From assembly GCA_009377605.1 (NCBI GenBank), contig WHTT01000063.1, positions 1 through 36,974 of the forward strand: a stretch of DNA of 36,974 nt, in the 5' to 3' direction. This document shows positions 1 through 36,974 of the stretch, in pieces. This stretch comes from Luteitalea sp. (GTDB taxonomy: Bacteria > Acidobacteriota > Vicinamibacteria > Vicinamibacterales > Vicinamibacteraceae). Every line of letters starts with the position of its first letter. Position 1 is the stretch's first letter. A model generated the notes under the pieces. That model did not search any database and had not been told where the DNA came from. It saw only the letters and a list, made by a program, of their open reading frames with translations. The position numbers and the translations under genes were made by a program.

Positions 1-66
1 CCCACTCTACAAGAACCTGAACGTATCACAAAGTACTTTTCGGACGATGTACTAGCCCCAAAATAA
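1..66 (+). CDS. possible C-terminal end of an upstream gene (partial)
   Basis: Frame 1 is open from the window edge to a TAA at 64-66 and encodes 21 residues of mixed composition ending in DDVLAPK. The reading is too short to identify and could be chance. The low-GC codons (aaa, gta, cta, aca) differ from the GC-rich codons elsewhere in the window, so if it is a gene it may be accessory. Nothing upstream is visible. Confidence 0.25.
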   Translation, partial: PTLQEPERITKYFSDDVLAPK

Positions 67-321
67 GCGTGTTGTGAGTCGCTTGAAGACCGCGAGCCGG
101 TAACATCGGAAGCAGAGAGACCAGTGCCTTCGGCGCCCGTGCCGCGCTCGTGCTGTCTCGGTTGTCAGTGGCTCACGGCGTCGCTCCGTGTCTCTGCGCT
201 GACGGTGAATAGCAGCCGGGTCTCTCTATCCCGGTTGTCACGCGGACCACACCGCCTCAGCATCGCAGGAGGCCGGCGCTGTGGTCGACGCCGCGGAGAA
301 AGACGGGTTGCCAGGGCGTAG
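67..321. other. non-coding flank left of the first IS
   Basis: I see no supportable gene here. Short open frames on both strands have Arg/Ser/Gly-rich translations typical of GC-rich non-coding DNA. The short word cggttgtca occurs twice (about 159 and 233). The stretch ends at the left inverted repeat of the IS. Confidence 0.5.
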
Positions 322-1729
322 TGTCCAACAACTCGATCGAGGACGTTGATGCCAAAACGGCCTCAGCGACCGCTGACCTGCTCGACGTTCCGGCCACGAC
401 GAAGACCGCTTCGTGGCTCTGATACCCTGCTCGCATGGTTCCGCTCTTCCATCCGCTTCGCTTTTTTCTTGTCGCGCTGGCTGGCTGGATCAACCAGCAG
501 CAGCGAGACGTCATCGACTATCTGCAGGAGGAGAACCGCGTGTTACGGGAGCAGCTCGGACCTCGGCGGCTCCGGTTCACCAACGATCAGCGAATCCGTC
601 TGGCTGCGAAGGCCAAATCGCTCGGTCGACGCGCGCTGACGGAGATCAGGTCCATCGTGACACCGGACACCTTGCTCGCGTGGCATCGAGCGCTGATCGC
701 TCGCAAGTACGACGGCCACCTGCGGCGCGGCCCGGGACGGCCACCCGTCACGGCGGAGATCCGCGAGTGGGTCGTCCGGATGGCGACCGAGAACCGCTCG
801 TGGGGCTATACGCGGATTCAAGGCGCGCTCGCCAACCTGGATCACCACGTCAGCCGAGGAACCATCGCTAACCTCCTGAGGCAACGCGGCATCGAACCCG
901 CGCCTGAGCGGCAGAAGCGGACGACGTGGCAGGAGTTCCTGACCGCCCACCGGGACGTCCTCGCGGCCGCGGATTTCTTCACGGTCGAAGTCTGGACCGC
1001 TGGAGGGCTGACGCGCTTCGCCGTCTTGTTCGTGATCGACCTGGCGACGCGACGCGTGGAGATCGCCGGCATCCTTCCGGAGCCCGACAGTGCCTGGGTG
1101 ATCCAGTGCGGTCGCCAGGTCACCGATCCGGTTGATGGATGCCTGCGGCGGAAACGCTTCCTCCTTCATGATCGCGATCCACGCTTCACCGACGCGTTTG
1201 GTGACACGTTGGCGGCGGCCGGCATCGAGACGGTCCGCTTGCCGCCCCGTTCGCCAAATCTCAACGCGTACGCGGAGCGCTTCGTGAGGACGATCAAAGA
1301 ATCGTGTCTGGACCGACTGATTCTCGTTGGCGAACGCTCGTTGCGCGCCGCGATTCACGAGTTTGTCAAGCACTATCACCACGAACGGAACCATCAGGGC
1401 GTGGGCAATCAATTGCTCTTCCCAGCCACGAGGACGGCTCATGGCAACAGCCCGATCGCCTGTCGTCCGCGGTTGGGTGGACTGTTGAAGTACTACTACC
1501 GACCTGCCGCGTAGAACGGCCTCACGAGTGTCCCTGACCTGCGCAGGTCCACGCGCCAGACGTGACGGGAGTCGCGTCGTTCGAATTCGCGTTCATCCAA
1601 GGGTAATAGACGGGCGCCACGAGTCCTCTAAGTGAGGGGACGGCAAGGCCCGCAATGGAGCATGTCGAGCGCGGGACTCTGGCCGGTGACTGCATCGTGG
1701 TTCGGAGCTGTCGACCAGATTGTTGGACA
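322..1729 (+). mobile_element. intact IS (DDE integrase-core type), about 1.4 kb
   Basis: The left end TGTCCAACAA (322-331) is exactly inverted at the right end, TTGTTGGACA (1720-1729). The similarity extends outward, with gcgta at 316-320 mirrored by tacgc at 1731-1735, and inward, with tcga at 337-340 mirrored at 1711-1714, giving about 16 of 21 matches from 320 to 340. The ends therefore have the TG...CA form common in IS3-like elements. One uninterrupted transposase gene lies between them. No clear target-site duplication is visible. Because the outer gcgta/tacgc block is also inverted, the true ends could be 316 and 1735. Confidence 0.75.
435..1514 (+). CDS. integrase-core DDE transposase
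   Basis: This 359-residue protein is the transposase of the surrounding IS and would cut and join the element ends. The N-terminal ~60 residues are helical (QQQRDVIDYLQEENRVLREQ), followed by an HTH-like region at about 105-150 with the WGYTRIQGAL signature of integrase-core proteins. The catalytic triad is visible: D180 in ADFFTVEVW, D246 in LLHDRDPRF, and E281 in NAYAERFVRTIKES, so the last two are 35 residues apart, the classical DD(35)E spacing. The ATG at 435 is chosen because the coiled-coil-like start follows directly. The frame is complete with no damaged residue in the triad, so the element may still be active. Family level (IS3/IS481-like rve domain) is clear; the exact IS family name is not. 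Confidence 0.9.
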   Translation: MVPLFHPLRFFLVALAGWINQQQRDVIDYLQEENRVLREQLGPRRLRFTNDQRIRLAAKAKSLGRRALTEIRSIVTPDTLLAWHRALIARKYDGHLRRGPGRPPVTAEIREWVVRMATENRSWGYTRIQGALANLDHHVSRGTIANLLRQRGIEPAPERQKRTTWQEFLTAHRDVLAAADFFTVEVWTAGGLTRFAVLFVIDLATRRVEIAGILPEPDSAWVIQCGRQVTDPVDGCLRRKRFLLHDRDPRFTDAFGDTLAAAGIETVRLPPRSPNLNAYAERFVRTIKESCLDRLILVGERSLRAAIHEFVKHYHHERNHQGVGNQLLFPATRTAHGNSPIACRPRLGGLLKYYYRPAA

Positions 1730-1735
1730 TTACGC

Positions 1736-1904
1736 GGTGACTAAGTCGAAATGGCGAACGTTCTGGACTTCTGGACGGGTCGTTCCGTCGTCGTCATTCT
1801 TGCTTTGCCGTCCAACGATTAGGTCACGCACGCGCAAATGGGACAGAGCCTGTGCGTCGAGCGCAGCGGATTGTTCGGCGCTGAGCGCAAAGGATTTCCA
1901 GAGA
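1736..1904. other. spacer with an IS-end-like remnant
   Basis: The stretch holds ttctggacttctg at 1761-1773, an exact inverted copy of 4923-4935 at the right end of the decayed second IS. No gene is supported between the first IS and the stop codon of the RelA/SpoT-domain gene. Confidence 0.45.
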
Positions 1905-2990
1905 TCACCTCCGCTTCCTAGCAGGTCGCGTGTTTCTCGCGTGTTTCCCGCCTCTTGTGCGGAGAACCCGATGGCCCGATAGTGTGTGACATGAACGTTC
2001 CACCATGTCGATGAAATCGTGAGCATCCGAAAAATAGTTCTTGAAAGCTAACCTCACTTCGGCACTAGTGTCGGCGCGAACGAGCACAACGTCACTGCTG
2101 GGTATTTGTTCCTCAAGCTCGAACAACGCGCGAAGCGCCTCAGTCGCGTCTCTAAATGTCTTCACATCAAGCTCACCAGCTTCCGAGAAGATCAAGATGG
2201 CGTTGCGCTTCAGCGTTACCGCCGCCTTCGTAGCATTGAGGCCTGCAAGCGTGGCTAGGAGACCAAGCTCCTTGTCCAGGGCAAGAAAGCGTCGGACAAC
2301 ATCACGATCACCTAGCTCAGGGAACGGGCCAGTCGATTCCTCGTATGCCCGAGCGAGAAGCTCACTGGCGAGCGCCATTGCTTCCTGGTATCTGGTATCT
2401 CCTTGCTCGAACTTCGGTTGGTTCTCGGTGATGAATCCGATAACTTCGACGGCGGTAGCCCAAGCATGCTGGACAAGGGTCCGATATTGGATCTCGACTA
2501 ACAGCCCCTTGAGAGGACGACCAACGGTGGAGTTGACGTCGTACTCGTATACGTCGTGAACACCGCGGTATCCAGTGCTCTTTGGACACGTGATGTAATC
2601 ATACTTGTCGGTGTCATTCCGGCGTCGATGGTTGAAACGTGCGCCATGGAGTGTGTCACGAAATGCGTAGAGTTCGCTAATGGATGTAAAGATTAGCCGG
2701 CATCCAGCGACGTCGTCCATTCGAGCCAATTGCATGTTTGGGAAGCGGTGCAGTTTGCCGAATATCGTGCGCTTTCTTTTGTGCCGTTGAGCGACCGTAA
2801 CACTCGTATCGCGGGTTCGTGTTCTAAGAATTGCTTGGAACGTGTTGAGTACGTTTCGGTGGGCCGCTCGCCAGGTATCGATGGCCTGGAGGTCCTGGGG
2901 CGTCGCCTTTCCAGTTCGAACGCGTGCACCGGCTCTGTTGACCCGTGACTTCGAGCCTCCAGGGAACGCGTCAGAATCGGACGGGCTCAA
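1905..2990 (-). CDS. RelA/SpoT synthetase-domain protein (possible small alarmone synthetase or toxSAS)
   Basis: This 361-residue protein has the (p)ppGpp-synthetase fold but no HD hydrolase or TGS/ACT domains. Visible motifs: a basic ATP-binding stretch RHKRKRTIFGKL (69-80), MDDVAGCRLIF (91-101), YDYITCPKSTGYRGVH (130-145) and VEIQYRT..QHAWATAVE (165-182), which carries the catalytic Glu (E166). The C-terminal half is helical and ends in a basic tail. The reaction would be pyrophosphate transfer from ATP, to GTP in alarmone synthetases or to tRNA 3' ends in toxic small alarmone synthetases; the sequence does not decide which. The start is TTG at 2990, supported by AGGAAGGAAGG a few bases upstream on that strand; no ATG occurs before the conserved domain. 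It sits alone between two insertion sequences, with no visible antitoxin partner, which suggests acquired cargo. Confidence 0.85.
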   Translation of the reverse strand: MSPSDSDAFPGGSKSRVNRAGARVRTGKATPQDLQAIDTWRAAHRNVLNTFQAILRTRTRDTSVTVAQRHKRKRTIFGKLHRFPNMQLARMDDVAGCRLIFTSISELYAFRDTLHGARFNHRRRNDTDKYDYITCPKSTGYRGVHDVYEYDVNSTVGRPLKGLLVEIQYRTLVQHAWATAVEVIGFITENQPKFEQGDTRYQEAMALASELLARAYEESTGPFPELGDRDVVRRFLALDKELGLLATLAGLNATKAAVTLKRNAILIFSEAGELDVKTFRDATEALRALFELEEQIPSSDVVLVRADTSAEVRLAFKNYFSDAHDFIDMVERSCHTLSGHRVLRTRGGKHARNTRPARKRR

Positions 2991-3350
2991 AAGGCCTTCC
3001 TTCCTAGCGCCAACGTTGAATGGGTGGATGCGTCGTTGCTGGCCACGGCTGCCGCACGCCCATCCCTCATACTACTGACCGGCGAATCGCCGCCATTGTT
3101 CGCGTCCGCTGCACAACTGGCAAGTCCTCTCGCGTCAGGTCCTCCGCGGGATTGCTTGACCTTCCGCCCGCGAAGCGGCGCCAGCGCGAAAGACCCGGTG
3201 GAGGTCGAAGCCGGAGGGCGCCAATGCGGCATCGCCGGGGTTCGTGTGGTTCCGTGTAGTTGCCCAGCAGCTACTGATAAGCCGCAGAGGTGCTGATGGC
3301 GGCGGGACAGCGACATCGCACTACGCTACGGCGTTTATCGGAGCTGTCCC
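2991..3350. other. non-coding stretch upstream of the rel-like gene
   Basis: No convincing gene is visible. The rel-like gene would be transcribed from here on the minus strand; its Shine-Dalgarno (AGGAAGG) lies within 2991-3010. I see no clear promoter pair. Confidence 0.4.
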
Positions 3351-4943
3351 CACGGACATTTTGCACTGTCTCGCGCGAGTTGTCATCACGCCGACGGACG
3401 CCCCGCATCGTCCTTGAGGAGTTGAGCGGCGTGAGCGAACGGCCGATGATCATCCGCATGGCGACCACCTCCCGCACGCAGCAACACTATGACCATCGGC
3501 TCCGGGGTCTCGTCCAACGCACCGGGACCTGACCATCGCCACGGATCTCGGCGTCCCGCGCTCGACGGCGCGTGGGTGGCTCGGCGCGACGCCGACGGTC
3601 GTGGTCAGTCTGGAGGTGGCCGACCTGACGGAGCCGGAAGTCCGGCAGGAGGTCCTGAAGCTGCAGCGACGTGTCGAGAAGCTCGCGGCGCTGCTCCGGT
3701 TGGCGCTGGCCTTGTTACACACCTCCGGGTTCACCCTGTCACGAGAGCGTCTACCGGACGGACACGCCAAGCTGCAGATCCTGCGCGCAGTGGATCGGGC
3801 GCGCGAGTGTATCCCGTTGCGAGCGGTCCTCCGGTTCCTGCGTATGTCGCCGAGTCGGTTTCACGCCTGGCGCCGACGGCAGACCGCGTGCGCGCTCGAC
3901 GATCAGTGGTCTTGTCCTCGCACGTCACCCTATCGACTCACGCCCTCCGAGGTCCAGGCAATCGGGAACATGGTCACCTCGCCCGGGTACCGTCACGTCC
4001 CGACCGGCACCCTCGCCGTCCTCGCGCACCGGCTCGGCACCGTGTCGGCGTCGCCGTCGACCTGGTACCGCCTCGTAGGGCAGTACGGCTGGAGACGCCC
4101 CCGGCTCCGCGTGCATCCGGCGAAGCCGAAGCTGGGGCTGCGCACGACGGGAGCTGACGAGATGTGGCACATCGGCACCACCGTCATCCGCTTCCTCGAC
4201 GGGACACGAGTCTATCTGCACGCCGTCATCGACAACGTCTCTCGACGGATTCTGGCGTGGCGCGTGGCCGACACGTTCGCACCAGTTAACAGCGTGGCCG
4301 TGCTGCTCGAGGCCAGTCGGGGCGCGACCCGTTCAGCGAGTGCCCCAGTCGTGTTGGCGGACGCGGGCGTGGAGAACGTCGACGCCCAGGTCGACGCATT
4401 GATCGCCACGGGCGTCCTACGCCGTCTGCTGGCCTTCACGGAGCTGACGTTCTCGAACTCGATGATCGAAGCCTGGTGGCGTTCCCTGAAACATCAGTGG
4501 CTCTTCCTCCACCCGCTCGATAGCGTCGCGACCATCCGCCGGCTGGTGGCGCGTTCTACGTCCACGAACACAACCACGTGCTTCCACATTCGGCGTTCCG
4601 AGGACAGACGCCCGACGAGATGTACTTCGGCACCGGGGACGCGGTGCCGGCGGACCTGATGTCACGCGCGGCCGCCGCGCGCCGAGCACGCGTGGAGGCC
4701 AACCGATCGGCGTCCTGCGAGACCTGCCCGTCACTCAACGCGGCCGCATGACCCCGGCGGCTGACCGCCGTTGCGATCGCGAACTCGTGCGCCTCGAGGC
4801 GATCGCCCAGAGAACCCGACCGCGCGCGTCCCATGAGGAGAGGCCCAGGACCGTCTCCAAAATCCGATCACCGTTCGTCTATCGATCGTGCCTTGCCGAA
4901 TTGAATGGCGAGAACCCGCGCGCAGAAGTCCAGAATGTCCGTG
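3351..4943 (+). mobile_element. decayed IS (integrase-core type), about 1.6 kb
   Basis: The left end starts cacggacatttt at 3351. The reverse complement of the right end (reading inward from 4943) starts cacggacattctgg; the first 10 bases are identical and the similarity continues to about 25 bases, including a shared cgcgc block. The element encloses the remains of one transposase gene. No target-site duplication was found. The right end also carries the 13-bp word shared with 1761-1773. Confidence 0.6.
3446..4751 (+). pseudogene. degenerate integrase-core transposase
   Basis: The gene reads from ATG at 3446 (or 3458) in one frame through RLRGLVQRTG. It then needs one extra base near 3525 to continue as DLTIATDLGVPRSTARGWLG into the long central frame (3601-4550). 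A second shift near 4547-4552 (an extra cg) moves the C-terminus into the frame reading FYVHEHNHVLPHSAF, ending at TGA 4749-4751. An HTH-like DLGVPRSTARGWLG and a catalytic core are recognisable. The first catalytic Asp, expected in WHIDTT, is Gly here (WHIGTTVIRF, codon ggc near 4171), while DAGVEN and NSMIEAWWRSLK, which carry the later acidic positions, remain. With two frameshifts and a lost catalytic residue the protein cannot be functional. Confidence 0.8.
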
Positions 4944-5283
4944 AAGAGAACTCGGCTACTTGTTTGATTGTCGAGTTTCCATAATGCGTCGGCGATGAAC
5001 GGCGCGAGTACGAGCGTGACGCTCGACTCCGGGATCAGCGCGCAGGGTCCGACCCGTCACGAGGTTTAACCTGGTTCCAGTCCAGCGAGCGTCCGGGCGG
5101 CACTTCCGGAAAGTACACTCCGGTTTCTGACCGGATGCTCATCTGATGGATCGCTTGGGGATCCGCGAAATTGCTCAATGTTTTGTGAGTCTCGCTCTGC
5201 GAATCCAGAGGAAAGACGGATTCACCGAACAGAATTGTTCACAACCCCGATCGGAGCGAATCTCGCTAAGTTGTTGAAAATAT
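4944..5283. other. non-coding stretch between IS remnant and tRNA-Asn
   Basis: No gene, strong hairpin or repeat is visible. On the minus strand this is the region downstream of tRNA-Asn. Confidence 0.45.
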
Positions 5284-5286
5284 TGG

Positions 5287-5358
5287 CTCCTCAGGCTGGA
5301 CTCGAACCAGCAACCCTCCGGTTAACAGCCGGATGCTCTACCATTGAGCTACTGAGGA
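5287..5358 (-). tRNA. tRNA-Asn (GTT)
   Basis: Read on the minus strand, the gene starts TCCTCAG and ends CTGAGGA plus discriminator G, giving a perfect 7-bp acceptor stem. The anticodon arm is CCGGC-TGTTAAC-CGG with anticodon GTT. The T arm contains GCTGG-TTCGAGT-CCAGC. The CCA tail is encoded, at 5286-5284. A promoter lies about 40 bp upstream of the mature 5' end. No mobile element is attached at its 3' end. Confidence 0.93.
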
Positions 5359-5404
5359 ACATCGGCAGGATCCGCGGCGCGTTGAACGCCAGACAAGACC
5401 ATTC

Positions 5405-5434
5405 ATTCTAGCGAAGCGCAGCCCAGCGGGTCAA
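5405..5434 (-). promoter_or_regulatory. sigma70-type promoter for tRNA-Asn
   Basis: On the minus strand TTGACC (5434-5429) and TAGAAT (5410-5405) are separated by 18 bases. Transcription would begin near 5398, leaving a leader of about 40 bases to be removed before the mature tRNA end at 5358. Confidence 0.6.
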
Positions 5435-5504
5435 TGTCACATGAGGACGCCAGGCATCTTCGCATGCGTCCCGTCGGACCAACGCGTGCGGCGAACGCGT
5501 GAGC

Positions 5505-5525
5505 GGCCGCCTCGGCGAGGCGGCC
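5505..5525. repeat. perfect GC-rich hairpin downstream of the DUF4203 gene
   Basis: ggccgcctc and gaggcggcc form a perfect 9-bp stem with a 3-base loop. The motif, followed by ctccc, recurs in weaker form at 9755-9779 between convergent genes. It may act as a terminator-like or REP-like element. No U-tract follows it on either strand. Confidence 0.45.
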
Positions 5526-5556
5526 CTCCCATCGCCCACCGTCTGACGCGATGGCC

Positions 5557-6174
5557 TCAACCAGCCCTGCGAGCGCTCATCACTCGACCCGATAGACGCA
5601 GCTGAAAGAACGTGCCGAGCACGCCAACGAGGAACCAGACGAGAACCACCCACTGGTGTTCTCCCGCCGAACGGAGCGGATAGGTCAAGAGTCCGAGCGC
5701 CCGATCCACCACACCTGCGACAGCCGGCTGGCGCCAGAGCCCCAAGCCGCCGGTGACGATGAGCCACGCGCCGCCGAACGCCGTGCAGAGCACGATGACG
5801 TATGGCTGGAGCGCAAGCGCGACGAGCGCGCCGGCGACCGTGCAACCCAGCACGAGTAGCGCCCCTGGTTCGTGGCCAAGGTTGGCGGCCCCGAAATGAA
5901 CGATGATGGCCGCACCCGCCGCGCCAATCAGCGCGACGCCCACAAACTCGGCAAGCACCAGCAAAACAGCGCCCGCCAGGCCGCCCGCGACCAACACCAG
6001 CAACTCCTTGCCTCCGGTGGCCGTGGGGGCGAGGACCATACTGGTGAGCAGCGCGCCCAGGATGAACCCGCCCATCGCCAGCACGAAGCGAAAGATCCGG
6101 TGGCCCGCAAAGCACGTGAGCAGCCCGCCGAGCACGAACAGCACCGCCCCCGCTTGAAAAGACACTGGCAGCAT
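5557..6174 (-). CDS. DUF4203/TMEM198-like membrane protein
   Basis: This 205-residue protein is almost entirely hydrophobic, with about seven predicted membrane segments, for example AGAVLFVLGGLLTCFAG near the N-terminus, LLVLVAGGLAGAVLLVLAEF, VIVLCTAFGGAWLIVTGGL and VVLVWFLVGVLGTFF near the C-terminus. Gly/Ala-rich helices with this spacing match the DUF4203 family of integral membrane proteins, whose function is unknown. It ends in a short basic tail (RVMSARRAG), probably cytoplasmic. It is divergent from the flippase-like gene at 6345 across a 170-bp spacer, and a GC hairpin lies downstream. It would be an inner-membrane protein. Confidence 0.75.
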   Translation of the reverse strand: MLPVSFQAGAVLFVLGGLLTCFAGHRIFRFVLAMGGFILGALLTSMVLAPTATGGKELLVLVAGGLAGAVLLVLAEFVGVALIGAAGAAIIVHFGAANLGHEPGALLVLGCTVAGALVALALQPYVIVLCTAFGGAWLIVTGGLGLWRQPAVAGVVDRALGLLTYPLRSAGEHQWVVLVWFLVGVLGTFFQLRLSGRVMSARRAG

Positions 6175-6344
6175 CGCCCCGCATTATAGAAGGGTCAGGG
6201 AATCGGGAATCAGGAATCACCCTTCGAATGGGAAACAGGACACAGGAACCAGGCGGCGGGAACAGGCAATCGGGTCGCCGCCGCACGTCCGGCTGATGGC
6301 TCACAGCGTGCCGATTGCACGCAACCCGATATACTGGGCGCTTC

Positions 6345-7445
6345 ATGGGTGCGGAAGAAACGCCCCATCGTGCTCGACTGACTGTGGGTGGCGTCGCCGC
6401 GGCTGTCTTCGGATTGGCGCTCTTCGTCTATACGGTCCACCAAACAGGCCTTGCCACGATCATCGATGGCATTGGACGCGTCGGCGGCTGGTTCCTCGCC
6501 ATCCTCCTGCTCTCCGGCTTTCGGTATCTCGCCCGCGCCCGCGCATGGTCGCTGTGCTCGGAAGAGCCCCACGCGCTCCGCGTACGCGATACGTTCCCCG
6601 CCGTGGTCAGCGGCGATGCCCTCGGCAACTTGACACCGCTCGGCCTGATTGTCAGCGAGCCCACCAAGGCGGCGTTCGTGCGTCATCGCGTGTCGCTGAT
6701 GACCGCCCTCGCCGGACTCGCCGTCGAGAATCTGTTCTACACCTGGAGCGTCGCCGTCGTCATCGTCGGCGGCTGTGTGGCGCTGCTGTTCAGCGTGGAG
6801 GTGCCGGCGTCCTTGCGTGCGCTAAGCCTCGCCGCACTCGGTGCGATGGTGGCGTTCATGCTCGTGACGCTGACGATGATCGGCGGCGATGTACGCCTGA
6901 TCAGCCGGACAGTCGCGTGGCTGGAGCGGCGTAACCTATGCCCCGCTCCGCTTCGCCAGCGGCTCGACAAGCTGCTTGCCGTCGAGGCGCATATCTACGG
7001 CTTCAATCGCAACCACCCGAGCCGGACCCTTCCCGTTCTCCTGCTGCAAAGCGCCTATCATGCGGCCGGCGTCGCGGAAGTCTGGCTCACGCTGCAACTG
7101 TTGATGTCGGCGTCCGGCACTCGCGTCGAGGTCACGACCGGACCGGCGGGCGATGCAACGACAGTATTGGCGCAGCCGTCATTGCTCACCGCGTTTCTGC
7201 TCGAGTCGGTCAACCGCTTGATCAACGTGGTCTTCAAGTTCGTTCCACTCCGCCTCGGCGTGGATGAAGCAGGCACCGGTCTCCTCGCCGAAGTGCTCGG
7301 CTTGACGAACGCCACCGGTGTGACGCTGGCGATCGTTCGAAAGGCGAGGATGCTCGTCTGGATGGCCGTGGGTGTGGCGTTCCTCGCACGCCGCGGCCTG
7401 GCGCCGGTCGCAGGTCGGAGGTTCGAGGTCGGAGGTTCGAGGTAG
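6345..7445 (+). CDS. lysylphosphatidylglycerol synthase TM-domain (UPF0104/flippase-like) protein
   Basis: This 366-residue polytopic membrane protein belongs to the LPG_synthase_TM family, whose members flip or support transfer of lipids and often sit beside glycosyltransferases. ATG 6345 (MGAEETPHRAR) is preferred over the TTG at 6315. Membrane segments are visible at about 17-35 (AAVFGLALFVYTVH), 48-60 (WFLAILLLSG) and through the middle (VAVVIVGGCVALLF, MVAFMLVTLTM). The family-typical conserved region includes FPAVVSGDALGNLTPLG and the late HAAGVAEVWLTLQLL. The C-terminal residues RRFEVGGSR are encoded by a dispersed gaggttc-type repeat, so the original C-terminus may have been replaced. 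It leads a run of same-strand genes (methyltransferase, GT2, methyltransferase) and probably acts with them on a lipid-linked sugar. The substrate is unknown. Confidence 0.8.
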   Translation: MGAEETPHRARLTVGGVAAAVFGLALFVYTVHQTGLATIIDGIGRVGGWFLAILLLSGFRYLARARAWSLCSEEPHALRVRDTFPAVVSGDALGNLTPLGLIVSEPTKAAFVRHRVSLMTALAGLAVENLFYTWSVAVVIVGGCVALLFSVEVPASLRALSLAALGAMVAFMLVTLTMIGGDVRLISRTVAWLERRNLCPAPLRQRLDKLLAVEAHIYGFNRNHPSRTLPVLLLQSAYHAAGVAEVWLTLQLLMSASGTRVEVTTGPAGDATTVLAQPSLLTAFLLESVNRLINVVFKFVPLRLGVDEAGTGLLAEVLGLTNATGVTLAIVRKARMLVWMAVGVAFLARRGLAPVAGRRFEVGGSR

Positions 7446-7466
7446 GAGCTTCGAGGCTCGAGGTCA
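7410..7466. repeat. gaggttc-type dispersed short repeat over the 3' end of the flippase-like gene
   Basis: Successive copies of ggaggttcgaggt and variants (ggttcgaggtcgg, gcttcgaggctcgagg) cover the last codons and stop of the upstream gene and the first bases of the spacer. The same 7-8-base unit recurs inside dnaX and in the dnaX-SRP spacer. Confidence 0.7.
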
Positions 7467-7514
7467 ACTGGTCTGCCGGGCGGCGTGCGCGCGGTGTGAC
7501 ATAATTCGGCTGGA

Positions 7515-8081
7515 ATGGCCGGCCAGTTAACGGGCGTTCTTTCGCCGCTGCTTCAGAACCGGCGCCTGGCCGCTGCCAGGTCGCATCTGGGTCGAGGACG
7601 ACTCCTGGATTTCGGCTGCTCCGCCGGAGCGCTGGCGCGATTTGTCGAGCCCGCGCGATACCTCGGCGTCGATACGGATCAGGCGGCGCTGGCGCAAGCT
7701 CAGGCGCACTTCCCTGCGCACCGGTTCCTCACACTGGACGAGTTCGAGGCCTCGTCGACTGACGAGTTCGATATCGTCGCTGCACTAGCGGTCATCGAGC
7801 ATCTCGCCGATCCGCTCGCTTGGCTGGAGAAGATGCGTCGGCGGCTCACGCCCCGCGGCCGACTGGTGCTGACAACGCCCGATCCCGCCCTTCAATGGGC
7901 GCACGAAGCGGGCGCGCGAGTGGGACTCTTCAGTCGTGAGGCGGCCGACGAACATCAGACGCTCCTCGATCAGCAAGCGCTTCGGACATTGGCAGACCGC
8001 GCCGGGTTCCAGCTCACGCGCTATCAGCGGTTCCTGTTCGGTGCCAATCAACTGTGCGTGCTCGAGACAACCAGCCGCTGA
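7515..8081 (+). CDS. class I SAM-dependent methyltransferase
   Basis: This 188-residue protein has the Rossmann-type methyltransferase core. The SAM-binding glycine motif LLDFGCSAG is at 30-38, the ribose-binding acid follows in YLGVDTD (about 56), and IVAALAVIEHLADP is the usual post-strand-4 segment, where IEHL matches Methyltransf_11/23 proteins. It is followed by LTPRGRLVLTTP. The C-terminal ~50 residues would form the substrate side. ATG 7515 follows a 70-bp spacer after the flippase-like gene. Its place before a GT2 and another methyltransferase suggests modification of a glycan or lipid, but the substrate is unknown. Confidence 0.85.
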   Translation: MAGQLTGVLSPLLQNRRLAAARSHLGRGRLLDFGCSAGALARFVEPARYLGVDTDQAALAQAQAHFPAHRFLTLDEFEASSTDEFDIVAALAVIEHLADPLAWLEKMRRRLTPRGRLVLTTPDPALQWAHEAGARVGLFSREAADEHQTLLDQQALRTLADRAGFQLTRYQRFLFGANQLCVLETTSR

Positions 8082-8127
8082 GGTGTGACGCGGTGGAGCA
8101 GCTCGCAGGGCCCCGCCTCTGAGAATC

Positions 8128-9183
8128 GTGAAAGTCATCATTCAAATTCCCTGCTACAACGAGGCCGCCGCGCTTCCGGTGTCCGTCTCTGCGTTGCCGC
8201 GCGAAGTGCCAGGGTGTGACGAAGTCGAGTATCTGGTTGTCGACGATGGCTCGACCGATGATACGGCGGAGGCCGCCAGACGGCTCGGCGTGCATCACGT
8301 CATCACGCACTCCGGCAATCGTGGACTAGCGGCTGCATTCATGACCGGTTTGACGGCGGCAATCGAGCGCGGCGCCGATGTGATCGTCAACACGGATGCG
8401 GATAATCAGTATTGTGCCGCTGACATCGCGGATCTCGTCGAGCCGATCCTCCAAGGTCGCGCCGACATGGTCATCGGCGCCCGGCCGATTGCGGCGACCG
8501 CCGACTTCTCGGTCGTGAAGAAAGCGCTGCAACGGCTCGGGAGCTGGGTGGTTCGCGTGATCAGCCGCACGTCGGTCGAAGATGCCCCGAGCGGCTTTCG
8601 CGCGCTCAGCCGGGAGGCGGCCATGCGGTTGAAGGTCTTCAGCCGCTACACGTACACGCTCGAGACGATCATCCAAGCGGGGCACAGCAACATGCGCGTG
8701 GTCTCCGTGCCCGTGCGGACGAATGCGCCCATGCGACCGTCGCGCCTCGTGCGCAGCATCCCCAGCTATGTGCTGAAGTCGGTCGTCACCATAGTCCGAA
8801 TCTTCGCCACCTACCGGCCGCTGTTCTTCTTCTGGAGCATCGCGCTGCTCTTCGGCACGGTCGGCCTCATCTCCGGGGGCCGCTTCCTCTATTTCTGGAC
8901 CATCGGACAGGGTCAGGGCCACGTGCAGTCAGTGATTCTCGCGGCAGCCTGCATGACATTGAGCTTCATCGCCCTGGTCATCGGCTTTGTGGCCGACCTG
9001 GTTGCCGTCAACCGCAAGCTCCTAGAGACCGTCGACTGGCGTATTCAGCACCTGAGCGAGCAGTGGCAGCCACGCGCGCAGAGCGCCGCACCGCAGCGTC
9101 ACACATCATGGAGCGAGCCAACCAACCAGCGGGAAACTACTACGACAAGTACCACACGAGAAACCCGGTCGCGCGATTTCTGA
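8128..9183 (+). CDS. family 2 glycosyltransferase with C-terminal membrane anchor
   Basis: This 351-residue GT-A glycosyltransferase resembles dolichol/polyprenyl-phosphate sugar transferases. Visible features: VIIQIPCYNEAAALP at the N-terminus, the nucleotide-binding VVDDGSTDDT (38-47), the metal-binding NTDADNQY with DxD at 90-92, and VEDAPSGFRALSREA in the acceptor region. Two hydrophobic segments near 231-257 and 268-297 anchor it in the inner membrane. The last ~40 residues are polar, Thr/Arg-rich and probably unstructured. The start is GTG 8128 because the core strand begins at once (MKVIIQIPCYN). Its end overlaps the next methyltransferase, indicating co-transcription. It probably adds a sugar to a polyisoprenyl phosphate for surface glycans. 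Confidence 0.88.
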   Translation: MKVIIQIPCYNEAAALPVSVSALPREVPGCDEVEYLVVDDGSTDDTAEAARRLGVHHVITHSGNRGLAAAFMTGLTAAIERGADVIVNTDADNQYCAADIADLVEPILQGRADMVIGARPIAATADFSVVKKALQRLGSWVVRVISRTSVEDAPSGFRALSREAAMRLKVFSRYTYTLETIIQAGHSNMRVVSVPVRTNAPMRPSRLVRSIPSYVLKSVVTIVRIFATYRPLFFFWSIALLFGTVGLISGGRFLYFWTIGQGQGHVQSVILAAACMTLSFIALVIGFVADLVAVNRKLLETVDWRIQHLSEQWQPRAQSAAPQRHTSWSEPTNQRETTTTSTTRETRSRDF

Positions 9184-9725
9184 TGAACGGGTTCCTCGGG
9201 GCGTTCGACGATCTCGTCGGCCTCAGCGGCGCGAAATCGGCGATCGAGGTGGGATGCGGCGAAGCGGAGCTCTGCATCCGGCTCGCCAGCCGCGGGCTGC
9301 AGGTGCGCGGCTGCGACATCGCAGACGAGGTTCTCCCGATCGCGCGCCAACGGATCGAAGAGGCGGGGCTGAAGATCGACGTCTGGAGCGCCGATGTGCT
9401 ATCGCTTGGACCGGAGCACACCGAGGAGCTGGTGGTGTGCTGCGAGGTGCTGGAGCACGTGGACGATCCCCGCCAAGCGGTACAGCGCCTGGCGACGCTG
9501 GCCAATCCTTTCTTGCTCGCGAGTGTCCCGCGCGAGCCGCTGTGGCGTGTGCTCAACGTCTGCCGTGGTAAGTATCTGGGCTCACTCGGCAATACACCAG
9601 GCCATGTGAATCACTGGAGCCAGCAGGCGTTTCTGGAGCTCCTTCGCTCGCACTTCGACGTCGTCGCGGTGCGCACGCCGCTCCCCTGGACGATGGTCCT
9701 CTGCCGGGTGAAGCACGAAAGATAG
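9108..9725 (+). CDS. class I SAM-dependent methyltransferase
   Basis: This 205-residue methyltransferase has motif I as AIEVGCGEAELCIRLA (about 45-60), a second-strand acid in VRGCDIADEVL, and VVCCEVLEHVDDP followed by NPFLLASVPREPLW, a pattern common in ubiquinone/glycan methyltransferase-like proteins. The late HVNHWSQQAFLELL is typical of proteins modifying lipid-linked or surface sugars. ATG 9108 (MERANQPAGNYYDKYH) is preferred to the earlier GTG at 9063 because YYDKYHTRNP is a usual N-terminal element of such enzymes. It overlaps the preceding GT2 by about 75 bp in another frame and is the last gene before the convergent recR operon. Confidence 0.85.
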   Translation: MERANQPAGNYYDKYHTRNPVARFLMNGFLGAFDDLVGLSGAKSAIEVGCGEAELCIRLASRGLQVRGCDIADEVLPIARQRIEEAGLKIDVWSADVLSLGPEHTEELVVCCEVLEHVDDPRQAVQRLATLANPFLLASVPREPLWRVLNVCRGKYLGSLGNTPGHVNHWSQQAFLELLRSHFDVVAVRTPLPWTMVLCRVKHER

Positions 9726-9779
9726 GGCGGGTGTTTCAGATGGTCGGGGGCGTTCGCCGACTCGGCGAGGCGGCCCTAC

Positions 9780-10376
9780 CTAAATCTCGCGGCGGCCTTC
9801 GATCGCCTTGTGCATGGTGACTTCATCGGCGTACTCGAGGTCGCTGCCGACGGGCACGCCCATGGCGATGCGCGTCACGTGCACGCCGAGCGGCTTCAGC
9901 AGGCGCGCGAGATAAATGGCGGTCGCCTCGCCTTCTACATTCGGGCTGGTGGCGAGGATCACCTCATCGACTGCCCCGTCTTGGACCCGCGCGAGCAGTC
10001 CCTTGATCTTCAAATCATCGGGGCCGACGCCTTGGAGCGGAGAGAGCACGCCCATCAACACGTGGTAGACGCCCTTGAACTCGCGCGTCTTCTCGACCGC
10101 CACGACGTTCACCGGCTCCTCGACCACGCAAATCTGACGTCGGTTACGAGTGGGGCTTGTGCAAAAGACGCAGGGATCCTGCTCGGTGATGTTGCCGCAG
10201 GTCGAGCAGTGCCGCACACGGGTCTTGACGTCACGGAGCGACTGCGCAAGACGGGCGACATCCGCGTCGCTGGTCTTGAGCAGATGAAACGCGATGCGCT
10301 GCGCGCTCTTCTGGCCGATGCCCGGCAAGCGACGAAGCAGCTCGATGAGGTCGTTCAGCGGTACCGGGTAGGACAC
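9780..10376 (-). CDS. recR: recombination mediator RecR
   Basis: This is a full-length 198-residue RecR, which with RecO and RecF loads RecA onto gapped DNA. The helix-hairpin-helix [20 protein letters not shown] is at 14-33. The zinc finger is C57-x2-C60-x8-C69-x2-C72. A Toprim domain runs from about 81 ([16 protein letters not shown]) with [14 protein letters not shown]. The C-terminal walker-like region contains [21 protein letters not shown]. The start is GTG at 10376, only four bases after the ybaB stop, so the two are translationally linked downstream of dnaX. Confidence 0.97.
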
Positions 10377-10380
10377 GGGC

Positions 10381-10686
10381 TCACATACCGGGCAGCTTGA
10401 GTCCGCCGAGACCGCCCATCAAGCCACCCATCTTTTGCGCAACGGCCTCGTCGACCTTGCGGTGCGCATCTGCCATCGCGGCCACGATGAGATCCTGCAG
10501 CATCTCGAGATCGCCTTGCGAGGCGACCTCGGGGTCGATCTTGATCTCGAGGAGCTGCTTGTGCCCGTTGACCGTGACATTGACCATACCGCCGCCCGCG
10601 GACGCCTCGAGGCGGAGATCCCCCAGCTCGCGTTGCAGGCGCTCTTGCATCTGCTGCGCCTGTTTCATCATCTGTTGCAGGTCCAT
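10381..10686 (-). CDS. ybaB: YbaB/EbfC family nucleoid-associated protein
   Basis: This 101-residue protein matches the length and pattern of YbaB/EbfC, a small dimeric DNA-binding protein. The N-terminal helix [20 protein letters not shown], the central strand region [21 protein letters not shown] and the C-terminal helix with [16 protein letters not shown] are all visible, followed by a Gly/Met/Leu tail. It lies between dnaX (71 bp upstream) and recR (four bases downstream), the classical dnaX-ybaB-recR order. Confidence 0.96.
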
Positions 10687-10757
10687 CAGCCTTCCTTCAG
10701 CACGTCTCCCACGAATCCGGCCTCCGTCAACCTCGCCCGACCCGACCGCGGACGAGC

Positions 10758-12452
10758 CTACTTGATCTCTTCGACATCGTTGATCTCGGCTGGGAAGATA
10801 TCCAAGAGCGTCTTCACGGCCGGCTCACTCATCACGGCTTCGCGCAAGCGCGCTTGCTCGGATGCCCGTTCTCCGATCGGCTCCTGGGCGGCTTCCTCGC
10901 CAGGCACCGCCTTGACCGTCATGGGGCGACCGAACTCGCCAGTGGCAATCTGCTCCAATCGCTGGCGCTCGGCGCGGCATCGCTCCAACTGTATGCGATT
11001 CGACGGCGCGTAGCTGAACGTAATCACGTCGCCCGACACCTCGATGCCCTGCGCGGGCAGCACGATCGTGCCGTGCAGGATGCGGTTCTGCTGACGCACG
11101 GCTTCTGTGAACGCGCTCAGTCGCTCGGCCGTTTCGAGGTTCGCGCGGCGAGGTTCGAGGGGCGAGGGACGAGGTTCGACGTTGGCCTCGCCGAGACCTG
11201 CGGTCGCCGCTCGCCCCTCATGCAGCGCCGGCTTCGCTGGCGCCAGCAGGTTCGAAGGACGCGGGGCGCGTGGCGCGGGCGCGCGGCTCACGCCTCCGGC
11301 TCCGGGGCGTGGTAGCGCGCCACCACCTCCGAGCGACTGGAGGAGATCTGTCAGCGGAACGAGCTTGCGCAGATGCATCCATCGGAGCAACGCCATCTCG
11401 AGGTGATAACGCGGCTGCGATGCGTACCGGATCTCGTTCTCCGCCTGCACCAGGACGTCGAAGGCGCGCAGGAGATCTTCGCGGGAACAGCGAGCAGCAA
11501 GCGCCTGGAGCCGATCCGCGTCCCCTGCCAGCTCCGCATCCTCGAGGCGTGACTGATCGATCTGCACGACCATCAGATCGCGGACCAGACCAATGAGCTC
11601 TTTGCAGGCGAGGCGGAGATCCTGCCCCACTTCCACGATCCTCCCGACGAGCTCGAACACATCAGCGGCGCGCTCGTCGACCACCGTCTCGACGATCTCG
11701 AACAGGACGTCGCGTCCAATCAACCCAAGGACGGTCGCCACCTGCTCTGCCGTGACGCGTGCTCCAGCAAACGCAATGACCTGATCGAACGCGCTCAGAG
11801 CGTCGCGCACGCTGCCTTCGGCAAACCGCGCCAGCAGCATCAACGCCGCCTCGTCTACCTCGACACCTTCCGCGTCGGCAATCTTGCTCAGGTGCTGCGC
11901 GATGGCGCGCGTGCCAACGGTTCTGAGCTCGAACTCCTGCGCCCGTGATCGAATCGTCTCCGGAATCTTGTGAAGCTCCGTCGTCGCCATCATGAAGACG
12001 ACGTGCGGCGGAGGCTCTTCGATCGACTTCAGCAGCGCGTTGAACGACGCGTTGGAGAGCTGGTGGACCTCGTCGATGATGAAGATCTTGTAGCGGTCGC
12101 GGACAGGGGTGATACCGAGGCCTTCGATGATGATCTCACGGACCTTGTCGACCTGTGTGTGAGTGGCCGCGTCGATCTCGAGGACGTCGAGGTCCCGCCC
12201 TTCTGCAATCTCGACGCAAGCGGAGCAGACGCCGCACGGCTCCGGCACGGGCCCCTGCTCGCAGTTGAGCGCGCGCGCCAGGATGCGAGCGGTCGTCGTC
12301 TTTCCAATGCCGCGAGAGCCGGCAAAGATGAACGCCTGCGCGATGCGACGGCTGGTGATGGCGTTGCGCAGCGTCTCGGTCACGCCTTGCTGGCCGACCA
12401 CATCGTCGAATCGCTTCGGGCGCCACTTGCGAGCGAGAACTTGGTAGGTCAA
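10758..12452 (-). CDS. dnaX: DNA polymerase III subunit gamma/tau
   Basis: This 564-residue protein is the clamp-loader ATPase. Walker A is GSRGIGKTTT (45-54), the zinc site uses C64, C73, C76 and C79, Walker B/DEVH is IFIIDEVHQLSN (123-134), and sensor 1 is VVFMMATTELHKI. The usual SRC arginine-finger motif reads SRA here (169-171). Domain III follows, then a Pro/Ala/Arg-rich linker (about 375-450, with APAPRAPRPSNLL) and a C-terminal DnaX-type region ending in FPAEINDVEEIK. Part of the linker DNA (11125-11190) is made of gaggttc-type repeats, encoding LEPRRANLETAERL. No obvious slippery frameshift site was identified. It is downstream of the SRP RNA and heads the dnaX-ybaB-recR operon. Confidence 0.96.
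   Translation of the reverse strand: MTYQVLARKWRPKRFDDVVGQQGVTETLRNAITSRRIAQAFIFAGSRGIGKTTTARILARALNCEQGPVPEPCGVCSACVEIAEGRDLDVLEIDAATHTQVDKVREIIIEGLGITPVRDRYKIFIIDEVHQLSNASFNALLKSIEEPPPHVVFMMATTELHKIPETIRSRAQEFELRTVGTRAIAQHLSKIADAEGVEVDEAALMLLARFAEGSVRDALSAFDQVIAFAGARVTAEQVATVLGLIGRDVLFEIVETVVDERAADVFELVGRIVEVGQDLRLACKELIGLVRDLMVVQIDQSRLEDAELAGDADRLQALAARCSREDLLRAFDVLVQAENEIRYASQPRYHLEMALLRWMHLRKLVPLTDLLQSLGGGGALPRPGAGGVSRAPAPRAPRPSNLLAPAKPALHEGRAATAGLGEANVEPRPSPLEPRRANLETAERLSAFTEAVRQQNRILHGTIVLPAQGIEVSGDVITFSYAPSNRIQLERCRAERQRLEQIATGEFGRPMTVKAVPGEEAAQEPIGERASEQARLREAVMSEPAVKTLLDIFPAEINDVEEIK
11125..11190. repeat. gaggttc-type repeat inside the dnaX linker
   Basis: Variants of cgaggttcg (tttcgaggttcgcg, gcgaggttcgagg, gacgaggttcgacg) lie head to tail within the linker-coding part of dnaX, preserving the reading frame. 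The same unit family is dense upstream of dnaX. Confidence 0.6.
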
Positions 12453-12757
12453 GGTCTGAGGTCAAAGGTTCGAGGTTAGAGGTTCGAGGTCCGAGGTGGT
12501 GGCCGGGCGCAGGTTTGGTGGCTTCGTCGAACGTGTCGGGTAGAAGGATCGAGGTTCGAGGTTGAACTCGGTGCTGGGTTCGCGCGGGATGGCTCGGGAG
12601 ACGACTGGAGTTGCGCCCGCTACCATGTCGAACCTCAAACTTCAGCCTTCAACCTTCGGGCCTCACCTGCCACCACCTCGAATCGTAAACCCCGAACGCC
12701 CCGTCCTGCCCCCACCTCCAACCTTGAACCTCGGACCTCGAACCTCAAACCTTCCCT
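12453..12757. repeat. gaggttc-type repeat arrays forming an inverted pair
   Basis: The whole spacer between dnaX and the SRP RNA is built of short units: gaggttc-type on the dnaX side (12453-12567) and its complement, aacctc-type, on the SRP side (12624-12755). The copies at 12479-12497 and 12728-12746 are exact inverted 19-mers (gaggttcgaggtccgaggt). A transcript crossing from the SRP gene into dnaX could fold into a long hairpin. No coding sequence is supported here. Confidence 0.7.
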
Positions 12758-12885
12758 GGCCGGTCCCACCGCGACCCGGAGGATCTGCGGCACACGGCAG
12801 ACACTCCTTAGCGCTGCTACCTTCCGGTCCTGACGCGGTTCGGAGGCTGGCGTTGCACAGGCCCCGGGCCGCGGTGCGACCGGCC
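12758..12885 (-). ncRNA. ffs: bacterial small SRP RNA (4.5S-type)
   Basis: On the minus strand the conserved apical core GTCAGGACCGGAAGGTAGCA is followed by GCGCTAAGGAGTG and later by GTGTGCCGC, the usual small SRP RNA order. The ends pair over about 20 bases: 5' GGCCGGTC..ACCGCG.CCCGG against 3' CCGGGTCGCGGT..GACCGGCC, with few mismatches. The core is certain; the exact ends are estimated from this pairing. It binds Ffh for membrane targeting of nascent proteins. Lying just upstream of dnaX is a common bacterial arrangement. Confidence 0.93.
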
Positions 12886-12920
12886 ATTGAGCGGGCCATG
12901 TCGAATGACCCAGATCAGCG

Positions 12921-12949
12921 AGTCTAACGTGACCGGCATGTGCGCGCAA
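12921..12949 (-). promoter_or_regulatory. probable promoter of the SRP RNA
   Basis: On the minus strand TTGCGC (12949-12944) and TAGACT (12926-12921) are 17 bases apart. They lie about 35 bases before the inferred RNA 5' end. Confidence 0.45.
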
Positions 12950-12984
12950 GGGCAGGATTCGACGTCGTGCTCAGCCTCTGTGCT

Positions 12985-13045
12985 CGTCTCAGAGGCGCGT
13001 CTCAGAGCACGTCTCAGAGCACGTCTCAGAGCACGTCTCAGAGCA
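12985..13045. repeat. 12-bp tandem repeat, four perfect units plus one variant
   Basis: cgtctcagagca is repeated exactly at 12998, 13010, 13022 and 13034; a variant unit begins at 12985. The last unit contains the stop codon (tca at 13038-13040) of the gene on the minus strand, so unit changes could alter that protein's C-terminus. Confidence 0.9.
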
Positions 13046-14216
13046 AGAGCATTTCGATGCGGTGCGCGTGAACGGTCGACGCGGCTGAGGACCAAGCAAA
13101 GATCGTGAATCGGCCGTCCTGTGAAGCCACGAGCGCGATGCTGTCTCGCTGATCGTGGACGAACTGCGCCGCGGCGAGATGTCGCGTTCCGCCGAGCTGC
13201 TCCGGACCGACCACCGCCGCCGCCGCGCCTTGAATCGGTTCCGTCACCATCACCTCAGCGACCTGCGCCCGGTCTTTGCGGCGTGTAATCTTCACACCAA
13301 ACGCAAGCAAGTCGTACTCCGAGGTGAGCAGCGTGGCGCCGTCGACTGCGGTCAAGCCCGCAACCGCGGCTACGGCGCGATCGAGTGCCTCCTGCCACGG
13401 CTGGCTGCGCGTCTCATCAGGAGCGGCACGATTCAGGAACGCCAGCTCGGAGAAGGGAGGCGACACGGCGTACGGAATCGGGCGGACGATTGACTCTCGC
13501 CAGGTGTCGGTGCCCGCCGGCACGACGAGCAGGGATCCTCCCCGTCCGTGTGCGCGCATCGAGACGGCGAGCGGCACCAATAGATTGGACGAGTCGTTCC
13601 AGGCTGCTGCCGAGCACAGGCCGAGCATGCTCATCACGAGCGGCGGACAGTCCGGCAGCTTCCAGCCGTGCTCGTCCACCACCTTCACCTGGTCCCCTTC
13701 GAGCACCGCGACGTTGACGAACTTGCCTGATTCATCGCCGCGGTGATGTTTGAGGACGAGCAAGCCTGGCGCGGCGACCTCGAGCACGACCGACCACGCG
13801 GGCACGGTGTGGGTCGTGCCCCAGACGCACAAGCCGTGCTGACCTGGCCATACGCCCAGATGAATGCCCGCGCGCTCCACAGCAGGTGCGACGCGGGTCA
13901 GCGCCTCCGGACGAAGGAGCAGCGGCCGCTCGAACCTCAGCGGGTACGCGGCAACCTCTGGAGCGAGGAAGGCAAGCGAGATCCGCGGGAGGTACCCTTC
14001 TTCCCGTCGCAGGCTCGCCCAGAACGCCGCATCGATCATGTCTTCGATCGTCGCAACGTCCGGAAGAGAGGCGGCAGGCATCTCGCCGCGGCTGCGCGCC
14101 TCCGCGTGATGGCGAGCGAAGTACGCGTGCACGGCAGGCGAGACGAACCGGGCAGCTCTATACGCCTGTCCCGTCATCGGCGCCATCGAGGAGGTGATTG
14201 CGGCTCCCTGCGACAT
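13038..14216 (-). CDS. DisA_N/DAC-domain protein with N-terminal DACNV-like sensor region
   Basis: This 392-residue protein carries, in its C-terminal half, the signature of diadenylate cyclases: GRGGSLLVVP (224-233), the DGA motif in VDGATLLTSEYDLLAFGVKI (291-310) and GTRHLAAA (343-350), where the usual RHR is RHL. The order and the ~50-residue spacing between DGA and GTRH match DisA_N domains, which condense two ATP into c-di-AMP. The N-terminal ~200 residues resemble the uncharacterised sensor regions named DACNV. No signal peptide or membrane segment is seen, so a soluble cytoplasmic enzyme is likely. ATG 14216 is chosen; GTP/ATP specificity and activity are inferred. The stop codon lies inside a 12-bp tandem repeat. 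It is divergent from the TonB receptor gene at 14453. Confidence 0.75.
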   Translation of the reverse strand: MSQGAAITSSMAPMTGQAYRAARFVSPAVHAYFARHHAEARSRGEMPAASLPDVATIEDMIDAAFWASLRREEGYLPRISLAFLAPEVAAYPLRFERPLLLRPEALTRVAPAVERAGIHLGVWPGQHGLCVWGTTHTVPAWSVVLEVAAPGLLVLKHHRGDESGKFVNVAVLEGDQVKVVDEHGWKLPDCPPLVMSMLGLCSAAAWNDSSNLLVPLAVSMRAHGRGGSLLVVPAGTDTWRESIVRPIPYAVSPPFSELAFLNRAAPDETRSQPWQEALDRAVAAVAGLTAVDGATLLTSEYDLLAFGVKITRRKDRAQVAEVMVTEPIQGAAAAVVGPEQLGGTRHLAAAQFVHDQRDSIALVASQDGRFTIFAWSSAASTVHAHRIEMLLL

Positions 14217-14452
14217 CCTTCTATAGTCTCATCGGCGGTCGCGATCGTGCCACGATTCCCCCTTGCAAGGACTCCAGGCGTCTCGCCAAGCTGAATCCCC
14301 CACAGGATCCGCAAGGGAACCGCTTTCGTCACCCCGGTGTCACGAGGTGCGCGCATAATATGTCTAGCTCATCGGTCTGGTGACCATCGCTCGACTGGAA
14401 CAGGATCGCGAATAACCGGACGCGCGTGTGTGGTCCAGGAAGGAGTCCGGAG

Positions 14453-17400
14453 ATGACCTCGACAATCTGGAGACAGTGGCTGCTCGCCGTCGGCCTGCTC
14501 CTCGGAGCGGCCACGGCCGCGCTCGCACAGTCGGATGCCGGCGGCTTGCGCGTGCTCGTCGTCGACAACACCGCTTCCGTGCTTCCAGGTGCGGATGTCA
14601 CGGTGACCAACAGTGCGACGAATGTGAGCGATACGCGGGTGACCAACGCCGATGGCTACGCCAGCGTCTCACCGATCCCCCGTGGCACGTATGTGATTGA
14701 AGTCGCGCTATCGGGCTTCCAGACCGTGCTGACGCGGGAGGTGACCATCGGCGTTCAGCAGAGTCGCCTCGTGCGCGTCTCGTTGGAGGTCTCCCAGCTC
14801 GTCGAGACAGTCGAGGTCACCGCGCCACGGGCGCCGGTGCAATCCGAAGAGGGCTCCCTCGGACAGGTCATCCAGGGCGATGTCGCCGTGGAGCTGCCGC
14901 TCGCGGGCCGGCGATACACGGAGCTGGCGCTCCTCGTACCAGGCACGGCCGCGAGCACGATGACCGTCGAGACGCGCGGCCCCGGCTGGTTCGTGTCGAA
15001 TGGCAACTACCACACGCAGAACAACTTCATGCTCGACGGCTTCGACAACAACCAGGGCACGCAGAACGCGCAGTCGCTCTCGGCACAGGTCGTGCAGCCC
15101 TCACCTGACGCCATCGGCGAGTTCAAGGTGCAGACCAACAGCTTCTCGGCCGAGTTCGGCCGCTCGGCCGGCGCGGTCGTGAACGTGTCGCTCAAGTCGG
15201 GCACCAACACCACGGGTGGGACGGCGTTCTACTACAATCGTGACAAGGCGCTGGCGGCGACGTCGTGGCGTGCCAACCTGATCGACGCCGAGAAGGAGGA
15301 CCTGGACTGGAATCAGTTCGGCGGAACGTTGGGTGGGCCGATCCTCCAGAACCGCGCCTTCTACTTCACCTCCTACGAAGGCTTCCGACGCAACTTCTCG
15401 AACACGTTCCTGACGAACGTGCCCACTGACGCGCAGCGCAACGGGCAGTTCGCGACGAGCGTGATCGATCCGCTCACGGGCACGCCGTTTCCGAACAACA
15501 CCATCCCACGAGACCGATGGGACCCGCTCGGTGCAGCGCTGATGGAGCTCTATCCAACGCCGACCCTGCCAGGGTCCCCGGCGGCCGGCGGCCGGGTGAT
15601 CGAGAACTACGGTGTACAGCGTCCCGGTCAGGAGAGGACTCACAAGTTCGACCTGCGCACCGATTACGCCCTCGGGACGTCCGACCGCGTGATGGCGCGG
15701 TACAGCTTCCTGCAGCAGGACATCTATCGCGACGCCATCTTCGAGGGGCTGGGCGACGGCGTCGGCAACCAGGGTGAGCAGTACAATCGCAATCAGAGCG
15801 TGGGCGTGAGCTGGTCGCGGACCATCGGAACGAACATGGTCAACGAGGCGCGTGTGGGCTACAACCGCACGCATTCTCGGTTCGCGCATGCTACTGCCAC
15901 CGCACAGACCGCCAGCGAGTTCGGGTTCGTCGGCCTGCCGGACTTCATGAGCACGACCGGCGGCTTGCCACTCATCTCGCCCAGCAACTACAACGGCCTG
16001 GGAACGCGGAACTTCCGGCCGCAGTATCAGAACCCGCACCACTGGCAGTTTCTCGACACGTTGACCATGGCTGTCGGCACGCACGCGATCCGCGCCGGGG
16101 TCGAGGTGCGCCTCAAGGACAACGAGCTGGTGGACATCGTGCGACGAACACCGGCGTACACCTTCACGGGCGAGGTATCGGGTGAGAGCATCGCCGACCT
16201 GCTGCTCGGCCTGCCGCGTACGTTGAGCGCGACCACGCTGCCCATCATCGACTGGGCCCAGCAGTCCTATGCCGGCTTCATCCAAGATGACTGGAAGCTC
16301 CGGCCGGACCTGACGCTGAACGTCGGTCTCCGCTACGAGTACACGACGCCCTACTACGGCGCGGGCGAGAACACCAACGTGAACTTCGACTTTGCCACCG
16401 GCGAGCTCGTGCTGCCGAGTGGCGGCGACAAGTACTTGATGGACTCCGATCGGAACAACTTCGGGCCGCGTCTCGGCGTTGCCTGGCAGGCGGTGCCCGA
16501 TCGACTCGCCGTGCGCGGTGGCTTCGGCGTGTTCTACTCGATGGAGGACATGCGGGGCAGCGAAGGGATCATTGCCTTGAACCCGCCTGCCCTCGTCCAG
16601 GCGTCGCTCGTGGGCGCCGGCACCTCGTCGCCAATCGGTGTCTCCGATCCCTTCCCGTCGGATCTGCTCGCCGACTACGATCCGTCCACCGTCTCGGTGA
16701 AGGCGCGCGAGCGTGACCAGCAGGCGGCCAGGGTCTACCAGTGGAACGTGGCGAGCGAGGTTCTGCTCGGGTGGGCGACCACGTTCGAGCTCGCCTACGT
16801 CGGCAACGCCGGACGCAACCTGCTCACGATGGTCCCGGTCAACTCTGTGGAGTTTGGACAGGACGGAGCGGTGGCGGCCAATCGGCCGTACCCGGGCTGG
16901 CAACAGATTGAGAACGCGATCACGCGCGGCCAGTCGAGCTACCACGGGCTCCAGGCCAAGCTCGAGAAGCGTTTGTCAGGCGGCCTGTACGCGCTCGCGT
17001 CGTACAGCTACGGCCGGGCGGAAGACGAGGTGGGGGCCTGGGGCGCTGGCGCCAACGGCGTGCAGGCTCGCGTCAACCCGGACCTCTCGAACGTGGAACA
17101 GGCGCTGCGCGGGGAACGGGGCCCGAACGGCCAGATCCCGCGCCACCGCTTCACACTCTCCGAAGTCTGGCAACTCCCGATCGGTCGCGGGCGCGCGATT
17201 GGCGGTGACATGAACCCGCTGGTCGATGCCCTCGTCGGTGGCTGGCAACTGTCGACGATCTGGACCGCGCGATCGGGGCTGCCGGTGAACGTATCGCTCG
17301 CCGGTAACGGCGTCGACCCGAACACGGGCGAGAGCTACAGCTTCCTCAGCCGCAATGGCGGCTCGCTCAGGCCGAATCTCCTGGGGGACCCCAACCGAAC

Positions 17401-17710
17401 GTCGGACGCGCACGCCGACCGCTTCGCGTTTCTCGACCCGACGGCCTACGCGCTCCAGCCGATCAACACGCCGGGAGACGCATCCCGCAACTCGGCGTGG
17501 GGTCCCGGGTTCTTCACGGTGGACCTCAGCCTCGTGAAGCGCTTCGCGCTGGGCGACCGGCACGCAGATGTGCGTGTCGAAGCCTTCAATCTGTTCAATG
17601 CGACGAACTATCAGAACCCGAACGGCACCTGGGGTGGGTCGAGCTTCGGCGTGATCAGCGACGCCTACGACCCGCGAGTGATTCAGCTCGCCGTGCGCTT
17701 CGCGTTCTGA
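14453..17710 (+). CDS. TonB-dependent receptor, Oar-like, with carboxypeptidase-regulatory domain
   Basis: This ~1085-residue outer-membrane protein starts at ATG 14453, preceded by aggaagg; the signal peptide is WLLAVGLLLGAATAALA with cleavage before QSD. A carboxypeptidase-regulatory/Ig-like domain follows (VLPGADVTVTNSATN ... IPRGTYVIEVALSGFQT), then a plug region with LPLAGRRYTELALLVPG and FMLDGFDNNQGTQNAQ, and a large beta-barrel with QSYAGFIQDDWKLRPDLTLN and LNVGLRYEY. It ends in Phe (VIQLAVRFAF), as outer-membrane barrels do. Such receptors import large solutes using TonB energy. No classical TonB box was pinned down. The ligand is unknown, but the neighbouring hydrolases and sugar-acid genes suggest a carbohydrate or carbohydrate ester. 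Confidence 0.92.
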   Translation: MTSTIWRQWLLAVGLLLGAATAALAQSDAGGLRVLVVDNTASVLPGADVTVTNSATNVSDTRVTNADGYASVSPIPRGTYVIEVALSGFQTVLTREVTIGVQQSRLVRVSLEVSQLVETVEVTAPRAPVQSEEGSLGQVIQGDVAVELPLAGRRYTELALLVPGTAASTMTVETRGPGWFVSNGNYHTQNNFMLDGFDNNQGTQNAQSLSAQVVQPSPDAIGEFKVQTNSFSAEFGRSAGAVVNVSLKSGTNTTGGTAFYYNRDKALAATSWRANLIDAEKEDLDWNQFGGTLGGPILQNRAFYFTSYEGFRRNFSNTFLTNVPTDAQRNGQFATSVIDPLTGTPFPNNTIPRDRWDPLGAALMELYPTPTLPGSPAAGGRVIENYGVQRPGQERTHKFDLRTDYALGTSDRVMARYSFLQQDIYRDAIFEGLGDGVGNQGEQYNRNQSVGVSWSRTIGTNMVNEARVGYNRTHSRFAHATATAQTASEFGFVGLPDFMSTTGGLPLISPSNYNGLGTRNFRPQYQNPHHWQFLDTLTMAVGTHAIRAGVEVRLKDNELVDIVRRTPAYTFTGEVSGESIADLLLGLPRTLSATTLPIIDWAQQSYAGFIQDDWKLRPDLTLNVGLRYEYTTPYYGAGENTNVNFDFATGELVLPSGGDKYLMDSDRNNFGPRLGVAWQAVPDRLAVRGGFGVFYSMEDMRGSEGIIALNPPALVQASLVGAGTSSPIGVSDPFPSDLLADYDPSTVSVKARERDQQAARVYQWNVASEVLLGWATTFELAYVGNAGRNLLTMVPVNSVEFGQDGAVAANRPYPGWQQIENAITRGQSSYHGLQAKLEKRLSGGLYALASYSYGRAEDEVGAWGAGANGVQARVNPDLSNVEQALRGERGPNGQIPRHRFTLSEVWQLPIGRGRAIGGDMNPLVDALVGGWQLSTIWTARSGLPVNVSLAGNGVDPNTGESYSFLSRNGGSLRPNLLGDPNRTSDAHADRFAFLDPTAYALQPINTPGDASRNSAWGPGFFTVDLSLVKRFALGDRHADVRVEAFNLFNATNYQNPNGTWGGSSFGVISDAYDPRVIQLAVRFAF

Positions 17711-17757
17711 CCTTCGTGCCCGGGCGCTTGGGACCCACCGCCGTCGGGCTGAAGACG

Positions 17758-17988
17758 TCAGTTCTCAATTCGGTAGATCTCCCTCCGACCATGGTCGATG
17801 AGGCTGTGATAATCCGCCATGGTCTTCCGGAGGTTCTCGTTGGTCATGAGACGTTGCTCGAGGGCGAGTTTCCGCCAGGTCAGGCTAATCAGAAGAGCTT
17901 GTGATCATAGGCGTACGATGCCGCCATCCTTCAGATGCCAGCCTGCGTCGTGCACGAGCCAGGTCACGATCTGCAGAAGACGGCCCAT
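17758..17988 (-). pseudogene. small coding-like remnant with internal stop
   Basis: On the minus strand one frame reads from ATG at 17988 (MGRLLQIVTWLVHDAGWHLK) through a TGA at 17907-17905 into 48 more residues, including QRLMTNENLRKTMADYHSL and DHGRREIYRIEN, ending at TGA 17760-17758. The amino-acid composition is mixed and protein-like on both sides of the stop, unlike the Arg-rich noise elsewhere. It may be a decayed gene or two tiny genes; I cannot name a family. Confidence 0.35.
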
Positions 17989-18060
17989 ATGCTATAGTTC
18001 GGGCCGGCTAGACCGATGAAACGCGTGTCGAACCGTCAACCCGTGGAAGGACGAGCCGAA

Positions 18061-18945
18061 ATGTCGCCGAGGACGCTGATTGCCTCGTTCGCCCTGTTCG
18101 CGCTGTGTGCAGCGCCGGCCGCAGCCGGCCCGGAGCCGCCCGCCGGCTGGACCGACGGATACGTGATGGCCAATGGCATTCGCAGCCACTACTGGCGGAC
18201 CGGCGGTGAGAACAAGCCAGCGCTCGTCCTGGCCCATGGATCATCGGATGATGGGTTGTGCTGGACGAACCTGGCGAAGGAACTGCAGGACGGGTACGAC
18301 ATCATCATGTTCGACGCTCGCGGTCACGGTCTCTCGGATCCCCCGACACCCGCGGATCCGCCGGCCGTGCAGGTGGAAGATCTCGCGGGGCTGATCGAGG
18401 CGCTGAGGCTGGAGCGTCCGATTCTGATGGGCCACTCGATGGGCAGCGCGTCGGTCGCGCACTTCGCAGCGAAGTATCCCGACATCCCGCGCGCCGTGAT
18501 CCTCGAGGATCCTAGACTCGTGCGCCGGGCCGGCGCCGCGACAGCGCAGACGCAGGCCAGCCCGGAGGAGCGACGCGCGAATATCCTGGCACGCAACAAC
18601 ATGAGCGAGGCCGAGCTCGTGGCAGGCTGCATGGAAAACTCGCCGAAGTGGGGCCGGTCGGAATGCGAGCTCTGGGCGCCCTCCAAGCGCCGTCACCACC
18701 CGAACACCGTCTCGAACAGTCCGGCGTCGCGTCCGCCGATGAGCGAGTTGTTCGCGAAGATCACGGCGCCCACACTGATCCTCAAAGCCGATGCGCAGGG
18801 CGATCTTAGAAAACAGAACGAGGAGGTGGCTGCCAGCCTGCGGAAGGGGAAGATCGTTCACATCACCGGCGCCGGGCACAACGTCCGTCGTGAGAACAAG
18901 GCGCAGACACTCGAAGTGCTGCGGAGCTTCCTCAGCGAATCGTAG
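18061..18945 (+). CDS. exported alpha/beta-fold hydrolase
   Basis: This 294-residue alpha/beta hydrolase starts at ATG 18061, preceded by ggaagg. The signal peptide is LIASFALFALCAAPAAAGPEP, so the enzyme is probably periplasmic or secreted. The oxyanion-loop HGSSDDG lies at about 59-65, MFDARGHGLSDPP is the typical second signature, and the nucleophile is S126 in GHSMGSA. A late ITAPTLILKAD and GAGHNVRRE supply the usual acid and histidine positions. It would hydrolyse an ester or related bond; the substrate is unknown. It is downstream of the TonB receptor but separated by 350 bp, so it probably has its own promoter (a tatagt element lies near 17993). Confidence 0.85.
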   Translation: MSPRTLIASFALFALCAAPAAAGPEPPAGWTDGYVMANGIRSHYWRTGGENKPALVLAHGSSDDGLCWTNLAKELQDGYDIIMFDARGHGLSDPPTPADPPAVQVEDLAGLIEALRLERPILMGHSMGSASVAHFAAKYPDIPRAVILEDPRLVRRAGAATAQTQASPEERRANILARNNMSEAELVAGCMENSPKWGRSECELWAPSKRRHHPNTVSNSPASRPPMSELFAKITAPTLILKADAQGDLRKQNEEVAASLRKGKIVHITGAGHNVRRENKAQTLEVLRSFLSES

Positions 18946-19188
18946 TCAGCCCCACGAACAGATCGTCGTCGTTCTCGACCGTGAATCGGTAGGCGTTCGC
19001 GTTTACTGGGGCTCTTTCCCTATGAGCTCGAGGGTTCAAGTTGATCCTGGCCCGGTCGGGACCGCATCACCGCGCTTCAGACTACGGCCAGACGACGTTG
19101 CATGAGGCCGTCGCCCGCGATCACGGCGTGGGTGTTCAAGTGACCGGTGTTCAGGCGCGTTTGACGCGCCCTCCAGCACCGCCGATCT
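18946..19188. other. spacer with a short hairpin
   Basis: The space between the convergent hydrolase and RraA-like genes contains ggcgcgtttgacgcgcc (about 19155-19171), a short perfect-stem hairpin that may act as a bidirectional terminator. No gene is supported. Confidence 0.4.
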
Positions 19189-20262
19189 TTATCTCTGTCG
19201 CCGCTCGAGAATCTCCTGCACCTGTTCTCTCGCCACCGGGAGCTTGTCGATGTTGTCGCGCAACCAGCCAGTGAAATCCTCCTCAATGGCGGCAGACCAG
19301 GCGGCGTCGATTTGACCGGCCGTGTACTTGCCCTCGCGCAGCCGTTGGTGACCGAATAGATCGCGCAGGCGTGTCAGCTCGAAGTGCTGCACCACCTGTT
19401 CCGCGAGTTGCGGGGGAATGAACATCACGCCGCCGTCGCGGCCCAGCACCACATCGCCGGGCATGACCGTCGCCTTGCCGATGCGAATCGGAGCATTGAT
19501 GCCGATCATGGTTGAATTCAGCCGCGGACCGCTCGAGAGCGTGCTGAAGTGATGAGAGGGATCGTAGTGGCGGACGAACGCCACGAAGCTCTCCAGCTCG
19601 TTCAATCCACGGATGTCGCGCACGGCGCCATCGTAGACGATGCCGTTGTGGCTTCGGGCGTAGATGGCGTTCGCCACGTTATCGCCAACTGACGGCCCGT
19701 CCTCCTTCAGCCCGAAGTGGTCGCACACGTAGACATCGCCTGTCTGAAGCATGTCGACGGGCCACGCATTCTGGCCTCCGACGCGTCCATCCTTCTTGCC
19801 CTGCTCCTCAATCGCCTTGTGGATGTCGGGACGGCCGGGCAACCACTGAGCCGTCAGCGCGCGGCCGACCAGCACGTTCTCAGGATGAATCGAAAGCCAC
19901 TCGTCCTCGTACTGATGGTTGAAACCGGCGGCGCGCAACTGGGCCCAGGCCTCTTCGAGCGTCACGGATTTCATGCGCTCCAGGATCTCGTCGGGAACCT
20001 TCGGCCGGCCGTCGGGAAAACGTTCGCCTTTCCAATCGGGCGTGTATTTGATCAGCAGCTCGCGGGTGAGGACTCCCGGCTGCGCGAAGGCATGTACCGC
20101 GGCCAGGGCCACCAGAGCGGCGGCACACGTCAATCGTGCCAGAACCCTTGAGAACCCGAAACTTGACACAAACGAGTCAAGTTTCCGGGTTCTCGAGTGA
20201 GCGTCGGGGGGCGCGGCCATTAGGTCGCGGCCTGCTAGAACGCGGCAAGAATCGAAGCGCAT
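19189..20262 (-). CDS. RraA/HMG-aldolase-like protein with signal peptide
   Basis: The C-terminal ~220 residues have the RraA/4-hydroxy-4-methyl-2-oxoglutarate aldolase-like fold: LQTGDVYVCDHFGLKEDG, VGDNVANAIYARSHNGIVYDGAVRDIRGL (Gly-loop followed by the R-D pair that binds metal and substrate in HMG aldolases) and the late MPGDVVLGRDGGVMFIP. These enzymes cleave 2-oxo acids by retro-aldol reaction. The N-terminus has a leader, RLTCAAALVALAAVHAFAQ, implying export. ATG 20262 is assumed, but the first ~35 residues come from a ~100-bp dispersed repeat, so the real start could be a downstream TTG near 20138. It follows the dehydratase gene by 17 bp and is probably co-transcribed, so it may cleave the keto-acid made by that enzyme. 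Confidence 0.8.
   Translation of the reverse strand: MRFDSCRVLAGRDLMAAPPDAHSRTRKLDSFVSSFGFSRVLARLTCAAALVALAAVHAFAQPGVLTRELLIKYTPDWKGERFPDGRPKVPDEILERMKSVTLEEAWAQLRAAGFNHQYEDEWLSIHPENVLVGRALTAQWLPGRPDIHKAIEEQGKKDGRVGGQNAWPVDMLQTGDVYVCDHFGLKEDGPSVGDNVANAIYARSHNGIVYDGAVRDIRGLNELESFVAFVRHYDPSHHFSTLSSGPRLNSTMIGINAPIRIGKATVMPGDVVLGRDGGVMFIPPQLAEQVVQHFELTRLRDLFGHQRLREGKYTAGQIDAAWSAAIEEDFTGWLRDNIDKLPVAREQVQEILERRQR
20145..20241. repeat. ~100-bp hairpin repeat, copy 1
   Basis: Starting at gaacccttgag the copy has a first stem-loop (cccgaaacttgac...gtcaagtttccggg), then gtgagcgtcggggggcgcgg and a second stem (cgcggcc...cgcggcctgctagaa). The same layout recurs at 21598-21694. Here it overlaps the 5' coding part of the RraA-like gene. 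Confidence 0.8.
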
Positions 20263-20279
20263 GGTTGCCTCATCACCGC

Positions 20280-21551
20280 TCACGAGGCGGGCTCCGCAGC
20301 CACGAACCACGGCGTCTTCGGGACCTGCGCCTTGCGGGTGACTTCCTCGTTCATGTCGACGCCGAGACCGGGCCGATCGGTCAGCGTCACGAACCCCTTC
20401 TGGATGATCTCGCCCTGTTGAACGAAGTTGCGCCACAGGTCGAGCCGCGGGATCCAATGCCACTCCAGCACCAGGAAGTTCGGCACGGCGGCGCAGACAT
20501 GGCACGAGGCCATCGTCCCGATCGGCGACACCACACAGTGCGGCGCGAACGGCACGTAGTAGGTGTGCGCCATGTCCGCGATCTTCCGTCCCTCGAGCAG
20601 CCCGCCGCACTTCTGCAGGTCGGGCATGATGATGTCGGCTGCGCGCTTCTCGAGCACCTCGCGGAAGCCATGCCGCAGGAACAGGTTCTCGCCGCAGCAG
20701 ATCGGTGTCGACGTCGACTCGCGGATGTCGCGCATCGCGTCGACGTTCTCGGCCGGCACTGGCTCTTCGAGGAACAGCAGCTTGAACGGCTCGGCTTCCT
20801 TGGCGACGCGCTTGCCGGTCGTCATGTCGTACCGGCCGTGCATGTCGACCGCAAGGTCCACGCGCTTGTCGAACGACTCGCGCATGAACGCGACCTTGTC
20901 GAGCATGTGGTCGATCTCGGCGTTGCTGGCCGTCCAGTTGACGCTATCCCACCGCATCGGATCGTTGCGGTCGTCGATGTCGATCTTCACGGCAGTAAAG
21001 CCGAGGTCTTTGATCTGCTGCAGCTTCTTCTCGGCCTCGGGGTCGTCCCGGTTGTTGGTCTGCGAGTCGCAGTAGATGCGAATCCGATCGCGCTGCTTGC
21101 CGCCAAGCAGCTGATAGACGGGCAGCTCGAGCGCCTTGCCGGCGAGATCCCACAAGGCGGTCTCGACCGCGGTCAACGCGGCGACGTACTGGCCCGCCTG
21201 CGCGCCAGCGAAAATGCCGGACGTACGGATCCGCTCGAAAAGAAAGTCGACGTTCAGCGGATCCTGCCCGACGAGGAAGCGGCGGAACATCCCGACGAGC
21301 GGCACGCCGCCCTGGACGGCGTCGGTCCCCTCCCCGTGCCCGAACAGGCCCTGGTCGGTGTAGACGCGGACGTGCAGCTGGTAACCGTGGCCCATCACCT
21401 CGGCGGTCCGCACGTCGGTAATTTTCAGTTTGGGCCGTCCATACGGCGAGGACGCTCGCTGCACCGCGGCACTCAGCGTGGGAACGCCCAGCAGCCCTAT
21501 CGGCGCGAACAGCGCATTGCACATCAGGTCACGGCGAGTCAGTCGCGGCAT
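20280..21551 (-). CDS. enolase-superfamily dehydratase, D-galactonate dehydratase-like
   Basis: This 423-residue protein begins with a twin-arginine-type leader (LTRRDLMCNALFAPIGLLG), suggesting Tat export or membrane delivery of a folded enzyme. The mandelate-racemase/enolase domains follow. The active-site spacing matches D-galactonate dehydratase: D236 with H238 in VDMHGRYD, E262 in FLEEP, E288 in CGENL and H338 in APHCVVSPIG. The gaps of 26, 26 and 50 residues equal those I recall for DgoD. K189 lies in TAVKIDID. The reaction would be dehydration of a sugar acid to a 2-keto-3-deoxy acid; the exact sugar is not decided by sequence. It is followed after 17 bp by the RraA-like gene and sits near a TonB receptor, implying sugar-acid scavenging. 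Confidence 0.88.
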   Translation of the reverse strand: MPRLTRRDLMCNALFAPIGLLGVPTLSAAVQRASSPYGRPKLKITDVRTAEVMGHGYQLHVRVYTDQGLFGHGEGTDAVQGGVPLVGMFRRFLVGQDPLNVDFLFERIRTSGIFAGAQAGQYVAALTAVETALWDLAGKALELPVYQLLGGKQRDRIRIYCDSQTNNRDDPEAEKKLQQIKDLGFTAVKIDIDDRNDPMRWDSVNWTASNAEIDHMLDKVAFMRESFDKRVDLAVDMHGRYDMTTGKRVAKEAEPFKLLFLEEPVPAENVDAMRDIRESTSTPICCGENLFLRHGFREVLEKRAADIIMPDLQKCGGLLEGRKIADMAHTYYVPFAPHCVVSPIGTMASCHVCAAVPNFLVLEWHWIPRLDLWRNFVQQGEIIQKGFVTLTDRPGLGVDMNEEVTRKAQVPKTPWFVAAEPAS

Positions 21552-21597
21552 GAATCGTCACCTCCTGCGGCGCCACTCCTACGTACGCGCCGCTCTC

Positions 21598-21694
21598 AGA
21601 ACCCTTGAGGTACCGAAACTTGACTCTTGAGTCAAGTTTTTGGGTGCGTCAAGTGAGCGTCGGGGGGCGCGGCTGAAAGCCGCGGCCCGCTAGA
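21598..21694. repeat. ~100-bp hairpin repeat, copy 2
   Basis: This copy shares gaacccttgag, ccgaaacttgac...gtcaagtttttggg, gtgagcgtcggggggcgcggc and cgcggcccgctagaa with copy 1 at 20145. The last part, ggccgcggctttcagccgcgcc on the minus strand, is a strong terminator-like hairpin. The TAG stop of the TonB receptor gene (21692-21690) lies inside it. Confidence 0.8.
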
Positions 21695-24600
21695 AATTTA
21701 CCTTCAACGCAAACTGCATGCTTCGGTTGTCCACGATCGTCGTCGTGATTCGTCCCGCGTTCGGGTCTCCGATGTTGTCGTTGGGGAAGCCGAAGCCCGG
21801 ATGGTTGAACAGGTTGAAGGCGTCCCATCGGAGCTCGAGATTCGATCGGCCGGCGAGGCTGAATCGCTTCGACAGCGACATGTCGAAATTGACATGCCCC
21901 GGCGCGTACAGGATGCCGCGCCCCGAGTTGCCGTAGGTGTTGGGGGGCGGCGCCTGGAAGTCGGCGGGGTTGAACCAGAGGTCGACGGTGGGCTCGTCCA
22001 GCTTCCCGGAGCCGATGCGATCCGGCCAGCTCGGCGCACCGTTGTTGACGCCGGTCTGCAGGCTCACTGTGAACGGGCGGCCTGTCGTCACTGTCGTGAT
22101 GCCGGCGAGCTGCCAGCCGCCCGCGATGCCTTGCAGCACGCCGCCGGCGTCCTGCAGCCAGCGGCGCCCCGCACCGAACGGCAGCTCGTACACATAGCTG
22201 ATCACCGTGCGGTGACGCGTGTCGTACCCGGACGGCCCGTGCCACGCGTCCATGTTGGTGACGGTCTGCCCGCCGCCCACGGCCCCACCACCGCTGGCCG
22301 CCGCGCCGCCGTAGTCGAGCGACTTGCCATACGTGTAGCTCACCAGGAACTGCAGGCCGTTCCTGAAGCGCTGCTGGAGCTTGACCGTGCCCGCGTGGTA
22401 GGTAGACCGATTGCGCGGGTCGCACTGGAGCATGTTGCTCAGGCCGGCGACCTGCTGCATCAGGCGGCGGGACTCCAGCGACTCCGGCCCTGGCTGCACC
22501 TCGTTGGGGTTGTAACAGAGCGTGAGATGCTTCCCGGCGCTGCCGACGTACTCGAGCTCCACGAGCATCGAGGAGAACAGGTGGCGCTCGATCCCGAGAT
22601 GCCACTGCTCCGCGTACGCCGTCTCGTTCTCGTAGCCGTGGCCAATCACACGCGGATTGGCCGCGAGGAGCTCCTCCGTTGTGCGCGGCTTGATGGGAAC
22701 GATCAAAGGGAACGGATTGTCAATCGTCCGCACCTCGCTGAAGTCGAGCGGGTTGGTCTGGTGCTGGACGTTCTGCGAGATGGTGAACGGCACGTTGAGA
22801 TGGTTCAGGTTGCCCGCGGCGTACGGGCTGGGGAAGTGGGTAATGCCGAAGCCGGTCCGCAGGATGGTCCTGAGGTCACCGGTCAGGGCGTAAGTCAGGC
22901 CCAGGCGCGGGGCGAAATTGTTGTAGCGCGTCTTCTTGTTCGCGCTGCGGGTTGTGCCGTCCTCGCCGGCATACACGAGGCGGAGCTCCTGGAAGTCGAA
23001 GTTCGCGAGGCGATTCTGGTCCTCGGTCGGCGGACGGAAGATCTCGTACCGCAGCCCCGCGTTGACGGTCAGCCGGCTGTTGACCTTGAAATCGTCCTGT
23101 ACGAAGGCGGCCTGCTCGATGACCCTGAAGTTGGGTACTTCGAGCAGGAAGCCGCGTGACGCGTTGTTGAAGTTGCCCAGGAGCACGGCCGCGAGCCCCG
23201 TTCCGCCGGTGTTCGTCAGCGGGTCGTTCACAAAGCTCGTGCCGAACGTGATCTGGCTACGCGTGTTGTCGTGAATCATCGGCGACGGAAAGCGGTCGAC
23301 GATGCGATAGCCGAACTTCACCTGGTGGCGCCCCTTGAGCCAGACCAGCGCGTCCTCGATCTGGTAGTGGAACTGCTTCGGGTTGACGGGCAGGAACGAC
23401 GGACCGCCCGAGATGCCCGTGAAGTTCGTCACGTCGATGTTCGGCAGCCCCGACGTGATGTCGCTGATGTTGATCCCACGGATGCCCAGCGACTCGGCTG
23501 CGCGATGGCCAAAGTCGGACTGCGTGGTGAACGGCTCGGTCTTGGCATAGCCGACGCGGAGCTCGTTCACGAAGGTGGGACCGAGCACCTTCGAGTAATT
23601 GAACGCGGCGCCGTGGGTCGTGAGCGTCGTGTTCTGGATGCCCGCGACGAACGGGCCGAGGTCGAACATGGCGGCGGCATCCGGCGGGGTCGGCAGACAG
23701 CAGTTCGCCTGACCCTGGGGCGCATCCAGCCTGAACCGGCCGTAGTTGAACCGCACGAAGAACGAGTCGTTGTCCGTCACCCGGTGGTCGACGCGGCCGG
23801 AGAACGCGTTGTCGTTGATCTCGCGGTTGGGCGTGGAGATGAAGTTGTCGAAGTTGCCCGAGCCGGTGTTCGGCGTCGGATAGATGCTGGCAATGTTCCG
23901 CCCGACGGGGTGGATGCGATCCGGCGGGATGACGTTGTTCGGGAACGGATCCCGCACCACGCGTCCCTGCCCGTCCACCCGTGTCGTCAGGGGATCGTAG
24001 ATCACGATGAGGTTGCCGTCCCGGTCGCGGTAGTTGCTGAAGTCGCCCAGCCGCGTCGCCGCGGTCGGCACCGTGTTGACCGTCGTCACGCCGCGCGTCT
24101 CCCGGATGCCAGCATAGTCCGCGAAGAAGAACGTGCGGTTGCGCCCGTTGTATAGCCCCGGGATCACGAGCGGCCCTCCGAGCGCTCCGCCGAACTGGTG
24201 GCGGTCGAGCGGAGGGACCGGGTCCTTGATCAGGGACCCGTCGGGCGCCACGGTCTTCCGCACGAAGAAGTTGCGCGCATCGAACGCGTCATTACGCAGG
24301 TACTCGAACACCGTGCCCTGGAGCTGATTGGCGCCCGACTTGGTGGACACGGACACGACGCCCGCGCCGCGGCCGAACTCCGCGGAGAAGACGCCCGTGA
24401 GCACCTTGAACTCACGGACCTGTTCGACGGACGGGGCGACGATGACCGTGTTGAAGGTGAACTCGTTGTTATCGATGCCGTCGACGAGCCAGCCGTTCGA
24501 GTTGGCCTGGTGGCCGAGCGCGTTGAAGTTCGACGCCCCGCGCGGGTTGAACGTGCTCGCACCCGACAGGTTCTCGTTGGCCTGCCCCGGCGTGATGGCC

Positions 24601-25100
24601 GGCACCAGGTAGACGAGCGTCGCGAAGTTACGGCCGTTCAGCGGCAGCTCCTTGACGGCCTTTTCCTCGATGACCGTGCCGACTTCGGACGTGTCGGTCC
24701 GGACGACTGGCGCACCGGCCAGGACCGTCGTGGTCTCCTCGAGCGCGCCGATCTCGAGCGTCGCGTCGATCCGCAGCCGATCGCTCACCTGCAGGACCAG
24801 GCCGCTGCGCACCCAGGACCTGAAGCCCTCCAGCTCGACCTGCACTTCATATTCGCCAGGCACGAGGAACAGCGCGGCGTAGGCCCCGTTCTGGTCCGTC
24901 ACGAGGGTCGTCGCGGTGTTCCGGTTGACGTGTCGAATCGTGACCTGAGCCCCGGGCACGACCTGACCGCTCGAATCGGTGACGGCTCCGACGATGCTCC
25001 CGGTGGCAACCTGGGCGGAGGCGGCAAGGGGCGACAGCAACGTCACGAGCACGGGAACCACAGCAGCGAGACGCAAGGGCGCAAAGTAAGTTAGCACCAT
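21690..25100 (-). CDS. TonB-dependent receptor, Oar-like, with carboxypeptidase-regulatory domain
   Basis: This 1136-residue outer-membrane receptor is of the same class as the one at 14453. The start is ATG 25100, backed by gggaggtagtg directly before it; the signal peptide is LRLAAVVPVLVTLLSPLAASA, cleaved before QVATGS. The N-terminal regulatory domain contains VVPGAQVTIRHVNRNTATT and LVPGEYEVQVELEGFRSW. The plug has VKELPLNGRNFATLVYLVP and NGWLVDGIDNNEFTFNT with GRGAGVVSVSTKSGANQ. The barrel includes AAFVQDDFKVNSRLTVNAG and ends in QFALKVNF, with the typical C-terminal Phe. The protein presumably takes up the substrate processed by the downstream dehydratase and RraA-like genes (same strand, about 140 bp away) and the divergent esterase. 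Its stop codon lies in a dispersed repeat. Confidence 0.92.
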   Translation of the reverse strand: MVLTYFAPLRLAAVVPVLVTLLSPLAASAQVATGSIVGAVTDSSGQVVPGAQVTIRHVNRNTATTLVTDQNGAYAALFLVPGEYEVQVELEGFRSWVRSGLVLQVSDRLRIDATLEIGALEETTTVLAGAPVVRTDTSEVGTVIEEKAVKELPLNGRNFATLVYLVPAITPGQANENLSGASTFNPRGASNFNALGHQANSNGWLVDGIDNNEFTFNTVIVAPSVEQVREFKVLTGVFSAEFGRGAGVVSVSTKSGANQLQGTVFEYLRNDAFDARNFFVRKTVAPDGSLIKDPVPPLDRHQFGGALGGPLVIPGLYNGRNRTFFFADYAGIRETRGVTTVNTVPTAATRLGDFSNYRDRDGNLIVIYDPLTTRVDGQGRVVRDPFPNNVIPPDRIHPVGRNIASIYPTPNTGSGNFDNFISTPNREINDNAFSGRVDHRVTDNDSFFVRFNYGRFRLDAPQGQANCCLPTPPDAAAMFDLGPFVAGIQNTTLTTHGAAFNYSKVLGPTFVNELRVGYAKTEPFTTQSDFGHRAAESLGIRGINISDITSGLPNIDVTNFTGISGGPSFLPVNPKQFHYQIEDALVWLKGRHQVKFGYRIVDRFPSPMIHDNTRSQITFGTSFVNDPLTNTGGTGLAAVLLGNFNNASRGFLLEVPNFRVIEQAAFVQDDFKVNSRLTVNAGLRYEIFRPPTEDQNRLANFDFQELRLVYAGEDGTTRSANKKTRYNNFAPRLGLTYALTGDLRTILRTGFGITHFPSPYAAGNLNHLNVPFTISQNVQHQTNPLDFSEVRTIDNPFPLIVPIKPRTTEELLAANPRVIGHGYENETAYAEQWHLGIERHLFSSMLVELEYVGSAGKHLTLCYNPNEVQPGPESLESRRLMQQVAGLSNMLQCDPRNRSTYHAGTVKLQQRFRNGLQFLVSYTYGKSLDYGGAAASGGGAVGGGQTVTNMDAWHGPSGYDTRHRTVISYVYELPFGAGRRWLQDAGGVLQGIAGGWQLAGITTVTTGRPFTVSLQTGVNNGAPSWPDRIGSGKLDEPTVDLWFNPADFQAPPPNTYGNSGRGILYAPGHVNFDMSLSKRFSLAGRSNLELRWDAFNLFNHPGFGFPNDNIGDPNAGRITTTIVDNRSMQFALKVNF

Positions 25101-25249
25101 CACTACCTCCCAACAGACGCTCGCGCGTTCGAGGCGCAGTTGGCTTCTGGCCTGACAAGAAGAATCGATAATCGAGTACCATGAAACCGGGTCGGCGCGC
25201 AAGGGGAACCTGTTCCAGAACCGGTTCCAGGGACTCGGAAGGGGAAGCA

Positions 25250-26329
25250 ATGAGGACGCTCACGCGTGGCGGTCTGGCGGTTCTCGCTGCGCTGGCATTT
25301 GCCGGCGGCAGGGTGATGTTGGCACAGGTGAAGACCGACGTCCCGCGAGTCGTTGAGGGCGCGAAGACAGTGACCGTGGAACACGTCAAGATTCACGGCG
25401 CGTCACTGGAAGGCAATCTCGAGGGAAACGCTGTCGAGCGCGAGACAATCGTCTTCCTGCCGCCCAGTTACGGGAAGGACCAGCGCCGACGGTATCCCGT
25501 CGTGTATGCGTTGCACGGCTATTCCATCGGGGCGGAAGAGTGGACGCACGAGATCCATGTGCCGCAAACCATCGAGGGGGCGTTCGCGCAGGGCGCGAGA
25601 GAAATGATTGTCGTGCTGCCCGATTCGAAGACCGTGCACAACGGCTCGATGTATTCGAGCTCGATCACCACGGGGGACTTTGAACAGTTCATTGCGCGCG
25701 ATGTCGTGCCGTACGTCGACGCACGTTACCGGACGATTCCCCATCGACTGAGCCGTGGCTTGGTCGGCCACTCGATGGGAGGATACGGTGCGACGCGCAT
25801 CGGCATGAAGCATCCCGACGTGTTCGGCAGCCTCTACATCATGAGCCCGTGCTGTTTGTCACCGCGCGCAGCCGGACCCGCAAACCCCGAGAATGAGAAA
25901 GCCCTCGAGGCCGTGAGAACCCCAGACGACTCGGCGAGGCTGCCTTTCTTCCTGCGCGTTCAGCTTGCGACGGCATCGGCATGGTCACCCAACCCGAAGA
26001 ATCCGCCATTCTACTTCGACCTCTCGACGAAAAATGGTGCAGTGCAGACCGACGTCCTCGCCAAATGGGCGGCCAACGCGCCGCTGGCCTTTGTCGATCA
26101 ATATGTCGGCAGTCTGCGCCAGTACCGCGGCATCTCGATCGACGTGGGAGACAAGGACCGCCTGCGGGCCGATGCCAGCAAGCTGCATGACGTCCTCGAC
26201 AAATACGGAATTGCGAACGGCTTCGAACTGTATCCGGGCACGCACACGAGTGCGGTGGCCGATCGCTTCCAGCATCATGTATTGCGATTCTTCAGCGAGA
26301 CTCTCTGTTTTCATGCCGGCTGTCGATAG
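25250..26329 (+). CDS. exported esterase of the EstA/FrmB (esterase D) type
   Basis: This 359-residue alpha/beta hydrolase starts at ATG 25250 behind ggaagggg. An N-terminal signal (GGLAVLAALAFAGGRVMLAQ) points to export. The esterase-D type fold is visible: VERETIVFLPPSYGKDQRRR, YPVVYALHGYSIGAEEW, MIVVLPDSKT, the nucleophile S175 in GHSMGGYGATRIG, then GISIDVGDKDRL for the acid and YPGTHTSAVADRF for the histidine. Such enzymes remove acyl, acetyl or feruloyl esters from sugars. It is divergent from the second TonB receptor across 149 bp. In that gap, agaaccggttcc is a near-palindrome that could be a shared operator. Together they look like an uptake-and-deacylation pair; the ester is unknown. 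Confidence 0.85.
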   Translation: MRTLTRGGLAVLAALAFAGGRVMLAQVKTDVPRVVEGAKTVTVEHVKIHGASLEGNLEGNAVERETIVFLPPSYGKDQRRRYPVVYALHGYSIGAEEWTHEIHVPQTIEGAFAQGAREMIVVLPDSKTVHNGSMYSSSITTGDFEQFIARDVVPYVDARYRTIPHRLSRGLVGHSMGGYGATRIGMKHPDVFGSLYIMSPCCLSPRAAGPANPENEKALEAVRTPDDSARLPFFLRVQLATASAWSPNPKNPPFYFDLSTKNGAVQTDVLAKWAANAPLAFVDQYVGSLRQYRGISIDVGDKDRLRADASKLHDVLDKYGIANGFELYPGTHTSAVADRFQHHVLRFFSETLCFHAGCR

Positions 26330-26587
26330 CGACAGGATGTTCCGTCAGCGTCACCGATTCGCATTCGCGGAAGGCGCAACGCGGAACACCCGAACGTGAT
26401 CTCTGCAGACGATCGGCGCGTGGCCGCTCGTCACAATCGTCGGGGCCGCAGAGCTCAACCGACCTCGAACCGTTCCACGCGTCTGTGCCAGCGGCTATAC
26501 TGGAAGGGCCCTGTGAGCGCGGTAGATTGGAATGGCTCACAATCGTCCGGCTCCACTAGCGTGGCTGCAAGTGACTCATTCTAAAAG
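26330..26587. other. non-coding stretch before the tRNA-Ser fragment
   Basis: No gene is supported. Short open frames are Arg-rich noise. The tail tgactcattctaaaaggg just before the tRNA fragment resembles a tRNA leader, but I cannot define a promoter with confidence. Confidence 0.4.
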
Positions 26588-26626
26588 GGAGAGATGACCG
26601 AGTGGCTTAAGGTGCACGCTTGGAAA
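26588..26626 (+). tRNA. 5' half of a tRNA-Ser (GGA), 3' half missing
   Basis: The 39 bases GGAGAGATGACCGAGTGGCT through CACGC-TTGGAAA follow the tRNA-Ser pattern exactly: acceptor 5' strand, D arm, and anticodon stem and loop with GGA. The 3' stem strand, long variable arm, T arm with TTCGAAT and acceptor 3' strand do not follow. The break lies at the 3' edge of the anticodon loop, a known crossover place for tRNA-targeting integrases. This is therefore a remnant and likely the left border of the accessory island. Confidence 0.7.
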
Positions 26627-26862
26627 TTGCTCTGACGGTCTGCGATGGCGTGCTGCAGATTTCCATTACCGTTGCAGAACCAACGATTTAGCCGCGATTG
26701 CGTCACGTCGGTCGATCAGCGTAAACCCCGATAGATCTCGCCCAATCGACAGGGTCACGTCACAGTTACGTCACAGTCCGCGGGGCGTTGAAGGAGCACG
26801 CCTTCAGGCGTGTTGCGTTCAAACCACTGGGACCCACGATTCCGTCTGCGGCTGAGATCTCG
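26627..26862. other. non-coding island border with a direct repeat copy
   Basis: No gene is seen. The stretch contains the left copy (26744-26778) of the imperfect direct repeat that recurs at 35334-35369. It follows the tRNA break, so it is probably element DNA. Confidence 0.45.
26744..26778. repeat. left copy of a ~35-bp imperfect direct repeat
   Basis: The copy begins aatcgac. After a short variable part it has gtcacg, one mismatch, and then cacagttacgtcacagtc, shared with 35334-35369. The core 26754-26778 matches 35345-35369 at 24 of 25 bases in the same orientation. Confidence 0.8.
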
Positions 26863-27330
26863 TCAGGCGGTCTTCGTCCGAACCACCAGATCAACGTCGC
26901 AGTTGAGCACCTGCAGCAGGGCCAAGACCTGATCGACAGACTTGCGGTAGTTCGTCTGATCGAGAAGGCGATACAACTGCGCCGCAGACGTCCCGAGCCT
27001 TCGCACGATCTCGCGCTTCGAGAGCGGGCTCTCTGCGACTCGCTTCTGTGCTTCGAGCGTCAGTCGGTACAACAGGAGATCGCGGAGGAGCGTTGGATCC
27101 TGGTTGTACTCGAGCACCTGCTCGACGTGCACCGTGCCGGTGCGGCCGGAGTGGAGCACGTAGGTAAACGCCTCCCGGCCAGCCTCCGGGTCGACGGAGA
27201 GCTCCGTGACCGGGTCTTCGGTCGTCGGTGTCGGCGCCGCCTTCGAGAACGGGAACACGAGCTTCTTCGTCGAGGTGCCGACCTCGAACACCTTCTTCCG
27301 ATTGTTGTGCCTGACAGAGCGGATCTTCAC
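26863..27330 (-). CDS. HTH-domain protein, probable antitoxin of the DUF4160 pair
   Basis: This 155-residue protein has no strong family name. The N-terminal half is a beta-rich region (MKIRSVRHNNRKKVFEV, TKKLVFPFSKA, AFTYVLHSGRTGTVHVEQVL). The C-terminal half contains a helix-turn-helix, LSKREIVRRLGTSAAQLYRL, followed by LALLQVLNCDVDLVVR, the ending seen in XRE/HigA-type and DUF2442-like antitoxins. The start is GTG 27330, overlapping the stop of the DUF4160 gene by four bases (GTGA), so the two are translationally coupled with the DUF4160 gene first. The pair is best read as a toxin-antitoxin unit, with this DNA-binding member as the likely autoregulator. An operator-like GTTACC array lies upstream of the operon. 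Confidence 0.65.
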   Translation of the reverse strand: MKIRSVRHNNRKKVFEVGTSTKKLVFPFSKAAPTPTTEDPVTELSVDPEAGREAFTYVLHSGRTGTVHVEQVLEYNQDPTLLRDLLLYRLTLEAQKRVAESPLSKREIVRRLGTSAAQLYRLLDQTNYRKSVDQVLALLQVLNCDVDLVVRTKTA

Positions 27331-27521
27331 AGCAGCCCCTCAGCCTCCAGCTCGCTGATCAGTTCCAGGATGCGCCGCGTCGCCGCGCCTTTCATCGGTT
27401 TCTGATTGTCCAAATCCCACTTCACGATCAGCTTGCCGTCGCGATAAACGTGCACATGCCGCGGCGGGTGATCGCCTTTCCACGTGATGAAGACGTACCC
27501 ACCCCGCCGATACTTGCCCAC
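27327..27521 (-). CDS. DUF4160 family protein (putative toxin-antitoxin component)
   Basis: This 64-residue protein has the DUF4160 signature HPPRHVHVYRDGKLIVKWDL (about 19-38), with the two-histidine HVHVY motif, followed by a helix (ATRRILELISELEAEGLL). DUF4160 proteins usually pair with DUF2442 or HTH partners and are considered toxin-antitoxin components of unknown activity; conserved histidines suggest a nucleic-acid or metal interaction. The start is GTG 27521, and no strong Shine-Dalgarno is seen. It shares four bases with the next gene. The divergent RHH gene starts 52 bp away across an inverted GTTACC array. Confidence 0.7.
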   Translation of the reverse strand: MGKYRRGGYVFITWKGDHPPRHVHVYRDGKLIVKWDLDNQKPMKGAATRRILELISELEAEGLL

Positions 27522-27532
27522 CGATGTAAGAT

Positions 27533-27557
27533 GTTACCATAGAAGGTAACAGTTACC
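27533..27557. promoter_or_regulatory. triple GTTACC operator-like array between divergent antitoxin genes
   Basis: GTTACC (27533-27538), GGTAAC (27545-27550) and GTTACC (27552-27557) alternate, giving two overlapping perfect palindromes with 6-base and 1-base centres. They lie between the start codons at 27521 (minus) and 27573 (plus), where an autoregulatory antitoxin would bind. Confidence 0.6.
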
Positions 27558-27572
27558 GCGCGACAGCACTCC

Positions 27573-27806
27573 ATGGCACTTTCCAAGAAGAAGAAGACCA
27601 TCACGATTGCGCTCGCCCTGGCGGACGATCGGCTGCTCTCCCGAGCTGCCCGCGAGCGTGGGGTTTCGCGCTCGGAATTCATCCGGCAGCACGTCGCTCG
27701 CGCGCTCGAGCAGTACCGCCGGCGTCCCAAACCGACGAGTGCGGGCATCGTCCGCGCGCTGACAGAGCGGGGCGACGAGCGCGAGCTGTTCGGTGGTGGC
27801 CGATAG
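27573..27806 (+). CDS. ribbon-helix-helix (CopG-type) antitoxin-like protein
   Basis: This 77-residue basic protein fits an RHH regulator: the DNA-reading strand KKKTITIALALADD, then helices DRLLSRAARERGVSRSEFIR and HVARALEQYRRR. Such proteins dimerise, bind operator DNA and often neutralise a PIN or RelE-type toxin encoded just downstream. Here no toxin follows on this strand: within 36 bases lies the broken end of an oppositely oriented PIN gene. It is therefore an orphan antitoxin, probably left after a deletion. The C-terminal part (PTSAGIVRALTERGDERELF) is the usual toxin-binding tail. Confidence 0.75.
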   Translation: MALSKKKKTITIALALADDRLLSRAARERGVSRSEFIRQHVARALEQYRRRPKPTSAGIVRALTERGDERELFGGGR

Positions 27807-27837
27807 CTCGCCGAGTGACTCGGCATCCCGTCGCCTG

Positions 27838-27898
27838 GCGACGCGCGTCCGCCGACGACTGCGGAGAGGAGAACGTTAGCGTCGGCGACGAGCTGCAC
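27838..27898 (-). pseudogene. truncated PIN-domain toxin (N-terminal stub)
   Basis: From GTG 27898 the minus strand reads MQLVADANVLLSAVVGGRA, the exact form of a PIN-domain N-terminus with its first catalytic Asp (ADAN). After about 19 residues similarity is lost; the frame stays open to 27428 only because it runs antisense to the RHH gene. The stub overlaps the stop of the upstream Phd-like antitoxin by 23 bp, the arrangement of an intact VapBC/Phd-PIN operon. The remaining catalytic residues are gone, so no active RNase is made. Confidence 0.7.
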
Positions 27899-28151
27899 GG
27901 CGCTTGTTCCGCGACGCCTCGAAGTCGTTCTGCACGTCGTCTTCGGAGGCCTTTCGTCGTTTCAGCTGCCGGGCTACGTCCCTGCTGAGCATGTCGTACA
28001 GTTCGTGTTTCAGTTCGATTGGAAAGGTGACTTCGGGCCGAGGAAAGAAGATTCCGGCCAGCCGTCCGCGCCGGGTCACAAGGATCGGTGTCCTCGAGCG
28101 CAGAAGGCCCGCTGCTTTGTCCCGGAACTCCCTGACCGTGCTGATCCTCAT
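27876..28151 (-). CDS. Phd/YefM-type antitoxin
   Basis: This ~91-residue protein starts at ATG 28151 and reads MRISTVREFRDKAAGLLRSR with TPILVTRRGRLAGIFFP, the Phd/YefM N-terminal fold in which the strand-helix unit binds the operator and the strand after VTRRG completes the dimer. The rest is a charged tail (KRRKASEDDVQNDFEASRNK) that would wrap a toxin. An ATG 54 bp upstream (MFAVQNRRRR) is possible but adds only basic residues. It overlaps the PIN stub by 23 bp and was evidently its antitoxin. With the toxin truncated it may persist only as a regulator. Confidence 0.75.
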   Translation of the reverse strand: MRISTVREFRDKAAGLLRSRTPILVTRRGRLAGIFFPRPEVTFPIELKHELYDMLSRDVARQLKRRKASEDDVQNDFEASRNKRRAARRRR

Positions 28152-28258
28152 GTGGCCAACCCTGGTGACCATTATGCGACGGCGGCGGTTCTGGACTGCG
28201 AACACCCGTGGCCTTTCAGCCGAGAACGGCGGCGGGCCGGCCGACGGTCCTCACGAGG

Positions 28259-28444
28259 TTACGACTTCTTCCCGGCTGACGGGACACCTGGCGCGACGGG
28301 CGCATCGGGCCCAGTACACACAACGCGGCCCTCGCGCCAGATCACCGCGTACTGGCCGAGTTTGCGCTTGCGTTCGAGCGCTTCGGCCACCGCCCGCTTC
28401 AGGACATCCATGACCATGGCCTCGTGTTCGTGTCCTTGCGTCAT
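28259..28444 (-). CDS. small conserved-looking hypothetical protein
   Basis: This 61-residue protein starts at ATG 28444 with GGAGACGG before it. The central DVLKRAVAEALERKRKLGQY followed by AVIWREGRVV forms an amphipathic helix then a strand, a layout I have seen in small proteins near toxin-antitoxin genes, where it may serve as an antitoxin or accessory. The tail is Pro/Gly-rich and ends in KKS. It lies between the Phd-like gene (about 110 bp downstream) and the DUF4411 pair. The function is unknown. Confidence 0.55.
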   Translation of the reverse strand: MTQGHEHEAMVMDVLKRAVAEALERKRKLGQYAVIWREGRVVCTGPDAPVAPGVPSAGKKS

Positions 28445-28760
28445 GACCGTCTCCGCGAGGCGATTCCCATTCTCCGGCAGCGACGATTGTGGCCGTCCGA
28501 CAAAGCTACGCCACGACTGGCCACTCGGCGCGTACTGCGCCTCGGCCTGTTGTATGAGGCATGATCCGTTGGGGCCACAACGCTGCCGATGTTAGCGCCG
28601 TGGACGGCTGATTGCTAGTTTGGCCGTCGGCTGATCGCTAATTCTACAGGCGGCTATTGCCAGGACCGGGTTCCGCGGGACAGGCGGGTGCCGGACTCGA
28701 CCACGAGGGTGGCCCGCCTGGTGACACGCTCCTGACAGCGCGGGCGGCAATTGCAGGCCA
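28445..28760. other. non-coding stretch with paired 16-bp direct repeats
   Basis: cggctgattgctagtt (28605-28620) and cggctgatcgctaatt (28628-28643) match at 14 of 16 bases with a 23-base period, possibly two operator sites for a nearby regulator. No gene is supported on either strand. Confidence 0.45.
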
Positions 28761-29252
28761 CTACAACTCCCAGCGTTCGCGCCGCATCAGGCCGAGCAGA
28801 TTGATGCACGGTACGCCAAGTTCACGGCACACGTCCGGAATGTAGTGGTCCTTGGGCGGCTTGCGCTTTTCAGCTGCTGACGTCTCTTGTGACACGACGA
28901 CACCGTTTCGGATTTGTGCGAGCGCGATCACGTACGCGTCCGCGGACTGGTACGGGCTCTTTGCGTCCAGCAGGTCGGGATACATCGCCTCGATCGCCGC
29001 GCCAGCCTGCTGAATCTCTGTCGTCAACGGAACGAAGAGACCGGCCGCGCCCTTCGCCCACGCCTGCAATCCTGGAGTCCCGACCGAATCGATTTCCTCT
29101 TTCACGAGGGACACAGCTGCGCATTCGCCCGCGTCAATGAGTTGTCGGAGCTTCTCTTCCAGCGATCGAAAAACGTCGAGCGGGTAGTACCTCGCCTGCC
29201 AGTCCATGAACATGCTTGTGTCGAGCGAGTACATGGGCTGGTCGCCGGTCAA
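28761..29252 (-). CDS. DUF4411 family PIN-like toxin
   Basis: This 163-residue protein matches DUF4411: YSLDTSMFMDWQARYYPLDV at the N-terminus with the PIN-type first Asp, VSLVKEEIDSVGTPGLQAWA, then QSADAYVIALAQ with an Asp, VVVSQETSAAEKRKPPK and HYIPDVCRELGVPCINLLG. DUF4411 proteins are predicted PIN-like RNases acting as toxins. The reading can begin at TTG 29252, overlapping the preceding stop by four bases, or more likely at ATG 29234 (MYSLDTS). It is translated directly after the HTH-ImmA/IrrE gene, and the pair forms a predicted type II toxin-antitoxin module in which the upstream gene product is the partner. Confidence 0.82.
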   Translation of the reverse strand: MTGDQPMYSLDTSMFMDWQARYYPLDVFRSLEEKLRQLIDAGECAAVSLVKEEIDSVGTPGLQAWAKGAAGLFVPLTTEIQQAGAAIEAMYPDLLDAKSPYQSADAYVIALAQIRNGVVVSQETSAAEKRKPPKDHYIPDVCRELGVPCINLLGLMRRERWEL

Positions 29253-30454
29253 TCGCCGCCATCCACAACGGACGCGCCGGCGGCGCCGCTGGTCAGTTCG
29301 CCGCGCAGCTTCTCGATATGGTCGAACCTGAGATCGAGGTAGCGGCTCGCATCGACAGCAGTGATCCGGTTCGCGTCGAGTGCTTCGAGCACGAGCTGGA
29401 CAAACGGCCGGCCGGCTCGGCCAAGGGTCTTGTCAACGGGAGACGCGATCCCACCCCTGCGCGGCTTGAGCGACAAGACGTAGTCGTTCCAGTCCGCCCG
29501 CCACTGACGGTAGCCGTCCCAGCTCATTGCTCCCGCGCTGCGCAGCCGTGTCGCCATCGCAAGCGGCGTGACGCGGAACCTGGCGGCAAGCGCTCGCACC
29601 CTCGCAACGTCCCAGCCATCACGCCCTACCGCTGTGCCCCTGAGCTGCTGCTCCAGAGCACTCTGCGGAATGATGGCCTCGCTGGCCGCCTCCTCGGCGA
29701 AGCGCTCGACCTCCATCCATTGGGTGTCGCTCCGAGGCTCACGCAAGGCAACGGTTTCCTCTTTGCCTAGCGCCAGGGTGATGTGAACGAGCTCGTGGAG
29801 GAGAGAGTAGATGCGTGCCCCAGGCGAACTCTCCTTGCTGTTGATACCGACCGCCGGCAACGGAAAGTCGAGCACGGAGACGCCGCGCGTCTGTTCGAGA
29901 GGCACCTTGGGGAACTGAAAGACCATGACGCCGGCTTGTTCGACGGCCGAACGCCATTCGCGCCACGCCTGCCACTCGTCCCGCCAGCCCAATTGCTGCT
30001 CGATGGCCACGCCTAGCGTTTCACGAAGACGCTGCCCCACTGCTGTTGGGCCTTCGGAAAGGCGGGCGGTTGTCCGGAACTCCGGAATCGTGAATCCAAG
30101 CTCCTCGTTGAGCTGGATGGCCAGCTCTCTGCGCTGCAACATCACGCGGAGTGCCAACCTGAATTCGGGTGATTCGACGCCGGGACGCACGCCAGGCAGC
30201 CGGCGGTACTCCGCAGCCAGGGGCGGAATCGACGGAGGTTGCGGAAGGAAGAAGACGCCGAACGGACGATGGTAGTACTTGGCCAGCTCCTGGGTCTGGC
30301 GCACGGTTGGCTTGCGCTCACCGCGCTCCCAGGCTTCGAGCCGATCGAGCTTCACGCCCAGACGCTTCGCCACGATCTCTGCTGGGTAGCCGCTCTGCTC
30401 CCGTGCCCACGCGAGTAGGGTCGGGTTCACTTCGGCTGGGATGGCGAGGGACAT
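29249..30454 (-). CDS. HTH-XRE and ImmA/IrrE metallopeptidase-domain protein (partner of DUF4411)
   Basis: This 401-residue protein combines an N-terminal XRE helix-turn-helix (about 10-65; YPAEIVAKRLGVKLDRLEAW, RGERKPTVRQTQELAKYYH) with a C-terminal ImmA/IrrE zinc peptidase domain. The zinc site is HELVH at 220-224 in SLLHELVHITLALG, with a downstream Glu in EVERFAEEAASEAIIP as the probable third ligand. Such proteins bind their own operator and, in phage-type switches, cut a repressor; next to DUF4411 they behave as the antitoxin/regulator. ATG 30454 gives the expected start just before the HTH. No signal peptide is seen, so it is cytoplasmic. The 124-bp gap to the helicase gene suggests a separate promoter. 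Confidence 0.88.
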   Translation of the reverse strand: MSLAIPAEVNPTLLAWAREQSGYPAEIVAKRLGVKLDRLEAWERGERKPTVRQTQELAKYYHRPFGVFFLPQPPSIPPLAAEYRRLPGVRPGVESPEFRLALRVMLQRRELAIQLNEELGFTIPEFRTTARLSEGPTAVGQRLRETLGVAIEQQLGWRDEWQAWREWRSAVEQAGVMVFQFPKVPLEQTRGVSVLDFPLPAVGINSKESSPGARIYSLLHELVHITLALGKEETVALREPRSDTQWMEVERFAEEAASEAIIPQSALEQQLRGTAVGRDGWDVARVRALAARFRVTPLAMATRLRSAGAMSWDGYRQWRADWNDYVLSLKPRRGGIASPVDKTLGRAGRPFVQLVLEALDANRITAVDASRYLDLRFDHIEKLRGELTSGAAGASVVDGGD

Positions 30455-30578
30455 CGTGACCAGTTTATCCTTCGAAGTAGTCGCTATCCGAGTCTCAGGT
30501 GGCTAACGGAAGAACCGGGGGGCCGACGCGCTCGTGCCCGATGATGGGATCATCAGCTTGAGGGCGTTGGTCACTCAA

Positions 30579-33500
30579 TCACACCGACTCCCCGTCGGCT
30601 GAGACGGCTCGTCTGAGCGTCGCCTCAACTTCATCCGGCGAATCGTTGTCTGGGGCCGGTGGTGCCCATTCTCTCCTCTCCACTAGGCTCGGAATGCGGT
30701 CTGTAGCCCCGATCGGTTCGATACCCATTGCGCCAAGGCGCTCCAGCAGCTCCGCCAGCACGTCGTCGCGGTGCAGCGACCACGTTGACGCAAAGCACCG
30801 CCAGAATGTCCATCCCGCCCTCTCCAGGACTCGCTGCCGTTTCGTGTCATCCTGCCACCGGTCAGGGCCGTGGTACTCATCGCCGTCGCACTCGATCGCG
30901 AGCCGCGTATCGCTAGCTCCCTCTGCGACCATGTCGATCCGATACGCTCCTGTCTTGACCTGCGGAACAACGCGATAGCCGAGCGCCGTGAGTGCGGTGA
31001 ACACCTGCCTCTCGAACCCGGACTCGCAACGGTCGATGAGGTTCTCTTCCTCGGTCTCCTCGGTGACCATCGGTTTGTCGAAATGAGCCAAGAGAGTCAA
31101 CCGCAGATCCTTATCCGACAGGTCCGCAGACCTGACCGACCGTACGAGATACATTCGATCTCTTGCTCGTGACGCCGCAACGTTGAACCGCTGGTCGAAG
31201 AGGTTCCCCGACAGCGCCTTGCTGTTCGTTGGGTCGACCACCATCGACAGGAACATGATGTCCTTCTCGCTGCCCTGGAAACTGCGCGCGTCACCGCATT
31301 CAAAGCGCCGGCGCAAAAGCTCCGCTGCGTCGCACCGCTGTCGAACAACGGAGTCGATGTGCTTCGCTTGTTCCAGCCCCAGGAGCGACACGACACCCAG
31401 CGTCCGGCTCTTGAAACGCTCGTCCTTCAGCAGTCCAGTAATTTCATCGGCAATTGCCAGCGCCTCGTACTCGTTGCAGTCGCGCCTGTTGCGCACACCG
31501 TCCTTTACGAGCACGTCCACCAAAGGCGGATCGATGCGTTCCGACGGCTTCGGAATACGAAGCGGTCGAATGCCGCCCTTGTAGAACGTCCGATTCGAGT
31601 ACGCAATGATGGGCGGCACGCATCGGAAGTGCTCACGGAGCATCACCTGCTGAGCGGCGAAGACGCGTGCCGCCAGGTCATACAGCGATTTCTCCGGCGT
31701 CATCTCCGTTCCGTACGGTTGGCCGGCGAGAAAGCGATCTTTGAGTTCCTGTATTCGCTGCGAGGCGATAAAACCGGCATCCGGCGAGACCTGCTTATCA
31801 TCACCGACTATCAAGATCTTCTTGCCGCGCAGGATTGCGGGCAATGCCCACAGGTCGGACTGGCTTGCCTCATCCACGATAACGAGATCGAATGCGCCGA
31901 TGTCTGCGGGCATAGCCTCAGAGATACGGGCGTGGCTCATGATCCAGCACGGCACCGCGCCGGCGGCATCCAGCATTGCTTCGCGGGCATCCCGCCTGTA
32001 TCTTGTCGCGTTCGGCCCGGTGCCTTGGCCGATGCGACGGATTGCGGTTGCATAGCCCGCTAGCGCCTGAAGCACTCGAGGCGTCGCGTTCCGCTTGGTC
32101 GCAAGCCACGCGGACTTTGCCACCATGTCTTTGTAGAGCCGCGAGAGGCCTGCTTCCAAGTCTCTCCGACGAGCGGCCATCGCGACGAGCTCGTGACGTG
32201 CCTCGATGGTCTCGAGATGAGTGCGCACACGAGCCCACGTCCACGCCTTACGCCATGTGGTGGGGAACACGGCATCGTCGACGTTGGCTTCGGCAGCCTG
32301 ACAACAAAGCCGAGCAGCGAGCCGCGGCGCCCCGGCATTCTGAATCCGTTGCGATAAGTCACGGACCTTGCTGATGTCACTGGCACGACCGGCAAGCCGT
32401 TGAAGTTCTGCGCCCAGGTTGCTGTATTCAGCTACGGCTCGCTCTGCCGAAATCTCGGGACTGCCCAGCGTGCGCTCTACGAAGCCACGGAATCGCTCGG
32501 AGACAGGGCCGGTTTTGCCGGCGAGCTTCTCTTTCAGAACGGCGAGGTTCGTTACTGCTCGAGAGAGATCGGCTCGAGTCAGGTGACGGAGCAACTGCTC
32601 GCGGACGACCGCCAACTCTCGAACTCCTCCAAGAAGTTGCGCCGTCGGTGGCTCATCGAAGACGGCCGCCGCTCTCTTCGGAAGATCGTGATCGTAGTCG
32701 GTCGCGAGCCGGTGTGCCTTGTAGCCTGTGGTGGCCACCAATTCAACTGTTCTCACGAATCTGATGCCGGCCTGCAAGGGTGGTGCAGAGAGCCCCTCCG
32801 CGATCTCGTTCCAGCGCGTCGCAAAGGACAACACCTGCTCGTGCAACCCGACGTACCGCAGAACATGTGACCAGTCCTCTGAACCTTCAGCAGACCTCCC
32901 AGCGATCCGAACGCGTCCCAGATGTTCTTTGGCCTGGCCGTTTCCGAGGGAGACGAATCCGAACGGCTTGCCGCTTGTTGCTCCGCGTTCCACCGCTTGC
33001 CGGGTCTTGATGTTCGTTAGCCCTTCCTCAGGGAACTCGACGGGCCGCTTCAGGAATTCGGCTCGCGCTTCGACAATCGCCTCAAGCTCTGGATAGAGCG
33101 CTTCGAGTGCCCTTCTCTCCGAAGCAAATGCCGAATCGCGACACTTGGTGCGCAGTTCGAAGGGCCACCCGCCGTCAACGCTCTCCAGTTCCTTTGCGAG
33201 CGTCAGAGCCTCTTCCACCCGAGCAAGCAACGCGCGAGCAGCCTGCAACACCTCCGGAGTCGTAGCTCTCAGTCCAATCAGCTCACCACTTGCGATCTGA
33301 CCGTCGAGCGTCTTCAAGCGAGAGAGAACGTCGTGGAGCTCAGCAATCGCCGCAACGCTTGGCAGGTCTCCCGGAGAGGGGATTGTGTGCCGAGTGTACG
33401 CGACGTCTGCCGCAAGCCGCCGCCGGGCAGACCGCAGCTCCTCGGCTTCGTCGCCAGAGAATGGCGGCGCGTGCTCTGTCGAAAGGCTCAGAGGGTCATC

Positions 33501-35159
33501 GAACCAACCATACTGCGCGCGACCGGAAACAACGAGCTCGGCAAGACCCTGCGCGCGCATGGGCACGCCGTCGATGTCTACGTCGGCAAGTTGTGAATGG
33601 GCGATTTCATCAGTCCTTGCGTCGATCCTCGCGAGCTCGATGTGGGCACGATCAATAGCGCTCTGGGTTGTCAGGATGTCCCGCTGCGTCTGCTCTGGAT
33701 TCAGTTGCGAGACTTGATGCTGGATTGACTCGATCGCTGCTTGAAACTGCCGAACCCCCTCCCGATCGCTGGCGAGGAGCGACACGGTCAACGCTCGGAC
33801 CCGATCCGGCATCTTCGTTTGCAACACTTCCAGCGCTCGTTCACCGCGAGACGTCACGAGCACGCGCCGACCCGTTGCAAGATAGTGGCAGACGATGTTG
33901 GCGATCGTGTGCGTCTTCCCGGTACCGGGAGGGCCCTGCACCGTCACACCGGGGGATCGTTCGAGCCGTTGAATGATGGTTACCTGTTCCTCGTTGTATG
34001 GAAGGGGAAAGTACAGCTCTTCTGGCTTGTCTGGTCCGCTATCGCCACGGCTTGAGATGCCTCGAAAACGGACCGTCTCGTATTTGACGGGCTCGTCTGA
34101 CGGAGAGGTAACGAGGGCTTCCGGTCCGGCAGGAATAGTGCAACCGCTTTCAAGCTTTGCTTGGAGCCGCTTCAGGTCCTCAAACAGATAGTTGTTCGAG
34201 CGAGGACGTGACAGTAGCACCCAGGCGCCCGTCACTATGAGATGTTCACCAGGACCTGGACGGGCGGCCCCTGGCACAATCACATCCCGAACATTGCCTT
34301 CTGGATCTAGGTTGCCCGCCGCGAGCTTGAGCACGTCTGAGTACGAGGAATTGTCAAAGGGAGAAACCGGCGCGTCTTTGTGGCGTGACAAGTGCTCACG
34401 GATCGCACGCTCCACATCCGCAGCGCCTCTGACTTGGCAAGCGATGAAGGCGTCAAGTTCCACGTTCGTGTCGGTTGCGCGCGGACGCACTTCGAGCGCA
34501 AGCGTCCGGTCATCCAGCGAGATCTCAACGGCCTGTGTAAGGAGCGGGTACTCGAACGGAATTGACGAGCCGTCGAACTGCAGTTGCCAGTATGAGATGC
34601 CAATTCCGCACACGAACTCCTGCGGTTTGGCGGTTTCTTCTGCCTCCAGTTGGTGCTTCAGCGCAAACAGGTCTGCGTAGAGCGTGATCGTTCGTCGACG
34701 CGGGCGCTCTCCTTCCGCCCAGGCGTTCCAGAGACCGGCGTAGTCGACGAGTGATTGGAGCGCCTCCGCGCGAACCTGCGCTTCGAGCTCAAGTCTTTCT
34801 TGTGGCGTTTTCTCTCGACCCGCCTTCTCGAGCCAATGAAGGAGTGCTGCTTCATCGAGTTCAGGTAAGGGACCCTCCGGGTTCTTGGAGACGCGGAAAA
34901 GTCCCTTCTGGCTATCGGGTACCGGCGGCGGTGGGTTGCCCTCGAGGCGCTGAATGCGCAGCCAGATGTGATCGCCGGCGACCTTCAGGTCAGACTCGAC
35001 CCCCGGAAGCCCGACCAACTCGTCACTGCGCCGCACGAAACCCCTGACCGCGCCAAGCCTGTAGCCGCGCGGATCGACCTCCTTCGCCTGCTCGTGGATG
35101 TAGTCGAGCAAGCCGTGGAGCAGCAGTCGGCCGGACGTCCGCTCATGCTGGTCGGTCAT
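30579..35159 (-). CDS. large SF1 (Dna2/Upf1-like) helicase with C-terminal MTES_1575-type nuclease
   Basis: This ~1526-residue protein is a predicted anti-phage or DNA-processing motor. Residues (counting from the TTG just before the ATG): an uncharacterised N-terminal region of about 390, Walker A GPPGTGKT at 410-417, a helical insertion of about 600 residues (roughly 480-1070), Walker B VIVDEAS at 1094-1100, motif III GDDKQ at 1120-1124, and motifs V/VI at QGSEKD (1296-1301) and NVAASRARDR (1327-1336). The C-terminus is a PD-(D/E)XK nuclease of the REase_MTES_1575 type: GFERQV, YRIDMV and IECDGDEYHG (1424-1431), then ERAGWTFWRCFASTW. The start is ATG 35159 (a TTG precedes it); no strong Shine-Dalgarno is visible. 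Helicase-nuclease fusions of this kind occur in defence islands, and this one sits among toxin-antitoxin genes. Its biological role here is inferred. Confidence 0.9.
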   Translation of the reverse strand: MTDQHERTSGRLLLHGLLDYIHEQAKEVDPRGYRLGAVRGFVRRSDELVGLPGVESDLKVAGDHIWLRIQRLEGNPPPPVPDSQKGLFRVSKNPEGPLPELDEAALLHWLEKAGREKTPQERLELEAQVRAEALQSLVDYAGLWNAWAEGERPRRRTITLYADLFALKHQLEAEETAKPQEFVCGIGISYWQLQFDGSSIPFEYPLLTQAVEISLDDRTLALEVRPRATDTNVELDAFIACQVRGAADVERAIREHLSRHKDAPVSPFDNSSYSDVLKLAAGNLDPEGNVRDVIVPGAARPGPGEHLIVTGAWVLLSRPRSNNYLFEDLKRLQAKLESGCTIPAGPEALVTSPSDEPVKYETVRFRGISSRGDSGPDKPEELYFPLPYNEEQVTIIQRLERSPGVTVQGPPGTGKTHTIANIVCHYLATGRRVLVTSRGERALEVLQTKMPDRVRALTVSLLASDREGVRQFQAAIESIQHQVSQLNPEQTQRDILTTQSAIDRAHIELARIDARTDEIAHSQLADVDIDGVPMRAQGLAELVVSGRAQYGWFDDPLSLSTEHAPPFSGDEAEELRSARRRLAADVAYTRHTIPSPGDLPSVAAIAELHDVLSRLKTLDGQIASGELIGLRATTPEVLQAARALLARVEEALTLAKELESVDGGWPFELRTKCRDSAFASERRALEALYPELEAIVEARAEFLKRPVEFPEEGLTNIKTRQAVERGATSGKPFGFVSLGNGQAKEHLGRVRIAGRSAEGSEDWSHVLRYVGLHEQVLSFATRWNEIAEGLSAPPLQAGIRFVRTVELVATTGYKAHRLATDYDHDLPKRAAAVFDEPPTAQLLGGVRELAVVREQLLRHLTRADLSRAVTNLAVLKEKLAGKTGPVSERFRGFVERTLGSPEISAERAVAEYSNLGAELQRLAGRASDISKVRDLSQRIQNAGAPRLAARLCCQAAEANVDDAVFPTTWRKAWTWARVRTHLETIEARHELVAMAARRRDLEAGLSRLYKDMVAKSAWLATKRNATPRVLQALAGYATAIRRIGQGTGPNATRYRRDAREAMLDAAGAVPCWIMSHARISEAMPADIGAFDLVIVDEASQSDLWALPAILRGKKILIVGDDKQVSPDAGFIASQRIQELKDRFLAGQPYGTEMTPEKSLYDLAARVFAAQQVMLREHFRCVPPIIAYSNRTFYKGGIRPLRIPKPSERIDPPLVDVLVKDGVRNRRDCNEYEALAIADEITGLLKDERFKSRTLGVVSLLGLEQAKHIDSVVRQRCDAAELLRRRFECGDARSFQGSEKDIMFLSMVVDPTNSKALSGNLFDQRFNVAASRARDRMYLVRSVRSADLSDKDLRLTLLAHFDKPMVTEETEEENLIDRCESGFERQVFTALTALGYRVVPQVKTGAYRIDMVAEGASDTRLAIECDGDEYHGPDRWQDDTKRQRVLERAGWTFWRCFASTWSLHRDDVLAELLERLGAMGIEPIGATDRIPSLVERREWAPPAPDNDSPDEVEATLRRAVSADGESV

Positions 35160-35349
35160 CAAGCAGTCTTTTCGGCCGTCCGCCCGTTAACCTGCATCGA
35201 AACGGTCGGATCAGTTTGCCTCTAAAGTCAATGGGCTCAGCGATATCTGTAGAGGAGCGCGACGCTGTGACCCGGTGCTTGTCGGCTGGATCGTAGCACT
35301 GTAGAGCTATGTTCACGCCTCCTTCATTCGCGGAATCGACAAGCGTCAC
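35143..35349 (-). CDS. small hypothetical ORF upstream of the helicase
   Basis: This 68-residue reading starts at GTG 35349 and overlaps the helicase start by about 17 bp. Its middle (VNIALQCYDPADKHRVTASR) is compositionally protein-like, but I recognise no family. Its start codon lies inside the right copy of the direct repeat. It could be a small leader gene coupled to helicase translation or a chance frame. Confidence 0.3.
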   Translation of the reverse strand: MTLVDSANEGGVNIALQCYDPADKHRVTASRSSTDIAEPIDFRGKLIRPFRCRLTGGRPKRLLDDRPA

Positions 35350-35369
35350 GGCACAGTTACGTCACAGTC
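35334..35369. repeat. right copy of a ~35-bp imperfect direct repeat
   Basis: The copy begins aatcgac and then has gtcacg, one mismatch, and cacagttacgtcacagtc, matching 26744-26778 with a one-base length difference near the start. It lies between the helicase and the GmrSD-HEPN gene, 8.6 kb from the left copy. Confidence 0.8.
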
Positions 35370-35400
35370 GGTCATCGCGCAGACTGGGCTCTACTCGACA

Positions 35401-36974
35401 TCACGCCTTGCCTTTCAACATCTCCAAAACGTCGGCGCAGGCAACGCTCGCGCGAAGGAGCCGGTCTTGATCGATCTCGCGGACGTGGGCGATCTCGTTA
35501 CGGACCGGTGCGATCTGGCTGACAGCCGCCAGGAGTCGCTGCTTCGGGTCTTGTGCGCCGGTGAAGCGGGTACGCGCCTCTTGCTGGACATCCGGAGCAA
35601 AGAGGATGTTTGGCAACTGCCCGAGGTAAAGGTAGTCGACGATGCCGAGCGGGTCGGCACCTGCGGGACGCCGCGCGAGGTTTCGCGTGAGCGTCTGGCG
35701 CTCGCCCTCGGGCACCGCCGCTTCGATTCTCGACGCAGCCGAGTCGCCGAATCGTGCGTAGACCTCACGGACAATCCCACGCAGGGCGCGCTCTGTCTCG
35801 GCAATCCTTTGCCACACAGCCTCAGCGCCCGGGAGGAACCACGGCGGCATCACCGGTGGAGCGTCTGACTCGCCTCCAAGCTGGCGGAACGCGACACGGA
35901 TGATGTCCGCCATTCTTCGCCGCCGATCGCGGAGAAACTCCTCGTACTCCATCGACTCCCATCGCAAGGGCAAGGCGTGCTCCGCACACAGTCGGCCCCA
36001 TCGATCGTTGTCGATGTTCAACTTCTCCCGCAGACGAGGAACGTAGTCAGCCGGGCCTCGAGCTCCAATCACGCTGTTCTCGTGCCAACCGACGTCAGCC
36101 AGGTTGGCGACCTGGTTGATACGGCGACGATCGCGAATCCCTCGAGCGTGAAGCCACGCTTCCGGAAAGAGGTGATGCACTTCGCTGGCGGCGCGCAACC
36201 CTTGTGCGGGTGGAGTGAACAAATTCCGGAGATATTGATCAGAAAACAATGCCCGTGTTCCAAGAACGACTTGGGCTGCACGGAAAGCAAGGGCAGCCGG
36301 AGCCCGGCCTTTTTGCGTTTCTAGGGCAGACACTAGCGTTTGCGTCCAGTAGTCGTTGGTGAGGGTCTCGCTCAGTGCATCGTCGAGCGCTCGTACGAAA
36401 CCGTCCGAGTCGGCCGGATCCAGCCTGGCAACCCGTGCCAAGTCCTGTTCAAACATCGTCTCCGACGACCCTGAGTACCGAGCCGTGAGCAGCGTTCCAA
36501 ACACCCAGCGCGCGATCAACTCGTCGAGCTTGTTCTTGGGAACACCAACCTTCCGGCCGCGGATGTAAAAGGCATAGGCGTTCACAATCGCGTTCTTTGA
36601 TGCGATGAGCGCCTGGCTCACGAACCCCGCGTGTTGGACTCGAAGCAGGTAGTCCCGCCAGGGCGTTGGCTCAATGCACTCTTTCGCTGCCTCATCGAGC
36701 TGGGTCAGCCGCTTCAGGCGACCGGCGGAATCCGTTTCACCCGTCGTTGGATCGACACCGCGAAGGTATCGGTAGACCGCGGACATTCGCGCGCGACCGA
36801 ACGCGACGCCGCAAACGGCTCGCAGAAGCTGTTGGGTATCGATGGACACGACCGTCCCAAGCGACATTGCCCGCGCGCGCTCCTCGATCCGATCGCGCAA
36901 CTCGCCGTGGTACACGGACAGCAGTGTCAGAACAAAGTCAGCTTGGCCGAGTCTGGTTCCCTGATTGTTAATCC
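35401..36974 (-). CDS. GmrSD-like DUF262/DUF1524 protein with C-terminal HEPN motif (5' end outside the window)
   Basis: The minus-strand frame is open to the window edge, so the gene is partial. The first visible residues, INNQGTRLGQADFVLTLLSV, are the C-terminal signature of DUF262 (ParB/Srx-like NTP-using part). About 240 residues later comes a DUF1524 HNH-type motif: EVHHLFPEAWL (codons near 36175), RINQVANLAD and ENSVIGARGPADYV. GmrSD proteins use NTP-dependent DNA cleavage against modified phage DNA. Beyond DUF1524 is a ~170-residue extension ending in a HEPN module with RNEIAH (R-x4-H), the RNase motif, as in SWT1-type HEPN domains; the usual GmrSD does not carry this. The GTG at 36915 is not the start, because the family signature lies upstream of it. 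The adjacent helicase-nuclease suggests a shared defence role. Confidence 0.85.
   Translation of the reverse strand, partial: INNQGTRLGQADFVLTLLSVYHGELRDRIEERARAMSLGTVVSIDTQQLLRAVCGVAFGRARMSAVYRYLRGVDPTTGETDSAGRLKRLTQLDEAAKECIEPTPWRDYLLRVQHAGFVSQALIASKNAIVNAYAFYIRGRKVGVPKNKLDELIARWVFGTLLTARYSGSSETMFEQDLARVARLDPADSDGFVRALDDALSETLTNDYWTQTLVSALETQKGRAPAALAFRAAQVVLGTRALFSDQYLRNLFTPPAQGLRAASEVHHLFPEAWLHARGIRDRRRINQVANLADVGWHENSVIGARGPADYVPRLREKLNIDNDRWGRLCAEHALPLRWESMEYEEFLRDRRRRMADIIRVAFRQLGGESDAPPVMPPWFLPGAEAVWQRIAETERALRGIVREVYARFGDSAASRIEAAVPEGERQTLTRNLARRPAGADPLGIVDYLYLGQLPNILFAPDVQQEARTRFTGAQDPKQRLLAAVSQIAPVRNEIAHVREIDQDRLLRASVACADVLEMLKGKA

Follow-up and report, generated by a model that had tools for sequence, protein, structure and literature searches.

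Background

Several defence nucleases share a DUF262 (GmrSD_N, ParB-like NTPase) domain followed by an HNH domain, and BrxU, SspE and DndI all belong to this kind. In BrxU and SspE, NTP-controlled sensing of modified DNA precedes nicking or cutting by the HNH domain (PMC8565348, PMC10952713). HEPN domains, in turn, are known for RNA cleavage that serves as a back-up or suicide effector (PMC3710099), and for over a decade bioinformatic papers have proposed that HEPN RNases attached to restriction enzymes act as such a suicide or RNA-cleaving back-up. The combination of all these parts was recorded by Anantharaman et al. in 2013, whose Table 1 lists a Swt1-family HEPN, predicted to be active, fused to "ParB (DUF262) with HNH (DUF2081)" in VNG7073 (PMC3710099). 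The main survey of the GmrSD family (Machnicka et al. 2015) makes no mention of HEPN, and in the literature that we searched we found no functional test of a single-chain DUF262-HNH-HEPN protein.

Other systems bring similar components together. PD-T4-2, which guards E. coli against T4 (PMC9519451), is placed under both DUF262 and HEPN in a 2023 review (PMC10952713). In ptuXYZ, a DUF262 component is accompanied by a BECR-fold RNase (PMC11980606), but there a gene of its own encodes the RNase, and PtuX has no HNH. BREX-related DUF499-HEPN (Ava_2192) proteins carry a HEPN of the Swt1-like family at the N-terminus of a different ATPase, together with methyltransferase and helicase genes (PMC12839542).

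The protein described here has the domain set of the VNG7073 type (Swt1/Abi2-family HEPN, DUF262 and HNH; PMC3710099). As in the PD-T4-2 system, DUF262 occurs together with a HEPN; unlike ptuXYZ, it has all parts in one polypeptide, and it shares the HEPN family of the DUF499-HEPN proteins, which in our case lies at the C-terminus. A preliminary description of this DNA regarded the fusion as unusual. Given the 2013 record, it is not new: the fusion has been known since then but is obscure, and the present protein adds a well-supported member to a rare kind.

A truncated gene at the end of the contig

The window, that is the whole stretch of DNA analysed, is an entire contig of 36,974 bases (G000:C63). 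The gene of interest enters at the contig end on the minus strand and stays open from 36972 down to its stop codon at 35401-35403, so the preliminary description was right that the frame runs off the window. Its 523 codons begin within DUF262, of which the final ~19 residues remain, and go on through a helical linker and an HNH domain to a C-terminal segment of ~140 residues with the motif RNEIAH. Residues below are numbered along this open reading frame. Its features are as follows:

35401..36972, minus strand: truncated gene for a HEPN-tailed member of the GmrSD family, of which the C-terminal 523 residues are encoded (open frame; 80% identity over residues 1-522 to a 1246-aa protein of Bradyrhizobium lablabi)
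36916..36972, minus strand: end of DUF262 (GmrSD_N, ParB-like NTPase), last ~19 residues (aligns with the GmrSD_N end in homologues; GmrSD_N scores 93.5 bits at residues 517-738 of the Bradyrhizobium homologue)
35938..36360, minus strand: HNH (DUF1524-like) nuclease domain, residues ~205-345 (invariant H266, H267, P270, N286 and N290; the model of the homologue matches BrxU, SspE and the Cas9 HNH)
36163..36177, minus strand: HHLFP motif of HNH, residues 266-270 (H266, H267 and P270 invariant in 11 aligned sequences)
36094..36117, minus strand: NQVANLAD motif of HNH, residues 286-293 (N286 and N290 invariant in 11 aligned sequences)
35413..35820, minus strand: predicted Swt1-like HEPN domain, residues ~385-520 (hhalign against Swt1-HEPN profiles; Swt1-HEPN HMM, E 9e-5, profile positions 7-122)
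35485..35502, minus strand: RNEIAH, R-x4-H catalytic motif of HEPN RNases, residues 491-496, with R491 and H496 (R and H invariant across eight HEPNs)

The motifs on which the preliminary description had relied are all present, including INNQGTRLGQADFVLTLLS, the first 19 residues of the reading frame, which form the very end of DUF262. The only Pfam match of the reading frame is HEPN_Swt1 at residues 483-518, with 17.1 bits against a cut-off of 27.5 (E 0.007), and a PDB sequence search with the protein (P0001) gave no match.

About 720 N-terminal residues of the protein lie off the contig. We considered that a different contig of this genome might encode them, and rejected this: the assembly was searched with the corresponding segment of the homologue as well as the Pfam model of DUF262, and no such front was found. 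The contig has lost the 5´ part and the assembly search is empty, so the front of this gene was simply not assembled. Everything said below about the front module is therefore taken from the homologue of a different genome.

The intact homologue in Bradyrhizobium

The protein of Bradyrhizobium lablabi SZCCT0422 is uninterrupted, and the 75% identity of its DNA to the window extends right up to the contig edge. Its DUF262 (residues 517-738) keeps the NTPase motif VIDGQQR, and all three enzymatic modules keep their catalytic residues. An intact DUF262 in a homologue this close, together with the HNH described in the next section, supports the assignment of the window protein to the GmrSD type.

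In front of DUF262 the homologue has an extra ~500 residues, by which it differs from the VNG7073 type. Over the first ~270 of them, the homologue shares 31% identity (E 2e-38) with an AAA_5 ATPase from a Fuscovulum plasmid, the matching part being the N-terminus of the ATPase. The gene of this ATPase adjoins McrC (246.6 bits), and the head of the homologue thus corresponds to the N-terminal region of McrB, whose N-terminal domain serves to recognize DNA. The McrB-type domain comes first in the chain, and residues ~290-500, between it and DUF262, have no Pfam match. We rejected the identification of the protein with McrB itself, which consists of the N-terminal domain and an AAA_5 GTPase and works with McrC: the homologue, where alone the McrB-like part is seen, shares just the N-terminal ~270 residues, shows no detectable AAA domain and has no McrC among its scanned neighbours. 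We did not find a McrB-type head in front of DUF262-HNH-HEPN described in the literature searched, and our own observation of it comes from the homologue only. In the Bradyrhizobium lablabi locus these McrB-shared N-terminal ~270 residues are encoded at L001:5835-6650, and the ~200 residues that follow belong to no known family.

The HNH nuclease part

Ten relatives, most of them without the C-terminal tail, align with the window protein over residues 1-365 and share an HNH motif variant of the form HHLFP...NQVAN. The preliminary description had named this domain a DUF1524 HNH. Pfam DUF1524 (PF07510) has no match in the reading frame; this profile performs poorly on the branch, in which related two-domain proteins reach only 13.9-20.1 bits against the cut-off of 23. 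The HNH identity itself stands, because the motif columns are invariant and because the homologue matches BrxU and SspE in structure. The model was built for residues 501-1246 of the homologue from 21 sequences and is of high confidence over most of DUF262, the linker and HNH. Its best PDB matches are BrxU (Z 17.6, Foldseek E 5.8e-12), SspE (Z 11.9) and DndI (Z 11.7), and a PDB sequence search with the DUF262-HNH profile retrieves BrxU at 9.7e-25.

The fold of BrxU/GmrSD (PDB 7p9k, 7p9m), DUF262 followed by a helical linker and HNH, is thus the same over the whole DUF262-HNH part. The window protein differs from it in having HHLFP instead of DHIYP, in lacking the PF07510 match and in its added HEPN tail; the homologue has the N-terminal region besides. 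The phosphorothioate-sensing SspE and DndI share the DUF262-HNH architecture of the homologue model as well, and no HEPN is listed for them, unlike for the window protein. Neither Ssp nor Dnd modification genes were seen adjoining the window gene.

The C-terminal HEPN domain

Tail-less homologues stop near residue ~365, whereas the window protein continues for ~155 residues, and the tail is thus an added domain. The preliminary description recognized a HEPN RNase by RNEIAH. Taken alone, the motif is no evidence: 0.92 R-x4-H matches are expected by chance in an Arg-rich reading frame of 523 residues, and two are found (RLCAEH at 327 and RNEIAH at 491), which is not above chance.

The assignment rests instead on profile-profile comparison, on whole-domain HMM matches and on the invariance of R and H. 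Firstly, a three-sequence profile of the tail was compared by hhalign with Swt1-like HEPNs of DUF499-type and solo proteins, and matched them with a probability of 91-94% and scores of 41-46; taking the comparisons with Swt1-HEPN profiles together, the ranges are 90-95% and 41-50. Against the score of 41, the best of 100 column shuffles reached 20.5, the reversed profile 14.4 and four other segments of the same protein 9-16. The profile search of the tail, which the preliminary description had proposed, returns a Swt1-like HEPN. Secondly, a small Swt1-HEPN HMM built from proteins without DUF262 recognizes the window reading frame (E 9e-5), its Bradyrhizobium homologue (0.004), the Halobacterium pNRC100 protein (3e-14) and a Persicobacter plasmid protein (1e-11). 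Thirdly, a search of 396 genomes with the tail profile led, at a marginal E value, to a place (G179:C1:1842149-1842424) where Pfam's HEPN_Swt1 exceeds its cut-off; this sequence, called by Pfam independently, is also among those in the comparison profiles of both hhalign and the HMM. Fourthly, across eight aligned HEPNs the R and the H are the sole invariant columns, and the Persicobacter fusion keeps both too.

The AlphaFold2 model of the HEPN region, made from two sequences, is all-helical with a pLDDT of 54, and a PDB structure search with this low-confidence model returned no HEPN and no significant match; a PDB sequence search with the HEPN profile gave matches at chance level only. Relatives of the HEPN part were found neither in viral contigs, where an alignment of wider HEPNs was too poorly conserved for scanning, nor in plasmids by direct tblastn. 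By the profile comparisons, the C-terminal domain is nevertheless a real Swt1-like HEPN (PF18731).

Recurrence of the fusion

The same order of domains, which the preliminary description suggested looking for in other genomes, recurs in Persicobacter and, in part, in Halobacterium. In the Persicobacter protein, GmrSD_N (88 bits) is accompanied by the motif HHVFP and a C-terminal LRNQLAH. A 465-aa protein of the Halobacterium plasmid pNRC100 (73259-74656 of the record) is ~21% identical to the window protein and colinear with its residues 110-511, leading from the linker through HHIFP to RNALAHHREID; its annotated reading frame is without the DUF262 front. Presumably this protein is VNG7073 itself.

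HEPN of a second family is found in the same place on a viral contig (L070:2389-4875, IMGVR_UViG_2799112840_000004), where GmrSD_N-HNH is followed by a C-terminal HEPN of the Cthe_2314 family (79 bits, RTMAAH). In several other relatives the place is occupied by SLFN_AlbA_2 or RAMA. As HEPNs of two families and these other domains share one position, the C-terminus is an exchangeable slot that received HEPN at least twice, as would be expected for effector or sensor domains.

Among the DUF262-HNH proteins that end in Schlafen AlbA_2, the domain is a Pfam match at four loci (L005, L018, L062 and L064) and is deduced from similar length together with the match at two others (L006 and L020). The RAMA example comes from a Euzebya plasmid (L026:4359-6491), and a gene for a phosphorothioated-DNA-binding restriction endonuclease lies nearby. 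Another genome of the same phylum contains a remnant reading frame (L010:676-1359), in which a PF05168 HEPN fragment is fused to a HEPN tail that shares 68% identity with the window protein.

Possible mode of action

Domain order and domain identities are established by these comparisons, and the catalytic residues are conserved. We propose that the full-length product is a type IV (modification-dependent) restriction protein like GmrSD, BrxU and SspE, made as one polypeptide that ends in a Swt1-like HEPN RNase, and that the window encodes its C-terminal half; we put the probability of this reading at roughly 0.7. The protein likely serves in type IV restriction and carries its own RNase as a back-up. 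The front (the DUF262 NTPase and, in the homologue, the McrB-type N-terminal domain) would sense invading, probably modified, DNA. Binding or hydrolysis of NTP would then alter dimerisation or conformation, upon which the HNH domain would nick or cut the DNA; for this NTP-controlled cleavage we draw on BrxU and SspE. The same switch would pair HEPN domains, resulting in cleavage of phage transcripts or of host tRNA/mRNA. Such RNA cleavage, suggested by HEPN biology, would play an abortive back-up role: should the DNA cut fail to clear the infection, the cell would be slowed or killed. We infer that DNA sensing and RNA cleavage are coupled within one chain; as the catalytic residues of all three enzymatic modules are intact in the Bradyrhizobium homologue, the family would allow such coupling to be examined in a single purified protein.

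More tentatively, we can imagine that the complete protein joins four modules in one chain (McrB-type sensing head, DUF262 NTPase, HNH DNase and HEPN RNase), and that recognition of modified DNA might fire cleavage of both DNA and RNA without partner genes.

The HEPN might also act under a different control. It could be a toxin that the intact DUF262-HNH body keeps inactive until a phage inhibitor acts on the restriction module, much as inhibition of EcoprrI sets PrrC free, an analogy that Anantharaman et al. argue for HEPNs tied to restriction systems (PMC3710099). Such a guard function is equally compatible with all the sequence data; we consider it rather unlikely.

Less probable still is that the tail is a non-catalytic module for RNA binding, protein binding or dimerisation that aids the sensing of infection, leaving HNH alone to cut nucleic acid. 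Eukaryotic Swt1 HEPNs, in which the motif is lost, are indeed regarded as RNA-binding (PMC3710099), and apparent binding or sensor domains such as RAMA take the same place in other homologues. A purely structural role, however, would not need the R and the H, and these are kept in the window protein, in its two relatives, in Halobacterium and Persicobacter, and in the unrelated Cthe_2314-type fusion.

We also doubt strongly that the window gene is a broken remnant whose protein starts near the contig end without a DUF262 front. Although the assembly search gave no upstream part and a degraded relative, one HEPN fragment joined to another, exists in L010, the frame is open to its very end with no stop or frameshift, the DNA identity persists to the contig edge, and the protein identity to an intact homologue includes all catalytic residues. 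On these grounds a contig break is the simpler cause of the missing front. Finally, the notion that the C-terminal segment is a helical extension with a chance R-x4-H can appeal to the expected motif count, the Pfam score under its cut-off and the low-confidence model, but is already largely refuted by the profile-profile and HMM matches with their shuffle, reversal and segment controls, and by the correct placement of R-x4-H relative to the aligned helices.

Neighbouring genes

The next gene on the same strand (30579-35162, minus strand) encodes a 1527-residue SF1 helicase with a C-terminal MTES_1575 nuclease, which the preliminary description saw as part of the setting of the fusion. We rejected an operon with it. 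A single close homologue of the helicase (41% identity, G034) exists among 396 genomes of the phylum, and no DUF262 protein is found in its readable flanks, its contig ending ~2 kb past the helicase. Scanning around the Bradyrhizobium gene showed dehydrogenase, cytochrome and thioredoxin genes, all of them metabolic and none related to defence. Partner genes vary between loci and the helicase is not a conserved partner, so that the protein seems to be self-contained. The adjacency of the helicase looks like ordinary clustering of defence genes.

The helicase-MTES_1575 protein resembles the anti-phage proteins PDC-S37, ProA and Hhe. Beyond it (28761-30454, minus strand), a gene for an HTH and M78 (IrrE-like) protease protein overlaps a DUF4411/PIN gene, a pair that looks like a toxin-antitoxin module beside defence genes. 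Elsewhere in the window (13038-14216, minus strand) a protein with DACNV, a probable sensor domain (103.5 bits), is encoded.
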